Assembly: GCA_016185305.1 (NCBI GenBank)
Contig: JACPNV010000005.1
Coordinates: 29,328 to 93,327 of the forward strand
Direction: 5' to 3'
DNA: 64,000 bases
DNA from: Actinomycetota bacterium
GTDB lineage: Bacteria; Actinomycetota; Acidimicrobiia; Acidimicrobiales; Acidimicrobilacustridaceae
The notes below the pieces were generated by a model. That model saw only the letters and a program-made list of their open reading frames with translations. It made no database searches and was not told the DNA's origin. Within the stretch, counting starts at the first letter, position 1; every line of letters starts with the position of its first letter. This document shows, in pieces, positions 1 through 64,000 of the stretch. The position numbers and the translations under genes are program-made.

Positions 1-1
1 G

Positions 2-247
2 GCCGACCAGATCGCGGAGAACTTCCGCGCCGCGATGCAGATCCAGGCCGACCTGTTCGCGTCCGGGCAGAAGTCGGGCGAGCTCCGCGCCGGCGACCCG
101 GTCGTGCTGGCCCGCCTGTTCAGCGGGCTTGTCTCTGCGTACCAGTCGACCGACCCGGCAGTGATGTCCGACGGCAACGGTGGTACCGAACGTCTGCCAC
201 TGGGCGAGCTCCACGCCATCATCGAGGCTGCGTTCCGCCGTGGCTGA
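2..247 (+). CDS. C-terminal end of a TetR-like regulator (truncated by window start)
   Basis: Open frame from window edge to TGA at 245-247; helical C-terminal sequence ...VVLARLFSGLVSAYQ...LHAIIEAAFRRG. Confidence 0.5.
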   Translation, partial: ADQIAENFRAAMQIQADLFASGQKSGELRAGDPVVLARLFSGLVSAYQSTDPAVMSDGNGGTERLPLGELHAIIEAAFRRG

Positions 248-1511
248 GCTCGCGACCATCACCGACGACGCGATAGAGCGGCTGCATGCTCGCATCGGCA
301 TCGCCGAGCCACACCCGTTGCCGCCGCACTACGTCGACCCGACGCTCGACACCTTCCGCCACGTGGCCGAGGCATACGGCGACGACAACCCTCTATGGAG
401 CAACGAGGAGTACGGCGCGAAGACGAGATGGGAAGGGTGCATCGCACCGCCACCGCTGGTCGGGGGCGACACGCTGATCGGTGAGGACGAGGTGCGCGAG
501 TTGCCACCCGAGCACGCGGCGTTGCTCAAGGGCGATCCCTTGCGGGGCGTACACGCCTTCTACGCCGCCAGCGCCCGCGAGTGGTGGGCGCCGTTGCGGC
601 CGCACCGGCGCGTCGCCCGGCGGAACGCGCTGGTCGGGGTGTTCGACAAGCCGAGCGACTTCGCCGAGCGCGCCGTGCACGAGTGGACGGGGCAGGTGTT
701 CCGTGACGACGATGCCGTGCTGTCGGCACAGTACCGGCTGATGATCCGAACCGAGCGCATCAAGGCGCGCCAACGGAAGAAGTACGACGACGTCGAGCTG
801 GCGCACTACACCGACGAGCAGATCGACGAGATCGAAGCGCAGTACCTCAGGGAGCAGCCGCGGGGGAGCGAGCCGCGCTGGTTCGAAGACGTGGACGAGG
901 GCGACGAGGTCGGCCCGATGGTGAAGGGCCCCCTCACCGTGACCGACATCGTGTGCTGGCATGTCGGGATGGGCATGGGTCTGTATGGCGTGCGGCCGTT
1001 GCGGCTGGGCGCGCAGAACCGGCAACGCATCCCGCGGTTCTTCCATCGCGACGACCAGAACGTTCCCGACGTCATGCAGCGCGTGCACTGGGACCCGGAG
1101 TTTGCCAAGCGCTCGGGCAATCCCACGACGTTCGACTACGGCCGCATGCGCGAGACCTGGCTCGTCCACCTGTGCACCGATTGGATGGGCGACGATGCCT
1201 GGCTCTGGAAGCTCGACTGCGAGTTCCGGCAGTTCAACTACGTTGGCGACTCGCAATGGCTGCGCGGCACCGTGACGCGCAAGTTCGTCGCCGATGGCGA
1301 CCGGCCCGCCGTCGAGCTCGAACTGTGCGCCGAGAACCAGCGGGGCGAGGTGACGACACCCGGTCACGCCACCATCCTCCTGCCGAGCCGCGAGCACGGG
1401 CCCGTGCGGCTGCCCGCGGCGCCCGGGGACGGCCGCGATCTCCAGCAGGCTCTCGACGTGATCGCGGCCCGGTTCGAGCAGGTGGGCGTCGACGGGGTGA
1501 GGGACCTGTGA
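240..1511 (+). CDS. MaoC/FAS1-like acyl dehydratase domain protein
   Basis: GTG start overlapping the previous stop; sequence typical of long hotdog-fold dehydratases in CoA catabolism clusters. Confidence 0.65.
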   Translation: MAELATITDDAIERLHARIGIAEPHPLPPHYVDPTLDTFRHVAEAYGDDNPLWSNEEYGAKTRWEGCIAPPPLVGGDTLIGEDEVRELPPEHAALLKGDPLRGVHAFYAASAREWWAPLRPHRRVARRNALVGVFDKPSDFAERAVHEWTGQVFRDDDAVLSAQYRLMIRTERIKARQRKKYDDVELAHYTDEQIDEIEAQYLREQPRGSEPRWFEDVDEGDEVGPMVKGPLTVTDIVCWHVGMGMGLYGVRPLRLGAQNRQRIPRFFHRDDQNVPDVMQRVHWDPEFAKRSGNPTTFDYGRMRETWLVHLCTDWMGDDAWLWKLDCEFRQFNYVGDSQWLRGTVTRKFVADGDRPAVELELCAENQRGEVTTPGHATILLPSREHGPVRLPAAPGDGRDLQQALDVIAARFEQVGVDGVRDL

Positions 1512-2320
1512 CCCGGTACGTGTCCGTCGATGGCCTGCGGGTCGAGGCGTCAGGCTCCGTCTTGCGGTTGCAGCTCGACCGGCCGGACAAGCGCAACGCG
1601 GTCGACGACGAGATGATGCGAGGCCTCATCGACAACATCGAGGCGGCTTCCACCGACGACAGCGTGCGCGCCATCGTGCTCCGCGGCTCGGGCGAGCACT
1701 TCTGCGGCGGCGCGGACATCGTTGCCCGCAACGCCGCGAGCGGTGAGCAGCGCCCGCGCGTGGGCAGCATCCAGCGGCGAGTCCCCACCCTTGCCCACCG
1801 CCTGGTGCCGTTGGTGTGCTCGGTGCAGACGCCGATCGTCTGTCGAGTCCAGGGGTGGGCGGCCGGCATCGGCTTCCAGCTCGCGGTGGCCGCCGACTTC
1901 ACCATCGCCGCGAGTGACGCGACGTTCTGGGAACCGTTCAGCCAGCGCGGCTTCACGCCCGACAGCGGCGCCACGTGGCTGCTGCCCCGGCGGGTCGGCG
2001 CGGTGCGGGCTCGCGAGTTGTTGCTGCTCGGCCGGCGCCTGACCGGACGCGAGGCCGCTGACTGGGGTTTGGTCCATCGCGCCGTCGACGCGGGCAAGCT
2101 CGATGGCGAGTGCGAGTCGATCGTGGCGCAACTGGCCGGCGGACCGACGGTCGCGCTGGGCCTCACCAAGTGGCTGCTCCACGCGGCCGAGAGCGAGACG
2201 CTCGACGAGCAGTTGCACAACGAAGCGCTCGCCCTGGAGCTGTCGTCACGGAGCGACGACTTCCGTGAAGGGCTGAAGGCGTTCCGCGAGAAGCGCGACC
2301 CGGACTTCACGGGGCGATGA
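1508..2320 (+). CDS. enoyl-CoA hydratase/isomerase family protein
   Basis: LQLDRPDKRNAVDDEM, GSGEHFCGGADI, VAADFTIAASDATF crotonase motifs; GTG start overlaps upstream stop. Confidence 0.9.
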   Translation: MTRYVSVDGLRVEASGSVLRLQLDRPDKRNAVDDEMMRGLIDNIEAASTDDSVRAIVLRGSGEHFCGGADIVARNAASGEQRPRVGSIQRRVPTLAHRLVPLVCSVQTPIVCRVQGWAAGIGFQLAVAADFTIAASDATFWEPFSQRGFTPDSGATWLLPRRVGAVRARELLLLGRRLTGREAADWGLVHRAVDAGKLDGECESIVAQLAGGPTVALGLTKWLLHAAESETLDEQLHNEALALELSSRSDDFREGLKAFREKRDPDFTGR

Positions 2321-3570
2321 TCATCGTGACCACCGACCGCGTCGCCATCGACGGGACCACGCCGGTCGACGACGCTCGAGCCATCACCCGAGCCTGGGTC
2401 GAGCACGAGGTCCCGAAGCGATGGCGCGACGCGGCTGAGCGGGGAGGCAGTGCAGCCATCCGCGAGGTTCGCAGCCGTGAGCAGTACGAGCAGTGGTATC
2501 CGACGTTCGGTGCGTCCGGTCTGGTCGCGCCGACGTGGCCGGTCGAGTACGGCGGCCTCGGTGTTCGCTCTGCCATCGCTTTGGCCATCGACGCCGAGCT
2601 GCGCCCCTACAACCTCGGTCGGCTCAACCCGCTGGGACTGAACCTCGTGGCGCCCGCGCTCTTCGCCCACGGCACGGAGGAGCAACGCCTGCGCTACCTG
2701 CCACCCATCGTCCGCAACGAAGAGGTCTGGTGCCAGCTCTTCAGTGAACCGGGTGCCGGCTCCGATCTCGCGTCGCTCGCGACCCGCGCCGAGCGCGACG
2801 GCGACGAGTGGGTCGTCACCGGACAGAAGGTGTGGACGACGTGGGCGCACCTGGCCGGCTACGGCGTGTTGCTGGCCCGCACCGATCCCGATGTCCCGAA
2901 GCGAAGGGGCATCACCTACTTCCTGGTCGATCTCCGCCAGCCGGGCGTCGTCGTGCGACCGCTGCGCCACATCACCGGCGAGATCGACTTCAACGAGGTG
3001 TTCCTCGATGGCGCGCGCGTGCCCGATTCGCAACGGGTGGGCGAGCGGGGAGAAGGCTGGCGCGTCGCGAACGAAACCCTGTCGGGCGAGCGTCAGATGG
3101 TGTCGGGCTCGGGCTCCGGCGGCGTGGATCACATCGGAGGCTCGGGCACCGCTCGCCTGTTCGGTGTCGCGCGAGACCGCGGTCGTGCCGATGAGCCTGC
3201 GATCCGGCAGCGGTTGATGGGGGTCTACAGCGAAGAGCGCATCCGTGAATGGACCAACCAGCGTGTACGGGCCGGGCTGAAGGCCGGGCGTTCGCCGGGT
3301 CCCGAGAGCTCGATCGGCAAGGTGCACCAGGGCGGGCTGAACCAGCGGATCCAGTTGCTCGCCACCGATCTGCTCGGCGCCGGCGCGATGGCATGGAGCG
3401 GAGAAGAGCTCCCCTTCGAGGTCAAGGGCATGTTGCGCAGCCGAGCCAACACGATCGAAGGCGGGACGACGGAGGTCAACAAGAACGTCATCGCCGAGCG
3501 GGTGCTCGGCCTGCCCCGCGAGCCCGACCCGTGGAACGACGTCCCCTGGCGCGAGGTGCCCCGAGCGTGA
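2317..3570 (+). CDS. acyl-CoA dehydrogenase
   Basis: CQLFSEPGAGSDLASL, GQKVWTTWAH, TIEGGTTEVNKNVIAERVLGLP motifs. Confidence 0.92.
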   Translation: MIIVTTDRVAIDGTTPVDDARAITRAWVEHEVPKRWRDAAERGGSAAIREVRSREQYEQWYPTFGASGLVAPTWPVEYGGLGVRSAIALAIDAELRPYNLGRLNPLGLNLVAPALFAHGTEEQRLRYLPPIVRNEEVWCQLFSEPGAGSDLASLATRAERDGDEWVVTGQKVWTTWAHLAGYGVLLARTDPDVPKRRGITYFLVDLRQPGVVVRPLRHITGEIDFNEVFLDGARVPDSQRVGERGEGWRVANETLSGERQMVSGSGSGGVDHIGGSGTARLFGVARDRGRADEPAIRQRLMGVYSEERIREWTNQRVRAGLKAGRSPGPESSIGKVHQGGLNQRIQLLATDLLGAGAMAWSGEELPFEVKGMLRSRANTIEGGTTEVNKNVIAERVLGLPREPDPWNDVPWREVPRA

Positions 3571-4391
3571 GCGAGCATCCTTCCTACGAGACGCTCATCG
3601 TCGAGCGGGAGGGGCCGATCGGCTGGTTGATCTTCAACCGCCCCGATCGTGGCAACGCGATGGACGCGCGCATGCTGCACGAGCTCGAGCGGGCGTGGCG
3701 CGAGCTCGACACCGATCCTGCAGTTCGGGTGATCGTCAACGCGGGCGAAGGTCAGAGCTTCCAGACCGGACTCGACGTCGGTCAGCTCGGGCGCAACCGC
3801 GACGCGTTGCGAGAGCAGTCGCGCCGCACGAAGAATGCCGAGCTCAAGCTCACCGCGTGGCACAACGCGGTGTGGAAGCCGGTGATCGCCGCGGTCAACG
3901 GGACGTGCGCCGGCGGCGGGTTGCATTTCGTCGCCGATGCCGACATCGTCATTGCGTCCTCGGATGCCACGTTCGTCGACCCGCACGTGTCCATCGGGCA
4001 GGTGACCGCGTACGAGGTGGTCGCGCTGGTGCGGAAGTCGCCGATGGAAGCGATCGCTCGCATGGCCTTCACCGGCACGCACGAGCGGCTGCCCGCCCGG
4101 CGGGCGTACGAGCTCGGCCTGCTCAGCGAAGTCGTCGATCCTCCCGAACGCCTCCGCGACGCTGCTCGCGAGCTGGCACAGAAGGTTGCGCGCAACTCGC
4201 CCGCCGCGATGGCCGCGACCAAGCGAGCGCTGTGGGGCGCGCTCGAACGGGGACTGACCGATGCGTGCCGGGCCGGTTCGGCCGAGCTGGTCGGCATGTG
4301 GGGCCACCCCGACCAGACCGAAGGACCGCTCGCGTTCGCCGAGAAGCGGGAAGCCGAATGGCGCCCAGTTGCAGGAGCAAGACCAGCATGA
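3567..4391 (+). CDS. enoyl-CoA hydratase (tandem paralogue 1)
   Basis: GWLIFNRPDRGNAMDARM, FQTGLDV, DADIVIASSDATFVDPHVSIGQV. Confidence 0.88.
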   Translation: MSEHPSYETLIVEREGPIGWLIFNRPDRGNAMDARMLHELERAWRELDTDPAVRVIVNAGEGQSFQTGLDVGQLGRNRDALREQSRRTKNAELKLTAWHNAVWKPVIAAVNGTCAGGGLHFVADADIVIASSDATFVDPHVSIGQVTAYEVVALVRKSPMEAIARMAFTGTHERLPARRAYELGLLSEVVDPPERLRDAARELAQKVARNSPAAMAATKRALWGALERGLTDACRAGSAELVGMWGHPDQTEGPLAFAEKREAEWRPVAGARPA

Positions 4392-5185
4392 GCTACGAGA
4401 CGTTGATCGTCGAGCGGCAGGGTCCCGTGGGCTGGCTGATCAACAACCGTCCCGAACAGCTCAACGCGATGAACGCGTTGATGCGCGACGAGCTCGCCGA
4501 CGCGTGGATCGAGCTCGACCACGACCCGGCAGTGCGGGTGATCGTGCACACGGGTGCGGGGCGAGCGTTCCAGACGGGTGTCGACGTGCGCGAGATCGCG
4601 AGCGATGGCGTCGGCATGGAGCGCTACCGGCAGTCGGTGGAAGATTTCGATCTGCACTTCACCGCGTGGCACCAGCACGTCTGGAAGCCGGTCATCACCG
4701 CGGTCAACGGCATCTGTGCCGGCGGCGCGTTCCACTGGGTCGCCGACGCCGACATCGTCATCGCCGCGTCCGATGCGGAGTTCTTCGATCCACACGTCTC
4801 GATCGGCCAGGTGGTGGCCCTCGAGGCGATCGGCTTGCTTCGCAAGATGCCGGTTGAAGCGGTGATGCGGATGGCGCTTGTCGGTCGCTACGAGCGGCTC
4901 TCGGCGGCGCGGGTCTACGAGCTCGGCATGATCAGCCAGATCGTCGATCCGCCGGAAGACCTGCGCCCAGCGGCGCAGGAGCTGGCCGAGAAGATCGCCC
5001 GCAACTCGCCGGCGGCGATGGCCGCGACGAAGCGAGCATTGTGGGGCGCGCTCGAGTCGGGCTTGACCGAGGCCTGCAAGGCAGGTGCGAACGAGCTTGT
5101 CTCCATGTGGGGACATCCCGACCAGACCGAAGGCCCCGCCGCGTTCGCAGACAAGCGCGACCCGGATTGGCGGCCCATCACGTGA
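4388..5185 (+). CDS. enoyl-CoA hydratase (tandem paralogue 2)
   Basis: Close paralogue of 3567-4391: SYETLIVERQGPVGWLINNRPEQLNAM...GHPDQTEGPAAFADKRDPDW. Confidence 0.88.
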   Translation: MSYETLIVERQGPVGWLINNRPEQLNAMNALMRDELADAWIELDHDPAVRVIVHTGAGRAFQTGVDVREIASDGVGMERYRQSVEDFDLHFTAWHQHVWKPVITAVNGICAGGAFHWVADADIVIAASDAEFFDPHVSIGQVVALEAIGLLRKMPVEAVMRMALVGRYERLSAARVYELGMISQIVDPPEDLRPAAQELAEKIARNSPAAMAATKRALWGALESGLTEACKAGANELVSMWGHPDQTEGPAAFADKRDPDWRPIT

Positions 5186-6675
5186 GCCTGACCGACCTGC
5201 TGTTCAGTGGCGTGCGCGACGACGCGCTGGTTCATGCCGGCAACGAGATGCAGACACGCGGCGAGGTGCAGGACCGCGCCCACCAGATCGCCGCCGCGCT
5301 GGCCGCGCTCGGGGTCCGCACCGGTGAACCCGTCGCCGTCATGCTGCCCAACCATGCCGACACCGTCGCCGCGCTGTTCGGCGTCTGGTGCCACCGCACC
5401 GTGTACGTGCCGGTGAACCCGAGGCTCACGCCGCCCGAGGTCGACAACATCGTCGAGTCGGTCCGTCCGGCCGCGGCCATCACCACCGCCGAGTGGAAGG
5501 GCCGCTTCCGCGACCTCCCGGTGGCTGTCCTTCGAGAGGTCGACGTCGCCTGCGGCCTCGTCGACCGCGGCAGCGATCCGGCCCACCACGATCCAGATGT
5601 CGCGCTCATCCAGTTCACGTCCGGCACGACCGGGCGACCCAAGCCCGTCCTCTTGTTGCACAGCGGCGTGCTGACGCTGCTCGATGGCGTGCTCGCGAAG
5701 TTGCGAGCGACCCGCGCCGGATCGGGCGCGCCCGCGAAGCCGCCCATGCCGAACCTCATCCCCGTGTCGCTCTCGCTGTGGGCCGGCATCTACAACGTCC
5801 TGTTCGCGATGCGAGTCGGCGCGCCGGTCGTGCTGATGGAGCGCTTCGAGACGTCGGTGTTCCTGTCGTTGGTGAAGCGCTTCGGCATCCGTTCGACGGT
5901 GCTGCCGCCTGCGGCGATGACGATGCTTGCCGACGATCCGTCGATCACCGATCTCGCGCCGTTGCGGTTCGTGCGCAGCATCTCGTCGCCCCTCTCGCCG
6001 TTGCAGGCCCGCCGCTTCAACGAGCGCTTCGGCATCGCGGTGCTCAACAGCTACGGCCAGACCGAGATCGGCGGCGAGATCATCGGCTGGAACGCGGCCG
6101 ATTCGCGCGAGCACGGGGCGACGAAGCTCGGCTCGGTCGGACGGCCGCATGAGGGTGTCGCGGTGCGCGTGGCGAGCGGCGATGAGGACGATGCCGGTGA
6201 GCTGCAGGTGCGCACGCCGGCCATGAGCGCGGGCTACGCCGACGGGAGCGAGCTCAGCGATCGGCTGACCAGCGACGGTTGGTTCCGTACCGGCGATGTC
6301 GCCCGCCTCGACGAGGACGGCTTCGTCTGGCTCGAGGGTCGCCTGTCCGACATGATCAACCGCGGCGGCCTCAAGATGCACCCAGGGTAGGTCGAGGAGG
6401 TCGTTCGGCTCTCTCCCGCCGTCGCTGATGTCGCGGTCGCAGCGGTCGCCGACGATCGGCTCGGCGAGGTCCCGTGGGCGTTCGTCGTGGCTCGCGACGT
6501 TTCGCCGATCGACGATGCGGCGCTCGAGGCGCTGTGCCGCGAGCGCCTCGCTCCTTACAAGGTTCCGGCCCGCTTCGTCGCAGTCGACGATCTCCCCCGC
6601 AACGATGCCGGCAAGGTCGTCACGCGCGACCTCGTGAGCACGTACGGGCCGAGGCCCAGTCGGCGATTTGGGTGA
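5182..6675 (+). pseudogene. acyl-CoA synthetase/AMP-binding protein interrupted by in-frame TAG at 6388-6390
   Basis: IQFTSGTTGRPKPVLL P-loop; ...INRGGLKMHPG*VEEVVRLSPAVADVAVAAVADDRLGEVPWAFVV...NDAGKVVTRDL continues in the same frame after TAG. Confidence 0.85.
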
Positions 6676-6705
6676 CCGGCGAGAACGGGTTCTAGCCTGC
6701 TGCCC

Positions 6706-7914
6706 ATGAGCGAACTCGACGACCTCGAGCTTGGGCACCCCGTGTTCGACGGCGACAACCACTACTACGAGGCGCTCGATGCGTTCACCCGCCATCTCGA
6801 CCCCGCGCTCGGGCGGCGGTGCGTGCAGTGGTGCGAGATCGACGGGCGCAAGTACCACGTGCTCGGTGGGCGGGTGAGCCACGCCGTCGCCAACCCGACG
6901 TTCGATCCCATCGCGAAGCCGGGCTGCATGCACGAGTACTTCCGCGGCAACCCGAACAACGTCAACCCGCTCGACCTGTTGAAAGATCGCGAGCCGATCC
7001 GCGCTGCATACCGCGAACCCGACGCCCGCGCCGCCACGCTCGACGACCAGGGGCTGGCGGGCTGCTGGATGTTCCCGACCCTCGGCATGATCTACGAAGA
7101 GCCCTTGCGTGACGATCCCGAGGCGGTGTGCCTCACGTTCGGGGCGTTCAACCGCTGGCTCGAAGAGGACTGGGGCTTCAACCATGAAGACCGCATCTTC
7201 ACCGCTCCCTATCTCACGCTTGCCGATGCGGGTTGGGCGGTTGACGAGCTGGAGTGGGCGCTCGGCAAGGGCGCCCGGCTCATCGTCATGCGCGCGGCCG
7301 CGCCGACGACGGCCACCGGTCGCCACTCGCCGTTCGACGATCGGTTCGATCCGTTCTGGGCCCGTGTCAACGAGTCCGGCGTGACCGTCGTCGTGCACGC
7401 GGGCGACAGCGGGGGATCATCGCAGGGCTACGCGCCCGATGGCTTCGCGGCCGACTTCAAGAGCGGCGGTGCGGGGGGCTGGAAGCCGTCCATCAAGATG
7501 TTCGGCATCGAGCAAGCGATCCACGACTACCTGCTGTCGTTGATGCTCGCCAACCATGTCCGCAAGTTCCCGAACCTCCGCATCGCGTCGGTCGAGAACG
7601 GCGCCGAGTTCCTCGGCGATCTGTTCCGCAAGCTCCGGTCGATGGACAAGAAGGCGCCGGGCTACTTCGGCGAAGACCCCGTCGACCTCTTCCGGCGGCA
7701 CGTGTGGATCAACCCGTTCTGGGAGGACGACGTCGAGCAGGTCGTGGCGTGGATGGGCGCGGACCGTGTCGTGTTCGGCTCGGACTGGCCCCACATCGAG
7801 GGCATGCCGGCGCCGCTCGACTACGTGGCCGAGACCAAGGCGCTCGCTCCCGGCGATCGCCGCAAGGTGCTGTACGACAACGCCGTCGAGCTCACCGAGC
7901 TCCGCCCGGCCTGA
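6706..7914 (+). CDS. amidohydrolase family protein
   Basis: VFDGDNHYYE start, metal-dependent hydrolase-like FGSDWPHIEGMPAPLDY near C-terminus. Confidence 0.85.
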   Translation: MSELDDLELGHPVFDGDNHYYEALDAFTRHLDPALGRRCVQWCEIDGRKYHVLGGRVSHAVANPTFDPIAKPGCMHEYFRGNPNNVNPLDLLKDREPIRAAYREPDARAATLDDQGLAGCWMFPTLGMIYEEPLRDDPEAVCLTFGAFNRWLEEDWGFNHEDRIFTAPYLTLADAGWAVDELEWALGKGARLIVMRAAAPTTATGRHSPFDDRFDPFWARVNESGVTVVVHAGDSGGSSQGYAPDGFAADFKSGGAGGWKPSIKMFGIEQAIHDYLLSLMLANHVRKFPNLRIASVENGAEFLGDLFRKLRSMDKKAPGYFGEDPVDLFRRHVWINPFWEDDVEQVVAWMGADRVVFGSDWPHIEGMPAPLDYVAETKALAPGDRRKVLYDNAVELTELRPA

Positions 7915-7947
7915 CGCGCCCGCGAACTTCGAGAGGCCGGCTCGAGG

Positions 7948-8937
7948 TCATTCCTCGCCGTCGCCGCGGGTGCTCCCGGCGTAGGTGAGCGCGCCCGTGT
8001 CCTGCGCGTGATCGCCGGTTCGAGCCTGCGGCGGTTCCGGCGATCCGCCCGCTCCTTCCCCCACCGTCACCACCATGGCTGCCACGCGGTTCTTGCCCTC
8101 GATGAGCGAGGGCCGGGGCCGGAACCGGACCTCGGCGCCGACCGGCGGCACCTCGTCGCCGGCGAGGAAGCGATCGTCGACGTAGAAGAGCTCGCCGTCG
8201 TCGGCGACGATGAGCCCGTGCTGCCGTTCGCTGTTCCAGCTCCGGAGCCAGCCGAGCTTCCAACCAGACCCTACGTCTGGCTCGGGCACGGTGATCGACG
8301 ACGATGCATCTGCGGCCCGCGCGGCCGAGCTGAGCGCGTCGGGACGCAATCCTCGTGTCGTCACGTCCCACACGATCTCGTAGTAGCGGATCGGTGCCTG
8401 GGGCGAGGCCGGTAGCCAGCACGGCTCGCTCAGGTAGCCGAGCGCCGTTCGGCCTCCGGCAGCGCCGGCCGCCGAACGGATCTGATGGAGCGGTGCGGAC
8501 GACACCGTGTCGATGTCGACCAGCACGGCACCGTCGTTCGCCATCATCGCCAGCCATCGCGCCCGATCGACCGTGGCACCGACCGGCGCGCCATCGGGCT
8601 CGAGGCGGCGCACCGGTCCGGCCGCCAAACCGATGCCGAGCCGGGGTTGGCGGGCGGCGTTGGCGAGCTTCTGGCGCTCTTGCACCGCGATGGCGCTGTT
8701 GATCGCCCGGTGGGCACTGTCGAGCTCGAAGCAGGCGGTCAGGCCGTCGCTGCGAAGCTGGAGCCGTTCACCCCCGTGCCGCTCGATCGCCTCGGTCGTC
8801 AGCCCGATGAGGGTCGCGAACTGTTGGAGTCGCCGATCGTCGTCGACCAACCCCACGACCAACCCCACGGCCGACGCGACGGCGACGTCGAGAACGACGC
8901 CCGCCGAGGGCGAGGCGTCAGCGATGGGGCTTGTCAT
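7948..8937 (-). CDS. class III cyclase-homology domain fused to C-terminal cold-shock-like domain
   Basis: GLTTEAIERHGGERLQLRSDGLTACFE...RLGIGLAAGPV...VGATVDRARWLA (CHD) then KLGWLRSWNSERQHGLIVADDGELFYVDDRFLAGDEVPPVGAEVRFRPRPSLIEGKNRVAAMVV (CSD-like). Confidence 0.65.
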   Translation of the reverse strand: MTSPIADASPSAGVVLDVAVASAVGLVVGLVDDDRRLQQFATLIGLTTEAIERHGGERLQLRSDGLTACFELDSAHRAINSAIAVQERQKLANAARQPRLGIGLAAGPVRRLEPDGAPVGATVDRARWLAMMANDGAVLVDIDTVSSAPLHQIRSAAGAAGGRTALGYLSEPCWLPASPQAPIRYYEIVWDVTTRGLRPDALSSAARAADASSSITVPEPDVGSGWKLGWLRSWNSERQHGLIVADDGELFYVDDRFLAGDEVPPVGAEVRFRPRPSLIEGKNRVAAMVVTVGEGAGGSPEPPQARTGDHAQDTGALTYAGSTRGDGEE

Positions 8938-8970
8938 GGTGTTGCGCCTTCCCGGGCGAGGGTCCGGCGC

Positions 8971-9005
8971 GGCGCCACCCTTGGGAGGGTTAGTAGGGTG
9001 GCGCC
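8971..9005. promoter_or_regulatory. 11-bp perfect inverted repeat GGCGCCACCCT-(13)-AGGGTGGCGCC
   Basis: Overlaps the stop of the ACP-GNAT gene and lies 34 bp upstream of the cyclase-CSD start (minus strand). Confidence 0.6.
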
Positions 9006-9841
9006 GAGCCGAGGATCCGTTGGTGGTGGGTCCGCCACTGATCCCGCCAGATCGCCGCCACGATGAAGTCCTGGTACGCACCGTCGACGTACTCATGAGC
9101 GCGCAGCCGGCCTTCGATGTCGAAGACACGCGCGGTGCCCGAGTCGAACTGTGCGAAGTTCGACTCGAGTGACTCGGCGTACAGCTTGCGCAGGTCGAAC
9201 TGCGCGAACAGGTAGGTGATCAGCACGGCCATTCCCTCGAGCACGAGGCCGTCGCCACTGCGGGCGGGATCGGCCACCGCCGCGAGGTGGGCGTAGCGAT
9301 GGCGATGGTTCGGCTCGAAGGACGTGACGAGGCCGACGGGTTCGCCTTCCTGCGTGCTCACGACGAACTGGGCGAGCACGTGCTCCCAGAGGAACCGGTG
9401 GAAGGCTTCCGGCGACGGTGTCTGGCCCCGCAACCGGAACCGCACGAGGTGGCGGCCAGTCGAGCAGACCGTGTACAGCCAGTCGAAGTGCCGTTGGGTG
9501 ACCGGACCGAGCCGGACGTTGGGTCCCTCGAGCTCGACATACGCGCGTGGCGCGCTCGCCGCTTGCGGGTTGGCCAGGCTGTGCAGGTAGTGGTGGAGGT
9601 CGCCGACGGTGCGCAGCCCGGCGATCAGATCGTCGGGCACCTCCGCGCCGACGGCGTCGAGCATGGCGAGGGCTTCGACCATCGCGAGCGAATCGCACCC
9701 GAGGTCGTCGACGAGGAGTTGGTCGGATCGCGCCAGGCGCAGGTCGCGCCCGACGAGGTCGGACATGGTGGCGAGCAGCTGCTCGTACTCCGGCGGCCGC
9801 CGGGCTCGTTCGTCGAGACCGGCGAGCTCGGCGATGGTCAT
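8990..9841 (-). CDS. acyl carrier protein domain fused to GNAT acetyltransferase
   Basis: N-terminal LLVDDLGCDSLAMVEAL phosphopantetheine site; C-terminal GNAT-like VRLGPVTQRHFDWLY...LRKLYAESLESNFAQFDSG. Confidence 0.7.
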   Translation of the reverse strand: MTIAELAGLDERARRPPEYEQLLATMSDLVGRDLRLARSDQLLVDDLGCDSLAMVEALAMLDAVGAEVPDDLIAGLRTVGDLHHYLHSLANPQAASAPRAYVELEGPNVRLGPVTQRHFDWLYTVCSTGRHLVRFRLRGQTPSPEAFHRFLWEHVLAQFVVSTQEGEPVGLVTSFEPNHRHRYAHLAAVADPARSGDGLVLEGMAVLITYLFAQFDLRKLYAESLESNFAQFDSGTARVFDIEGRLRAHEYVDGAYQDFIVAAIWRDQWRTHHQRILGSAPPY

Positions 9842-10425
9842 TGGGCGGGCGTGTAGTAGCGGATCGAGCTGACGCGATCGCTCATGGGGCCGAGGTTGCT
9901 GAGGTTGCCGCTGCCACCGGTGGTGATCTCGGCCGGACCCGTGTAGTTGTTGGCGTCCCAGTGCTTGATCGTCCCGCAGCTCTGGTGGCGGGTGGACGAG
10001 ATCTTGTCGTTCCAGTAGTCCCCCGCATTGAAGCTGATGCCGCCGCCCTCGCACGTGGTGCCGAGGACGTAGAGCCCTTGGGCGCTCCCGCCATAGGGGT
10101 CGTAGTGGACCGCCACCCACCCCGAGGCATCTCTGGTCTGCACGCCGTCGACGAAGACGGCGTCGGGAGTGCTGTTCGGATCCATCCTCACGCCCGCGCG
10201 TGCCATGGCATCGGTGAAGGATTCCGAGCAGTTCACGACCGACTTCACTCCTTGGTCGAGCTCGGCCGGGCTCAGCAGCCGCGTCGTGCAGTACCTCCCC
10301 GGGCTGGTGGCTGCCTTCTGGGGGTTCGGCTGCTCGGCGGCTCGGGCTGGGCCCCCGATCCCGACGACGATGGATGGCGCGACGGCGGCGAGTGCGGCGG
10401 CGCGGACAGGGTTTCGGGCATGCAT
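9838..10425 (-). CDS. secreted peptidase inhibitor I36/beta-gamma-crystallin-like protein
   Basis: Signal peptide AALAAVAPSIVVGIGGPARA; FNAGDYWNDKISSTRHQSCGTIKHWDANNYTG...SDRVSSIRYY. Confidence 0.6.
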   Translation of the reverse strand: MHARNPVRAAALAAVAPSIVVGIGGPARAAEQPNPQKAATSPGRYCTTRLLSPAELDQGVKSVVNCSESFTDAMARAGVRMDPNSTPDAVFVDGVQTRDASGWVAVHYDPYGGSAQGLYVLGTTCEGGGISFNAGDYWNDKISSTRHQSCGTIKHWDANNYTGPAEITTGGSGNLSNLGPMSDRVSSIRYYTPAQ

Positions 10426-10606
10426 GTTGTCCCTCCAAGAACGAACGAACGAAAAACGAACAAACTCGGGTGGCCGGGATGACCGTTGGTGGTTCACCCG
10501 CTGCGGGCTGGTGAGCGGCCACCGCCGGCTGGACCCAACCCCTTCTTGCCCGCTCGCGGCCACCGGTTCCGAAAAATCACGAACAGCCCGAGCCTGGCAC
10601 GGACTT

Positions 10607-11620
10607 CTACCCGGCCGGCAACGAGGTGCCGAACCCCGTCGCGATGACGTCGTACCACGAGGTCGCCAGCGCGGGGTCAGGCGCCGAGCCGCGGGGAACC
10701 GTGAACTCGCCGAGCAGCGCGCCGTTCTGCCCGTCGAAGACGAACACGGCCTGGCCATCCTCACCGACCGGCGCGGCGATGCCCACGCCGGGCCGGCCCT
10801 GATGGTCGCGAACGGCGCCGAGCGGCGTGCCCTGCCGCGCGAGCGCTCTGATGGCGGCCGCCCGGGCCGCCGGCGTGATGGTCGGCCACGCCAGCAGCGG
10901 CCGGAGCGCCGGCACCAGCGCCGCCGGGTCGGAGATCTGGCGCGATCGCATGAGATCGGTGATGAAGGTGTCGGCCCCCGCCGGCAGGCCGCGCAGCTCG
11001 CCGTAGGTGAGCCCGCCGAACTGCCCGCCGACACCCGGAGCGAGGTCACGGGTCTGGCCCCCAAGCGTCTGGATGTTGGGCCCGGTCATCGGAACGCCGA
11101 CGCGCGAGGCGTCACGGAGCTCCCGCCCCCTGTCGTCGCGGTTCAGCCACAGTTGCTCGGGCGCCACGACGAACGACGGCAGGCCGTTCGCCGCGGTGGT
11201 CAGCGTGCCGGTGACCGTCTCGACGTAGGCGTACTCGCCGGGCGCGAGGTCTCGGTCCGGCTGCGCCGCCGCACGCGAAGCGAGGTCGTCGATGGCAGTC
11301 AGGGAGGCCGGGCCCGCCGTCTCGGTTGTGGAGCGCCGGATCGCGAAGGACAGCGAGACGGCGACGACCAAGATGACCGCCGCGGCCGCCGCCAGCCAGC
11401 GAGCATGGCGGCGGCCGGGGTGCGGTGGCGGCGCGGCGGGGGCGTACTCGGGGACCTCGTGGAGTGCGGGCTCACGTGCCCCGACGCCCGGGCTCGGCCT
11501 CTCGTCGTCACTGCCCCCGATCGGCGTGCCGAAGGCACGGGCCCGGATCCTCGCCTTCGTGGCTTCGTCGAGGTCGGGCCCGCCGGAACGGAAGTCCCTC
11601 AACGCGTCGAGCTCGTCCAT
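10607..11620 (-). CDS. CU044_5270-like membrane protein, anti-sigma-like position next to ECF sigma
   Basis: N-terminal MDELDALRDFR, central TM WLAAAAAVILVVAVSLSF, directly downstream of sigma factor. Confidence 0.6.
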   Translation of the reverse strand: MDELDALRDFRSGGPDLDEATKARIRARAFGTPIGGSDDERPSPGVGAREPALHEVPEYAPAAPPPHPGRRHARWLAAAAAVILVVAVSLSFAIRRSTTETAGPASLTAIDDLASRAAAQPDRDLAPGEYAYVETVTGTLTTAANGLPSFVVAPEQLWLNRDDRGRELRDASRVGVPMTGPNIQTLGGQTRDLAPGVGGQFGGLTYGELRGLPAGADTFITDLMRSRQISDPAALVPALRPLLAWPTITPAARAAAIRALARQGTPLGAVRDHQGRPGVGIAAPVGEDGQAVFVFDGQNGALLGEFTVPRGSAPDPALATSWYDVIATGFGTSLPAG

Positions 11621-11624
11621 CGAT

Positions 11625-12287
11625 CTACTCCTCTGGGCCGGCCTGGCTTCGACCGACGGCGGCGGCCAGCCGTGTGCGGGCCCGGCTGAGTCGAGAACGA
11701 ACGGTACCGATGGGAAGGTCGAGCGCGTCGGCGACCTCGCGATAGGTGAGTCCCTCCCAGCAGTACAAGGTGATGATGTCGCGGTCTGTCGGCTTCATGC
11801 CGGCCAGCGCGTCGGCCACTTTGGGCCACTCGTCGCCGGCACGCAGGCGCTCGATGACCCGATCGGCGTCCTCGACGACCCAGGCCGGATCGGTGCCGCT
11901 CGCCGCGAACGCTCGAAGCTGCCGGGCTTCTTCGCGGCGGTCCCGCCTGATGATGTTCGCGGCGATCCCGTAGAGCCAGGCCGCCGGCGTCCCCCGGTCG
12001 GACTGGTAGCGGTCGCGAGTACGCCACGCTTCGGCGAAGGTCTGGGCCGCGATCTCCTCGGCCATGCTCGGCCCGAGCCGCCGTTGGGCGTAGCGGTAGA
12101 TCGGTCCGACGCAGTACTCGTACGCCGCCTCGAACTCGGAACGCGCGAGGCCACGCGAGGGCACGCCCGGGTTGTCGCGTCCGCGAGCCGACGACCAGGC
12201 GCGAGGCTGGTCGCCCCGCCGATGGATCACCGCCTGATCTTGCCCGCTCGGCCGGCCTGGTTCCCAGCATGGTTGACGAACATGCAC
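11625..12287 (-). CDS. ECF RNA polymerase sigma factor (start uncertain)
   Basis: AAQTFAEAWRTRDRY, GTPAAWLYGIAANIIRRDRRE, WEGLTYREVADALDLPIGTVRSRLSRART. Confidence 0.9.
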   Translation of the reverse strand: MHVRQPCWEPGRPSGQDQAVIHRRGDQPRAWSSARGRDNPGVPSRGLARSEFEAAYEYCVGPIYRYAQRRLGPSMAEEIAAQTFAEAWRTRDRYQSDRGTPAAWLYGIAANIIRRDRREEARQLRAFAASGTDPAWVVEDADRVIERLRAGDEWPKVADALAGMKPTDRDIITLYCWEGLTYREVADALDLPIGTVRSRLSRARTRLAAAVGRSQAGPEE

Positions 12288-12463
12288 AAACGCTCCGGCA
12301 GGAGGGTCGTGGGTCTCGCGTCAATCGTCCTGGGCCTGCAGTCGCCGTGCTTTGGCCCCAGCAGCGTGTGCATGGCTTCACACCTTCACTTGGGCGCACG
12401 CGGCGGTGGGTTCGCGTGAAATCCGTCACAACTTGGAGCGGCGGGCAAGCGGGTCGGGTTCGC

Positions 12464-12517
12464 CGCCCTCCGCCCTCCGCCCTCCGCCCTCCGCCCTCCG
12501 CCCTCCGCCCTCCGCCC
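12464..12517. repeat. heptanucleotide tandem repeat (CGCCCTC)x7 plus partial unit
   Basis: Seven perfect 7-nt units read directly, ending ~32 bp upstream of the serine hydrolase start. Confidence 0.95.
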
Positions 12518-12549
12518 GGCGCGCGGCGCCGAGAGCGGGAAGATCGTTG

Positions 12550-13863
12550 ATGCGGAGGATCGCAGTGGCCGTCGTCGGCGGGGCACTTTTGGCGAGCGCG
12601 TGCTCGACGGGTTCGCAACAAACCGGAGCGACAGGGACATCGGGGACGAGTCGAACCTCGCCGACATCGGTCTCGTCGAACATCACCTTCGACAGGGCGA
12701 AGCTGCAGGCCACCGTCGAGACGACCGCGAAGGAGCTCCTCAGCCCAGCGGCGGTCGCCATCGTGAAGACACCCCAGGGTGAGCTGCGCATGGCGTATGG
12801 AAACACGACCTACGGCGGGAGCACGCCGGTCACGATCGACGACCGCTACCGCATCGGGTCGGTGACCAAGACCTTTACGGGCACGGTGATACTGCAGCTC
12901 GTCCAAGAGGGAAAGCTCAAGCTGGACGACCCGGTGTCGAAGTACCGGGCCGATGTCCCGAACGGCCAGAAGATCACGATCACCCAGCTGCTGAACATGC
13001 GGAGCGGGCTCTACAACTACTCCGAGTCATTGGAGCTGAACGAGTCGATCGACAAAGACCCGCAGGCAGTGTGGACGACCGACCGCATGCTTCGGATCGC
13101 GTTCGCGCGCGAGCCGTACTTCCCGCCGGACGAGGGTTTCCACTACTCGAACACGAACACGGTCCTGCTCGGCCTGATCGCCGAGCAGCTCGACGGTAAG
13201 CCGCTGGCCACCATCTTCCAAGACCGGCTCTTCACGCCGCTCAAGATGACCCGCACGACGTTCCCCCTGGCGGACAACACCGTGATGGAACGGCCGTATC
13301 CGAACAGCTACCAGTTCGGCACCAACGTCGAGACCATGGAGTCGCTCGCCCTCCCCGAAGACCAGCAGGCCGCCGCGTACGCGGGGACGCTCAAACCCTA
13401 CGACGTGACCGACAACAACACGTCGTGGACATGGGCCGCCGGGCAAGCGATCTCGACGGCCGACGACATGGCCATCTGGGCCCAGGCGCAGGGAAACGGG
13501 ACCTTGCTCAACCCCGAGCTGCAGAAGCTGCGCCTCGACAGTCCCCAGCCGACCGCGCCAAACGCACCGCCTACGGCACCCAAGTACGGTCTCGGCATCG
13601 CCAAGTTCGCAACGATGTTCGGGCACACGGGTGAGCTCCCAGGATTCAACAACATCGTGATCTACGATCCCGTCGAGCAGGTCACCATCGTCGTCTGGAC
13701 CAACCTCGGCTCGGCGCCCAACGGTCAGGCCGTCGCGACCACCATCGGACGGAAGCTGATGGCCGATCTGTACGGCCCACCGACGACCAGCGGGTCCCAA
13801 CCGGCGGGCACGGCACCGAGCGGCACGGGAACCACGATGGGCGACGACCTCGACAACCAGTAG
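12550..13863 (+). CDS. serine hydrolase / beta-lactamase-family lipoprotein
   Basis: Lipobox MRRIAVAVVGGALLASACS; RIGSVTKTFTGTVI (SxxK), GLYNYSE (YxN), FGHTGELPG. Confidence 0.9.
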   Translation: MRRIAVAVVGGALLASACSTGSQQTGATGTSGTSRTSPTSVSSNITFDRAKLQATVETTAKELLSPAAVAIVKTPQGELRMAYGNTTYGGSTPVTIDDRYRIGSVTKTFTGTVILQLVQEGKLKLDDPVSKYRADVPNGQKITITQLLNMRSGLYNYSESLELNESIDKDPQAVWTTDRMLRIAFAREPYFPPDEGFHYSNTNTVLLGLIAEQLDGKPLATIFQDRLFTPLKMTRTTFPLADNTVMERPYPNSYQFGTNVETMESLALPEDQQAAAYAGTLKPYDVTDNNTSWTWAAGQAISTADDMAIWAQAQGNGTLLNPELQKLRLDSPQPTAPNAPPTAPKYGLGIAKFATMFGHTGELPGFNNIVIYDPVEQVTIVVWTNLGSAPNGQAVATTIGRKLMADLYGPPTTSGSQPAGTAPSGTGTTMGDDLDNQ

Positions 13864-13888
13864 CTCTTCGGTAGCTCCTCGTTGCCGA

Positions 13889-14902
13889 TCAGATCCGGCC
13901 GGCCAGCAGGAGCACGCCGGCCAGCACGGCGACGCCGATGCGGTAGTAGCCGAACACGGCGATGCTGTGGCGCTGGAGATAGCTCACCATCCAGCGGATG
14001 GCGATGGCGGCGGCGAGGAACGCGACGACAAGCCCGATGAGGGGATTCACCCGGCCGTAGGTGTCGATCATCGCGGGGCCGTTCTTGACCAACTCATACG
14101 CCGTCGCCGCACCGAGGGTGACGAAGCCGAGCACGAAGCTGAACTCGACGGCGGCCGCCAGGCTGAGCCCGACGGCGAGGCCAGCGACGATGGTGACCAG
14201 CGACCGGCTCGTCCCCGGCCAGAGCGACAGCACCTGGGCCAGGCCGATGAGCGCTGCCTGCTTGATCGTGATGGCGTCGAGCTCGGTCCCCTCGTGATGC
14301 TCATCCCATCGTCGGGCGTACACGAGCAGCAGGGCCCCGCCGACGAGCCACGCGATGATCACCGGGCCGGGCTCGAGCAACCGCTCCTTGATCTTCTTCT
14401 CGAACGCGAGGCCGACGATCGCGATGGGGATGGCGGCCACGACGACCCCCACGAGCACCCGGCGGCCGGAGTCGCTCTTGCCGACGAGCCCTGCGACCAT
14501 CGACCACAGCCGGCGCCAGTAGAGCAGGAGCACCGCGAGGATGGCGCCGGCCTGGATGGCGACGGTGTACGCGTCGGCCACGTCTTTGGTCGAGGGGTCC
14601 TTCCCCACATCGAGCAGCCGTTCGGCTACAAGCAGGTGGCCGGTCGAGCTGACCGGGAGGAACTCGGTGACGCCTTCGACGGCACCGAGCACGACAGCCT
14701 TCGGCGCCGTCAGCTCGTCCTGCGCCGTGGCTCTCGCCGCTGGGTCGACGTCGGTCTTCGCCACGAGCGGTGTGGCTCGCGCCCACCCGAGCCCGATGAC
14801 CATCAGGGCGGCGGCGAAGCCGCCGAGCACCGCGATGAGCATCGCGGCCCCGTACGAGGTCGACTCCGATCGCTTGTGCGTCGAGCGGTGTGCTGGTGGC
14901 AT
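13889..14902 (-). CDS. uppP: undecaprenyl-diphosphatase
   Basis: AVVLGAVEGVTEFLPVSSTGHLLVAERLL and WPGTSRSLVTIVAGLAVGLS motifs. Confidence 0.92.
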   Translation of the reverse strand: MPPAHRSTHKRSESTSYGAAMLIAVLGGFAAALMVIGLGWARATPLVAKTDVDPAARATAQDELTAPKAVVLGAVEGVTEFLPVSSTGHLLVAERLLDVGKDPSTKDVADAYTVAIQAGAILAVLLLYWRRLWSMVAGLVGKSDSGRRVLVGVVVAAIPIAIVGLAFEKKIKERLLEPGPVIIAWLVGGALLLVYARRWDEHHEGTELDAITIKQAALIGLAQVLSLWPGTSRSLVTIVAGLAVGLSLAAAVEFSFVLGFVTLGAATAYELVKNGPAMIDTYGRVNPLIGLVVAFLAAAIAIRWMVSYLQRHSIAVFGYYRIGVAVLAGVLLLAGRI

Positions 14903-14966
14903 GGCGCGCCATTGCTACCAACTCCCGGCCACGTCCGGCGAATCTCCGCCGGTGCGGCCTTCGCGC

Positions 14967-15194
14967 TCAGGAGCGTGACCGGCGCCGGCGCTGGGCGTCG
15001 ATCTTGCGAGCCAGCTTGGCAAGGCGTTCCGCGGTGTCGGATTCGGTGTCTCCGGCCCCCTCGCCCTGCGCCCAGTCCTGGGCCACAGCTTCGATGAGAC
15101 CGGACACGCTCACGCCGTTCTCTGCCGCGAAGTCGTGCCAGGCGTCGTGCGCCTCAGGCGACAGATAGGCATGGATCGCCTTCCGAGTGACCAT
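14967..15194 (-). CDS. small ribbon-helix-helix-like protein
   Basis: RKAIHAYLSPEAHDAWHDFAAENGVSVSGLIEAVAQDW. Confidence 0.5.
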   Translation of the reverse strand: MVTRKAIHAYLSPEAHDAWHDFAAENGVSVSGLIEAVAQDWAQGEGAGDTESDTAERLAKLARKIDAQRRRRSRS

Positions 15195-15290
15195 TGGTTC
15201 CCTCCCGATTCTCCTGCCGTGTCTCGCGACCTCGGCGTTGGACCACGGTACTACCCGGTTGGCGCAGCGCTCGATCGACGGATGCGTCGT

Positions 15291-15785
15291 TCAGTGGTCA
15301 GCGAGCCACCGGTCGCCGGCATCGAACTCCTCTTGCATCTGTCGCTCGATGTCGCCTTTGGCCCAGCTCTCGATCTTCCCGCCGATCAACGGCACCCGGA
15401 TCTTGAGCATGGCCTTCACCTCATAGAGCGTCGTGGTGTCGCCGGTCGCCGTGAGCTTGGTGGTTCCCTTGACCTCGACGGGCTGGCCCTTCGCGTCCGC
15501 CTCGAAGGTTCCGCCGTAGGTGCCGTCGCCGTTGTCGTTCCACCGGTCGGTGCTCTCGACCGTGCTCGTCGGCTTCAGCACCTTCTTGGCGAAGCCGGGC
15601 AGGTCGACATCGACGACCCGGCGGACGTGGATGGTGGCCTTGCCGCCATCGAGGGAGTAGTCGAGCACCTCGACGTCGCGGTGGCCCATCCCGACGAACT
15701 TCGCGACGTGCGCGTTCTCGTCGCAGAACATCGCCCAGACCTTCTCGATCGGATGGTCGAACGTGTGCGTCGCCTTGACATCCAT
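15291..15785 (-). CDS. DUF2505-like SRPBCC-fold protein
   Basis: MDVKATHTFDHPIEKVWAMFCDENAHVAKFVGMG...GGKIESWAKGDIERQMQEEFDAGDRWLADH. Confidence 0.75.
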   Translation of the reverse strand: MDVKATHTFDHPIEKVWAMFCDENAHVAKFVGMGHRDVEVLDYSLDGGKATIHVRRVVDVDLPGFAKKVLKPTSTVESTDRWNDNGDGTYGGTFEADAKGQPVEVKGTTKLTATGDTTTLYEVKAMLKIRVPLIGGKIESWAKGDIERQMQEEFDAGDRWLADH

Positions 15786-15818
15786 GGCGAGGTCCTCCGT
15801 CTCGGTGTCGGCCCGACG

Positions 15819-17231
15819 CTACCGGACCCGGAGCCAAGGACGTTCCTGCCACTGGCGCCGGTGCCGGCGACGGCGGCCGATGCCGACGAGGGTCGCTCCG
15901 CACACGATGAGCCCGATGCCACCGAAGAAGGCGGACGCGGAGCGCAGCCCGGTGATCGGCAGGGACGGCCGGCCCGAGCTGACCGGCCGCGCCGGCGGGA
16001 GCTGCTCGGGGGGCAACGCGGGCGGGGGCGTCGACCAAGAGGTCGACGTTGTCGAGGTCGACGTTGTCGAGGTCGACGTTGTCGAACTCGATCCGGGAGT
16101 CTCGGTGGTCGGCGTCGGCATGGAGGTTGAGGTCGACGGGACGCGCTCGGTTGGCGGGGGCCCGGTCGTCGGCGGGATCACGACGACGGTCGTCGAGGTG
16201 GTCGTCGTGGGCGCGATGGTCGTCGTCGTGGGTGGCGCCGTGGTGCTCGTGGTGCTCGTCGTGCTCGTCGTGGGTGGGATGGTCGTCGTGGGTGGGATGG
16301 TCGTCGTGGTGGGTGGCGCGGTGGTGGTTGTCGTGCTCGCCGTGCTCGTCGTGGTGGTGGGCGGGCGGAACTGGGCGGTTCCCTCGACGCGGAGGCTCGA
16401 CGGCTGCGCGATGCGCTGTGCCGCCGCCGTCGTGGGCGCGAACGCGCGCAAGCTGGGATCGGCCACCGACGCGAACGCCGAGAAGCGATTGTCCCAACCG
16501 GCGACGAAGGTGGCCAACGCCCGGCCGGTCGCGTCGGTCGAGGCCGGCCGGTCGAGCATCGTCGCCCCCCACGCGCTGAGCCACAAGGGCGCGGCCGCGA
16601 CACCGGTCCCCCGAGCGTCGGTCAGCCGGACGGCGAACCGGCCACGCTGGCCGGCGCCGACGTTCTCGGCTTCCAGCGTCAAGCGGAACGGGGCGCGCAG
16701 GGTGGCGTGGGCGAGCGCGCCAGCTTTGATCTCGCGGGCCTTGGCGATGACCGCACCCTCGTTTCCACCGAAGCCGGAGAGTTGCCCCAGGCCAAGCGCG
16801 TCGACGTTCATGCGGCCCATCGGGTACTGCGCGCCCATGAGGTCGTGCGCGACCAGCATCATGGCGGCTGAGGTCACGGGATCGGGGAACGGGTTGGCCG
16901 TCACCGCCCAGGAGATCGCGGCCTTCGTGTCCTCTGACGCGTCGGGGACGCTGGTGGGCACGTAGCCGTACGCGGCGTCGGGTGCCTTCAGCCCATGATC
17001 GATGCACCACCCCCAGCCCAACTCGCCCAGGCCATAGCTGCCATACCAGCTCGTCCAGCCAAGGACCGTCGCCTGGAAGCCCGAGCCGCGCACGACCTCG
17101 GCGATCGCCACCGGTGGGCCCGCGCCCAGGCCCCACATCGCCAGTCCGGCAACGAGGAAGAGCACGGCGGTGACGGCGCCGAGCCGGTAGGTCGGGCGGA
17201 GGGGACGCTTTGGGGACACGTTCGGCTGCAC
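15819..17231 (-). CDS. surface protein with Thr-rich stalk and C-terminal LPXTG sorting signal
   Basis: N-terminal TM; T/S/P-rich low complexity; LPITG + hydrophobic segment + RRRRHRR tail. Confidence 0.7.
   Translation of the reverse strand: MQPNVSPKRPLRPTYRLGAVTAVLFLVAGLAMWGLGAGPPVAIAEVVRGSGFQATVLGWTSWYGSYGLGELGWGWCIDHGLKAPDAAYGYVPTSVPDASEDTKAAISWAVTANPFPDPVTSAAMMLVAHDLMGAQYPMGRMNVDALGLGQLSGFGGNEGAVIAKAREIKAGALAHATLRAPFRLTLEAENVGAGQRGRFAVRLTDARGTGVAAAPLWLSAWGATMLDRPASTDATGRALATFVAGWDNRFSAFASVADPSLRAFAPTTAAAQRIAQPSSLRVEGTAQFRPPTTTTSTASTTTTTAPPTTTTIPPTTTIPPTTSTTSTTSTTAPPTTTTIAPTTTTSTTVVVIPPTTGPPPTERVPSTSTSMPTPTTETPGSSSTTSTSTTSTSTTSTSWSTPPPALPPEQLPPARPVSSGRPSLPITGLRSASAFFGGIGLIVCGATLVGIGRRRRHRRQWQERPWLRVR
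16041..16085. repeat. 15-nt tandem repeat (GTCGACGTTGTCGAG)x3, in-frame in the Thr-rich stalk
   Basis: Three consecutive units, last with one terminal substitution. Confidence 0.9.
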
Positions 17232-17276
17232 CGGGGCAGCCTGATGGAGAGTCCCCGTCCTGTCAATATGTTTCAG

Positions 17277-18640
17277 TCATTTTCCATCATTTCCGGCCGG
17301 CCGCGGCGCAGCGGCGGCCGCGTAGGCGGAGCGGATCGACGCACGATCGACGGCGAGGTCAGGTTCGACCGACGTTCCCCGGCGCACTCCCCAGCGGTCG
17401 ATGACGGCAAACGGGTCGTCGCCGCTGAGGGTCGCCGCGGCCTGGATGCACGCGCCGAGCGCGACGAGCTCATCGGGGGCGGGAATGGTCAGCGGCCGGC
17501 CGGAGAGGTCGGCGACGACCCGCCGGTATGCGGCCGACCTCCGACCGCCGCCGACGAGGATCATGCGTCCACCGGTCGTCGCCACCCCCGCGCGCGCGAG
17601 TGCGTCCAGCCCATCGAGCAAGCCGCAAGCCACGCCGTTGAAGGCGGCTCGAGCGAGCGCCTCGCGCGACACATCGGTTCGCAGCCCGGAGACGCTGCCG
17701 GTCGCGCCCGGTCGGTTCGGTGTCCGCTCACCGGCGAGGTAGGGCACGAGGACCACGCCGCCGGCGTCGGCCGGCGCGACCAGGGCGAGGTCGTCGAGCT
17801 GGCCGACGTCGACCGCGAGCAGGCGCGCGAAGGCCTCGGTGACGAGCGTCGCGTTCAGGATGCACACGAGGGGGAGGAACCGTCCGGTCGCGTCGGCGAA
17901 GCCCGCCACCGCGCCCGACGCATCGGCGGGGGAGCGGTCGCTCGTGGCGAAGACCGTTCCCGACGTTCCGATCGAGACGGCGACATCGCCAGGCCGCAAC
18001 CCGACGCCGAGGGCCGCGGCCATGTTGTCTCCGGTCCCGGGCGCCACGATCGCGGTGCGGGGGAGGCCGAGCTCTTCCGCGGCGCGCAACGGGCCGACCG
18101 TTTCGGTGGGCCGGGCGACGGTAGGCAGGCACGCGGCCCACGCTTCGCCCGAGCGGGCCGGCAGCTCGCGTGCCAGCAGCTCGGGGCGCCAGCGATCATC
18201 GGCGGGTGACCAGTAGCCGGTGCCTGACGCGTCGCCACGATCGGTGACGAGACGCCGGCTCAGCCGGAACGTGAGCCAATCGTGGGGCAGCAGCACCGTC
18301 GCGATCCGCTCGAAGTTGGCGGGCTCGTGCTCCGCGAGCCAGCACAGCTTGGTGATGGTGAACGACGCCACTGGCACCGAGCCGACCGCTTCGGCCCACT
18401 CGGCTTCGCGCCCAGCGGTGAGTGCCGTTGCGTTCGGGGCCGACTCCGTGTCGTTCCACAGCTTGGCGGGGCGGAGCACGCGTCGGTCACGATCGAGCGC
18501 GACGAGACCGTGCTGCTGCCCGGCGACCGAGATCGCGGCCACCTCGACTGACCCCGCACTGGCGCGCGCCTGGGTGGCCGCCGCCACAAGTGCCGCCCAC
18601 CAGTGGACGAGTCGACCCCCATCACCGCTCGTACGGGCAT
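17277..18640 (-). pseudogene. xylB: xylulokinase (FGGY family) with N-terminal deletion and frameshift
   Basis: SVAGQQHGLVALD, LPHDWLTFRLS, APGTGDNMAAALGVG, SIGTSGTVFA; the N-terminal start MPVRAVMGVDSST lies in another frame, immediately abutting HWWAALVAA. Confidence 0.75.
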
Positions 18641-18704
18641 GGGAGGAGTCTCGCACCGCGGCGTGACGCGATGGCGCGAGCCCCGCTGACTACGGTGGCC
18701 ACCC

Positions 18705-19922
18705 GTGCTCCTTTCCCCGCCGCGACAGTGGTTCCGATCGATCGCCGCGGTTGTGCCGGTCGTGCTCGCGCTCTCGGTCTTGCTCGCAGGATGCACGACC
18801 GGTGAGCAGGCGAACGGGTTGCCCCAACCGTCGCAGATCGGCGTCGGGGGGCCAGCCACCACGCTGCGACCGCAGTACCCGCGGGACCTGGTGCCCTACG
18901 GCGGCCTCGGGACCTGGATCGACGTGTTCGACTATGCCCCGAACTACACGGAAGGCTCGCCGGCGATCACGCCGGCCGATCTGAGCGAGATGGCACGGCG
19001 GGGTGTGAAGACGATCTACCTGCAAGCCACGCGCTGGGACGAGGAATCGCCCGACGGCATCGTGGACGAGAAGCTGCTCGGCGAGTTCTTGACCCAGGCC
19101 CACGCGCTCGACATGCGGGTCGTGGGGTGGTACCTGCCCGACTTCAAAGACGTCGACCGTGACGTGGCGCGAACGATGCAGATCGTCGACTTCCGAGCGG
19201 GCGAGCAGCAGTTCGACGGCATCGCGGCCGACATCGAGTACACCCAGGGCGAGCCCGACCCGCAGAAGCGCAACGAGGCGCTCGTGCTGTACTCGCGGAA
19301 GGTGCGCTCGAAGATCGGCGACACGCCGCTCGCCGCAGTCACGTTGACCGCGGTGCACCTCGAGGTCATCAACAAGCGGTTCTGGCCGGACTTCCCCTAC
19401 GCGAAGCTCGCCGGCATCTACGACGTGTGGATGCCGATGGCGTACTGGTCGCAGCGAACCGAGAAGTACCGCGACGGCTACCAGTACGTGAAGGAGAGCG
19501 TCGATCGCCTGCGCAACAACCTCGGCAAGCCCGACGCGGTGGTCGCGCCGGTGGGCGGGATCGCCGACGAGATCACCAACGACGACATCCGCGCCTACGC
19601 GCGCGCCCTGTTCGACGTGGGCGCCATCGGTGGCTCGCTGTACGACTGGGGCACGCTGGCCCCCAACCAGCAGTTCCTGATGCAACGGCAGTTCATCGAC
19701 GGGCCAGGCGCGAAGCTGCCGGCGCCGCCAGCCGTGGGGCCCCACCCGGTGTTCACCGAAGCGGACCTCACGACCACGTCGACCACCACGACCGCTCCAC
19801 CGACGACGACCACGACGCTGGTTGCGACCACAACGGTCGTGCCGGACCCAGGTGCGGGCCCGGCGGCGCCGTCGAGCACCGAGCCGCCGGCACCGACCAC
19901 GACCGTCCCCCCGCCCGGCTGA
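18705..19922 (+). CDS. lipoprotein, TIM-barrel-like, with Thr/Pro-rich C-terminus
   Basis: SVLLAGC lipobox; MARRGVKTIYLQATRWDE...DGIAADIEYTQ...DVWMPMAYW. Confidence 0.65.
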   Translation: MLLSPPRQWFRSIAAVVPVVLALSVLLAGCTTGEQANGLPQPSQIGVGGPATTLRPQYPRDLVPYGGLGTWIDVFDYAPNYTEGSPAITPADLSEMARRGVKTIYLQATRWDEESPDGIVDEKLLGEFLTQAHALDMRVVGWYLPDFKDVDRDVARTMQIVDFRAGEQQFDGIAADIEYTQGEPDPQKRNEALVLYSRKVRSKIGDTPLAAVTLTAVHLEVINKRFWPDFPYAKLAGIYDVWMPMAYWSQRTEKYRDGYQYVKESVDRLRNNLGKPDAVVAPVGGIADEITNDDIRAYARALFDVGAIGGSLYDWGTLAPNQQFLMQRQFIDGPGAKLPAPPAVGPHPVFTEADLTTTSTTTTAPPTTTTTLVATTTVVPDPGAGPAAPSSTEPPAPTTTVPPPG

Positions 19923-19951
19923 TCGCGCGCCGCCAGCCGGCGACGAGCACT

Positions 19952-20866
19952 TCACGGAAGGCCCCAAGCGTCGACCGTGCGCCACACCCGGTACGCGGAC
20001 TCGGGTGGGAGGAGCACCGCGAGGTCGTCGAGCATCTCGGACAGCTCGGGGTAGGGCTCGGCCGCCCACCGGCTGAACATGCCGTCGTCCATCCACGCCG
20101 CGTGCTCGGGGTCGATGCCGGTGACCGGCCACTCGTTGCGCGCGCAGAGCTGGCGGAGCTCGTCCCACGGGTGAAGCGACGCGTACTCGTCGCCCACCCC
20201 GACGAGGTTGTCGACCGCCCACGCGGTGGTGGCGGCGTCGATCGTGCCGAGCTGGCCGATGGCGGGATGCGCGCTGGCGATCTCGGGCCAGGCGGGTGGC
20301 GCGCCGTTGAGCACTCGCTCGACGATGACGTCGCACCACACGAGCGCCCACAGCTCCCGCACATCGCGGTTGGGTGGTGCCGTGGGCACGCCCAAGATGC
20401 GGCGACACACGTCATCAGCCCGGCCGTACTGGCCGCCCGGATCAGGCCAGTGCGCTTCGGGCCGGGCACCGTCTTTGCTCATGACCGCGAGGACTGCGCC
20501 GGCGCGCGTCACGAAGTGGGCCATGCGGATCCGTCCCTCGGGCTTTCGGCGCGATCGGCGGACGATGGTGCCGGACGCGGCCTCGGCGTCGCTCATCGCT
20601 GACCACCGGCCGGTGGCGACGATGCCCGTCGCGAGCCAGTCGGCGGGGGACTTGAAGCCGATGATGCTCGCAACCGGGTCGGCGCCTTCGAGTGGCCTGA
20701 TGGCGACGGCGAGCTTGTCGGGCTCGGGGGGCAAGATGCCAACGGCGAGGACCTCGGGCGCCGGGTCGGGGCTGGCGTCGAGATCGGACACGAGCACGAG
20801 CGCGAGTTGCTCGAGCCGGTCATGGTCAAGGGCGCGAGGCTGCGCCTCGGGCACGGACGTGGACAT
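19952..20866 (-). CDS. conserved hypothetical protein
   Basis: Long ORF with coherent composition; no recognised domain. Confidence 0.55.
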   Translation of the reverse strand: MSTSVPEAQPRALDHDRLEQLALVLVSDLDASPDPAPEVLAVGILPPEPDKLAVAIRPLEGADPVASIIGFKSPADWLATGIVATGRWSAMSDAEAASGTIVRRSRRKPEGRIRMAHFVTRAGAVLAVMSKDGARPEAHWPDPGGQYGRADDVCRRILGVPTAPPNRDVRELWALVWCDVIVERVLNGAPPAWPEIASAHPAIGQLGTIDAATTAWAVDNLVGVGDEYASLHPWDELRQLCARNEWPVTGIDPEHAAWMDDGMFSRWAAEPYPELSEMLDDLAVLLPPESAYRVWRTVDAWGLP

Positions 20867-21108
20867 GGTGGGTCCTTTCGTCGCGATCGCCGGGCGCAGT
20901 CGTCGGCGCAGGTCGTCAGCGATCGAGTGTTTTCGAGGCGATCAGGCGTCGCCGGCCCGGCCACCAGACCGGGCTCGGCGGGATCAAAGGGATCGCGAAC
21001 CTCGATCAGTATGCCGGCGGGGTGTGACAGCGTCCGCGGGGCGATGCTCTGGCGTCCCGGCCAAAGACCCGTCGACGCCAGGTTCACGTTCTTGGAGAAC
21101 GACCCCGG

Positions 21109-22125
21109 TCAGGTGAAGGGCTCGTAGCCCGGAACCTCGGCGAGGGGCGTGGCGACCTGGACCTTGCACTCGGGGTTGCCCTGCAACTTGCCATGCGACC
21201 ACCGCAGCTCGCAGCAGCCGTCGACGAAGGTGCGGTCGCCGTTGGCGAGGTCGTGCACCTCGGCCCGCCAGTTGACCTGGGGCTGCCCCGCGTGCGCGTC
21301 CGCCACGGTGAACCGGCGCAGCTCGAAGCGCTGCCGCCACCGCTGGGTGTCGTCGACGACGAGGCGCACCGGGCGGGTGCCTCTGGTGCCGAGCAACCAG
21401 TACGGGCCGCCGGCGATCCGCAGCATGCGGAAGAGCATCTCCACTCGCTGGCGGGCGGTGGCCGCGTCGAGCCGGCGCCGCCACCGCCGGGCCGTCTCCT
21501 CCGACACGGCCCGGCAGAGGTCGTCATAGGAGGCCTGTTCCTTGGCCGTCGCGGCGATCGAAGCTCGCATCACCTTCTTCAGCACGGCGCGATGTTCGGG
21601 CTCGACATCGCGGACGTCACGGGGCAGGTCCTGAACGTGGTGCCGGCCTCGAACAGCCTCGTAGTACGCCTGTAGCTCGCGTGGCGCGACCTCTTCGTAC
21701 CACGACGTCCGGCCGAGCGAGCCGTCGCCGGCCAGCAACTCGTCCGCCAACGTGGACGGCGCCGTGCTCAGCACGCACGTCGAGTCGTATTTGGCCTGGA
21801 TGAAGTAGACACGATCGACCGTGAGATCGCGCGGGACATCGGACGTCCACACGGCCTGGGTACCGCCGACCCACTCGACGTGTTCGGGCTGGCGACCGCG
21901 CAGCACGACCGTTCAGAACGTGCGGCCGTTGTCGAGTGCTCGAAGCAACAGATCGCGGTCGCGGTGCCCAGTCGCGACGATCGGGAGGACGACCGGGCGC
22001 CACTCTTCGGCGGCGATCCCGGGTACCTCGAGGTTCTCGATGCTTCCGGGCCACGCGTGAGACGGCTCGTAGAACAGGCCGAGCGCGGTGCCCAGCTCGG
22101 TGAGCTTGGTGCGGGCCGAGCTCAC
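21109..22125 (-). pseudogene. hypothetical protein split by in-frame TGA (21913-21915), or two adjacent ORFs
   Basis: ...LLRALDNGRTF*TVVLRGRQPEHVEWVGGTQAVW... same frame on both sides of TGA. Confidence 0.5.
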
Positions 22126-22328
22126 CGATCGTCACGAGCCAGCGAGGGGGTCGACCCCGAGGCGGCGAAGAGGTCGGGTCCAGGACGACCCGGAGGTGAG
22201 GAGGTGGATCGGCCGAGCCGCGGCCGCGTTCGGATCACCAGTCTCGCTTCCGCGTCGCGGCCGGATGGCGGGGCTGTCGGGAACAACTGGCCGGTCATCG
22301 TAGGCCGGGTGCGCACGTGCTGGCCGTC

Positions 22329-23732
22329 TTACAGCTTGACGGCGGCGAGAGATGCCACCTCGCTGCGCTCGCCATGGGTCAGGCGGATGTGGCCGAAGCA
22401 GGTCTCGCCCGCGAAGGCATCGATCAGCACGGCGATGGCGTTGTTGTGCTCGGAGAGATAGGGCGCGTCGATCTGGGACGTATCGCCCGTGAACACGACC
22501 TTGGTGCCGTCGCCCACCCGGGTGAGGATCGTCTTCAGCGTCGTGGGCTCGAGATTCTGCGCTTCGTCCACGATCATGAAGCTTCCGTGGAGCGAGCGGC
22601 CCCGGAGGTAGGTGACGGCTTCCAGCGACAGCTTGTCGCGCGCGGTCATCTCGTCGAGAACGGCGCGTGCGTCGGCATGGCTCCGGGTGTCGGTCAGCGC
22701 GACGAGCGCATCGTGGACCGCGGTCATCCACGGGTCGAGCTTGGCCTCGAGGTCGCCGGGAAGGAAGCCGAGCTCGGCGCGACCGACTGGCACGACCGGC
22801 CGGTAGACCGACAGCTTGTCGTAGCTCGCCGACTCCATCACCTGTTCGAGCCCGGCGGCCAGGGCGAGGATCGTCTTGCCGGTGCCAGCCATGCCATCGA
22901 GCGCGACGACGGTGACCGCGGGGTCGAGCAGCAGGTCGAGCGCGAACTGCTGCTCTTTGGACCGCGGCCGAAGCCCCCATGCCTCAGGTGCGCGGGTGAC
23001 GGTGACGAGCCGATCGCCGTGCCGCCGTATGAGGGCGGACTGGCTTCCCGCTTGGCACACCGCGAACTCGTTGACCTCTAGGCACGCGAGCGCCTCGTGG
23101 TCGAAGCCGAGATCGGAAACCGCGATGCCCTGGGGAGCGTGGTAGAGGTGGTCGATGAGCTCGCCGGACACGCTCGCCGTGAGCCATCCGCTCGACCGCA
23201 CCTGATCGGCGTCGCGCCGACCGAGCCGCTGGTGCTCGATCGCGATCAGACCGACCTGGGCGGCCTTGATGCGAAGGGCCGCGTCGTTGGAGACGACGAG
23301 CGTCGTCTCGCCGGTGTGCGATCGCTGCCCGAGCGCCGCGGCCAGGATGCGATTGTCAGGCCGCCGCGGGTCGAGGCCCTTCGACGCCACCTCGTCGAGC
23401 AGGAGACCGTTGGTCTCGATGCGGATCGTGCCGCCACCCGGCAACGTCACCTCGTGCCGGATGTCGCCACCGTTGGCTTGGCGCAGGTCTTCCAGCGTGC
23501 GGATGACCTCGCGGGCTGACCGGCCGACGTCGTCCATCCGGCTCTTCAGCTGATCGAGCTCTTCGATGACGACGAGGGGGATGACCGCGTCCGCGTCGGG
23601 GAACGCGAACACCGAGTCGGGGTCGGAGATGAGCACCGACGTGTCGAGCACGACTCGGCGAGCGATCGGAGAGCTGGTGCTCGCCTCCTCGGTGCGCGCG
23701 GAACGGACGATGGGCGGGAGAACGTCGGTCAC
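22329..23732 (-). CDS. PIN-domain + PhoH-like ATPase
   Basis: RRVVLDTSVLISDPDSVFAF (PIN) and ALDGMAGTGKTILALAAGLEQ, MIVDEAQNLEPTTLKTILTRVG, FTGDTSQID. Confidence 0.92.
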   Translation of the reverse strand: MTDVLPPIVRSARTEEASTSSPIARRVVLDTSVLISDPDSVFAFPDADAVIPLVVIEELDQLKSRMDDVGRSAREVIRTLEDLRQANGGDIRHEVTLPGGGTIRIETNGLLLDEVASKGLDPRRPDNRILAAALGQRSHTGETTLVVSNDAALRIKAAQVGLIAIEHQRLGRRDADQVRSSGWLTASVSGELIDHLYHAPQGIAVSDLGFDHEALACLEVNEFAVCQAGSQSALIRRHGDRLVTVTRAPEAWGLRPRSKEQQFALDLLLDPAVTVVALDGMAGTGKTILALAAGLEQVMESASYDKLSVYRPVVPVGRAELGFLPGDLEAKLDPWMTAVHDALVALTDTRSHADARAVLDEMTARDKLSLEAVTYLRGRSLHGSFMIVDEAQNLEPTTLKTILTRVGDGTKVVFTGDTSQIDAPYLSEHNNAIAVLIDAFAGETCFGHIRLTHGERSEVASLAAVKL

Positions 23733-23924
23733 GTCATGCCCTCGGGGTCAGGCACCACGGTGCACGGGCTGATCACTGGCAGGGTCGGCTCCGCATCAGA
23801 TCTGGCCGACGGTTCCCGTTCGAGCGTGGTGCAGGGATGGTCACCGCCGACCATGAAACACCGCTCGTCTCACCAACCGGTGGATGGTGCGGAGAGTTCA
23901 CCTGCCGGCAACACGCGCGCAAGA

Positions 23925-24359
23925 GTGTTGCCCGTGCCTGCCACCAAGTCGTGTGCGTTCTGCGCCATCGTCGACCGCACGACGCCGGCACACGTCGTCC
24001 TCGACGCCGACGAGCTCCTCGGCTTCCTCGACGCGCGGCCGCTGTTCCCCGGCCACACGCTGCTGATCCCCAAGGCCCATCACGTCACCCTGCCCGAGCT
24101 GCCCGCCGGGCTCGTCGGGCCCCTGTTCTCCGCGGCGCAACGGTTGGCGACGGCGATGGTGGACGGCCTGGGTGCCGCCGGGTCGTTCGTCGCGGTCAAC
24201 AACACGGTGAGCCAGAGCGTGCCGCACCTCCACGTCCACGTCGTCCCGCGCAACCGCAAGGACGGCCTGCGCGGCTTCTTCTGGCCGCGCACAACCTATG
24301 ACGACGACGAGCACGCGGCCGCCGTCGCCCGCCGCTTGCGCGACGCACTCGACGGTTGA
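23925..24359 (+). CDS. HIT family protein
   Basis: SCAFCAIVDRTTPAHVV and SVPHLHVHVVPR histidine triad. Confidence 0.9.
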   Translation: MLPVPATKSCAFCAIVDRTTPAHVVLDADELLGFLDARPLFPGHTLLIPKAHHVTLPELPAGLVGPLFSAAQRLATAMVDGLGAAGSFVAVNNTVSQSVPHLHVHVVPRNRKDGLRGFFWPRTTYDDDEHAAAVARRLRDALDG

Positions 24360-24360
24360 G

Positions 24361-26904
24361 TCAGCCGCACCGGGTTGTCACGTAGGCCTGGATGGTCTGC
24401 GATGCCTGCGCGGTCTCGGCCGTCTCGGGTAGTCGGTTCGGGTTCGCGCTCGCGATGGTGCCGGCCTCGGTCGCGGTCGCGACGGTGTCGTCGCCCGAGT
24501 CGAGGCCGAGCGCTCTCGACCAGTAGGCGAGGCGGGTCTCGACCTCGTTGTTGAGTCCCGGTTCGAGTGTCTGCACCTGCATGCCCGCGGCCTGCAGCTC
24601 GTTGAACACCGCTTCGCCCTGGCTCCGCGTGCGGAAGGCGGCGGCCGACGCCGCCAGCTCGTTGAGACCGAACGTGCGGACAGCGGCGCAGACCGCCTCG
24701 CCCGGCCCGGCGAGGCCGGCCAGCTTCAACAGCTCAGGACCGATGAGCTCCTCGGCGACGAGGGCGCCGCCGCCGTCGCTCAGATGCACACCATCGGGAC
24801 GGTAGAGCCGGCCGTCAGGGTCGCGGGTCGCCAGCCAGCCCGCGAGATCGACGACGGCCACCTTGTCGGGTCGCAGCTCGGCCACCTTGGCGATGAGCTC
24901 GTTGAGCCGCGCCGCCCGGGCCGGATCCGACGCCTGGCCGAGTTGGGGCCGGGCGTCGTACTGCGTGCCCGCGAGCACCGGCGGCATCGTCAGCCACACC
25001 ACCTTGGCGCCCTTGCTCGACAGCGTGTCGGAGATGGCGAGCAGTTGCTCGAGGTAGTACAGCTCGACCTCGGGCACACCGATGGCCCGCCACTGGTCGT
25101 CTCCCGGGACGCGACGGTTGGCCAACTCGAGCAGGCCGGGCGTGACGATCGTGAACGTGGGCGCGCCCGGTTCGAGCGTGTCGGACCACTCCTGTTGCAG
25201 CTGAGCGCAGCTCGCTGGCGTGTCGCCCGTCGTGGCACCGAGCTGCCACGCGCCACCGGGCACGACGCCGCAACCAACGGCGAAGCGTCCCTGCCGGCTC
25301 ACGGCCCGGTTGGTGGACTCGACCCACTTGGTCAGCCCCCGCTGGATGGGTATGGCGGTGGAGTCGCCGAACACGGCGAACACGGGAACCGTGGCCGGGC
25401 CGTTGCCGACCGCAACGCCGGCAGCGGTGTACGGCTGGGAGAGATCGATCGCCGGCGCCGGCGCGTTGTTCGCCGTGGCCATCGTCGTGAACATGATCAC
25501 CGCGATCGTCCCGCCGATCGCGGCGCGAGGCGTGAACCCGTAGAGGCGGCGCCCGTCGCGGGCCGGAACCTCGATGAAGCGGTGGGCCGCGACGGCGAGG
25601 GCGGCGATGACGGCCATCCGCACCGCGAACAGCACGGCCGCCGGGAGGCGAGCCCGCTCGGGGCTCAGGAACAAGATGACCGGCAGGGCGAAGACGTACA
25701 GACCGAGCGAGAGCTTCCCGACCTCCTGCAGCGGTCGGATGGCGAGCGCGGTCGCCAGGAGGCTTCGAGGCACCAAGCACCCGGCTATGACCGCTGCGGA
25801 CACGAGCGCGTAGGCGATCAGTCCGCCCGAGTACACCCAGGGCGAGCTGATCGGCGTGACCAGCCACAGCGCGACCAGCGCGACTGCCCCGATCGAACCG
25901 ATCAGCGCGACCGTCGGCGCGAACCTCGACGAGCCCAGCGCGGGACGGTGCACGACCACGACGGCGAGCAGCGCGCCGAGGAGGATCTCCGAGGCACGGG
26001 TGTCGGTTCCGAAGTAGATGCGCGACTGGGAGTAGCCGAACGCGAGCGTGGTGCCGATCGACAAGACAAGGAGGATGACGGCAACGAGCGTGAAGGATCG
26101 CACGGCTTCTGCGGCGTTCGTGCCCTCCCGCCTTGCTCGACCTCGCCGCGCGGAAGCGGTCGCGCCCAAGATGGTGAGCAGCACGACGAGGTTGGCTTGC
26201 TCGGCGACGGCCAGGCTCCAGTAGGGCCGGGTCGCGGACGGGCTTGCGAGCAGTGACAGGTAGGACTGGCTCTGCGCGATGTCGCGCCAGTTGGCGGTGA
26301 AGGTCAACGACGTGACGACATCGCCGAAGAGGTCGTTGATCTGTCCCACGTCGCCCACCGCCACCGTGTAGGCGACGGCGGCGGCGACTCCGAGGACGGC
26401 GATCGGGAGCAGCCGCTCGAGCCGGACGCGCACGGCTTCGCCGAAGGGCAACGGCTCGTCGTTGAGCAACCGACTGAGCAGGTTGCGGGTGACGAGGAAC
26501 CCGGTGAGCGTCAGGAAGGTCGAGATGGCGAGGAAGCCTCCGCCGGCCAGCGGTACGTCCGCCAGGAACAGCAGCACCGCGATGATGGCAACGCCACGAA
26601 GGCCATCGAGCGCAGGTTCGCGGGCCAGGCGCGCCGAGACCCGGGCCGCGACGACCGCCTGGTGTTCGAACACGTTCGACGCGAAGAGCGCGCCCGGGTC
26701 GAAGGCGTCGGTGAGCTCGGGCTCGCCGCCTGCTTCGGTGTCAAGCGCCGCCGGCGCTGGCGATCGAGCCGGTCGGCCCGCTGGTTGGTGCCGCCGCGGC
26801 CGTGCCCGTCGGGCTTCTTCGCCCGGCGACGGTTCGAAGCCGCTGAAGTCGAACAGCGGCCTGGTCTCGTTGGTCGGACCCTCGCGCCCCGCGGGCGAGC
26901 TCAT
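24361..26904 (-). CDS. OafA/YrhL-type acyltransferase with C-terminal SGNH-like domain
   Basis: LDGLRGVAIIAVLLFLADVPLAGGGFLAISTFLTLTGFLVTRNLL; FAVFGDSTA; DGVHLSDGGG. Confidence 0.85.
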   Translation of the reverse strand: MSSPAGREGPTNETRPLFDFSGFEPSPGEEARRARPRRHQPAGRPARSPAPAALDTEAGGEPELTDAFDPGALFASNVFEHQAVVAARVSARLAREPALDGLRGVAIIAVLLFLADVPLAGGGFLAISTFLTLTGFLVTRNLLSRLLNDEPLPFGEAVRVRLERLLPIAVLGVAAAVAYTVAVGDVGQINDLFGDVVTSLTFTANWRDIAQSQSYLSLLASPSATRPYWSLAVAEQANLVVLLTILGATASARRGRARREGTNAAEAVRSFTLVAVILLVLSIGTTLAFGYSQSRIYFGTDTRASEILLGALLAVVVVHRPALGSSRFAPTVALIGSIGAVALVALWLVTPISSPWVYSGGLIAYALVSAAVIAGCLVPRSLLATALAIRPLQEVGKLSLGLYVFALPVILFLSPERARLPAAVLFAVRMAVIAALAVAAHRFIEVPARDGRRLYGFTPRAAIGGTIAVIMFTTMATANNAPAPAIDLSQPYTAAGVAVGNGPATVPVFAVFGDSTAIPIQRGLTKWVESTNRAVSRQGRFAVGCGVVPGGAWQLGATTGDTPASCAQLQQEWSDTLEPGAPTFTIVTPGLLELANRRVPGDDQWRAIGVPEVELYYLEQLLAISDTLSSKGAKVVWLTMPPVLAGTQYDARPQLGQASDPARAARLNELIAKVAELRPDKVAVVDLAGWLATRDPDGRLYRPDGVHLSDGGGALVAEELIGPELLKLAGLAGPGEAVCAAVRTFGLNELAASAAAFRTRSQGEAVFNELQAAGMQVQTLEPGLNNEVETRLAYWSRALGLDSGDDTVATATEAGTIASANPNRLPETAETAQASQTIQAYVTTRCG

Positions 26905-27195
26905 GTGATCTGGCGCTCGCGAGGCGAGCGAGCCGCGCCGTCACGCGCCGCATTGCACGCCGCAGCTCGCGGGCACGGGGCAAGCACGATCGTTGCCATG
27001 GCCCGCGCGACTGTACCGGGGGACGGCTGGTTGGTCCGGCCGCCGGCCGGTGCCGAGGGCACGGCCGAAGGGTCGAGCGGGCGCCATTGTCATGCCCCCG
27101 TTCTTGATGGCGGCATGGGTTGTGTGGCCGAGTTGCGTGGGTTGGTGGCAGAGAGGTTGGGTCGCTCAGAAGCGGCACCCCGAGACCGCAGGAAT

Positions 27196-27214
27196 CTGTT
27201 GCAGTCTGCTACAG
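27196..27214. promoter_or_regulatory. candidate operator: inverted repeat CTGTTGCAG-T-CTGCTACAG
   Basis: 8 of 9 bp dyad, 20 bp upstream of the antitoxin GTG, followed by AAGGAGG SD. Confidence 0.5.
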
Positions 27215-27234
27215 TCCCGGCAAGGAGGTTCGCC

Positions 27235-27609
27235 GTGGCGACGACATCACCCACCCGCATCGATGACGAGCTCTACGCCTCCGCCAAGGTCATCGGCCCG
27301 ATGATGAGCCGGAGCGCGGCGCAGCAGATCACCCACTGGGCGCGCATCGGAAGAGAGATCGAGGCGGCGGACAGCATCTCGCAGCGCGCGATCGCCGAGG
27401 TTCTCGCCGGGCAGCGAGCCTACGACGCCTTGAGCGCGCAAGAGCAAGCCGTGGTTCGGGCGGAGTGGGTCGAACGGATCGAAGCTCGACGAGATGTCCT
27501 CGACCTTGCGCAAGAGTTCACCGAGCAGGGCCGCTCCTACGTCGAGCTCGACGACGACGGCCGGGTCGTTCGCCGCCACGCCGGCGAGGATCGCTCGGAC
27601 ACCGTCTGA
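27235..27609 (+). CDS. ParD-like type II antitoxin
   Basis: TSPTRIDDELYASAKVIGPMMSRSAAQQITHWARIGREIE; strong SD AAGGAGG; immediately upstream of zeta toxin. Confidence 0.75.
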   Translation: MATTSPTRIDDELYASAKVIGPMMSRSAAQQITHWARIGREIEAADSISQRAIAEVLAGQRAYDALSAQEQAVVRAEWVERIEARRDVLDLAQEFTEQGRSYVELDDDGRVVRRHAGEDRSDTV

Positions 27610-27614
27610 CACAC

Positions 27615-28196
27615 GTGTCCGATCCGGTCCTGCATGTCTTCGCCGGTCCGAACGGGGCGGGCAAGACGACCTTCTACGACAAGGTCTTGCGCCCCGTCAC
27701 GCACCTCGAGTTCGTGAATGCCGACCTGATCGCCGCGGACCGCTGGGCAGGTGCGGCGATGGAGCACGCATACGAGGCTGCCGAACTTGCCGCCGCGGCC
27801 CGGGCGCGCTTCTTGCAGTCGCGCCGGTCCTTCGTCGCCGAGACGGTGTTCTCGCACGAGTCGAAGGTGGCTTTGCTCCGCGAGGCAGCCCGATGCGGGT
27901 ACCGCGTGACGTTGCACATCATGCTGATTTCCGAGGAGCTCGCTGTCGCGCGAGTCGCGGACCGACTCGCCAACGGGGGACACGACGTTCCCGAGAACAA
28001 GGTGCGCGAACGATTCAAGCGGCTCTGGCGGCACCTGACCGATGCGATCGTCCTGGTCGACGAAGCCCGCGTGTACGACAACGCCAAGGCGACTGAGCCC
28101 TACCGGCTCGTCGCCGTGTACGTAGACGGGCACGCGACCGTTCCGCCGGACTGGCCAGCGTGGACGCCAGCCGACCTTCGCGCCGCGGGCCGCTGA
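27615..28196 (+). CDS. zeta toxin family protein
   Basis: VLHVFAGPNGAGKTTFYDKVL Walker A; FVNADLIAADRW; FVAETVFSHESKVALL. Confidence 0.88.
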   Translation: MSDPVLHVFAGPNGAGKTTFYDKVLRPVTHLEFVNADLIAADRWAGAAMEHAYEAAELAAAARARFLQSRRSFVAETVFSHESKVALLREAARCGYRVTLHIMLISEELAVARVADRLANGGHDVPENKVRERFKRLWRHLTDAIVLVDEARVYDNAKATEPYRLVAVYVDGHATVPPDWPAWTPADLRAAGR

Positions 28197-28301
28197 CCAT
28201 CCGGCCCGACCCTCCCGGCTCCCGAGCGACCTCACGAACCTCACAGGCAGAAAGCAGACCCCAACCGGGGGCCTAGCATCCGCCGTGGGTAGCAGCGGGC
28301 A

Positions 28302-28757
28302 TCAGCCGAGGGAACGCAGCGTCGAGTCGATCTCGGTGCTGAGCAGGTACAGGTCGAAGTTGTCGAGGTCTGCAGGGTCGAACGGATGGAAGCCGAGGGG
28401 CTCGTTCACCTCAACGGCGGTGGCGAGGACGTGCGCGACGAGCGCCGTTCCGACGCTCCGCCCGGCGAGGGACCTGTCCACCGGGAGACGCCCGATCAGC
28501 AGAGCCGGAGTCGGATCAGGCGCATGCTTCGCGATGACGGCGCGGCGCTGCGGTCGATGCTGGTCATCGGCACGCTCACGTAGGCACCCACCACGGCGTC
28601 CGCATCGGCGATCACCCAGGTCGCCGCGGTGTTCCGCCGGCGGTTCTGGGGTCGAGTAGCGGCGCAGCCATTCATCGAGCTCCGGCTCGCCGGAGTCGAA
28701 CGCCGAGCGCTCGTGGACCTCGGGGTCGAGCGGCTCGGGCTGGCGAAGTTCAGTCAA
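28302..28757 (-). pseudogene. decayed GNAT-type toxin-like acetyltransferase
   Basis: HERSAFDSGEPELDEWLRRY and KHAPDPTPALLIGRLPVDRSLAGRSVGTALV in one frame; ATWVIADADAVVGAYVSVPMTSIDRSAAPSS in another; region before LGFHPFDP shortened. Confidence 0.75.
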
Positions 28758-29038
28758 GCCAGCGGAACTTCCGAGGCCGCTGCAACGCCGTGGCGAGGCG
28801 CTGGTTCACCGCCGCTGGGGCGGCGAGCGCCTCGGGGAAGGCGGCCGCGGCGCTGGGAGGGGGCAAGAACGCCGACGCCGACACATGGGGCGCCTCGGCG
28901 GCGCGCTCCAACAGGCGCTTCTCCGCTGGGTCGACACGTCACGAACCTCACCAGTCCTGGAATCCGCCCCCCTCGGAAAACGGGGGGAGACGTTCTGGCA
29001 GCAACGTGCGGACGAATTGGCGGTACAGTGTGGACGAT

Positions 29039-30283
29039 ATGGCAAGAGATCTCCATCCACGTTTCGTCGCCGATCGGATCGAGGCCGCACTCGGCGACAC
29101 GCCCGTCGTAGCCGTCAACGGAGCTCGACAGGTCGGCAAGAGCACGCTCGTGGGCCAGATCGCCCGCGAACGCCCGGGGTCGACGGTGGTCACGCTCGAC
29201 GACGAAGTGCAGCGCGAGGCCGCGTCGGCGGATCCGCGTGGGTTCGTCGACCGCGACGGTCTGCTGGTCATCGACGAGGTCCAGCGCGTTCCTGACCTGC
29301 TCCCTGCGATCAAGGCTGCCGTGGACCGGGACCGCCGGCCAGGACGCTTCCTGCTCACCGGGTCGACCCGGCTGCTGTCCACGGTCGAGCTTGCTGACGC
29401 CCTCGCCGGACGCGTCGAGCTCGTCGAGTTGTGGCCGCTGTCGGCGGGGGAGCTGCGGGGCAACCGGGAGAGCTTTCTCGAGGCGCTCCTGGCCTGGGAA
29501 CCCAGCGCTTGGCGCGACAGCACCCTCCGCCCCGACGACTACGCGAGCATGATCTGCGCGGGCGGCTATCCGGAACCGCTGACCCGTGTTGGGCGGCGAC
29601 GCAGCGCATGGTTCACAAACTACGCGACCACCGTGCTCGAACGGATGGTCACTGAGCTCGCGCACGTCGAGCGCTTGGAAGCGATGCCCCGACTGCTGCG
29701 GCTCTGCGCCGCTCGCACCGCGTGTGAGCTCAACGTCATGGACCTCACCAACGACGCGGGCCTGCCCTACCGCACCGTTGGCACGTACCTGGCCCACCTT
29801 GAGCACCTCTTCCTCGTCCAGCGCGTGCCAGCGTGGTCGAGAAACCTGACGAGCAAGGTGGCGCGCCACCCCAAGCTCCTCATGGTCGACTCCGGTCTCG
29901 CCGCGGATCTGCTCGGCACGGACGCGGCAGGACTCGCCTCGCGGGCCGCGTCGGTCGGTCAGCTCACCGAGACGTTCGTAGCCATGGAGATCCGAAAGCA
30001 GCTCGCCTGGGCCGACTTTCAGGCCGAGCTCTTCCATTTCCGCGACCGCGGTGGTACCGAGGTGGACCTGGTCCTCGAGACGCGAGGGGGAAAGGTGGCC
30101 GGAATCGAGGTCAAGTCGACCACCACCGTGCGCCGCGGCGACTTCAAAGGTCTGCATCTCCTCCAAGAGCGCCTCGGCGACCAGTTTCTGGGCGGCGTCG
30201 TGCTCCACCGCGGGACCGACGCTGCTCCCTTCGGTGACCGACTCGCCGCCGTTCCGATCGACGCTCTCTGGAATGCCCCCTGA
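29039..30283 (+). CDS. AAA ATPase with DUF4143-type C-terminus
   Basis: VVAVNGARQVGKSTLV, GLLVIDEVQRVPDLLPAIK, FLLTGSTRLL, LFHFRDRGGTEVDLVLE. Confidence 0.92.
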   Translation: MARDLHPRFVADRIEAALGDTPVVAVNGARQVGKSTLVGQIARERPGSTVVTLDDEVQREAASADPRGFVDRDGLLVIDEVQRVPDLLPAIKAAVDRDRRPGRFLLTGSTRLLSTVELADALAGRVELVELWPLSAGELRGNRESFLEALLAWEPSAWRDSTLRPDDYASMICAGGYPEPLTRVGRRRSAWFTNYATTVLERMVTELAHVERLEAMPRLLRLCAARTACELNVMDLTNDAGLPYRTVGTYLAHLEHLFLVQRVPAWSRNLTSKVARHPKLLMVDSGLAADLLGTDAAGLASRAASVGQLTETFVAMEIRKQLAWADFQAELFHFRDRGGTEVDLVLETRGGKVAGIEVKSTTTVRRGDFKGLHLLQERLGDQFLGGVVLHRGTDAAPFGDRLAAVPIDALWNAP

Positions 30284-30312
30284 GATCGTTCACGCCGGAC
30301 CATTCGCCGACG

Positions 30313-30425
30313 TCCCTCAGGAACCTCGACCACCTCTGCGGCGGCTGCTGCCATGACCGCAAGACCCACGACGGCTGGACCCTCGACGACGGCTACGGCC
30401 GAAGACCCCTGCTCTCACCCAGGAG
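30313..30425 (+). pseudogene. HNH endonuclease C-terminal remnant
   Basis: Frame 1 reads SLRNLDHLCGGCCHDRKTHDGWTLDDGYGRRPL, typical of HNH C-termini, with no intact upstream ORF. Confidence 0.6.
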
Positions 30426-30511
30426 TCGGCTGATCGCGTCGTTGAGCATCGACTGGCGGCGAGCGGGCGAGCCGCGCAGACCCCGGGCCGCGTGAGCTGG
30501 GACCCACGCCG

Positions 30512-31921
30512 TCACGCCGTCGCGGCATCGGCGGCCTTCTTCAACTCCTCGAGCGAGGCGTGCAGGCCGTCGGCCACGGCGTCGATGTCGGGGAGCAGCT
30601 CCGGGCAGGCGTTGAGGCCGAAGTCGAGGCTGTCCATGTACGACATGACTGTCATGTTGAGTCCCCCGCCGTCGAAGATCGGGCCGATCGGGTAGCAGGC
30701 AACCAGGCGCGCGCCCCCCACATAGAGCGGGAACGGCGGGCCGGGAACGTTGGAGATGGTCACGTTGAACAGGGGCCGGTGCCGGTCGGCGATCTTCATC
30801 CGCGAGTAGAGCCGCACGGCGCGGTTGAACACCGCCGGCGCCGCGAACTCGACCCAGTTCTGCAGCGTGTCGGCGCCGATGGCGTCTTGCTGCACCTTGG
30901 CCTGGTTCATCCCGTCGTGGATCACCCGCAGGCGCTCGACCGGGTCGTCGACGTCGGTCGCGAGCGTGGCCAGCGCGGACGACACCTGGTTGCCCATCGC
31001 GCCCTTCTGCTGCTCGGTGCGAACCGAGATCGGCACCATGGCGACGAGCGGGCTGTCGGGGTGCTCGTTGCGAGCGTCGAGGTACTTGCGGAGGGCGCCG
31101 GCGCACAGCGCGAGGATCACGTCGTTGACCTTCACGTCGAACGCGTTCTTCACCATCTTCACGTCGGGCAGCGACAGCGTGGCGGTACCGAGGCTGCGAT
31201 GGGCGGTGAGCGTGGCGTTGAACGACGTGTGCGGCGCGGAGAACGGCGAAGGTGGTGGCGTCACGTCGGGCTGGCGGTTCTCGCTGCGGATGCGGAGCGC
31301 GGCCTCTGTCGTGCGGCGGATCGTCTTGATCGCGCGGATCGGCGTCTGCGCGAGCGACACGAGGGCGTGGCCGAACATCTCGGTATCGGTCGGCACCTTG
31401 TCGGGTTGCCACGGCTCGCCCGGCTCGGGCTTGTCCTCCACCTCGGGCGTGAGGTCGAGGATGGCTTGCAGCAGCTCTTCCCCCGACGCGCCGTCGATGG
31501 CGGCGTGGTGGACCTTCGACACCGTCGCGACATAGCCACCTTCGAGCCCGTCGATGAGCCACAGCTCCCACAGCGGGCGGCTGCGGTCGAGTGGCATGGC
31601 GATGAGATGCGCCACGAGGTCTTGCAGCTCGCTCATCGTCCCGGGCTTCGGCACGGCGATGTGGCGCAGGTGCCAATCGAGATCGAAGTCGGGGTCTTCG
31701 ATCCAGAGGGGATGGTTCAGGTCGAACGGCACCTCGACCAGCCGGCGGCGGAACGGCGGGGCGAGGTGGAGGCGGTCGACGTAGAGCTTGCGGAGCTTGT
31801 CGAAGCTGAACGGGGTCGGAGAGGTCGATGGGTCGAGGATCATCAAGCTCGACACATGCATCGGCGACGTCGGCGTCTCCATGTAGAGGAAGGTGGCATC
31901 GAGGCCGGTGAGTCTCTGCAT
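30512..31921 (-). CDS. wax ester synthase/diacylglycerol O-acyltransferase (WS/DGAT)
   Basis: MQRLTGLDATFLYMETPTSPMHVSSLMILD; KVHHAAIDGASGEELL; NVTISNVPGP. Confidence 0.93.
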   Translation of the reverse strand: MQRLTGLDATFLYMETPTSPMHVSSLMILDPSTSPTPFSFDKLRKLYVDRLHLAPPFRRRLVEVPFDLNHPLWIEDPDFDLDWHLRHIAVPKPGTMSELQDLVAHLIAMPLDRSRPLWELWLIDGLEGGYVATVSKVHHAAIDGASGEELLQAILDLTPEVEDKPEPGEPWQPDKVPTDTEMFGHALVSLAQTPIRAIKTIRRTTEAALRIRSENRQPDVTPPPSPFSAPHTSFNATLTAHRSLGTATLSLPDVKMVKNAFDVKVNDVILALCAGALRKYLDARNEHPDSPLVAMVPISVRTEQQKGAMGNQVSSALATLATDVDDPVERLRVIHDGMNQAKVQQDAIGADTLQNWVEFAAPAVFNRAVRLYSRMKIADRHRPLFNVTISNVPGPPFPLYVGGARLVACYPIGPIFDGGGLNMTVMSYMDSLDFGLNACPELLPDIDAVADGLHASLEELKKAADAATA

Positions 31922-32008
31922 GGTGTTCTCCCTGCGCTGGTGACCGTCCCCTGATCTTGCCACGGCCAACGCGCTCGGGCATCGGGCGAGCCGGGATCGT
32001 TGGTGCGA

Positions 32009-32731
32009 TCACGCCACGATCTGCATGCGCAAGCCGCGGCGGTCTCTCGCTCCGTCGCCCATGATCGACGCCGTTCCCCGGCGCCAGCGCCGCGCCGCCC
32101 AAGCGTTCGCCAGCGCATCGAGGACGTCGTCGATGCGGGCGCCGCGGGGACGGAACCGGAGCAGCTCGTCGACGTCGGGGAAGTGCGACCGAAGCAGCGA
32201 GGCGCGCTCGTCCTGCCCGAGCGCGGTGCGCTTGGTCGTGAGCAACGGACGGCCCGCGAGCGAGCGGAAGCACGATTCGGGATGGCACTCGAAGATCAGT
32301 CGTTGCCGGGCGGGTGTCATCACCGCGTCGACCTCGGCGATCTTCGGGAGCAGATGGAAGGTCTGCTTGGAGATGCCTTTGCCGTCGATGGCGCGGGAAG
32401 CCGCGAGCGCTTGTTCATGCGTCGTCGTGGAGGCGAGCAGCGGGCGTGGGGGCGCGGCGAACACCGATGAGCGCCGCGGCCCGAGCCGGGCTCGGGCCTC
32501 GAGGTCACAGGCTCGCGGTCCGGCATCGGCGAGCCCGATCGGCATGTCGACCCCGACCGCGTCGAGCAGGCCGGCGTCCACCACCTCGACGATCTCGGCG
32601 AAACGAGCGGCGACGCGGACCGACGTTCGGGAGCGGCGCGCGCCGGTGGTCGTGACGATCCATCCGCCGGCACAAGCGTCGACGCCGGCGACGTGGATCG
32701 GCGACCGTGCGCCTTCGCATCGAGCGCCCAT
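32009..32731 (-). CDS. DUF429-like protein
   Basis: IHVAGVDACAGGWIV; AVGVDMPIGL; FECHPESCFRSLAG; DDVLDALANAWAARR. Confidence 0.8.
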   Translation of the reverse strand: MGARCEGARSPIHVAGVDACAGGWIVTTTGARRSRTSVRVAARFAEIVEVVDAGLLDAVGVDMPIGLADAGPRACDLEARARLGPRRSSVFAAPPRPLLASTTTHEQALAASRAIDGKGISKQTFHLLPKIAEVDAVMTPARQRLIFECHPESCFRSLAGRPLLTTKRTALGQDERASLLRSHFPDVDELLRFRPRGARIDDVLDALANAWAARRWRRGTASIMGDGARDRRGLRMQIVA

Positions 32732-32799
32732 CGTCTGAGTGTGCCAGGCGGGCGGTCGCGTCCGCGGAAGCGCGTGCCATCTCGGAAGTGGTTGGCCGG

Positions 32800-33210
32800 C
32801 GACCTCGACTCTGGGTTCGATCGTCGCCGCCGTCGCGACCGTGTGGGTGCTCGCCGCAGTGCCGGCCGCGGCACGCGCGTCGGGCTCGGGTGCCGGTGGA
32901 CGCTCGGGAGCACGCGGAGCGCCTGACCCGGCGCCGCGGGCGATACGTGCGGTTCGCAACCTGCCGGTCAGCACTGGTTCTTGCCGGTCTTCGCCGGCGG
33001 ACGCTGGACACCAGCGCGCGGTGGCGTGGGTGCGCGGGCCGGCCGAGACGTCCCCGCCACGGTCTGGTACCCGACAACGGGTCGACCATGTCCGATCGTC
33101 GTTTTCGCCCACGGGTACAGCACGTCGCCCGGGATCGGCACTCGCCGCTGAGGTCGACGATTGCCGCGGCCGGCTACATCGTCACCGCCCCGCGTAGTGC
33201 CGGGGCGCAG
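32800..33210 (+). pseudogene. decayed secreted alpha/beta-hydrolase
   Basis: Signal-like IVAAVATVWVLAAVPAAARA; VPATVWYPTTGRPCPIVVFAHGYSTSPG then stop; AAAGYIVTAP in yet another frame. Confidence 0.6.
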
Positions 33211-33387
33211 CTTCGGGATCGCCAGATCATCGTGCCCGACCCGCATGTCCCACGCCTGGGTGTGACACCTTGATCTGGCCCCACTTTGGCCAGTTGTGAT
33301 GGTCTGAAGTGGCCCGCGTCCTGGCCGGAAGAACTGACCCAGGTGGCGCCGGCGGCGATTGGCGTGCCCGAGATCGCGAGATGGTAA

Positions 33388-33524
33388 GCGCTTGCGGCCA
33401 ACGGATCGACAACTTGTTGTGCCTGTGCCCGATCCGTGAAACCGTGATGTCACCCCGCTCGGAACACTGCCCCGCAGGGGCCACCGATCACGAGCGAGCG
33501 AAGCGAGTCTCGGGAGCGGAGTAG
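33388..33524. mobile_element. MITE-like or solo derivative: terminal blocks A (33388-33419) and B (33465-33524) without coding cargo
   Basis: A matches 60141-60172 with 1 mismatch in 32; B matches 61888-61949 closely. Confidence 0.6.
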
Positions 33525-33599
33525 ACTGCTTGACGTCCTGAAGGGGGGGTGTTTGGTCGCCGTTATGGACGTGCCAAGTATGATGTACAAAGGTTGGGT

Positions 33600-33929
33600 A
33601 TGATGTACACCGCTCTGGTTGCCCGACCTCGTTGGCGTCGGCTCGCACGAAAGGCAGTGGCCGGGATGGTGGGCGCAGCGGTGTTGTTTGTCTTCGCAAA
33701 CCCGGCTTATGCAGCCTATCAGACCAGTGGCGAGTATGTATATTACGTGGAAAGCGTGCCACCACCTGTCGCCTATAGATGTGCGTCCGGCGAGTCAGCT
33801 CTTGACGCATCAGGGACGGGAAGCTCGACGGCCGCTTCCTATGCGATTTCCCGCTCCCGCTACTACGGGTTCTGTGGAGGTGCTTACTATGTGGCCGCGG
33901 GTACCTCGGTGCGGCGTCATACATGTTGA
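33600..33929 (+). CDS. small secreted protein (possibly frameshifted into 33923-34141)
   Basis: Signal peptide KAVAGMVGAAVLFVFANPAYA; Tyr-rich mature part; next frame continues LTRWSGGDWVLCAG. Confidence 0.45.
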   Translation: MMYTALVARPRWRRLARKAVAGMVGAAVLFVFANPAYAAYQTSGEYVYYVESVPPPVAYRCASGESALDASGTGSSTAASYAISRSRYYGFCGGAYYVAAGTSVRRHTC

Positions 33930-34137
33930 CCCGTTGGAGCGGCGGTGATTGGGTGTTGTGCGCGGGCGTTACGGGTCAGGTCTGGAACGCTAGTAGTAGC
34001 TGGAACGTGGTCGGATATTGGAGTAGAGCAGTGTACTATTGTCGGGATACCCTCGTGTCTATATCCTGGAATACGGTCTATATAAATGGGAATGCCCGCA
34101 CCAACGGTTATCCATTAGCGAGCCCGGAGGGGTGGAG

Positions 34138-34659
34138 ATGACATCGCAACAGCCGCTGGTCACAGTCAAACGCTGCCTGCTCGCCATAGCCACGGTCGTG
34201 CTGTCGGTGTTCGGCGCGGTCGGGGTGGGCTTCGGGTTTAGCTTGGCACAAACCCGCCCGGATGAGGTCCCACGAGCGACGGACGGCAGCCAGAGCATCG
34301 TCGACCAGGCTTGGCCTCTGGGCCCGGATGGAAGGCGGCAACCTCTTCCGCCGAACGACCAACCGGGCCTGTCACCCGAGCAGCGGAAGGCCTTGGACGA
34401 CTTCCACCGGCAGGTGGCCGAGGGTCGGGTGCCGGTGTCACTCGGTCAGGAAACCGGTTACATCTCCGGCCAGGCATTTGGTGCCCCGACAGCTCGCGAC
34501 AAGTCGGAGGTCTTTCCGGTGGTGGACGCCGCCGGCAAACTCGTTGCCTACTGGGCCAACCCTTGGGGTGTGATTCCTCTACAGGAGCTCGATCGGTTCG
34601 ACTTCTCGAAGTTGCCCCCAGGTGGAGCGATTGGCGAGGACCAGCTTCCTCGTCCGTAG
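34138..34659 (+). CDS. membrane-anchored/secreted hypothetical protein
   Basis: N-terminal TM CLLAIATVVLSVFGAVGVGFGFSLA; ATG directly at end of preceding ORF. Confidence 0.55.
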   Translation: MTSQQPLVTVKRCLLAIATVVLSVFGAVGVGFGFSLAQTRPDEVPRATDGSQSIVDQAWPLGPDGRRQPLPPNDQPGLSPEQRKALDDFHRQVAEGRVPVSLGQETGYISGQAFGAPTARDKSEVFPVVDAAGKLVAYWANPWGVIPLQELDRFDFSKLPPGGAIGEDQLPRP

Positions 34660-34765
34660 GCCGGCAGGCAGAGTTCCCGGCGGAGAAGTCGGTAGCTGGC
34701 CGACCCAGGCCTGGTCCTCCTGGTCGGCTCTCTAGTTTGAGCGCCAACGAACCTCGCAGGCTCGT

Positions 34766-34993
34766 TCATGCACCCACGATGACCCGGGGAGAGCCGTCGG
34801 AGACGGTGAGGGTGGCAGGCATGCCGATGAGGTCGAACTCGTCGCCGCTCATGCCCGCCGCGGCGACGGCGATGACGTCGCCCTTGCGCTCGCCGGCGGT
34901 GATCGTGAGCTCGAGGTGGACGATGCGCTCCGGCCCCGCGCCCTCGATGGTCGCGTCGATCACGAAAGCGTCGTAGGTGCCGTCGGCGAGCAT
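34766..34993 (-). CDS. small hypothetical protein
   Basis: 75-aa ORF abutting downstream end of AlkD-like gene, same strand. Confidence 0.5.
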   Translation of the reverse strand: MLADGTYDAFVIDATIEGAGPERIVHLELTITAGERKGDVIAVAAAGMSGDEFDLIGMPATLTVSDGSPRVIVGA

Positions 34994-34996
34994 CGG

Positions 34997-35734
34997 TCAC
35001 GCACCTTCGCGCGCGGCCCGGCGGTCGAGCCACTTCAGCGCATCGCGCTTCGACAGCGCCGACAGCTCGCGGTCGTGCTCGTCGACGAACCGCCGCACCG
35101 CGGCGCCGTCGATCTTGCTGTAGTCGCGCAGCGCCCAACCGATCGCCTTGCGGATGAAGAACTCGGGGTCGCCCGCCCGCTCGAGGCAATACGAGAACAG
35201 CCGGTCGGTGTCGGTCTCGGACGTGAACCGCGCCTGGTGGATGATGGCCGTGCGCGCCAGCCAGATGTCGTCGCTGCCGATCCACTCGTCCATCACCGAA
35301 GCCAAGGCACGATCGGCGAGCACCAGTGGGCCGACGACGTGGTGCGCCAGTTCGTCGACCGTGTCCCACCACGGCTTGGTCGTGATGAGCAGCCTGGCGG
35401 TCGCGAGGAACGATGCGTCCACCCGCTTGATCCCTTGGCGCACGATGCTGCACGCCGCGTACTGGTAGTCGCGCTCGCGCATAGCCCACAGCGACCGTGC
35501 GAGCGATTCGAGGTCGGCCTGGTCGGGCAGCCCCAGCCCGGCGATCGCGTCGCGGACCACCGCGCCGCGCCGCGGGGCGGGCATTCCGATGTAGTCGAAC
35601 TGATCGCGCATGTACGCCTTCATCGGCACGGCCGCTTCCGGGTTGCGGTTCGCCTCGAACGCGATCTCGAGTGCAGAGACGTACTCGGACGCCAGGGGCG
35701 TCAGCCTCGGCGCCGGCTTCGGCTTCGGCGTCAC
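34997..35734 (-). CDS. DNA alkylation repair protein (AlkD-like)
   Basis: MKAYMRDQFDYIGMPAPRR; FFIRKAIGWALRDYSK. Confidence 0.92.
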   Translation of the reverse strand: MTPKPKPAPRLTPLASEYVSALEIAFEANRNPEAAVPMKAYMRDQFDYIGMPAPRRGAVVRDAIAGLGLPDQADLESLARSLWAMRERDYQYAACSIVRQGIKRVDASFLATARLLITTKPWWDTVDELAHHVVGPLVLADRALASVMDEWIGSDDIWLARTAIIHQARFTSETDTDRLFSYCLERAGDPEFFIRKAIGWALRDYSKIDGAAVRRFVDEHDRELSALSKRDALKWLDRRAAREGA

Positions 35735-36462
35735 AGCTGGTCGATCAGCTTGAAGCGTTCGCCGAGCTGGAAGCCGGCGTTGGCACCCGCCGCGGCGAGC
35801 CGGGCCAGGATCTTGTCGCCGAACGCCTCGAGCTGCGTGCCGTCGTCGTCAGCCGCGATGGACATCGTCGACACATGCTGGCTGCGATGCGCGAGCAGCG
35901 CGGCGATCTTGGATTCGCCGAACCCCGTGACATCTTCGACATGGTCAGGCGCATCGGCTTCGAAGAGCAAGAGCGAGCCTGGCCGGTGATGGGCCACGTC
36001 GTGCGCCTTGTAGAAGTGCGGATCGCGCGCGGCCACGATGCCATCGACCGCCAGCCAGCCGGCATGCCGATGATCGGGGTGCAGCCGGTAGCGCTTCCAC
36101 GGGTCATGCCCGAGCACGACATCGGGCTGCAGCTTGCGGATCCAGTACGCGACCTCATCGCGCTCGGCCAATCCGGATTGCAGCTCGCCGTCTTCGTGAT
36201 GGAGGAAGACGACCTCGCCTGTCGCGCCGAGCGAGAGCGCCGCGGCTCGCTGCTCTTCCTGGCGGGTCCGGACGAGCTCGCGCGTGTCGGCCTCGGCGTC
36301 CCACGTTCCCTTGGAGCCGTCGGTGAGGACGAGATGGCTCACCTCGCAACCTGCGGCGGACCACTTGGCCAGCGTCGCGCCGCATTGGAACTCGATGTCG
36401 TCGGGATGCGCCCCGATGGCCAGGGCGCGCGCAGGGGTCGGCAGGTTGGTCGACGAGATCAT
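35731..36462 (-). CDS. PIG-L family deacetylase
   Basis: ALAIGAHPDDIEFQCGATLAKW; HPDHRHAGWLAVDGI. Confidence 0.93.
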   Translation of the reverse strand: MISSTNLPTPARALAIGAHPDDIEFQCGATLAKWSAAGCEVSHLVLTDGSKGTWDAEADTRELVRTRQEEQRAAALSLGATGEVVFLHHEDGELQSGLAERDEVAYWIRKLQPDVVLGHDPWKRYRLHPDHRHAGWLAVDGIVAARDPHFYKAHDVAHHRPGSLLLFEADAPDHVEDVTGFGESKIAALLAHRSQHVSTMSIAADDDGTQLEAFGDKILARLAAAGANAGFQLGERFKLIDQL

Positions 36463-36487
36463 GGCGAGATCATGGCGAGATCATGGC
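36455..36487. repeat. 11-nt tandem repeat (GAGATCATGGC)x3 spanning cofC stop and PIG-L start
   Basis: Three perfect copies. Confidence 0.97.
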
Positions 36488-37080
36488 GACATGAGCCGGT
36501 GCCGCTCCGCCACGGGAAGCCAGTCGGGATCGTCGAGGTCGGCGGGCGAGTCGACGTCCCACGCCAGGCGCGGTTCGCGCACGATGCGCAGCGCGAGCCC
36601 GAGCCGCGCGGCCTCGGCTTGATGCCGGCGAAATGAGCCCGGCCCGTAGGCGAAGCCAAATGCGCACCCCGAGGGCACGCACGCGACGTTGGTGCCGTCG
36701 TCGCGCCGATCAGGTACGAGGGTCACCCCGTCGAAGTCCGCCACCGCCGAGAAGTCGCGAGCGTGAGGAAGGTCGCCGTGAGCCACGACGACCCGCGTGA
36801 ACCCGAGCGCGGCCAGCTCGTCAACGCCGTCGGCGACCGCGCCGTTGAGCCCACGGCCAGGGCGCCAGATCACGCCGGCCCCGGCCTGAGTGGCCCACGC
36901 CGCGACCTCGTCGTCGTCGCACACCACGTAGACCGGGAACGGCTGGGCGGCCGAGACGACCCAGGTCGCCATCCTCCGCGCGAGTCCGGCGCGGGCGATC
37001 GTGTCGAGCGCAGGCGCCAGCCTCACCTTGGCCCGTGAGAACGCCTTGACGGGGACGAGCACCGCGGCACGCGCTGGCAT
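36481..37080 (-). CDS. cofC: 2-phospho-L-lactate guanylyltransferase
   Basis: AAVLVPVKAFSRAKVRLAPALD; VVAHGDLPHARDFSAV; WDVDSPADLDDPDWL. Confidence 0.85.
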   Translation of the reverse strand: MPARAAVLVPVKAFSRAKVRLAPALDTIARAGLARRMATWVVSAAQPFPVYVVCDDDEVAAWATQAGAGVIWRPGRGLNGAVADGVDELAALGFTRVVVAHGDLPHARDFSAVADFDGVTLVPDRRDDGTNVACVPSGCAFGFAYGPGSFRRHQAEAARLGLALRIVREPRLAWDVDSPADLDDPDWLPVAERHRLMSP

Positions 37081-37114
37081 CGGGCGCAGTGTACGGGGGA
37101 GAGCCAGACTTCGG

Positions 37115-38320
37115 TCATGCCGGCGGTGCTGAGGCGGGCAGGTCGGGGCCGATGGGGATCGTCGTCGCCCATGGTGGGGGGTCCCAGCCCGGGGGCCAGC
37201 CGGGCTGTTCGAGGACCCCGACGATGACCTTTGCGCCTTTGGGTGCTTGCGCCGGCCAGGGGGTGTAGCCGTCGGTGAGCACGACCACGAGCGATGGTTT
37301 CGGGCGGAGTTCGGTCGCGGCGGCGATGCCGGCACCCATGTCGGTGCCGCCACCGCCGGCGAGCGCGACGTCGGCGGCGCGGGTGACGCGGGTGACGGCG
37401 TGGACGTTGGTGTCGACGGCGAGGACTCGCACGTTGCCCTGTCGGAGACCGGCGCGGGTGAGGATCCCCTCGACCTCGGCGAGCGCCCGGGCGAGGAGCT
37501 CGTCGTGCATCGAGCCGGAGGTGTCGCAGACGATCGCGACGTTCGGCGTCGGCCGGTGCAGCGCCGGCATCACGACGTCGGCGACGGTGTCCTGCCGGCG
37601 CGAAGGCCGGCGGTAGGTGTAGTCGACACGGCCGGCAGTGCTCGCCAGCTCGCGGCGTACGTGCGCGGCGAGGACGCGGCGCCAGTCGACCTGTGCCGGC
37701 AGCAGGGTCTCGGCCCATCGGAGCCATCCGCCGGGAACGGTTCCGGGTTCGCGGGCATGGCAGCGGTGGATCTCGGCGGCGGTGTCGAGGCGGAGGAGCT
37801 GGCGCTGGTCGTGGGGGAGGCCGTCGCAGTCCCATGGGCGGTCGCCGTCGTCACAACCCGAGCCGCAGTCCCACTGCCGTGGTCCGGCCGCCGGTCGCTC
37901 GTAGTAGGCCTCGACCAGCTCGCCCACGTTCGCGCCGAAGTCGAACGGCAGGTCGGCGGCGACGGGAGGAAGGATGCCGGTGCGGGCGAGGTCGTCGTTG
38001 ATCTCGGCGTCGCCGCAGCGGTTCCACCACTCGCGCTGGTTGTCCTCCTCGACACCGACGCGCTGGGCACGGTCGGCGTGGGCCCGCAACAGGTGGCTGA
38101 TCAGGTGCAGGAGCAGAGCACCGAGTTGCGGCGCTTCGAAGCGATCGACGTGCGCGGGGTCGGCGTGGATGTTCCACGCCCGGTCGACCGCGATGGTGCC
38201 GCACTCGGTGTCGAGCAGGACCGGAGCGGCGAAGAGCGCGCTGGCGAGGTAGGGCTGCTGGGCCGCGGCCCACAGGCGAGCGGCGGCCATCTTCGAGAGA
38301 AGGTCTGCATCCGTGGGCAT
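37115..38320 (-). CDS. VWA-like/DUF2201-type metallopeptidase-domain protein
   Basis: NVAIVCDTSGSMHDELLARALAEVEG; GGGGTDMGAGI; LLLHLISHLLRAHADRA. Confidence 0.8.
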   Translation of the reverse strand: MPTDADLLSKMAAARLWAAAQQPYLASALFAAPVLLDTECGTIAVDRAWNIHADPAHVDRFEAPQLGALLLHLISHLLRAHADRAQRVGVEEDNQREWWNRCGDAEINDDLARTGILPPVAADLPFDFGANVGELVEAYYERPAAGPRQWDCGSGCDDGDRPWDCDGLPHDQRQLLRLDTAAEIHRCHAREPGTVPGGWLRWAETLLPAQVDWRRVLAAHVRRELASTAGRVDYTYRRPSRRQDTVADVVMPALHRPTPNVAIVCDTSGSMHDELLARALAEVEGILTRAGLRQGNVRVLAVDTNVHAVTRVTRAADVALAGGGGTDMGAGIAAATELRPKPSLVVVLTDGYTPWPAQAPKGAKVIVGVLEQPGWPPGWDPPPWATTIPIGPDLPASAPPA

Positions 38321-38324
38321 GCGC

Positions 38325-39431
38325 TCAGGACAGCAGGCCGGCTTCGCGCAGCATCGGTGCGAAGGCCTTGGCCTCGTCGGGGACCGCGGCGCCTGCGGGT
38401 CGGCACCGCGCCAGCGATCGGGCGGCGGTGGCCGCGACGTCGGGGGCGACCTGCCGCGCCCGGTCGAGCACCCGCCATCCTCGTAGCCAGCGGTCGGCGG
38501 TCGGGTTGGCGACGACGACGGCGGCGACCGACGTGAGCGCGGCGTAGGCACGGTCGCCGCGCTCGGGGAGGTCGAACGAATCCGGATCGAGGAGCAGCGC
38601 TTCGGGATCAGGGAGGTCGGCCTCCGCGAGCCACGTGGTGAACTCGATGCCGGGGCCGTGGCCGACCGCGCCCCGGACGAGGATCGACCGGGCGAGATCG
38701 GACGCGCCGGCCGCGTCGCAGGCGGCGAGCAGTCGTGCGCTCATGTCCCACGTGCGAGGACTGGGCCAGGCGCGGCCCCCGGTGGCGGCGTCGTCGGGAA
38801 CATCGAGTGCGAGCATCGGTCGGACGGTGACGAACCCGGCAACCCAGCTCCGCGGGATGGCGATTCGCTGCTCCCACATCGCGTCGAGGTGGGGAAGCTG
38901 CGGCTGCGCCCACCCGGTGGACAGCCCATCAGCGAGCGGGCGGGCGTCGATGCTCCAGTCGAGATGGCAGAACCGGTTGGCGAGCGGTGGCGATAGGTCC
39001 CAGCCGTCAGCGGCTTGTTCGGGCGGGTTCGCGGCCGCGACGACCGCGACGCCGTCCGGCAGGGTCAGATCGCCGACGGTCCGCTCGAGCACGACCCGCA
39101 ACAACGCGGCCTGCACGGCGGGCGGTGCGGTGGAGATCTCGTCGAAGAACAACAGCGCGGCGTCGGCTACCGCGAGCCGCTCGGCCCACCGCGGCGGTGC
39201 GAACGCCACGCTGGCGCCGGCGCCGTTGTCACGGTTGATGATCGGTAGGCCGGCGAAGTCTGACGGCTCGCGAATCGACGCGATGACCGTCTCGCACGGC
39301 CAACCGGACGCGTCGGCCATCGCCCGGACGACCGAGGTCTTCCCCGTGCCGGGCGCACCCCACAGGACGACAGGAACGCGTGCAGCAACGGCCACACCCA
39401 ACGCTTCGACGACGGACGCCTGATCGGTCAT
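38325..39431 (-). CDS. MoxR-type AAA+ ATPase
   Basis: VVLWGAPGTGKTSVVRAMA; ALLFFDEISTAPPAVQAALLRVVLE; VAAANPPEQAADG. Confidence 0.9.
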   Translation of the reverse strand: MTDQASVVEALGVAVAARVPVVLWGAPGTGKTSVVRAMADASGWPCETVIASIREPSDFAGLPIINRDNGAGASVAFAPPRWAERLAVADAALLFFDEISTAPPAVQAALLRVVLERTVGDLTLPDGVAVVAAANPPEQAADGWDLSPPLANRFCHLDWSIDARPLADGLSTGWAQPQLPHLDAMWEQRIAIPRSWVAGFVTVRPMLALDVPDDAATGGRAWPSPRTWDMSARLLAACDAAGASDLARSILVRGAVGHGPGIEFTTWLAEADLPDPEALLLDPDSFDLPERGDRAYAALTSVAAVVVANPTADRWLRGWRVLDRARQVAPDVAATAARSLARCRPAGAAVPDEAKAFAPMLREAGLLS

Positions 39432-39513
39432 CGGAAGATTGTGCCGTGTGCGCGCCGGCCGAGCCCGCCGGATGCTGCTCGACAGGTCGGGCCGAGCGTG
39501 CAACGCTCGCCCG

Positions 39514-40770
39514 ATGGCGGCGTTCGACGCGGAGCTGTACCTGCGCCTCGCGGGCGAAGCGATGATCCTCGAAGGTCCCAACCCGCGCCAGAACGTCGGG
39601 TGGAGCAGTCCCACCACCGACGCCGCCTCCGCGCTCGTCGCCGTCGACGCTCTCCCCCTCGAGACCGCGGAGACCATCACCCGCGACTACGAGATCGCGA
39701 TGTCTCTTCGGGGTGACCAGCGATCACGCGGTGCGATGTTCCGCGTTGGTCGCGGGCCCCAGCCCTCGGGGACGCCGTTCCCGCCGGCTCGTGTCGCCGT
39801 CAGCGGCCAGACCGTCGAGACCTCCTGGGGCTCGATCACGGTCCATCACGTCCTCCTCGGCGATACCTCGACGGCCATGCACATCACCGCTACCGACCGA
39901 TCTCCGGGCGGCTTCGGGATGCGCAACATCGCGCCGGTGGTCAGAGACGATCGGGGCACGGCGATGCCGACCTTCTTCAGCGGCGGTGGTGGCAGCAACG
40001 GGTACCGCGGTGAGCTCTCGGGTGCGCCGGCGCTGTCGCCGTCCACGGCATGGATCGAGCTGGACGGCACCCGCATCGACCTTCGCGACAACCCCGTACA
40101 GGTCGAGGTCCGCATCGAGGAGCTCGAGCCGTCGACGCCTGCGGAGCGTCACCTCCGGCAGCTCCTTGCATCGAGTGGACCGGGGCCTCGGTTCGCGAAC
40201 CCCGACAGCATCGAGGACGTGATCTCGGTGCTGGTCGCGTGCGGAGCGATCCAGCCTGAGGACCGGGCCATCAAGGAGGTCCGCGCCGTCGGGTCGGCCA
40301 TGCAAGGCCGGAACGCCACCGACCCCGACCTGCCACCCCGCTGGAGGTCGGTGATGAGCCGGTCTCGCAACCCGTTCCCCGGGTACCACGACAGCAACGA
40401 CGGCGGCCGCACGATCGTCGTCGGTGCGGCCACACCCGCCATCGACGGTGCCTACGTGCGCGTGGACGCGCTCATCGTGTCCGCCCAAGCATTCGCGGTC
40501 GAGGTGGCGGTCTCGCCCGGGCACGCCTTGGGCCCAGGCGGGTGGGGGCCGGTGGTCGGTGGAGAGTCGCTGTCGTGGTGGGCCGAGGACGACCGCGGCA
40601 ACCACTACCTCGGAACGATGACCGGCTCCAGCGGGAGCGACGACTACTGCCGTTCCACCGTCCAGTTCGGGCCGCCTCTCGACCCCGCGGCCGAGCTCCT
40701 CATGCTGCAGCCCACCGGGTCGGCGCACCGCGCCGTCGTCACGATCCCGATCGGGGAGGAACGGGCGTGA
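39514..40770 (+). CDS. hypothetical protein, divergent partner of MoxR-VWA
   Basis: Long ORF, ATG 39514, stop overlaps start of next ORF. Confidence 0.6.
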   Translation: MAAFDAELYLRLAGEAMILEGPNPRQNVGWSSPTTDAASALVAVDALPLETAETITRDYEIAMSLRGDQRSRGAMFRVGRGPQPSGTPFPPARVAVSGQTVETSWGSITVHHVLLGDTSTAMHITATDRSPGGFGMRNIAPVVRDDRGTAMPTFFSGGGGSNGYRGELSGAPALSPSTAWIELDGTRIDLRDNPVQVEVRIEELEPSTPAERHLRQLLASSGPGPRFANPDSIEDVISVLVACGAIQPEDRAIKEVRAVGSAMQGRNATDPDLPPRWRSVMSRSRNPFPGYHDSNDGGRTIVVGAATPAIDGAYVRVDALIVSAQAFAVEVAVSPGHALGPGGWGPVVGGESLSWWAEDDRGNHYLGTMTGSSGSDDYCRSTVQFGPPLDPAAELLMLQPTGSAHRAVVTIPIGEERA

Positions 40771-41669
40771 CCGCCGAGTGGTTCGCGGGCCTCTCGCCGG
40801 CGCATGCTGCGGTCGAATGCGGCGACGCCATACACCATCTGGAATGGCGAGACGGATCCTTGACCGCCGCGGACCACGAGGATGCCGAAGGTGACCGCAC
40901 CCTCGCCGCGCTCGGCGGCGATCGCCACACCTGCCTGGCTGTGCTCGACGCGTGGGCCCGTCACGAGCACGACCTGCGCGTGCTCGTGCTGGCATCCCGA
41001 GGGCCGTCGGACGCGGTCCGGGTCCCCGACGAGATGCGGATGGCCGCGGGGGGTCGAGCCGCGGGGGGTCGAGCCGCGGGGGGTCGGGCGACCGGCTGGT
41101 TCTCCTATGGGGCGGCGGGCACGGCGATGGCGGCGTCGATGCCGCGCCAGGCTCGGTTGACGGCGGGCATGAGCCAGAGCTTCGCTGCCCAGGCAGTTGC
41201 GGGCGCGCGAGGCAGATCCTCGGACCCGGACGATGTCGCCGGCGCCATGCAGCTCCTCGGTCTCGGCGGCGGACTGCCCCGCCGGCTCTGCGCCCACGTG
41301 GCCGCGCATTGGGGAGCGCGCCTCGCCGAAGGCGACGACGAAGCGAGCCGCCGGAGGGCCGAGCTCCACGCCGCCCTCCATGGCCGGGTCGTGTGCGCGG
41401 TGCGGGAATGGCTCGACGACGCGGCGGTACCGGTGCATGTCGACATGATCGAGCCGGGCGACGACGCCACTGTTCGGCGAGAACACGGCGGGCTGCACGT
41501 CTCGGTCCCGTTCCGCTGGATCCTCGACGTGTGGGCGCCAGGGCTCGGTGTGGTCGCCGGCGCGTTCACCCTTCGAGCCACGCGCGATGGTGCTCAGATC
41601 GATGTTCACGGCGTCTCGCCTGACCTCTCCGATCGTCACATGGAACTGAGCCCGTCAGCGGTGGAGTGA
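40767..41669 (+). CDS. hypothetical protein with (GGRAA)n insert
   Basis: GTG start overlapping previous TGA; MAAGGRAAGGRAAGGRATG encoded by 15-nt tandem repeat. Confidence 0.6.
   Translation: MTAEWFAGLSPAHAAVECGDAIHHLEWRDGSLTAADHEDAEGDRTLAALGGDRHTCLAVLDAWARHEHDLRVLVLASRGPSDAVRVPDEMRMAAGGRAAGGRAAGGRATGWFSYGAAGTAMAASMPRQARLTAGMSQSFAAQAVAGARGRSSDPDDVAGAMQLLGLGGGLPRRLCAHVAAHWGARLAEGDDEASRRRAELHAALHGRVVCAVREWLDDAAVPVHVDMIEPGDDATVRREHGGLHVSVPFRWILDVWAPGLGVVAGAFTLRATRDGAQIDVHGVSPDLSDRHMELSPSAVE
41043..41087. repeat. 15-nt tandem repeat (GCCGCGGGGGGTCGA)x3, in frame
   Basis: Three consecutive units read directly. Confidence 0.93.
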
Positions 41670-41790
41670 GCCCGGTAGCGCCGCGGATCATCGGACAAGC
41701 CTGCGCCCCACGACAGAACCCGCGTCGTCGCGTGCCGGAAAGCGGTCACGTTGCTGCCTGCTCTTCGTCGTCTCGCGCCACGCGGGCGGT

Positions 41791-42546
41791 TCACGCCGAG
41801 TACGTGGCCAGGCCGGACGCGAGGATGAAGCCGGCCACCGTCAGCAGGCCGACCTGGCGCCCGCCGTGGGTGAACGCTTCCGGCATCATCGTGTTCGCCA
41901 GCATCGTGAGGATGGCGCCTGCGGCGAACGTCTGGATGAACGCGAGCGAGGCGCCTGACGCCGAGCCGAGCAGCACGTAGCCGAACGTTGCCGCGGCCAC
42001 GGAGATCGCGATGACGATCAGCCAGATTCCGATGATGCGAGCGGCTTCCATCTTGGATTCGACGAGGCCCACCGTGGCGGCGAGCCCCTCGGGGATGTTC
42101 GACAAGAAGACCGCGGTCACCATGGCGAAGCCGACCGTGCCGCCGCCAAGCAACGTGATCGCGATGGCGACCGACTCCGGAACGCCGTCGAGCAACGCCC
42201 CCAACACGAGCGACGGCCCCGAGACACCGGTGGCTGTCGCTCCGACGGCCGCTTCGGCCTCACCGACGTCGATGCCGCCGTTTCTCGCCGACCGCCGTTC
42301 GAGCAGCTCGTCGAGCCCCCAGAACACCAGCGCACCCGACACCAAGCCGAGCAGCGAGGGCAACCGCCCGCCCTCCTTGTAGGCGTCGATCGTCAACTCG
42401 AACGCGACCGCGCTGATCAACGTCCCCGCGCCGAAGGCCATGATCAGGCCGATGGCTCGCTCGGACATGTGCCACCGGAGCGCGACGATCGACCCCAGCA
42501 GCAACGAGCCCGCGCCGACGAGGGACCAGAAGGCGGCAGCGGCCAT
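41791..42546 (-). CDS. ZIP family metal transporter
   Basis: GLIMAFGAGTLISAVAFEL; LGALLDGVPESVAIAI; FLSNIPEGLAATVG. Confidence 0.88.
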   Translation of the reverse strand: MAAAAFWSLVGAGSLLLGSIVALRWHMSERAIGLIMAFGAGTLISAVAFELTIDAYKEGGRLPSLLGLVSGALVFWGLDELLERRSARNGGIDVGEAEAAVGATATGVSGPSLVLGALLDGVPESVAIAITLLGGGTVGFAMVTAVFLSNIPEGLAATVGLVESKMEAARIIGIWLIVIAISVAAATFGYVLLGSASGASLAFIQTFAAGAILTMLANTMMPEAFTHGGRQVGLLTVAGFILASGLATYSA

Positions 42547-42621
42547 CGCGAGATCCTTTCATCGTTTTGCCGGGCGAGGCGCCCCAGGCGCACGCCTCAC
42601 CCGGTCACTATCGTGCGGGCC

Positions 42622-43620
42622 ATGCGGATCTGTGTGGCTGTCATCGGGGCGGGCTCGTGGGGAACCACGGTGGCGCACCTCACCGCGCACAACACCGAGA
42701 CCGTCCTCTGGGCGCGCGACGAGAGCCTGGCCGACGACATCAACGAGAAGCACCAGAACTCCAAGTACCTCGCCGGTCACGAGCTGCATCACGCCGTGCG
42801 GGCGACCGCGTCGTTCAGCGAGGCGGTCTCGTGTGCAGACACGCTCATCATGGGCGTGCCGTCGCACGGCTTCCGGGCGACGCTCGAAAACGTGACCAAG
42901 CACCTGCGTGCCTGGGTGCCGGTGATCAGCCTGACCAAGGGGCTCGAGCAGGGCACGCGACTTCGCATGACGCAGATCGTCAACGAGCTCTTGCCGGGTC
43001 ATCCGTATGGGGTGCTCACCGGGCCGAACCTGGCTAAGGAGATCCTTGCCGGCGACGCTGCTGCGTCGGTCATCGCCATGTCGGACAAGACCGTGGCCGA
43101 GGAGATGCAGAACATCATCGCCACGAACCTGTTCCGCGTGTACACGAACCCGGATGTCGTCGGGTGCGAGCTCGCCGGTGCGCTCAAGAACGTGATCGCG
43201 ATCGCGTCGGGCATGGCCGACGGCCTGGGCACGGGCGACAACACGCGGGCGGCGGTCATCACGCGCGGGCTGGCCGAGTTGTCCCGGCTCGGCCTGGCCA
43301 TGGGTGGTGAAGCCATCACGTTCTCGGGGCTGGCCGGGATGGGCGACCTGCTGGCGACGTGCATCAGCCCCCAGAGCCGCAACCGCTACGTCGGTGTCGA
43401 GCTGGGCAAGGGCCGCAACATCGACGACATCATCGCGGAGATGAACATGGTGGCCGAGGGCGTGAAGACGTCATCGGTCGTGATGCAGCTCGCGGAGGAG
43501 CATGGCGTGGAGATGCCCATCGCCGAGGAGGTGTACGCCGTCTTGAACGAGGGGCGGCCCGCAGCCGAGGCCTACAAGGGCCTCCTCGGCCGGCGGTCGC
43601 GGTCCGAGATGCATGGCTGA
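42622..43620 (+). CDS. gpsA: NAD(P)H-dependent glycerol-3-phosphate dehydrogenase
   Basis: VAVIGAGSWGTTVAHL; GVLTGPNLAKEI; GALKNVIAIASGMADGLGTGDNTRAAVITRGLAE. Confidence 0.95.
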   Translation: MRICVAVIGAGSWGTTVAHLTAHNTETVLWARDESLADDINEKHQNSKYLAGHELHHAVRATASFSEAVSCADTLIMGVPSHGFRATLENVTKHLRAWVPVISLTKGLEQGTRLRMTQIVNELLPGHPYGVLTGPNLAKEILAGDAAASVIAMSDKTVAEEMQNIIATNLFRVYTNPDVVGCELAGALKNVIAIASGMADGLGTGDNTRAAVITRGLAELSRLGLAMGGEAITFSGLAGMGDLLATCISPQSRNRYVGVELGKGRNIDDIIAEMNMVAEGVKTSSVVMQLAEEHGVEMPIAEEVYAVLNEGRPAAEAYKGLLGRRSRSEMHG

Positions 43621-45799
43621 GCGCTGGGTCCTCCCGTTCTGGCTGGAGCGGCAACTCGACCCGAAGAGTCCCGACTTCGTGCCGGTTCCGGTCTCCGCGA
43701 TGGCACATCGACCGTCTCTCGCGCTGCCCGGTGGGCTGCTCGCCGAACCGGTCAACATCACCAACCGCGACTGGACCCAGGTCGGGAACCTCGGATCGTG
43801 GCGGCGGGCCACGGTCGATCCGCGCGGCCTCGTGACTCCGGTCGAGGGGGGTTGGTCGCTCGACTGGTGGGTCGGCGCCGACGATCGTTGGCATCTCCCG
43901 TCCCGGGAAGCCGCCGTTCGTCAACGACTCATTGACAACACGCCGGTTGTCGAGACGTCCATGCGCATCCCGGGGGGTGACGTGCTCCATCGCGCCTATG
44001 GTGCGCGTGCCGGTGACCACGAGCTCGTGGTCGTGGAGGTCGAGAACGCGACCGCCGTTCCGGTCGCGATCGCCCTCGGCGTTCGGGCCTGGCATCCAAC
44101 GGGCGTCGCGACCATCGAGAGCATCCGCCTCGGTCCAGAGGGTCGCGTGGTCTTCGTGAACCACAACGCCGCATTGCACCTTCCGAAGCGCCCGTCACGG
44201 GCCGCATGGTCGACCCTCATGAGTGGCGATTGCGCCGACACCGTCCTCGCCGGGGCGGCGACCGAGCTCGCGGTTGAGTCGCTGAAGGAGGAGATCCGTG
44301 ATGAGCAGGGCTTCGTCCAAGCCGCCCTCGTGTTCCCCCTCGCCCATACGGCGGTGTTGCGAGTGGCACTGCCCCTTCGTCCCGAGCCGGCGATCGAGAT
44401 CGCCGAGTCGGCGCTCCCGAGCGGAACCCAGGTGTCGTCAGGCTGGCGCATCCAAGGCGAGCGAGGGATCCGGGTCGACGTTCCCGACCAGCGGTTGGCC
44501 GCCGCCATCGACAGCGCGCGGCGCCACCTGCTTCTCGCCCACGGCGGGGAAGACCTCGCGTCGGTTCCGGCGGCGCCGATGGACTTCGCGGATGCGGCTG
44601 CTGTCATCGAAGCGCTGGGTGTCTTCGGGTTGGCCAGCGAAGCCGAGCAGATCCTGTCGTCGTGGCCCGAGCGCCAGCGCAACGATGGTTGGTTCGCGGG
44701 TGCCGATGGCCGGTTCGACGCCAACGGCGCTGCACTCCACGCCGCCGGGCGCCATTGGCAGCTCTTCCGGAGTGTGGTCGGAGGCGACGAGCTCTCCTTC
44801 GCCGTGGCCCGGGCCGCCCACGCCATCGACCGAAAGCGCACGGGAACGAGACGTTTCGGCAAGGGCCCTTCGGCTCCTCGCGGATTCCTGCCGCCCGGCG
44901 CGGGCCCGCCCGGCGCCGGCCCGCCCGGCGTGTGGGTGCGCGACGCAGCCTGGTCGTTGCAGGGTCTGGCCGACGCGACCGCACTGCTCGTCGCTCTCGC
45001 GCAGCACGACGGCGCGTCGGAGGTGGCCGGCTTCCGAGAGCACTTGCGGTCCGCGCTGTCCGATGCGCTCGCCGAGCTTCCTGACGGAGTCTGGCCGTCC
45101 ACGCTCGCGCGCGGCGCCGACGAGGCCACGATCGCGAACCTCGACGCTCTCACGCTCCCCATGACGCGTGAAGCTCACCTGGCGGGCGCCGCCGAGACGG
45201 TGCGCGCCATCGCTGCGCACCACACGGTCGACGGGGCGGTGTTGCGCCGCATCGGTCCCGCCGGCGCGAGCCCGCGGCACACGGCGATGCTCGGCCGTGC
45301 CGAGCTCGCCTTCGGCGGGACGCCGACGGATCGTCTCGACTGGCTGCTCTCCCACGCGTCGCCCACGGTTGCGTGGCCCGAAGCCCAACATCCGACCCGG
45401 GGTGGTGGAACGGTCGGCTCGGGGCACGACATCGTCGCGACGGCCGCCTTCCTCCTGCTCGCCCGCGACCTGCTGGTGCGCGAGACCGCAGATCGAAGCC
45501 TCGCGCTGGCCACGGTGTGGCCCGAGCGCTGGCTCGGGCAGGGGCTGGAGGTGCATGACGCTCCGACGTCGTTCGGCTCGGTGTCGTACGCGGTGCGATG
45601 GCACGGCGATCGCCCGGCCCTTCTGTGGGACCTGTCGCTGCACGATGGCATCGACCAGCCGGTGACCCTCACCGTGCCGGGGCTCGACCCCAGCTGGTCA
45701 GCGAGCGCCCCCAAAGGTGAGGCGCTCCTGAGCGTGCCGGCGGGCGCGGCCGAGCGCGCGCTCGATCGCGACCAGCCCGACGGCGGGTCGTTCTCCTAG
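43613..45799 (+). CDS. six-hairpin glycosidase-like hypothetical protein
   Basis: 728-aa ORF overlapping gpsA end; VWVRDAAWSLQGLADATALL resembles alpha/alpha-barrel glycosidases. Confidence 0.55.
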   Translation: MAERWVLPFWLERQLDPKSPDFVPVPVSAMAHRPSLALPGGLLAEPVNITNRDWTQVGNLGSWRRATVDPRGLVTPVEGGWSLDWWVGADDRWHLPSREAAVRQRLIDNTPVVETSMRIPGGDVLHRAYGARAGDHELVVVEVENATAVPVAIALGVRAWHPTGVATIESIRLGPEGRVVFVNHNAALHLPKRPSRAAWSTLMSGDCADTVLAGAATELAVESLKEEIRDEQGFVQAALVFPLAHTAVLRVALPLRPEPAIEIAESALPSGTQVSSGWRIQGERGIRVDVPDQRLAAAIDSARRHLLLAHGGEDLASVPAAPMDFADAAAVIEALGVFGLASEAEQILSSWPERQRNDGWFAGADGRFDANGAALHAAGRHWQLFRSVVGGDELSFAVARAAHAIDRKRTGTRRFGKGPSAPRGFLPPGAGPPGAGPPGVWVRDAAWSLQGLADATALLVALAQHDGASEVAGFREHLRSALSDALAELPDGVWPSTLARGADEATIANLDALTLPMTREAHLAGAAETVRAIAAHHTVDGAVLRRIGPAGASPRHTAMLGRAELAFGGTPTDRLDWLLSHASPTVAWPEAQHPTRGGGTVGSGHDIVATAAFLLLARDLLVRETADRSLALATVWPERWLGQGLEVHDAPTSFGSVSYAVRWHGDRPALLWDLSLHDGIDQPVTLTVPGLDPSWSASAPKGEALLSVPAGAAERALDRDQPDGGSFS

Positions 45800-45803
45800 C
45801 TAT

Positions 45804-45862
45804 GTGGGTCCTGATGTAGTGGTGGCGGAGTCGGCAGAGCTGGAGGCGGTTGTAGTTGGCCG
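45804..45862. repeat. dispersed direct repeat C, copy 1
   Basis: GTGGGTCCTGATGTAGTGGTGGCGGAGTCGGCAGAGCTGGAGGCGGTTGTAGTTGGCCG; near-identical to 50588-50649. Confidence 0.92.
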
Positions 45863-46076
45863 CTGCCGCGGGTTCCGCCCGCCCCCGCCGATCTCGCGGT
45901 CGCTGAACGCCCCCACCGCTCGACCGGGGAGCTGACCGCCTGGGAACTTGCGCATCCTGCTGACCAGCCGGTCGCGATCGGCCGAGCGGTCGGGATCTGA
46001 CGTCGTCGCGAAGTCCGGCCTCTCCAGGGGGCCTACGAGGGCACCACCACTTGAGCCGACGACCGAGGAGTTCACC

Positions 46077-46286
46077 GTGCCCGCCACCGAGACCGACGCC
46101 TCGACCGAGGTGCTGACCATCGACGAGGCCGCAGCCATCCTGCGCATTAGCCGCAACGCCGCCTACGCCGCAGCCCGCCAGTGGCGCGTGACCGGAGGCA
46201 GGACCGGACTCCCCTGCATCGAGATCGGCCGCACTCTCCGCGTCCCCCGTGCCGACCTCGACCGTCTACTGGGCCGCCCTGCATGA
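46077..46286 (+). CDS. excisionase-type helix-turn-helix protein
   Basis: VLTIDEAAAILRISRNAAYAAARQWRVTGGRTGLPCIEIGRTLRVPRADLDRLLG. Confidence 0.8.
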   Translation: MPATETDASTEVLTIDEAAAILRISRNAAYAAARQWRVTGGRTGLPCIEIGRTLRVPRADLDRLLGRPA

Positions 46287-46513
46287 CACCGCTCCGCACG
46301 CGGGTGGCTGGGGAGGGGCGCGGGCCGATCCGTCGTCAAACACCAGCGCCGAACTCCGGGGACACCGTCCAAGGGTCGCATCCAACGGCACCTCGGGGAC
46401 AGGTCTCGGGAGCGAGAGAAGCGGTGTCCGGCATGCCGGGGGTGGGGGATGGATGGCACGCAGGCGGCATCGCATTCGCCCGAGGGGCCTGCGTCGTGCG
46501 CCAGGATGCTCGT

Positions 46514-47233
46514 GTGATCCGTCCGATGCACGCTGACGACTTCGACTGGGCTGCCACGTTGATGCAGCAGCGTCGTGAGCGGTACGCCGAGTTCTCGCCG
46601 GTGTTCTGGCGACCCGCCGCCAACATCACGGCGGGCCACGCGCAGTTCATGCGCTCGACGGCCGCCCGTGAGGGTGCCGTGGCAATTCGGACGGATGCCG
46701 GTTTCGCGTTGTCGTACCCGCACGAAGGCCGGTGCTTCGTCGATGACTTCGCGGTCGACGGCGACGACCGGTGGGCAGTCGACGGCCGGGAGCTGCTGTT
46801 GGCTGTGTGGTCGGCTGCACGGTCGTCACAGCAGCAGGTGCTGCGGGTGGTCACAGCGCGCCGTGACGAGCCGAAGCGCAGCATGATGATCGCCCTCGGC
46901 TTGGAGGTCGGCGCGCGATGGTGGGTGAAGGAGCTGTCACCGGCCGGTGACGCGAGCACGTGGGGTCCGGTCACCGTAGGTGACGTCGATGCGTTGATCG
47001 GGCCAGCTCCACCCGTGTACGACCCCGGCGGCCCGGTCTGTCTGCTCGGGGACGTTGACCCGTCCCGCGCCGGCCAGGCCGCTGACGCCGCCGCGGAACT
47101 CGGTGCCGTGTTGGCGGTCGTGCAGCGCGAGTTCAACCCTGTGGAATCAGAACCGGTGCTCGAGGCAGCCGGGTTCCACAACCCGTCGGAGTTCTACGAG
47201 GGCGACCCGAGCACGGAACCTTTGGGCGCCTGA
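46514..47233 (+). CDS. GNAT-like acetyltransferase
   Basis: VIRPMHADDFDWAATLMQQRRERYAEFSPVFWRPA...GFALSYPHEGRCFVDDFAV. Confidence 0.55.
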   Translation: MIRPMHADDFDWAATLMQQRRERYAEFSPVFWRPAANITAGHAQFMRSTAAREGAVAIRTDAGFALSYPHEGRCFVDDFAVDGDDRWAVDGRELLLAVWSAARSSQQQVLRVVTARRDEPKRSMMIALGLEVGARWWVKELSPAGDASTWGPVTVGDVDALIGPAPPVYDPGGPVCLLGDVDPSRAGQAADAAAELGAVLAVVQREFNPVESEPVLEAAGFHNPSEFYEGDPSTEPLGA

Positions 47234-47277
47234 CCTGAAGCTCTGCGCCTCGCTGGGAAGGACCTCGGTTTGGTCCT

Positions 47278-47909
47278 TCAACGGTGCCTACCGGGGCGGC
47301 TGGAGGCCAGCACGAATTCGGCTCCCTCTCCCTCGTTCGTTGTCGTGTCCGACACGACGGCCGCGGCGGCTGCCCATGCGGTCGCAGGGAAGTCCGGGGT
47401 GTCGAGCCCGACACTCACTGCGATGTCGTCCGCATGGATGATGATCTCGACGAAGCGGGTCTTGAGGAAGTCATCCAAACGGACACCTGCGCGTGGGACC
47501 GAGGCCAGCGGAACCACGAGGTCTGTGCTCGCAGCTCGAAGACTCCATGCGAGCGGCTCGCCGATCGCCTCGAGATCCGACGCGAGCCTGACCGGACCGC
47601 GCGTCGCGAGCTCCTCTCCGACTTGGATGAGGCCTGCATGCATCTCGTGACTTGTGAGCGCGGCTCCGTAACAATCCGAGTAGGGGATGGTGTCGACCTC
47701 GGCTTCTCGAGCCTCGATGCGGCCCAGCAGCCCACCATCAAGCTCACGACATGCCCGGCGATTCCCCCGATGGTGAGGCCCGGAAGGCTGCTCTGAGCCG
47801 ACCAACCCTCGACCACCTGGCGCTGGCGAACAAGTCCCGCGAACACGCCAAGCGATTGACGCAGGGCGGTGATCGATTCCTCGGCGATCGTCGACGAGCG
47901 ACCCGTCAT
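47278..47909 (-). pseudogene. maleylpyruvate isomerase-like (MDMPI N-terminal) protein, frameshifted near 47732
   Basis: WSAQSSLPGLTIGGIAGHVVSLMVG in one frame, LLGRIEAREAEVDTIPYSDCYGAAL...VEIIIHADDIAVSVGL in the next. Confidence 0.75.
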
Positions 47910-47990
47910 CTCGACAGCGTTGCATGCGACCCCGGACGCCGAGTCCTCGGCGACCTCGATGACCTAGTCGGGACGAACTTCTGAGGCCCC

Positions 47991-48042
47991 CCGGCACCCT
48001 CGCTACCCACGGCACCTCGGCGACAGGTGCCAGGGGTGCCGG
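47991..48042. terminator. nested double stem-loop (outer CCGGCACCC/GGGTGCCGG, inner GGCACCT/AGGTGCC)
   Basis: Dyads read directly; between two minus-strand genes. Confidence 0.5.
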
Positions 48043-48110
48043 CACTGGGCGTACCTCTTGCGACGCTCGACGCCACTCATGAGCGCCGATCATCCAACGA
48101 ATCGCTCGGC

Positions 48111-48602
48111 CTATCCGGCGGCGTTTCGCACCATCACGCACGTGTGTCCATGCTTCTCGACGAGGACGAAGCCAGCCGACTCGTAGAGGCCACGCGCTGG
48201 GTTGTTCTCGGCGACGCTGAGACTCAGGGCTCGGCATCCCTGGGCAACGCTGGCTTCGATCAGGCCGATGAGAAGCCGTCGCCCGATCCCCTCGTGTCGA
48301 CGCGAGGCGATGACTGCAATGGACAGTTCGGGCACATCGTCAGCGACGAAGCCATGGCCATGAGTCGCCTCTGTGTACGTCCGGTACCAAGCCGCGCCGA
48401 CCGGTCCGTCTTGTTCGGCGACCAGTCCGTGATCGCCATGCCTCGGCCATCCCGCGAGGTACGGCGCATACCGCGGATCGGCCATCACCTCGTCCGCGGT
48501 GGGCGTCGGCTTGTCCGGTGGCCAAACAGCTGCCTCGCCGAGCATCGTCGCGAGAAAGGGAAGGTCCTCAACCCCGGCCGGGCGGCAGTGAACGTCTTTC
48601 AC
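48111..48602 (-). CDS. GNAT family N-acetyltransferase
   Basis: LSIAVIASRRHEGIGRRLLIGLIEASVAQGCRALSLSVAENNPARGLYESAGFVLVEK. Confidence 0.92.
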   Translation of the reverse strand: MKDVHCRPAGVEDLPFLATMLGEAAVWPPDKPTPTADEVMADPRYAPYLAGWPRHGDHGLVAEQDGPVGAAWYRTYTEATHGHGFVADDVPELSIAVIASRRHEGIGRRLLIGLIEASVAQGCRALSLSVAENNPARGLYESAGFVLVEKHGHTCVMVRNAAG

Positions 48603-48746
48603 ACCGCCCAGTCCAGCAGCTCTGCGGGACTCCGCGGCGCTCAGCGGGGTTCGCTCCGTTTGTAGATCCCGGTGGACGGCGTCGACCCATTCGGCCGCGC
48701 TGGCGACGCGCGCCTGGTTGCGAACGATCTCGTCGACCTCGATCCC

Positions 48747-49640
48747 TCATGCCGCGCAGAAGCGTTCGGCGTCGGCCAGCTGCCGGTCGCCGTGGGGCTG
48801 GAAGTCGATCAGGCGACACCACAGCCCGGACAGCACTCGCTCGGCGGTGCCCCACTCCCACATGGCGCTGCGGTCGCATCCGGTTGTTGCGGCGAGCCAG
48901 TCGGCGCGCTCGTGCAGATCGTCCTCACCCGGCGCGTTGCGCATGATGACGCCCAGTTCAAACTCGCGCTCGGCCACCACGCCCTCGGGATCGATGAGCT
49001 TGAACGTGCCGTCGTCGGCCCGCAGCGCGTTCAGTTCGTGGAGGTCGCCGTGACACAGGACGGCGCGGCCGTCCTCGTGGGCCGCGGCGCGCCGCTCGGC
49101 GCATGCGATGGCATCGACGAGCACGCGCTCCGTGCATGCGCGGTCGGTCTGGACCCAGAGCTGCTCGAGCCGTCCGACGATCCAGCGCGCCCTCTTCGCG
49201 CCGCTCTGCAGACCGACGCTCGAGTCGACGGGTCGCCACACGCGCCGCACGGCATCGAGAAGGAGCTCGTGGCGCCTCCGGCGTGGCACACCAAGGTCGT
49301 ACATCGACGGCCCCAGCCGTTCGAGCAGCAGGGCACGGCGAACCACGTCGGCGTCGTGAAGGCGAACACAGCCCTCACCCTCGGCGAGCCGCAGGACCGT
49401 TGCCTCGTGCGCGAGCTTCTCGGCATCGCCGGGCGGTGCGACCTTGAGCACCACGGCGATGCCCTCCGTCGTCGTCGCCTCGACGACGAGCGCGTTCACC
49501 CCGAGGCCGTCGAGCGAGCGCCCGATCTCGAGCGACCACCGCGATGCCATCTCGCCCACGAGGTCGGGCAGGGCGTCGAGCCACGCCGTCTCGCCCGCGA
49601 CCGTGCGCGCCTTGCGCAGCGTCGGCGGGATCTCGATCAC
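48747..49640 (-). CDS. aminoglycoside/streptomycin phosphotransferase-like kinase
   Basis: VLCHGDLHELNALRADDGTFKLIDPEGV; VVLKVAPPGDAEKLAHEATVLRL. Confidence 0.82.
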   Translation of the reverse strand: MIEIPPTLRKARTVAGETAWLDALPDLVGEMASRWSLEIGRSLDGLGVNALVVEATTTEGIAVVLKVAPPGDAEKLAHEATVLRLAEGEGCVRLHDADVVRRALLLERLGPSMYDLGVPRRRRHELLLDAVRRVWRPVDSSVGLQSGAKRARWIVGRLEQLWVQTDRACTERVLVDAIACAERRAAAHEDGRAVLCHGDLHELNALRADDGTFKLIDPEGVVAEREFELGVIMRNAPGEDDLHERADWLAATTGCDRSAMWEWGTAERVLSGLWCRLIDFQPHGDRQLADAERFCAA

Positions 49641-49904
49641 ACCGAGAGTTGTAGTTCTCGCAGCTCGCGGCAGCCGACGAATTGCCGCCGCGCGAGCGGT
49701 GATGGCCCGCAGTCGCGGTCGCGCCCCAGCAGCACCGCGTTGTACGGACCTCGCTGAGGCAGAGCGACTTCACGGGCCGTTCGCTGGGGCTCAGCGCCGA
49801 GGGCTTGCGTCATCGCGACCGGCTGGCGCGCTGGACCGCCCCCGAACGCCGGGTGGCGGTGGTTGTCCAACCGGGCGACCATCTCCCTGTGGCTGAGGCG
49901 TTGT

Positions 49905-50040
49905 TCGTTGTCGTGTCCGGGCCGCCGGCGAGTGGGAAGTCAACCTTGGCGCCCGCCCTCGCTCGGGACCTCGGCTGCCACTGGTGGCGAAGGACACCAT
50001 CAAGGACGCGCTCATGTTGGTGCTTCCTGTCCCGAACGCC
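49905..50040 (+). pseudogene. truncated, frameshifted P-loop kinase fragment
   Basis: LFVVVSGPPASGKSTLAPALARDLGC, then +1 frame PLVAKDTIKDALMLVLPVP, then homology ends. Confidence 0.55.
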
Positions 50041-50490
50041 CAGGCGGTCACGCTCTTTGGCCGTACGAAGTACAGGATCTTCGCAGTCGCTGTGGGGCCG
50101 AAGCTGCGCCTGTGCCCGACCTTGTTCATTGCGGCCGTCCTGGGCTCGAGCATTCCGTAGGCACCGGCGATGTCATCAAGTTGGTCGTCGCGGAGAGCAG
50201 TGAGCGTCGAGGACTCGCTCGGCAGGAGCGCACCGGCTGCAGCCCACCACTCAGCGAGGGACTCAACAAATGGGTCTGGTTCACCCATCGGCGGCACCCG
50301 GATGCGGCAGAGCCCACTTGTTCAGCCATGTTCGCAACGCGACTGCGTGAAGTGGGTTCCCCGGATCGCACTGGGCTCCGATGGATACACGTGCGGCGGC
50401 GAGCGTGCGGTCAAAGCGGGCTCCATACCGCGGCAGAACCCGTCTCAGCCCACTCAGCGTCGGCGGAGTCGGCGTCACCGAACGCGACAC
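50040..50490 (-). pseudogene. truncated, frameshifted conserved hypothetical
   Basis: VSIGAQCDPGNPLHAVALRTWLNKW in one frame; RVPPMGEPDPFVESLAEWWAAAGALLPSE...FGPTATAKILYFVRPKSVTAW in another, ending at the kinase fragment junction. Confidence 0.45.
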
Positions 50491-50587
50491 GAATGGATCC
50501 TGTCACGACGAAGTACGCCTGCTGAACTGCTCGAGGCTCGCCGGTCGAGCGAGTCGCGGTCGGGACGACCGACTAGAGCTCGGCTAG

Positions 50588-50649
50588 GTGGGTCCTGATG
50601 TAGTGGTGGCGTCGGAGTCGGCAGAGCTGGAGGCGGTGGTAGTTGGCCG
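50588..50649. repeat. dispersed direct repeat C, copy 2
   Basis: GTGGGTCCTGATGTAGTGGTGGCGTCGGAGTCGGCAGAGCTGGAGGCGGTGGTAGTTGGCCG; 3-nt indel and ~1 substitution versus copy 1. Confidence 0.92.
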
Positions 50650-50846
50650 TGGTTGGCCGCTCTGTTTGCTTGTGTTCTTGTCGATCCGGGCGTTTGGGAA
50701 CTTTCGGCCCAGCCGCTCGCCAGCGCGGAGGAGCAGGCGGGTGTGGATCCGGCGAAGCCGGCAGGCGGCAGATGAGCGGCGCCGCAGCAACGCGGCTTGC
50801 GGCGGCGCATTCGCAGCCCGAGCCGTCGCGGGCGAGAATCGGGTTC

Positions 50847-52649
50847 GTGACCGACGACGTGGCCGGCGACCTGCAACCTCCCGACGCGGAAGGCGCCGCG
50901 GCTGCGACAGGCGCGCTGCCAGAAGCGATGGCGGTCCTCGCGCACCTGCTGCGTGATGCCGGCGTCGACGAGCGCGAGATCGAGAGCGCGGCACAATCCG
51001 GGTCGCTCCACCTGCTTGCCCTCGAGCGACTGATCGCCATGGATCCGGCGATCTACACGCTCGAGGAGGCAACCGAGATGTCGGGGCTCGACATCGAGTC
51101 GATCCGCGCCTATTGGCGAGCACTCGGCTTCCCCGACCCGAGGCCGGGCGAGAAGCTCTTCAGCGAGTCCGACCTCGACATGCTCGACAGCGTGCTCCCG
51201 TTCATCGAGGAAGGATCGCTCGACCCGCTGCTCGCGCAGCAGATGGCGAGGGTGATCGGCAGTTCGCTGTCGCGCATCGCGACCGCGCAGATCGAGGCCA
51301 TCGAGCGCGCGGTGACCGAGTCCGTCGAGGCGATCTCGAGCGCGAACGGCGGTGACGCGCCGGCGACCGATGCTGACCACGAGGAAGATCTCGTCGGCGC
51401 GGCGCGTCGGGCCGCCGAGCTGCTGCCGATGATGCCGAAGCTCATGGAGTTCGTATGGCGCCGGCATCTGGGCGCGGCTGCCCGGCGGCGCATCATGCGG
51501 GCGGCGGGCGAGACGTCGACCGAGGGCGTCAGCATCGGCTTCGCCGATCTCGTCGGCTTCACCGCACAGACCCAGCAGCTTCCGGAGAAGGAGTTGGCCG
51601 CGGTCGTGTCGCGGTTCGAGACGATCGCGTACGACGTGGTGGCCAACCACAGCGGGCGTGTCGTCAAGATGATCGGCGACGAGGTCATGTTCCTCGCCGA
51701 CCATCCGCGCGATGCCGCGCTCATCGCCATGCAGCTCGCCGAGCAGTATCGCGAAGACGAAGCGATGTCTGACGTCCGCGTCGGTCTGGCGATCGGCGGG
51801 GTGCTCGAACGGGATGGTGATGTGTACGGGCCGGTCGTCAACCTCGCCCACCGCATCGTGGCCGTGGCGTACCCCGGCGCGGTGGTGATCAGCCCCGAGT
51901 TCCGCGAAGCGCTGGGAGACGACCCCGAATTCTTCATCCGATCGATCAGGTCGCACTACCTCAAAGACCTCGGCCGCATCCCGCTGTGGACGCTTCGCCG
52001 GGCGTCGAACGAGGACGACGCTCGGGTGGCCCGCACCCAGGCCCGGCGTCTGGCGCGCCGCCAGTTCATGCTCGAGCGGCGGCTGTTCCGCCAGCGCGAG
52101 CCTCAGCGCGACGCGGTCGGCAGCCTCGACCTCGACGGCCAGCTCTCGGAGGTCTTCCGCGAGGAGCACGCCGATGCCGAGGACGCCACCACCGAGGAGT
52201 ACGAGGCGTTGACCGACGCGGTGCTTGAGGCGGACATCGATCCCGGCCTCCAGGTCGAGCTGCTCACCGACATCGAGGCTGCCCGGCGCCTGCACCAGCT
52301 CGAAGACGAGGGGCAGCATCGGGCCGAAGAGGCCGACGCCGAGGCCGAGCGCAAGCTCGACGAGATCGAGGTGGAAGCCAAGCGCAAGGTCGAGCAGGTG
52401 GAGAAGGAAGCCCGCCTCAAGGTGGAGGCTGCCCTCACCGAGGCCGAGGAGAAGGCTCGCAAGGCCAACGAGGAAGCCAGCCGCAAGGTCAAGCGGGTCG
52501 CCCAAGATGTCGAGCGCAAAGCCGACCGGGCCGAGAAGGAAGCCAAGCGCGAGGCGAAGCGCAAGACCGCCCGCCGCACCGCCCAGCGCAAGCGCGCCGG
52601 GGACGAGGCGGCGCCCGCGCCAGAGGAGATGCCAGATGGCGATGGCTGA
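50847..52649 (+). CDS. adenylate cyclase with N-terminal regulatory domain, class III catalytic domain and long charged coiled-coil tail
   Basis: VSIGFADLVGFTAQTQQL; RVVKMIGDEVMFLAD; DVYGPVVNLAHRIVAVAYPG; C-terminal EKARKANEEASRKVKRVAQDVERKADRAEKEAKREAKRK. Confidence 0.85.
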   Translation: MTDDVAGDLQPPDAEGAAAATGALPEAMAVLAHLLRDAGVDEREIESAAQSGSLHLLALERLIAMDPAIYTLEEATEMSGLDIESIRAYWRALGFPDPRPGEKLFSESDLDMLDSVLPFIEEGSLDPLLAQQMARVIGSSLSRIATAQIEAIERAVTESVEAISSANGGDAPATDADHEEDLVGAARRAAELLPMMPKLMEFVWRRHLGAAARRRIMRAAGETSTEGVSIGFADLVGFTAQTQQLPEKELAAVVSRFETIAYDVVANHSGRVVKMIGDEVMFLADHPRDAALIAMQLAEQYREDEAMSDVRVGLAIGGVLERDGDVYGPVVNLAHRIVAVAYPGAVVISPEFREALGDDPEFFIRSIRSHYLKDLGRIPLWTLRRASNEDDARVARTQARRLARRQFMLERRLFRQREPQRDAVGSLDLDGQLSEVFREEHADAEDATTEEYEALTDAVLEADIDPGLQVELLTDIEAARRLHQLEDEGQHRAEEADAEAERKLDEIEVEAKRKVEQVEKEARLKVEAALTEAEEKARKANEEASRKVKRVAQDVERKADRAEKEAKREAKRKTARRTAQRKRAGDEAAPAPEEMPDGDG

Positions 52650-52700
52650 CGTGCCTGTCGCCGGTTGCGGGTCGGGCAGATCCAAACGACGGCAGACCGG

Positions 52701-55385
52701 CTACAGCTCGGCGAGCTGCACTGTCGCGATCTTCCACGGATCGAGGGAGAACGATCCCTCGAATGCCTCGACGAGCTGGCCGCGAAGGTCGACGAGCCAC
52801 CCGCGGCGACCGTCGATGTGCACGTCGGTCGGCGCCGCCGTCGGATTGAAGACCCGGATCGTGAGCTGCCCGCCTTCGCGCACCACGGCGGACACCTCGG
52901 CGCCCGACACCGCCAGCGCGGCGCCACGATCTTCGCGGGAGCCCCCGCCCCGAGCGTGGTGCACGAGCAGCGGCGTGAACGCTTCGTCAGCCAGCTCGTA
53001 GGGGTTGCGGTCGCCGCCGAGGGCGATCGCGTACCGCGAGACCTGCCTGCCCAGCATCTGCGCCCCGGGTGTCTTGGTCATCGGCCCGGCCGGCGCGGGG
53101 CGGTAGGTCATCGGCCCCTGCGAGATGACGCCGGTGCAGCGCAGCAGCGTCAGCGCCAGCGTCGACGCCGCCGCGCCCGGACCCGAGCCGTCGATGTCGA
53201 TCAGCTCGTACTCCAGCAGGCCGTCGTGCACGACCGTCAACCCGCCCGCCTGCACGAACCGCCGGCACGGGTAGGTCGGCAGCCCGCGCTCGGTCAGGCC
53301 TCCCTCCGCTTCCAACCCCCGGTCGACGATCGCGAAGGCGCATTCCGCGCGCGACACCGTCGCTGGCGACGGCAACGGGACGTGTGCTCGCACGCGATGG
53401 TCTTCACACCGATTGTCGATCTCGGTCGTGACCCAGACCAACGCGGACCCGGCCCGCACCTCGATCGTCGTCACCGTGGCGACCTCGCGCTCGCCGACGC
53501 GCTGCTGCTTCACGACCCGGTGCGGCCACACGTACTGGCGCTCGACCTCCACCCGGGCACGCACCGGCCCGCGCTCGACCACGCGCACGGACACCGACGC
53601 CGGCTCGCGCACGACCTTGTCGCCGAGCGGTGGGTTGTAGTTGTAGGTGTCGCCAGAATCGCCGTCGTCGACGATCGTCCCGAAGCCTTCGAGCCCGTTG
53701 ACGGAGAACAGGCCGGTGGACGCGTCGACGACGACCTCGACCAACCCGTTTCGCATCGTGATCGTCTCGTCGTCTGTCGCTCCGACGGATACCTCGTCGA
53801 CCGGCAAGGTTCCCGGCGACCACCGCGACCAACCGAACCCTGGCACGTCGCTCGCGTACGCCAGCACCCGCTGGTTCTGCGGGCGGACGAGGCTGATGGT
53901 CGTCGGCCCGTCCGGCAGCTCGCCGGCCAGCGCCATGACCCGGTCGGCCGCGTCGCCCGCGTACTTCGGCCTGCGCCCCTCGGGATCGATGTGCAGGTCG
54001 ATGCTGAGCGTGCGCTCGTCGTCGTCGGCCTCGTCGATGGTGACGTCGTACAGCTCGTGCATGTTGTTCATCGCCATGAGCGCGAGCGATGCGACATCGG
54101 CGCGCCTCAACCCGCTCGCCGTCTCGGGCCCGCCCCGCTTCTTGACGAGCTGCGTTCCGGCGATCTCGTCGTGGCCGGGCAGCACCAGCTCGATCACGCC
54201 GCCACGCGCCCGAGACGTCGTGTTGATGACGACGGGACCGGCGTTCGCCATCGACTTCGCGAGAGCCTTCGCGGCGCGGGAGCTGAGACCGTCACCGATC
54301 TGGCGCGCTTCTTGGAACCGGTGCACGACCGCGAGGTTCACCTCGTCGTCGGAGCACGCGCAGATCGAGTCGTGGGCGGCGTTGCAGATCATGTGGCGCC
54401 ACGCCTCGTCGAGGAAGGTCTGCGGCCACTGCTCTGGCGGGAGGAACAGCGCGCTGGCCGGCTCGGCAACCCGTTCGAGGACGCGCTCGGCGGCGGCCGC
54501 AGCTTGCTTCACATCCACCCGGTTCGACGCCACACCCATCAGCAGGTTGGACCGAGCACTCGAACGCAGCTCGCCGGTCCATGACGGCAGGCCGGACGTC
54601 GGTGCGATGGCCACGTAGTCGTCCAGCGACCCAACCCGGATCGAGAAGTCGTCCTGGATCTCGTTCGCTTCGGCGATCACGCGGCTCAACCACGCCTTCG
54701 GGAAGAGATGGTCGGTGCCGTTCATCCAGAGGATCGGTGCCTCCGCGGAGATGAACGTCTCGAACATGGCGAGGTAGCGGCGGATCATGGCGACGAGCTC
54801 TTTGGCGTCGTCAGGCAGGAAGGCGCCGTTGCCGTAGCCGTCGAGCAGGTACTCGGCCCGCACGGTCGAGCCGTCCGGCGCCGACCACTCGAACGCGTTC
54901 GTGTCGATGACGGCCGGGACTCCCCGCCACACGACCGCGTTCTCGAAGCCGAACTGGCGCAGGAGCTGGGGCATCTGCGCGATGTGCCCGAACATGTCGG
55001 GCAGGTAGCCCGTCGCCATCGCCCCGCCGAACGCAGCCGCCTTCTCGATTCCGAGGCGAAGGTCGCGCACCATCGTCTCGCCCGACACCAAGAACTCGTC
55101 CATGAGGATGTACCACGGACCCATCGAGACCCGGCCGCTGGCAGCCAGCGATCGCAGGCGTGCCTCCTCGTGCGGCCGGATCTCCAGGTAGTCGTCGACC
55201 ACCGCCATCTGCCCGTCGAGCTGGAAGTGGGCGAACCCGGGATCGTTCTCGAGCAGCGGCAGCAGCCGGTCGACCAAGTCGACGAGGTTCATCCGGAACG
55301 TCTGGAACGGCGAGTACCACTCCCGATCCCAGTGCGTGTGCGGAACGACGATCACCTCACGAGCAGTCGGGTTCGGAGAAGGCAT
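52701..55385 (-). CDS. glycoside hydrolase family 38 (alpha-mannosidase-like)
   Basis: VIVVPHTHWDREWYSPFQTFR; DMFGHIAQMPQLLRQFGFENAVVWRGV. Confidence 0.9.
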   Translation of the reverse strand: MPSPNPTAREVIVVPHTHWDREWYSPFQTFRMNLVDLVDRLLPLLENDPGFAHFQLDGQMAVVDDYLEIRPHEEARLRSLAASGRVSMGPWYILMDEFLVSGETMVRDLRLGIEKAAAFGGAMATGYLPDMFGHIAQMPQLLRQFGFENAVVWRGVPAVIDTNAFEWSAPDGSTVRAEYLLDGYGNGAFLPDDAKELVAMIRRYLAMFETFISAEAPILWMNGTDHLFPKAWLSRVIAEANEIQDDFSIRVGSLDDYVAIAPTSGLPSWTGELRSSARSNLLMGVASNRVDVKQAAAAAERVLERVAEPASALFLPPEQWPQTFLDEAWRHMICNAAHDSICACSDDEVNLAVVHRFQEARQIGDGLSSRAAKALAKSMANAGPVVINTTSRARGGVIELVLPGHDEIAGTQLVKKRGGPETASGLRRADVASLALMAMNNMHELYDVTIDEADDDERTLSIDLHIDPEGRRPKYAGDAADRVMALAGELPDGPTTISLVRPQNQRVLAYASDVPGFGWSRWSPGTLPVDEVSVGATDDETITMRNGLVEVVVDASTGLFSVNGLEGFGTIVDDGDSGDTYNYNPPLGDKVVREPASVSVRVVERGPVRARVEVERQYVWPHRVVKQQRVGEREVATVTTIEVRAGSALVWVTTEIDNRCEDHRVRAHVPLPSPATVSRAECAFAIVDRGLEAEGGLTERGLPTYPCRRFVQAGGLTVVHDGLLEYELIDIDGSGPGAAASTLALTLLRCTGVISQGPMTYRPAPAGPMTKTPGAQMLGRQVSRYAIALGGDRNPYELADEAFTPLLVHHARGGGSREDRGAALAVSGAEVSAVVREGGQLTIRVFNPTAAPTDVHIDGRRGWLVDLRGQLVEAFEGSFSLDPWKIATVQLAEL

Positions 55386-55449
55386 GCCCGAGAGCGTAGG
55401 TGGCAAGCTCTCGGGGTGCTCGACGTCTCCGCGCTGCGATACTGGTCAG

Positions 55450-55866
55450 ATGCGCATCGCCTTTGGCACCGATGAGCGCACCGCGCTGACCGACGCGATC
55501 AAGGCGGCGTTGGTCGACGGCGGTCACGAGGTCGACGTCGTCGGTGAAGGCATCAGCTGGCCCGACGCCGGCAGGGGAGTGGGTGAGGCGGTCGCATCGG
55601 GCCGGGCCGAGCGCGGCGTCGTGTGCTGCTGGACCGGCACCGGTGTGTCGATCGCGGCGAACAAGGTGGCCGGTGTGCGTGCCGCGCTCTGCACCGATGC
55701 CGAGACGGCGGCCGGCGCGCGCAAGTGGAACGATGCCAACGTGCTCGCCATCGGTCTCCGCCTGACCTCCGAAGAGGTTGCCAGGGAGATGCTCATCGCG
55801 TTCCTCGGCGGCGTGCCCGAGCCGGACGAGCTCGACATCGTCGCGAAGGTCGAGCCGGCACGGTAG
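55450..55866 (+). CDS. RpiB/LacA/LacB-type sugar-phosphate isomerase
   Basis: MRIAFGTDERTALTDAIKAAL; RAERGVVCCWTGTGVSIAANKVAGVRAALC; WNDANVLAIGLRL. Confidence 0.85.
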   Translation: MRIAFGTDERTALTDAIKAALVDGGHEVDVVGEGISWPDAGRGVGEAVASGRAERGVVCCWTGTGVSIAANKVAGVRAALCTDAETAAGARKWNDANVLAIGLRLTSEEVAREMLIAFLGGVPEPDELDIVAKVEPAR

Positions 55867-55905
55867 CGGCCCGATCCGTCCCCGCCGGAACACGGCGAAC
55901 GCGGG

Positions 55906-56226
55906 GTGACTAGGGTGTCAGCTGTGCCGAAGTTCGTGATGCTGTCGACGCTGGGTCCCGACGGTTCGGCAACCCTCCGCGAGAACCCGGCCCGCATCAA
56001 GCAGGTCAACGCGCAGGTCGAGTCGATGGGCGCCCGGGTCCTTCACCAGTTCGCCCTGCTCGGCCAGTGGGACTTCCTGAACATCATCGAAGCCCCCGAC
56101 GAGATCACCATGGCCCGCATCGCCACCGAGCTCACCGCCCGGGGCACGCTCAAGACGCGAACGATGGTCGCCATCGACGTCGACGACTTCATCTCCGCCA
56201 TCGAGGCCAGCGGCGGCGATCACTAG
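55906..56226 (+). CDS. GYD domain-containing protein (start uncertain)
   Basis: KFVMLSTLGPDGSATLRENPARIKQVNAQVESMGARVLHQFALLGQWDFLNIIEAPD. Confidence 0.85.
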   Translation: MTRVSAVPKFVMLSTLGPDGSATLRENPARIKQVNAQVESMGARVLHQFALLGQWDFLNIIEAPDEITMARIATELTARGTLKTRTMVAIDVDDFISAIEASGGDH

Positions 56227-56254
56227 CGGGAGTGCCGGGCCCCGCAGGGTCGGC

Positions 56255-56515
56255 TCAATACCACCACTGGCCGCGCTTGCGCTCGCGACGGATGTCGTCT
56301 CGCGAAAAGGTCGCCGGCAACGCGGCGCCGTCGGACAGGCGGCGGAGCCTGTAGCCGTCCTCGGCTGCTTCCAGAACCTCGAAGCCGGTCGACCAGCGCT
56401 GGTCGAAGCTCGAGCGCACCTCAACCCGAGTGGTGGGTGCGAGCGGCGCGTGGGCGGAGCTTTCCTCGAGCTCAACCCGCCCGGCCGCCGCCGTTTCGAC
56501 ATCGGTGACGCTCAT
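56255..56515 (-). CDS. small hypothetical protein
   Basis: TTRVEVRSSFDQRWSTGFEVLEAAEDGYRLRRLSDGAALPATFSRDDIRRER. Confidence 0.55.
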   Translation of the reverse strand: MSVTDVETAAAGRVELEESSAHAPLAPTTRVEVRSSFDQRWSTGFEVLEAAEDGYRLRRLSDGAALPATFSRDDIRRERKRGQWWY

Positions 56516-56773
56516 GCTCGTCTCCTTTTGGGCTTCAGCCCGATCTCCCGCTTGGCTCCCAGGTTCCGATGGCGGCGCTGGCGACCCGTGGCTCGACTCC
56601 CCTTGGTTCGACTCCCCTTCGTCGATGCCCATCGGTTGAGCCTCCCCGGATGTTGCCACCGATCTCCGCCTCCGCAAAGGGCTGATTCTGCCCCACGCTC
56701 CAGACTTCTTCTCCCGTTCACACACGAGCAACGCCAAAGGCGAGCTTCGTTCTTGTGCTGAAGGCCGAAGGCG

Positions 56774-56960
56774 TCAGTCGACGATCGCGACGGTCGGTCT
56801 GACGGTGATATCGGTACGAAGGCTGTTGGCGATGAAGCACTCTTGGTGCGCCATCGTCACGAGCCGTTCGACGCGCTCGACCAGGGCCGGCCCGCGGACC
56901 AAGATGTGGGGCCGCTGCTCGATGCGTTCGATCGGCATCTTCCGGTGTTCATCAACTCGA
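56774..56960 (-). pseudogene. OsmC-like C-terminal remnant
   Basis: RPHILVRGPALVERVERLVTMAHQECFIANSLRTDITVRPTVAIVD with no N-terminal OsmC core upstream. Confidence 0.55.
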
Positions 56961-57194
56961 TCGAGCACGTGCTCGCGGTCGCGACCGCCGCCACGACCTC
57001 GAGCATCACCCAGATCCTCCACGGGATTCGGGCCGGCGGCGCCCCGGCTCGTCGGGTCCGTGGCACGGGGCGGGCGAACGAGAACGCGTTCCGCGCGACT
57101 TCTCCGTGTGCCCGCAACTGTGTATGTTGCTGCCGTGTTGCCGGGTCACGGCGTGGACCCGGAGGCCATGTGGCCGCAGAGGAGGGGGATCTCC

Positions 57195-58928
57195 ATGTCA
57201 CCGAAGCCGTCCGCCGCGATCATGCGACTCGTCCTGGCCGCCGCGGCAGTGGCCACACTCACCGCGACGGTGGGCTGCGCGAAGGACACCACGGCTCCCG
57301 AGCAGTCGACCGACACGACCAACAGGGCTGGTCAGGTTGCCGTGTCGGTCCCGGCGAAGAGCCAGCAGCCCAAGATGGGCGGCAGCCTGACCTACGGCAT
57401 CGAGGCCGAGACCGACGGCTTCGACCCGACCAGCAACCGGTGGGCCATCTCCGGTCTGCTCATCGCCAACGCGGTCTTCGACCCGATCGCCGCGTTCGAC
57501 GAGAACAAGCAACCCCAGCCGTACCTCGCGGAGAAGTTCGAGCCCAGCGCCGACTTCAAGCAGTGGACCATAAAGGGTCGCCCGAACATCAAGTTCCAGA
57601 ACGGCCAGCCGCTCGACTCCGCGGCCGCGAAGAAGTTCACGCTCGCGATCAAGAACTCACTGTTGACCGGTCCTGCGGCGCGGCCCATCGACACGGTCGA
57701 CATCGTCGACAACCTGACCATCCGCATCAACATGACCCAGCCGTGGGTGGCGTTCCCGGCGTTGCTGACCGGGCAGGGCGGTCTCATCCCGGCGCCTGAG
57801 CAACTCGACAGATCGGCGGCGAAGGATCCCGCGGCCTCGACCCAGCCCATCGGAACCGGGCCGTTCGTGTTCAAGGACTACATCCGCGACAGCAAGTTCG
57901 TGGCGACCAAGAACCCCGACTACTGGCAGAAGGACGGGTCGGGCCAGACGCTGCCATACCTCGACTCGATCACCTTCCGGCCCATCCCCGACGGGCAGAG
58001 CCGCGTCTCGTCGCTGCTCAACGGCGACATCGACGTGATGCACGACTCCAACTACAACAAGGTCGAGCTTCTGAAGGCGCAGGCCGACGCGGGGAACATC
58101 CAGTACTTCCAGGGCGGGGGCGAGGACGAAGAGACCTTCGCCATGATCAACGTGCAGGAAGAGCCGCTCAAGGACAAGAGCCTGCGGCAAGCGCTCGCGT
58201 ACGCGACGAACCGGCAGGAGATCGACAGCATCACGGGCGCGCCGCCCGAACAGGACGCCGACAGTCCCTTCTCCAAAGACGGCGACTGGTACGTCGACCC
58301 GAACTTCCCGAAGTTCGATCTCGCGAAGGCCACGAGCCTCGTCGACGCGTGGAAGGCGGCGAACGGCGGGCAGGCACCCAAGTTCACGTTCAGCACGACC
58401 CCCGAGCCGGACAACACCAGGGTCGCCCAGGCCCTCCAGGAGCAGTGGAAGCAGGCCGGGTTCGACGTGACCCTCGAGACCGGTGAGCAGACCAAGATCA
58501 TCCTCAATGCGGTGACCGCGCAGTACCAGGCCGTGCTGTTCCGCCAGTTCTCGGCGCCCGACCCCGACGGCGAGACCCACTGGTGGCTCGGCGTCAACGC
58601 CGCGCCGAAAGGGCAGCTCGGCTTGAACTTCGCGCGCATCAACGATCCGGCGCTCGACGCCGCGCTGTACAAGGGCCGGAGCAGCCCGAACCTTGCTGAC
58701 CGCAAGGCCGCGTACGCGGACGTCGCCAAGATCTTCGCCGACCTGGTGCCCTACGTCTGGCTGTCGCACACGCGGTGGAACATCGCCACCACCAACGACG
58801 TGCGCGACATCCTCAACCAGAGGCTTCCGGTCGCGAACCCCGACGGCACGGTCACCGCGACCGGCGCGCCGTCGTTGCCGGTGCAGGCCGGCGTCCACCG
58901 CATCACCTACGCGTGGAAAGACGTCTGA
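57195..58928 (+). CDS. ABC transporter substrate-binding lipoprotein (family 5, peptide/nickel type)
   Basis: LTATVGCAKD lipobox; GGSLTYGIEAETDGFDPTSN; GTGPFVFKDYIRDSKFVATKNPDYW. Confidence 0.93.
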   Translation: MSPKPSAAIMRLVLAAAAVATLTATVGCAKDTTAPEQSTDTTNRAGQVAVSVPAKSQQPKMGGSLTYGIEAETDGFDPTSNRWAISGLLIANAVFDPIAAFDENKQPQPYLAEKFEPSADFKQWTIKGRPNIKFQNGQPLDSAAAKKFTLAIKNSLLTGPAARPIDTVDIVDNLTIRINMTQPWVAFPALLTGQGGLIPAPEQLDRSAAKDPAASTQPIGTGPFVFKDYIRDSKFVATKNPDYWQKDGSGQTLPYLDSITFRPIPDGQSRVSSLLNGDIDVMHDSNYNKVELLKAQADAGNIQYFQGGGEDEETFAMINVQEEPLKDKSLRQALAYATNRQEIDSITGAPPEQDADSPFSKDGDWYVDPNFPKFDLAKATSLVDAWKAANGGQAPKFTFSTTPEPDNTRVAQALQEQWKQAGFDVTLETGEQTKIILNAVTAQYQAVLFRQFSAPDPDGETHWWLGVNAAPKGQLGLNFARINDPALDAALYKGRSSPNLADRKAAYADVAKIFADLVPYVWLSHTRWNIATTNDVRDILNQRLPVANPDGTVTATGAPSLPVQAGVHRITYAWKDV

Positions 58929-59011
58929 AGCATCTGATCTGGTGCGGCGGGCGCAGCTACGTCGATGACGGGTCGTCGATCGGGCGCGGGCAAGCGCGTA
59001 GGGTTGCCAAC

Positions 59012-60130
59012 ATGGCGCGTGCGGCGTCGAAGAAGTCTCCCGACCTCCGGCAGGACGAGCTGCCCGGTCTGCGCGCGGCCGCGCCGGCCTCCCGGTCGCG
59101 CCACAGAGACGTCCGCCTGACCCACTGGGCGACCGAGGCCGGCAACGCGGCGAAGTGGGGCCGCACGGGTCTCCTCGAGTTGCTCGGTGGCGTCGCTTCC
59201 GAGCCGACCGGGGTCCTGGCCGGACTCGATCCCTACGACGACGCCGGGGTGGTGCGGCTGACCGACGAACTCGCACTCGTGTCGACCGCGACACTGCTCC
59301 CGCCGCTGGTCGACGATCCCGCCGCGTTCGGCGCGGTCGCCGCGGCCCACGCGTGCAGCAACGTCTTCGCCATGGGGGGCCGGGTCGTGTCCGCGCTCCA
59401 CCTCGCCGCGTTTCCAGACGACCTTCCCGCCCCATCGATCAGAGCGATGTTCAAGGCGGCGGCTGCGGTCGTGGCCGAGGCGGGCGGCGCGGTGGTCGGC
59501 GGCCAGACCATCCGGGCTGACGAACCGGTCTTCGGTCTGGCGGTGCAAGGCCTCGTTCATCCCGATCACGTCCTCGTCAGGGCGGGCGCTCGCCCCGGCG
59601 ACGTCGTCGTGCTGTCCAAGCCCATCGGCACCGGCATCGTCCTCGCTGGCGGCAGCGACGACGAGAAGGCGCGGGTTGTCGACGGCATGCGCATGCTCAA
59701 CCGCGGCGCCGCGGCGCGCCTGGCTGAAGCTGGCGCGGCCTGCCATGCCGTGACCGACGTGAGTGGCTTCGGATTGCTGGGCACGGTCTTCGAGCTGGCT
59801 GAGCGTTCCGGTGTGTGCGTGCTCATCGACGCGGAGATGGTTCCGTGCTACCGCGGCGCCAAACAGCTTGCCGCGAGCGGCGCGCGCGCGTCCGGTGCAG
59901 TCGACAACCGCTCGTCGTTCGGGCCGCTCGTGTCGATCGGTACTGATGTCGCGGGCGCGATGGAAGCTCTGGCGTTCGACCCGCAGACGTCGGGCGGCCT
60001 GCTGGCCGCGGTCGAACCAGATGACGTGGCCACCCTGGTCGGCGCCGGCTTCCGCCCGATCGGCACCGTGCGCGAGGCCGAGGTCGATGAGGAGGGCTAC
60101 GCGACCGAGTCTCTGGTGCACGTCACCTAG
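59012..60130 (+). CDS. SelD-like (selenide, water dikinase / AIR-synthase fold) protein with altered active site
   Basis: NVFAMGGRVVSALHLAAFP; VVGGQTIRADEPVFGLAVQGLVHP; VTDVSGFGLLGTVFELAE; FDPQTSGGLLAAV. Confidence 0.8.
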   Translation: MARAASKKSPDLRQDELPGLRAAAPASRSRHRDVRLTHWATEAGNAAKWGRTGLLELLGGVASEPTGVLAGLDPYDDAGVVRLTDELALVSTATLLPPLVDDPAAFGAVAAAHACSNVFAMGGRVVSALHLAAFPDDLPAPSIRAMFKAAAAVVAEAGGAVVGGQTIRADEPVFGLAVQGLVHPDHVLVRAGARPGDVVVLSKPIGTGIVLAGGSDDEKARVVDGMRMLNRGAAARLAEAGAACHAVTDVSGFGLLGTVFELAERSGVCVLIDAEMVPCYRGAKQLAASGARASGAVDNRSSFGPLVSIGTDVAGAMEALAFDPQTSGGLLAAVEPDDVATLVGAGFRPIGTVREAEVDEEGYATESLVHVT

Positions 60131-60315
60131 TAGGCGCTTGGCGCTTGCGGCCAACGGATCGACAATTTGTTGGGGATGTGGCAGGCGCCTTCCGGTGGCG
60201 CGACCGCCAGGGAGCCCGCCGGTGATGGGGAGCGCTCGGAGCGTCAGCGGAGAGTGCGTGGGGGCGCAGCCCCAGGCAACTAGGCGCTTGGGAAGAGCGA
60301 TCGACAATTTGTTGG

Positions 60316-61840
60316 CTATGCGGCGGCTGGCGTGGCGATGGCGAGGTCCTCGAAGAGTTGGTGCATGTCGATCCGTAGTTGTTCGTAGTCACGGTCGACG
60401 GCGGTCCAGGTGGACGGTTTGCGGCCGAGACGCGGGTTGCGCACACCGGCGAGGATCGGCGCGATGACGTGGTCGCGAAGGGCGAGTGTGCCGGCGATGG
60501 TGCGGGCGGATTGGTCAGGGACGTGGTAGCGGCGGGAGCGGCCTGGTTTGTCGACGAGGTGTTTGGCGCGGAGCTTGCGGAGGTCGTAGGCACCTTGGCG
60601 GACGGTGTAGTTGTGGTCGGCCCAGCCGGTGAGGGCTCGCACCTTGTCGGTGAACTCGCCCGCGGTGAAGCCGTTGGGTGACACGGCGAGGGCGAGCGCG
60701 GCCGCGAGCGTGTGGCGTGACCGGGCCTTGTTGAGGTCGATGCCGCCGATGCGGCTGGCGCCGAGCTGGGAGGGGGCGGGTAGTTCGTCGAGGATCCCGT
60801 CGGGGACGAACGCGACGTCGACGCTCGCCTTTGCTGTAGGCCTTCAACGTCAAGCGACCGAAGTGGACCTTGAAGTTGGTGAGGTCATAGGTAGGTGTCC
60901 CGATCACGGCTTCGAGTCGTGGAGGCCCGCTGGCTCGGTTTCGGTGGGGTCGGGCCTTGGCGCCGAACAGGGTGCGGACCTTCGGGACGTCGAGCCGGGA
61001 GCGTGTCCGGTCCACGATGGCTTCGAAGGTTCGCTGCATCTGCGCGCCGTTGCGGAACAAGAAGTTGCGGGAGTACTCGACCTGGTAGATCGAGTAGTCA
61101 TAGACGAAGCGGCTCGCTTCTTGATCCGCGAGATCCAACCCGAAACACAGGCAGGCGGTGTAGATCCACCGGTCGCACACCTCGCGCAGTCGCCCTGCTG
61201 TCTCGGTTTGAGACACGGTGTCTGCGATCTGCGCGAGGCGCGCTGGTTCGGGTACGACAGTAAAGCAGTTGCCCTCCTTCCCGAAGCCGACGCCGGCTCT
61301 GGTGGCCGCGGCGGCGACGTAGTCGTGGCCATTCAGGATCACCTGCGCTCCGAACGGCGGGTGACCCGACATCTTGATCGTCACGTGACCCCACGTCGGG
61401 TCCAGGATGTGGAACGAGTAATGGTTCACGTACTGCGAGGTCTTCTCGATGTTGACGATGTGACCGGCGTTTGCTCGTCTCACCTTCCACACCGTGGCCG
61501 GCGCCCGCGCCACCAGCACCAAGAACACCCCCGAGCGCACGGGACCCGCGTCGAGATGCTCCTGGGCGATGAGATGCTTGCGTTCTCCGGCCTTGCACTC
61601 GATGACCGGCACGCCGTTGGCGTTCGCCCAACCCCGGACACGGCGAGCGAACCGGCCCGCGAGGCGCATCAGGTGCGTGTTGTCCAAATCGTCGTCGTCA
61701 CCCTGCCAGCGGCGCCACCACGTCCGGAACCCGCCCGGCGAATGACCCAGCGAGAAGTACGCGTTCAACACGATCCGGTCCACGCAGTCATACGTGCCGG
61801 CCAACAGATCGCTGTAGCGAGAAGAAAGCTCGTCAGGCAT
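60316..61840 (-). pseudogene. element-encoded protein with C-terminal winged-helix region; internal deletion plus frameshift near 60820
   Basis: N-part (61840-~60826) ...PTYDLTNFKVHFGRLTLKAYSKGE; C-part in another frame ..SVDVAFVPDGILDELPAPSQLGASRIGGIDLNKARSRHTLAAALALAVSPNGFTAGEFTDKVRALTG... Confidence 0.65.
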
Positions 61841-61887
61841 CCACCGACGCTACGGCCACCGACTCGAAACTGCCCACCGGCTCGCTG

Positions 61888-61949
61888 CACTGCCCCCGAA
61901 GGGGGCCACCGATCACGAGCGAGCGAAGCGAGTCTCGGGATCGGAGTAG
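61888..61949. repeat. terminal block B with GCCCCC-GAA-GGGGGC hairpin and mirror repeat GAGCGAAGCGAG
   Basis: Matches 33465-33524; stem retained with altered length and loop (GCCCC-GCA-GGGGC). Confidence 0.8.
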
Positions 61950-62055
61950 GCGCTTGCTCGTCGACCACGAAATGGCCGATCGTGACCAGCGCACGCCGAG
62001 CCACCTCGTTCGCGCTCATGGTGCAGCGCGGCCGAGGCCACTACGGTCGGGCGCG

Positions 62056-62628
62056 ATGACTGCGGCCGTGGAGAACGACAAGGACGCCCGCACCGGTCTG
62101 GGCGGCGCAACCCCCGTTCAGCTCGCCGGAGCGCTGGCGTGGAAGTCGGCGGCCTACGGTGCCCGCCAGACCGGCAAGGCGGTGCGGCAGCTTCCCAGGT
62201 TCGCCACGCGGGCTCGCCGGACGTTGCCGAGCGGGCCGCTCGCTCGGGCCGCGGAGCGCAACTTCTCGTTCTGGTCGACCGAGTCGCGGTCGTCGATCGC
62301 GTCCATCAGGTCGCACGCCTCGGCGTGGTCCATCTACTCGATGTTCTCGGGCGGTTCGGTGGGCTCGATCGGCAGCATCGGGTCGGTTCTCTCGGTGGGG
62401 TCGGCCGGCAGCCTGCTCTCGATCGGTTCGGCCGGCTCGATCCTGTCCATCGGCGCGGCCGGCAGCGTCCTCTCCATCGGCGGCGTGAACCAGCAGCCGT
62501 GGAACCGAGAACCGCCGACTGGCGAAGCCGGCGACGAGCTCTCCCTGACGGTCGTCGAGCACGGCGGCACGCTGCTCGGCGTGCTGGCTCTCGCCGCAGC
62601 AGGCCGATCGGCGCTGTCGGCGTCGTGA
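62056..62628 (+). CDS. hypothetical protein with short Ser/Gly/Ile repeats (possible beta-solenoid)
   Basis: SGGSVGSIGSIGSVLSVGSAGSLLSIGSAGSILSIGAAGSVLSIGG. Confidence 0.6.
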   Translation: MTAAVENDKDARTGLGGATPVQLAGALAWKSAAYGARQTGKAVRQLPRFATRARRTLPSGPLARAAERNFSFWSTESRSSIASIRSHASAWSIYSMFSGGSVGSIGSIGSVLSVGSAGSLLSIGSAGSILSIGAAGSVLSIGGVNQQPWNREPPTGEAGDELSLTVVEHGGTLLGVLALAAAGRSALSAS

Positions 62629-63377
62629 CCGGCGTCGTGACCCCGACCACCGGCCGCACGGCCAAGCCCATGCGCAAGGCGCTGCGGGCCAAGGCGCCGG
62701 GGCTGAAGGCGGAGCGTTCGCTCTGGGACGAAGGCCATGGGTTCGTCGTCGGTGTCGACGAGGTCGGCCGGGGTTCGTGGGCCGGGCCGCTGACGGTCGG
62801 CGCGGCGATCGTGCCGCGCGAGCGACGCGTCAACGGCGTGCGTGATTCGAAGATGCTGACCGAAGCCGAGCGCGAGAGGTTGTTCGATCGCCTGACCGAG
62901 TGGTGTGTGGCATGGGGTGTGGGCCATGCGTCGGAGACCGAATGCGACGAGCTCGGCATGTCCGAAGCGCAGCGGCTTGCGGCCCGGCGCGCCATCGAGG
63001 ATCTCGGTGTTGCGCCCGACCAGGTCCTGATCGACGGCAAGTGGGACTTCGTCGGCGGCGGCATCACGCGCACGATCGTGAAGGGCGATGCCACGTGCCT
63101 GTCGATCGCGACGGCGTCGATCCTCGCCAAGGTCACCCGCGATCGCATCATGCGGCAAGAGGCCCAGCACTTCCCTGGCTATGACTTCGAGTTCAACAAG
63201 GGCTACCCGTGCCCGCGCCACAAGGTCGCGTTGCAGGGCTACGGACCGACGTCGATCCACCGCCGCAGTTGGGTGTTCATGGACCACATCCACTGGTCAG
63301 GCGTGAACCGCTACGAGCGCCCGCTGCCGCCCGATCCGCAATTGAGCCTGTTCGACGAGCTCATCCCGGCGTCCTGA
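62625..63377 (+). CDS. rnhB: ribonuclease HII
   Basis: VVGVDEVGRGSWAGPLTVGAAIV; VRDSKMLTEAERERLF; LSIATASILAKVTRDRIM; GYPCPRHKVALQGYGPTSIHRRSW. Confidence 0.95.
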   Translation: MTGVVTPTTGRTAKPMRKALRAKAPGLKAERSLWDEGHGFVVGVDEVGRGSWAGPLTVGAAIVPRERRVNGVRDSKMLTEAERERLFDRLTEWCVAWGVGHASETECDELGMSEAQRLAARRAIEDLGVAPDQVLIDGKWDFVGGGITRTIVKGDATCLSIATASILAKVTRDRIMRQEAQHFPGYDFEFNKGYPCPRHKVALQGYGPTSIHRRSWVFMDHIHWSGVNRYERPLPPDPQLSLFDELIPAS

Positions 63378-63390
63378 GGTCGGCGTTGGG

Positions 63391-63412
63391 GGCGAGCGTG
63401 CGCACACTCGCC
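63391..63412. terminator. near-perfect palindrome GGCGAG-C-GTGCGCAC-A-CTCGCC
   Basis: Dyad 14 bp after the rnhB stop. Confidence 0.5.
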
Positions 63413-63442
63413 TGAAGCCGCGCCTAGCTAACCTTCAGTCGC

Positions 63443-64000
63443 ATGAGCATCATGGGGCGGCGGGCGTTTCTGGGGAGCATGGCGGCCACGGGGGCCGCGT
63501 TCGCGGTCGGCGCGCCGAGGTGGGCGTCGGCCGTAGAGCCACCGCTGCCGGGTCCGCCGTTCACGCTGGGCATAGCGAGCGGCGACCCGTTGCCGAACGC
63601 GGTCGTCTTGTGGACGCGCCTCGCTCCTGACCCGTTGAACGGCGGCGGCATGCCGGCCGCAGCGATCAACGTCGACTGGGAGGTCGCGGCCGACGAGCTG
63701 TTCGCCAACGTCGTCGTGTCGGGAAGCCTGAGCGCCGTCGCCGAGCATGCGCACAGCGTGCACGTCGACGCGACGGGGCTGTCTCCCGACACGTGGTACT
63801 TCTACCGGTTCAAGGCGGGCGGCTTCATCAGCCCGGTCGGGCACACGCGTACCGCGCCCGCTTCGGTGGCCTCTCCCTCGTCGATGAAGCTCGGCTTCGC
63901 GTCGTGCCAGTCGTGGACGAGCGGCTACTACACCGCGCACACGCACCTTGCCCAGGAGTCACTCGATGCCGTCTTCTTCCTCGGCGACTACATCTACGAA
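63443..64000 (+). CDS. phoD: alkaline phosphatase D-like protein (truncated by window end)
   Basis: Tat signal GRRAFLGSMAATGAAFAVG; FTLGIASGDPLPNAVVLWTRLAPDP; FASCQSW; FFLGDYIYE. Confidence 0.9.
   Translation, partial: MSIMGRRAFLGSMAATGAAFAVGAPRWASAVEPPLPGPPFTLGIASGDPLPNAVVLWTRLAPDPLNGGGMPAAAINVDWEVAADELFANVVVSGSLSAVAEHAHSVHVDATGLSPDTWYFYRFKAGGFISPVGHTRTAPASVASPSSMKLGFASCQSWTSGYYTAHTHLAQESLDAVFFLGDYIYE

Follow-up and report, generated by a model that had tools for sequence, protein, structure and literature searches.

A shortened gene-less element in an Acidimicrobiales genome, probably a non-autonomous copy of an IS-like family with hairpin ends and CTA borders

The window (the whole stretch of 64,000 nucleotides analysed here, from an Actinomycetota bacterium of the order Acidimicrobiales) contains two sites with matching terminal blocks, termed A and B: a gene-less copy at about 33 kb and, at about 60 kb, an IS-like gene-bearing element adjoined by a short gene-less element (S). 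The copy at 33 kb is assigned below to a second gene-less element, M, whose closest other copies lie elsewhere in the same genome. The features are listed with ends named in the sense of the gene.

33385–33524, minus strand (in gene sense): gene-less element, a copy of the M family by its match to M, apparently internally deleted and decayed
33388–33419, minus strand: right end of this copy (block A), ACAA-TTGTCGA-N12-AAGCGC, with the stem ACGGATCG/CGATCCGT kept
33465–33524, minus strand: left end of this copy (block B), comprising CTA, hairpin I and hairpin II, from alignment and covariation with gene-bearing relatives
60137–60283, minus strand: short gene-less element S, adjoining the gene-bearing element and owning the block A at 60141–60172 (148-nt match to the S consensus, 93%)
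60281–61949, minus strand: the gene-bearing element itself, bounded by a TAG on each side when read on the plus strand, its ends matching the borders set by two Mycobacterium riyadhense copies
60316–61840, minus strand: candidate transposase gene, defective (tblastn with the M. riyadhense protein gives two segments, each in another reading frame)
61888–61949, minus strand: left end of the gene-bearing element, comprising CTA, hairpin I and hairpin II (fold and covariation)

The array of S and the gene-bearing element starts at the TAG stop codon of a putative selD gene (selenophosphate synthase; 60128–60133), as if this had served as target.

Block A of the gene-less copy agrees with 60141–60172 in 31 of 32 positions, with C/T as the sole mismatch (55.4 bits), and its block B aligns with 61877–61956 at 86% over 81 columns (91.5 bits, E 2.7e-21), compared with a best score of 33.7 bits in 100 dinucleotide-preserving shuffles. 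Both matches had been put forward in the original prediction, together with a paired stem GCCCC-GCA-GGGGC in block B and an order and orientation of the two blocks equal to those at 60 kb, and all of these observations were reproduced. The terminal CTA at the block B end is intact (TAG at 33522–33524 on the plus strand), and the one at the block A end is mutated to TTA (33385–33387; TAA on the plus strand, from TAG). Taken whole, the left-end fold of this copy is no better than shuffles, which is consistent with decay.

The closest kin of the 33385–33524 copy is M, a gene-less element of 278 bp on contig C8 whose two ends are of the same types as those of the gene-bearing element and are ordered and oriented alike. 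The copy aligns with the first 70 and last 77 nt of M (reference C8:1-286), with approximately 137 nt of the interior absent. No significant similarity was detected between the M interior and the transposon gene, and an origin of M by plain deletion of the 60-kb gene was therefore rejected. The gene-bearing element has its own block A (from 60281), which fits the 33385–33524 copy less well, with GGGAAGAGC replacing CGGCCAACG. On this sequence comparison, the copy appears to be a shortened and decayed member of M rather than a deletion product derived directly from the gene element at 60 kb, and the earlier proposal that a short spacer had replaced the coding part of that element was abandoned.

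The M family occupies several loci (C8, C31, C91 and C93, with the 33385–33524 copy counted among the four); the first 140 nt of M recur identically at C31 and C91 in other contexts, after which the contigs end. The element S is approximately 147 bp long, hairpin-rich and likewise gene-less, with about 25 near-complete copies at 90–97% to the consensus in the same genome (for example G000:C13:107186/107331, C45:10997/11139 and C72:35748/35893) and about 10 partial copies; its units often stand head to tail, with one CTA common to neighbours. M and S appear from their sequences to be two kinds of gene-less derivatives with a shared right end. The original prediction had named frequent occurrence of block A without block B as an argument against itself, and such an excess is indeed present (about 33 places for A, about four for B, in the genome's own 3.29-Mb assembly, 72% complete), but the A-only cases are family S with the same end, most block A copies in this genome being part of S. 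A solitary truncated block B (L037:1495-1560, on G000:C5) is oriented like the S-type ends approximately 1.1 kb away and is probably the remnant of a decayed larger element. In another genome of the same phylum (G106), an independent 324-bp gene-less element carries both canonical ends (L160:869-1192).

The borders of the family were defined from two M. riyadhense copies whose flanks are unrelated, together with a 1817-bp contig of Mycobacterium sp. MFM001; these sequences align from CTACGCC to AAGCGGCTA, with a single chance base beyond; these limits place the left border at CTA|CGCC and the right border at GGCTA|. The complete layout is CTA, border, hairpin I, hairpin II, gene and ACAA-TTGTCGA-N11/12-AAGCGSCTA up to the right border, and matching ends flank the gene in Mycobacterium, Pseudonocardia, Chloroflexi and Spirochaetes. 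CTA stands at the left border of independent copies and on both sides of every well-preserved element. The two hairpins of the left end abut each other, starting at the base after CTA, and hairpin I covaries across phyla, with 89.6% of cells paired and 42 double-changed cells, compared with 14.6 in shuffles (a control that keeps the effect of relatedness) and at most 12 when the alignment was slid (a control that removes it). The right end lies inside a 15-bp stem in Mycobacterium and is enclosed by stems in M and S too, but the right-end fold of the Pseudonocardia copy does no better than shuffled sequences. The two ends are unlike in both sequence and structure and do not form terminal inverted repeats.

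The right-end pattern was found at 24 sites in the genome studied and at 6 in G001, a genome of the same genus, with further sites in Mycobacterium, Pseudonocardia, Spirochaete and Chloroflexi genomes; the reversed pattern gave 0 matches in the gene-bearing set. Across 398 genomes of the phylum, four contain the pattern and three of these four bear the gene; excluding the genome studied here, the overlap is two of three (hypergeometric p 0.0014). The reversed pattern matched three of the same 398 genomes, none with the gene, so single matches to the pattern can be due to chance.

The gene at 60316–61840 is broken by a frameshift near 60830 and lacks residues ~342–380 (tblastn against the M. 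riyadhense protein), and as it stands cannot serve as a source of enzyme in trans; no intact family gene was found in the 72%-complete assembly. Further pieces of the candidate transposase gene are scattered at L062/L063 (G000:C88), beside a gene resembling an HNH-type endonuclease. The closest relative of the 60-kb gene is a protein of an M. riyadhense plasmid (68% identity over the N-terminal part), with other relatives in Mycobacterium sp. MFM001, Pseudonocardia, Chloroflexi, Acidobacteria, Spirochaetes and Planctomycetota and partial ones in Micromonosporaceae and Frankia. Intact gene-bearing relatives are present in public genomes of M. riyadhense (L064), MFM001 (L077) and Chloroflexi (L079 and L084), and autonomous members measure approximately 1.7–1.8 kb, with CTA, two adjacent hairpins, one gene for ~550 aa and the right end. 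Distribution is patchy: the gene, counting both of its subfamilies, occurs in 10 of 398 genomes of the phylum and in none of 60 near relatives. The second subfamily (~24% identity) is represented in M. riyadhense by a gene directly upstream in the same orientation (L064:1233-2849), and reading frames upstream of the gene in Pseudonocardia (L078) and Chloroflexi (L084) end, as judged by eye, like this subfamily; the tandem is either a pair of arrayed elements or a single composite one.

The ~550-aa protein has no meaningful match in Pfam, NCBIfam, PHROGs, PADLOC or PDB. Residues invariant in 20 members spanning both subfamilies include N173-G174, W228, Q256/E258, K335/Y337/K339 and R345, with E347 conserved at 95%, and there is no HUH motif among the conserved residues. 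The arrangement K-x-Y-x-K..R-x-E resembles Rep_trans, but relationship to the Rep_trans initiators gained no support, the corresponding Pfam family (PF02486) matching no member and none of 298 genomes, that of the window included. The AlphaFold models were of low confidence (mean pLDDT 49 and 57), and Foldseek searches with them returned essentially only winged-helix proteins, with a viral library performing no better. A predicted C-terminal winged helix is the only recognisable fold, in models too weak to name a catalytic one.

Evidence for mobility comes from several sources. Two gene-bearing copies within one Mycobacterium plasmid match at 96.6%. The S element at C77 is absent from the orthologous site in G001, where both flanking genes align at about 77% and the empty site is inexact; at the C46 site, the left flank alone aligns, up to the element end, and the right flank does not stand out from shuffles. 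The search for an exact empty site yielded none. The contexts of M, the S arrays, the M. riyadhense copy pair and the gene-less copy in G106 indicate movement, as read from sequence.

We consider it likely that the 33385–33524 element is a decayed, shortened non-autonomous (MITE-like) copy of an IS-like family that transposes, guided by its hairpins, to positions 3′ of CTA, with the enzyme acting in trans. The family gene product would be the transposase, supplied to gene-less copies by an intact relative; it would recognise the folded ends of one DNA strand, cut immediately 3′ of two CTA triplets, the flanking one and the one that terminates the element itself, and join the excised element 3′ of another CTA. 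Every insertion would then end in a fresh CTA, which would give rise to head-to-tail arrays with one common CTA. The non-autonomous derivative of the original prediction accordingly survives in modified form: both ends without a gene, at several loci, and the independent G106 copy speak for it, but the block A at 60141 belongs to S and not to the gene element. M and S share with classical DDE MITEs the lack of a gene, multiple copies and ends common to a gene-bearing element; their left and right ends do not form inverted repeats, and for this reason they are not classical MITEs.

The anatomy is closest to that of IS200/IS605 elements, which lack terminal inverted repeats and have structured ends, a short fixed target beside the left end and cleavage set at the hairpin foot (PMC6006769). 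The CTA family also has structured ends without terminal inverted repeats and a short target of constant sequence 5′ of its left end, yet its ~550-aa protein has no match to Y1_Tnp (PF01797) and no conserved HUH, and its left and right border triplets are identical; despite the resemblance, it is not a member by the protein test. The observed borders would also result from a double-strand mechanism, in which the enzyme of the same family would make staggered cuts at CTA with a 3-bp target duplication of CTA, the hairpins being protein-binding sites, insulators or leader RNA. CTA on both sides of well-preserved elements and an enzyme with no recognisable HUH motif would fit this reading, but terminal inverted repeats are absent, and the ends are asymmetric with stems beginning directly at the border; we regard it as rather unlikely, if still a serious competitor to the single-strand chemistry proposed here.

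It is very improbable that A and B are intergenic repeats of a REP-like or RNA-like kind (terminators, sites for protein binding or structured RNA) that spread otherwise and resemble the gene element only secondarily. REP/BIME sequences with their TnpA_REP (RAYT) proteins form many short palindromic intergenic copies, in clusters and with possible action in trans (PMC6006769, PMC8266576), and the gene-less copies here are also short, numerous, clustered and possibly moved in trans; the many hairpin-rich S copies and the frequency of block A without block B fit such repeats. However, the copies of 140–280 bp have two distinct ends, identical ends bound the gene in other phyla, the block A motif is patchily distributed (in 4 of 61 genomes), S is missing at one orthologous site, there is no Rfam match, and the assembly of the studied genome contains no Y1_Tnp/RAYT gene. 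Least probable of all, and by our estimate barely credible, is RNA-guided insertion of the IS110/IS1111 kind, with the structured left end as a guide RNA choosing the CTA target. The non-coding region of IS110/IS1111 elements encodes a guide RNA, and their structured non-coding region, asymmetric borders and short core shared with the target resemble features of the CTA family (PMC11187229). Nothing in Pfam or NCBIfam, however, matches the family protein, IS110 families (DEDD transposase) included, and the non-coding left end is much shorter, at only ~60–130 nt. Members of IS110/IS1111 also choose differing target sites, unlike the CTA family, in which one target triplet is used by all copies across phyla.

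We tentatively suggest, at somewhat less than even confidence, that the gene-bearing relatives form a new prokaryotic transposon family, with a recombinase unlike known transposases in sequence (invariant N-G, W, Q-x-E and K-x-Y-x-K..R, and a C-terminal winged helix), hairpin ends, CTA targets, the derivatives M and S in this genome and another that arose independently elsewhere; this comparison covered curated libraries rather than ISfinder or full protein databases. Literature searches yielded no published description of such a CTA-element family. The gene-less copy alone is ordinary, and it matters as a lead to an IS-like family that spans several phyla and whose protein is missing from the curated libraries searched. 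The link to this family also accounts for S, a scattered repeat of ~147 bp that might have been catalogued as nameless intergenic sequence, and the exact ends, fixed 3-nt target and covarying terminal structure make a transposition assay, and the identification of a possibly new recombinase, easy to design.

Follow-up and report, generated by a model that had tools for sequence, protein, structure and literature searches.

A mobile family of hairpin-ended, single-gene bacterial elements with a predicted Rep_trans-like tyrosine endonuclease

To our knowledge, prokaryotic transposases belong to a small number of enzyme classes, and the HUH fold is the only one to which transposition of single strands has been linked until now. 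RAYTs are HUH proteins that are typically single-copy and domesticated. IS200/IS605 and REP/RAYT systems typically have hairpin ends, no target-site duplication (TSD), and palindromic repeats possibly mobilized in trans (PMC8266576, PMC6006769). The active site of the plasmid initiator RepD comprises D46, R140-x-D142, R189-x-Y191-x-K193, and R212-x-E214 (PMC4797284, PMC13107129), and the archaeal initiator Rep-SNJ2 joins a TBP-fold nuclease to a MarR-like winged helix-turn-helix (wHTH) and has a hairpin origin as its substrate (PMC13107129). Here, we describe a family of single-gene elements represented by a decayed copy in a 64,000-nucleotide stretch of an Actinomycetota genome (the window). 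The best explanation, which we hold to be fairly probable, is a mobile family in which one protein of ~550 amino acids, a Rep_trans-like tyrosine endonuclease with a winged helix, moves hairpin-ended DNA. The mobility is well supported; the chemistry is inferred.

The initial annotation of the window had treated positions 60129-61956 as one mobile element flanked by 12-nucleotide direct repeats. The repeats are exactly as it described (AGTAGGCGCTTG at 60129-60140 and 61945-61956, with a third copy, 92%, at 60279-60290), and both of its hairpins are present (GCCCCC-GAA-GGGGGC near 61892-61906 and GGGGC-GCA-GCCCC near 60258-60277). The segment is, however, two adjoining elements rather than one: a decayed copy of an element that has one gene and spans ~1.82 kb (60281-61946, minus strand) and a gene-less element (60131-60280). 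The ends of the gene-carrying element were placed by alignment to intact relatives and to mini-element ends. The features are as follows.

60281..61946, minus strand: decayed element with the gene; its left end lies at 61946 and its right end, ...CAAGCGCCTA, at 60281
60316..61840, minus strand: transposase-like pseudogene; ~44 codons missing, frameshift at ~60840, R-x-E of the active site gone
61909..61944, minus strand: left-end hairpin 1, directly inside the tip; DNA fold, with a homologous hairpin that covaries across relatives
61892..61906, minus strand: left-end hairpin 2, GCCCCC-TTC-GGGGGC
61947..61956, minus strand: left flank and inferred target CAAGCGC-CTA (CTA at 61947-61949); letters identical to the element's own right-end terminus
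60281..60315, minus strand: right end of the gene-carrying element, CAACAAATTGTCGAT...CCCAAGCGCCTA
60131..60280, minus strand: gene-less mini-element, 150 bp here (unit ~146 bp)
60258..60277, minus strand: mini-element left-end hairpin, GGGGC-GCA-GCCCC
60131..60173, minus strand: mini-element right end, CCAACAAATTGTCGATCCG...CAAGCGCCTA; includes most of the first 12-mer
60128..60130, plus strand: SelD stop codon TAG (within CTAG), abutted by the mini-element

Read on the minus strand, the mini-element starts at 60280, directly after the CTA that closes the gene-carrying element, and its right end at 60131 is near-identical to that of its neighbor; GATCGACAATTTGTTGG occurs twice in the window, at 60157 and 60299. 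The left 12-mer is the terminus of the mini-element, while the right 12-mer, of which the left flank (61947..61956) is part, is the target CAAGCGCCTA (on the other strand) together with the first bases of the left end. Each holds right-end sequence because insertion takes place behind a CTA, which can be the terminal CTA of another copy. The 12-mers were thus rejected as a TSD, the role first assigned to them, since the target or a neighboring element carries the same right-end sequence. The second end copy and GGGGC hairpin noted earlier beside the gene do exist, but they form a separate mini-element, and its dozens of copies had not been seen. The terminal right-end stretch of the gene-carrying element is also present in three other mini-elements (L179, L182, and L184). 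In a congener (G607), SelD is followed by the next gene without the intervening 1.8-kb segment.

The window gene is broken: compared with the nearest relative (L012), the loss of codons that relatives conserve and the change of frame have removed the conserved R-x-E. This copy is itself inactive and its gene is dead, and no intact gene was found in the window genome, a metagenome-assembled genome (MAG) that is 72% complete. The same genome holds remnants of a distant second subfamily (G000:C91:33189-33653, L003) and of the same subfamily (G000:C88: L002, L066, and L092). Window positions 62056-62628 encode a small protein with GSIGS/LSIG-type repeats, and this repeat region has matches in the DNA of several further genomes within the same bacterial family.

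Members of the element family are present in Mycobacterium, other Actinomycetota, Chloroflexota, Planctomycetota, and Burkholderiales, with intact relatives in Mycobacterium, Chloroflexota, and Planctomycetota. The distribution is patchy and the family rare (11 of 397 Actinomycetota genomes, 3 of 201 Mycobacteriaceae, and 17 of 301 Chloroflexota), and where it occurs it is often multicopy, with 13 matches in Mycobacterium SM1 and 7 on a plasmid of M. riyadhense. Three SM1 copies of one subfamily (L074, L075, and L076) are full-length, >99% identical over ~1,847 bp, and have exact ends, and their 500-bp flanks show no similarity to one another. The M. riyadhense plasmid likewise carries two ~1.82-kb copies that are 97% identical and lie at different sites. 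These copies meet the criterion for a transposable element, namely, the same unit with exact ends at unrelated sites, and we regard the mobility of the family as close to certain. Neither an excised circle nor, at the level of strains, an empty site for a gene-carrying copy was seen.

The proposal of a mobile, hairpin-ended, single-gene element was therefore borne out by multicopy homologs at unrelated sites. According to the initial annotation, homologs that were always single-copy, in conserved synteny, and without flanks like the terminal blocks of the window element (A at the left, B at the right) would have refuted it; homologs are multicopy, as in SM1 and M. riyadhense, and have A/B-like ends.

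The ends of the family share a layout. In eleven relatives, the left end reads CTAC-G-C (or a variant), followed by a hairpin and usually by a second small hairpin; the stem has four pairs, one mismatch, and six pairs and closes on a six-base loop. In the alignment of this hairpin, 97.3% of cells are paired and 25 cells show double changes, compared with 7.3 after shuffling; none of 500 shuffles matched the observed pairing or covariation, and slid-partner controls were only 29-53% paired. The two left-end hairpins of the window element have a z of -2.8 as folded DNA. In other subfamilies, the left side retains CTA-GC with a hairpin, and the right side finishes in ...CTA. A CGACAA-NNNN-TTGTCG hairpin is frequent at the right end; it is clear in some relatives and weak in the window. 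The two ends do not form inverted repeats, and a search of Rfam gave no match.

The inferred target is CTA. The left flank is CTA at 12 of 19 distinct nontandem sites and a one-letter variant at the other 7, the right end is CTA in 18 of 21 cases, and in tandem copies the target is the CTA ending the previous copy. No target duplication was found beyond CTA. The match between target and right end extends beyond CTA at five of the 19 sites and at none of the other 14 (p 0.41), so the five may mark sites at lost copies. Head-to-tail pairs of distantly related family members were observed on the M. riyadhense plasmid (L070, 4140-5798 and 2336-4108) and in a Pseudonocardiales MAG (L006, 2582-3904 and 3986-5236), which suggests that one element inserted at the right end of the other. 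Tandem 16- to 17-mers, CTAGCGACCAAGG(G/A)TCG, also lie beside elements on the same plasmid (L070, ~4085-4115) and 3' of the gene in another actinomycete (L132); these are possibly ultra-short, end-derived repeats at CTA.

The gene-less unit of 146 to 150 bp occurs at ~45 places in the window genome (G000), with 82-97% identity, and gives 31 matches in the congener G607; eight other genera of the bacterial family gave at most one weak match. The common mini-element left end folds like that of the full element, with a short stem, a mismatch, a 6-bp stem, and a 6-nucleotide loop. At the prfB-ftsE site of the window genome, a mini-element sits at the release factor stop codon, and it is absent from G607 and G608. 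We infer that gene-less copies were moved in trans; no gene accompanying the mini-elements was detected in the congener (also a MAG, 72% complete), so that neither MAG has yielded an intact one.

The initial annotation had placed the protein in an unclassified family with a C-terminal winged helix and no recognizable DDE or HUH transposase, and our searches agree on each point. Pfam, NCBIfam, PHROGs, and PADLOC contain no family for the protein core (the N-terminal two thirds), and we took the weak PADLOC matches to RT_UG9 (E 0.017) and Cas11e (E 0.011) to be fortuitous. A PDB sequence search with the protein returned nothing, and the family alignments contain no invariant HUH or DDE set and no invariant H-x-H. 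An AlphaFold model of an intact homolog, from an alignment that left out six rows from plasmid records, reached a pLDDT of 84.9 overall. Its C terminus matches MarR/ArsR winged helices in the PDB, and in Foldseek the full model matches viral proteins from E 4.5e-5, TBP-fold proteins among them; these include A0A2N9QVX7, which is also a Foldseek match of Rep-SNJ2 (PMC13107129).

Because the winged helix dominated the comparison of the full-length model with the PDB, the core was folded and searched alone (pLDDT 88.8, pTM 0.88). Its best two Foldseek matches among 350,542 PDB chains are both chains of 4cij, the Rep_trans initiator RepSTK1. The match is weak and below usual significance (E 0.016-0.020, prob 0.72, TM 0.23-0.32); it rests on a predicted model and is, by itself, no more than suggestive. 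Kinship with Rep_trans had been proposed from a K-x-Y-x-K...R-x-E motif before this search. The conserved residues are D21 (27/27), E257, K334, Y336, and R344 (33/33 each), and Q255, K338, and E346 (32/33 each). In order and predicted strand only, without superposition, D21, Q255-x-E257, K334-x-Y336-x-K338, and R344-x-E346 fit the RepD pattern, which is also visible in the Rep sequences aligned here. At the sequence level, PF02486 matched none of the 33 family members and nothing in the window genome, hhalign detected no similarity to Rep_trans sequences (probability 0.1%), and the family proteins do not match PF25227. We consider a Rep_trans-like enzyme probable, with both the kinship of fold and the catalytic roles inferred.

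Could the family instead be a transposon of a known class (DDE, HUH Y1/Y2, serine, tyrosine, DEDD, or Cas1), too diverged to recognize? Its hairpin ends, the lack of a TSD, and repeats that may be mobilized in trans would fit IS200/IS605 and REP/RAYT. We nevertheless think this unlikely: the core has no convincing library match and no invariant HUH or DDE set, its predicted fold is TBP-like with a Rep_trans protein as the best PDB match, and the two ends are not inverted repeats. Slightly less credible still is a minimal replicon of the rolling-circle type, resembling a plasmid or phage and able to integrate, with its protein starting replication and its ends being the integrated origin. The relatives in Rep_trans are initiators of plasmids, integrative and conjugative elements (ICEs), and phages, and Rep-SNJ2 offers the same union of TBP-fold nuclease, MarR-like wHTH, and hairpin origin. 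The copies, however, are single-gene units found on chromosomes as well as plasmids, and their two conserved ends differ from each other; phage records gave no match to the family, scans of viral contigs in IMG/VR matched only two (L103 and L104), and gene-less 146-bp copies are scattered in tens of places. That the gene is a domesticated or regulatory one of ArsR/MarR type, with the repeats as its binding sites and something else spreading them, has in its favor the C-terminal wHTH, one member annotated as an ArsR family regulator, and mini-elements that persist in a congener without a detected gene, but it is very improbable given that a single genome contains gene-carrying copies that are >99% identical although their sites are unrelated, and that these copies share the end layout of the mini-elements.

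We thus return to a mobile family moved by its own Rep_trans-like enzyme. In the mechanism that we propose, the protein would combine an N-terminal TBP-fold, Rep_trans-like tyrosine endonuclease with a C-terminal MarR/ArsR-like winged helix and would recognize the left-end hairpins and a right-end structure on one DNA strand. Y336 would cut both ends at CTA; D21, E257, and E346 are predicted to hold a metal, and K334, K338, and R344 to assist. The released strand would be joined 3' of a CTA elsewhere (often CTA^G), insertion at the CTA ending another copy would generate tandems, and gene-less copies that keep both ends would be moved in trans. We lean toward such a single-strand, CTA-targeted (peel-and-paste-like) mechanism, which would resemble the workings of IS200/IS605 and REPIN/RAYT and in which the single-strand intermediate is inferred. 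The evidence likewise tips, if modestly, toward a new mechanistic class: a non-HUH tyrosine transposase with a Rep_trans-type TBP fold that moves hairpin-ended single-stranded DNA, with REPIN-like mini-elements, in several bacterial phyla. No such transposon was found in the open-licence literature; subscription papers and ISfinder were outside the scope of the search.

If this reading is true, a nicking fold unrelated to HUH also serves single-strand transposition, the shared ancestry of transposases with the rolling-circle initiators of plasmids would not be confined to a single case, and dispersed hairpin repeats of Actinomycetota, whose mover was previously unknown, would be explained. Intact copies in cultured Mycobacterium (L005 and L076) and in Chloroflexota make the proposal directly testable.

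Several known systems resemble the family in part. Like MITEs of DDE insertion sequences, it has gene-less derivatives that are presumably mobilized in trans; unlike DDE insertion sequences and their MITEs, it has neither terminal inverted repeats nor a TSD. With IS200/IS605 (HUH Y1) it shares subterminal hairpins, unlike and noninverted ends, no TSD found, and integration 3' of a short sequence with which the element itself also terminates. It differs in its protein (~550 amino acids, a predicted TBP-fold, Rep_trans-like core plus wHTH) and in its target, CTA, and this protein does not meet the test of an HUH motif and Y1 tyrosine domain that defines both IS200/IS605 and RAYT enzymes. REPIN/RAYT (TnpAREP) systems are similar in their dozens of short hairpin repeats per genome, whose ends are common to the gene-carrying element, and in their tandem pairs, whereas in our family other genomes contain multiple copies of the gene-carrying form, with ends of the same kind, and the mini-elements are ~146-bp copies of left plus right end. 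The archaeal rolling-circle initiators Rep-Arvir (DUF7845, PF25227) have the order of TBP-like core and MarR-like wHTH that is predicted here, have a viral Foldseek match in common with our protein, and act on a hairpin; unlike our protein, which has no PF25227 match, they are reported only from archaeal viruses and plasmids. Closest in predicted fold, as the top though weak PDB match, are the Rep_trans proteins (PF02486: pT181/pC221 RepC/RepD, RepSTK1, ICEBs1 NicK, and inovirus initiators), with which the family also shares the pattern D...[RQ]-x-[DE]...[RK]-x-Y-x-K...R-x-E on predicted strands; sequence similarity to them is not detectable, and what we describe is a transposable element rather than a replicon or an ICE.
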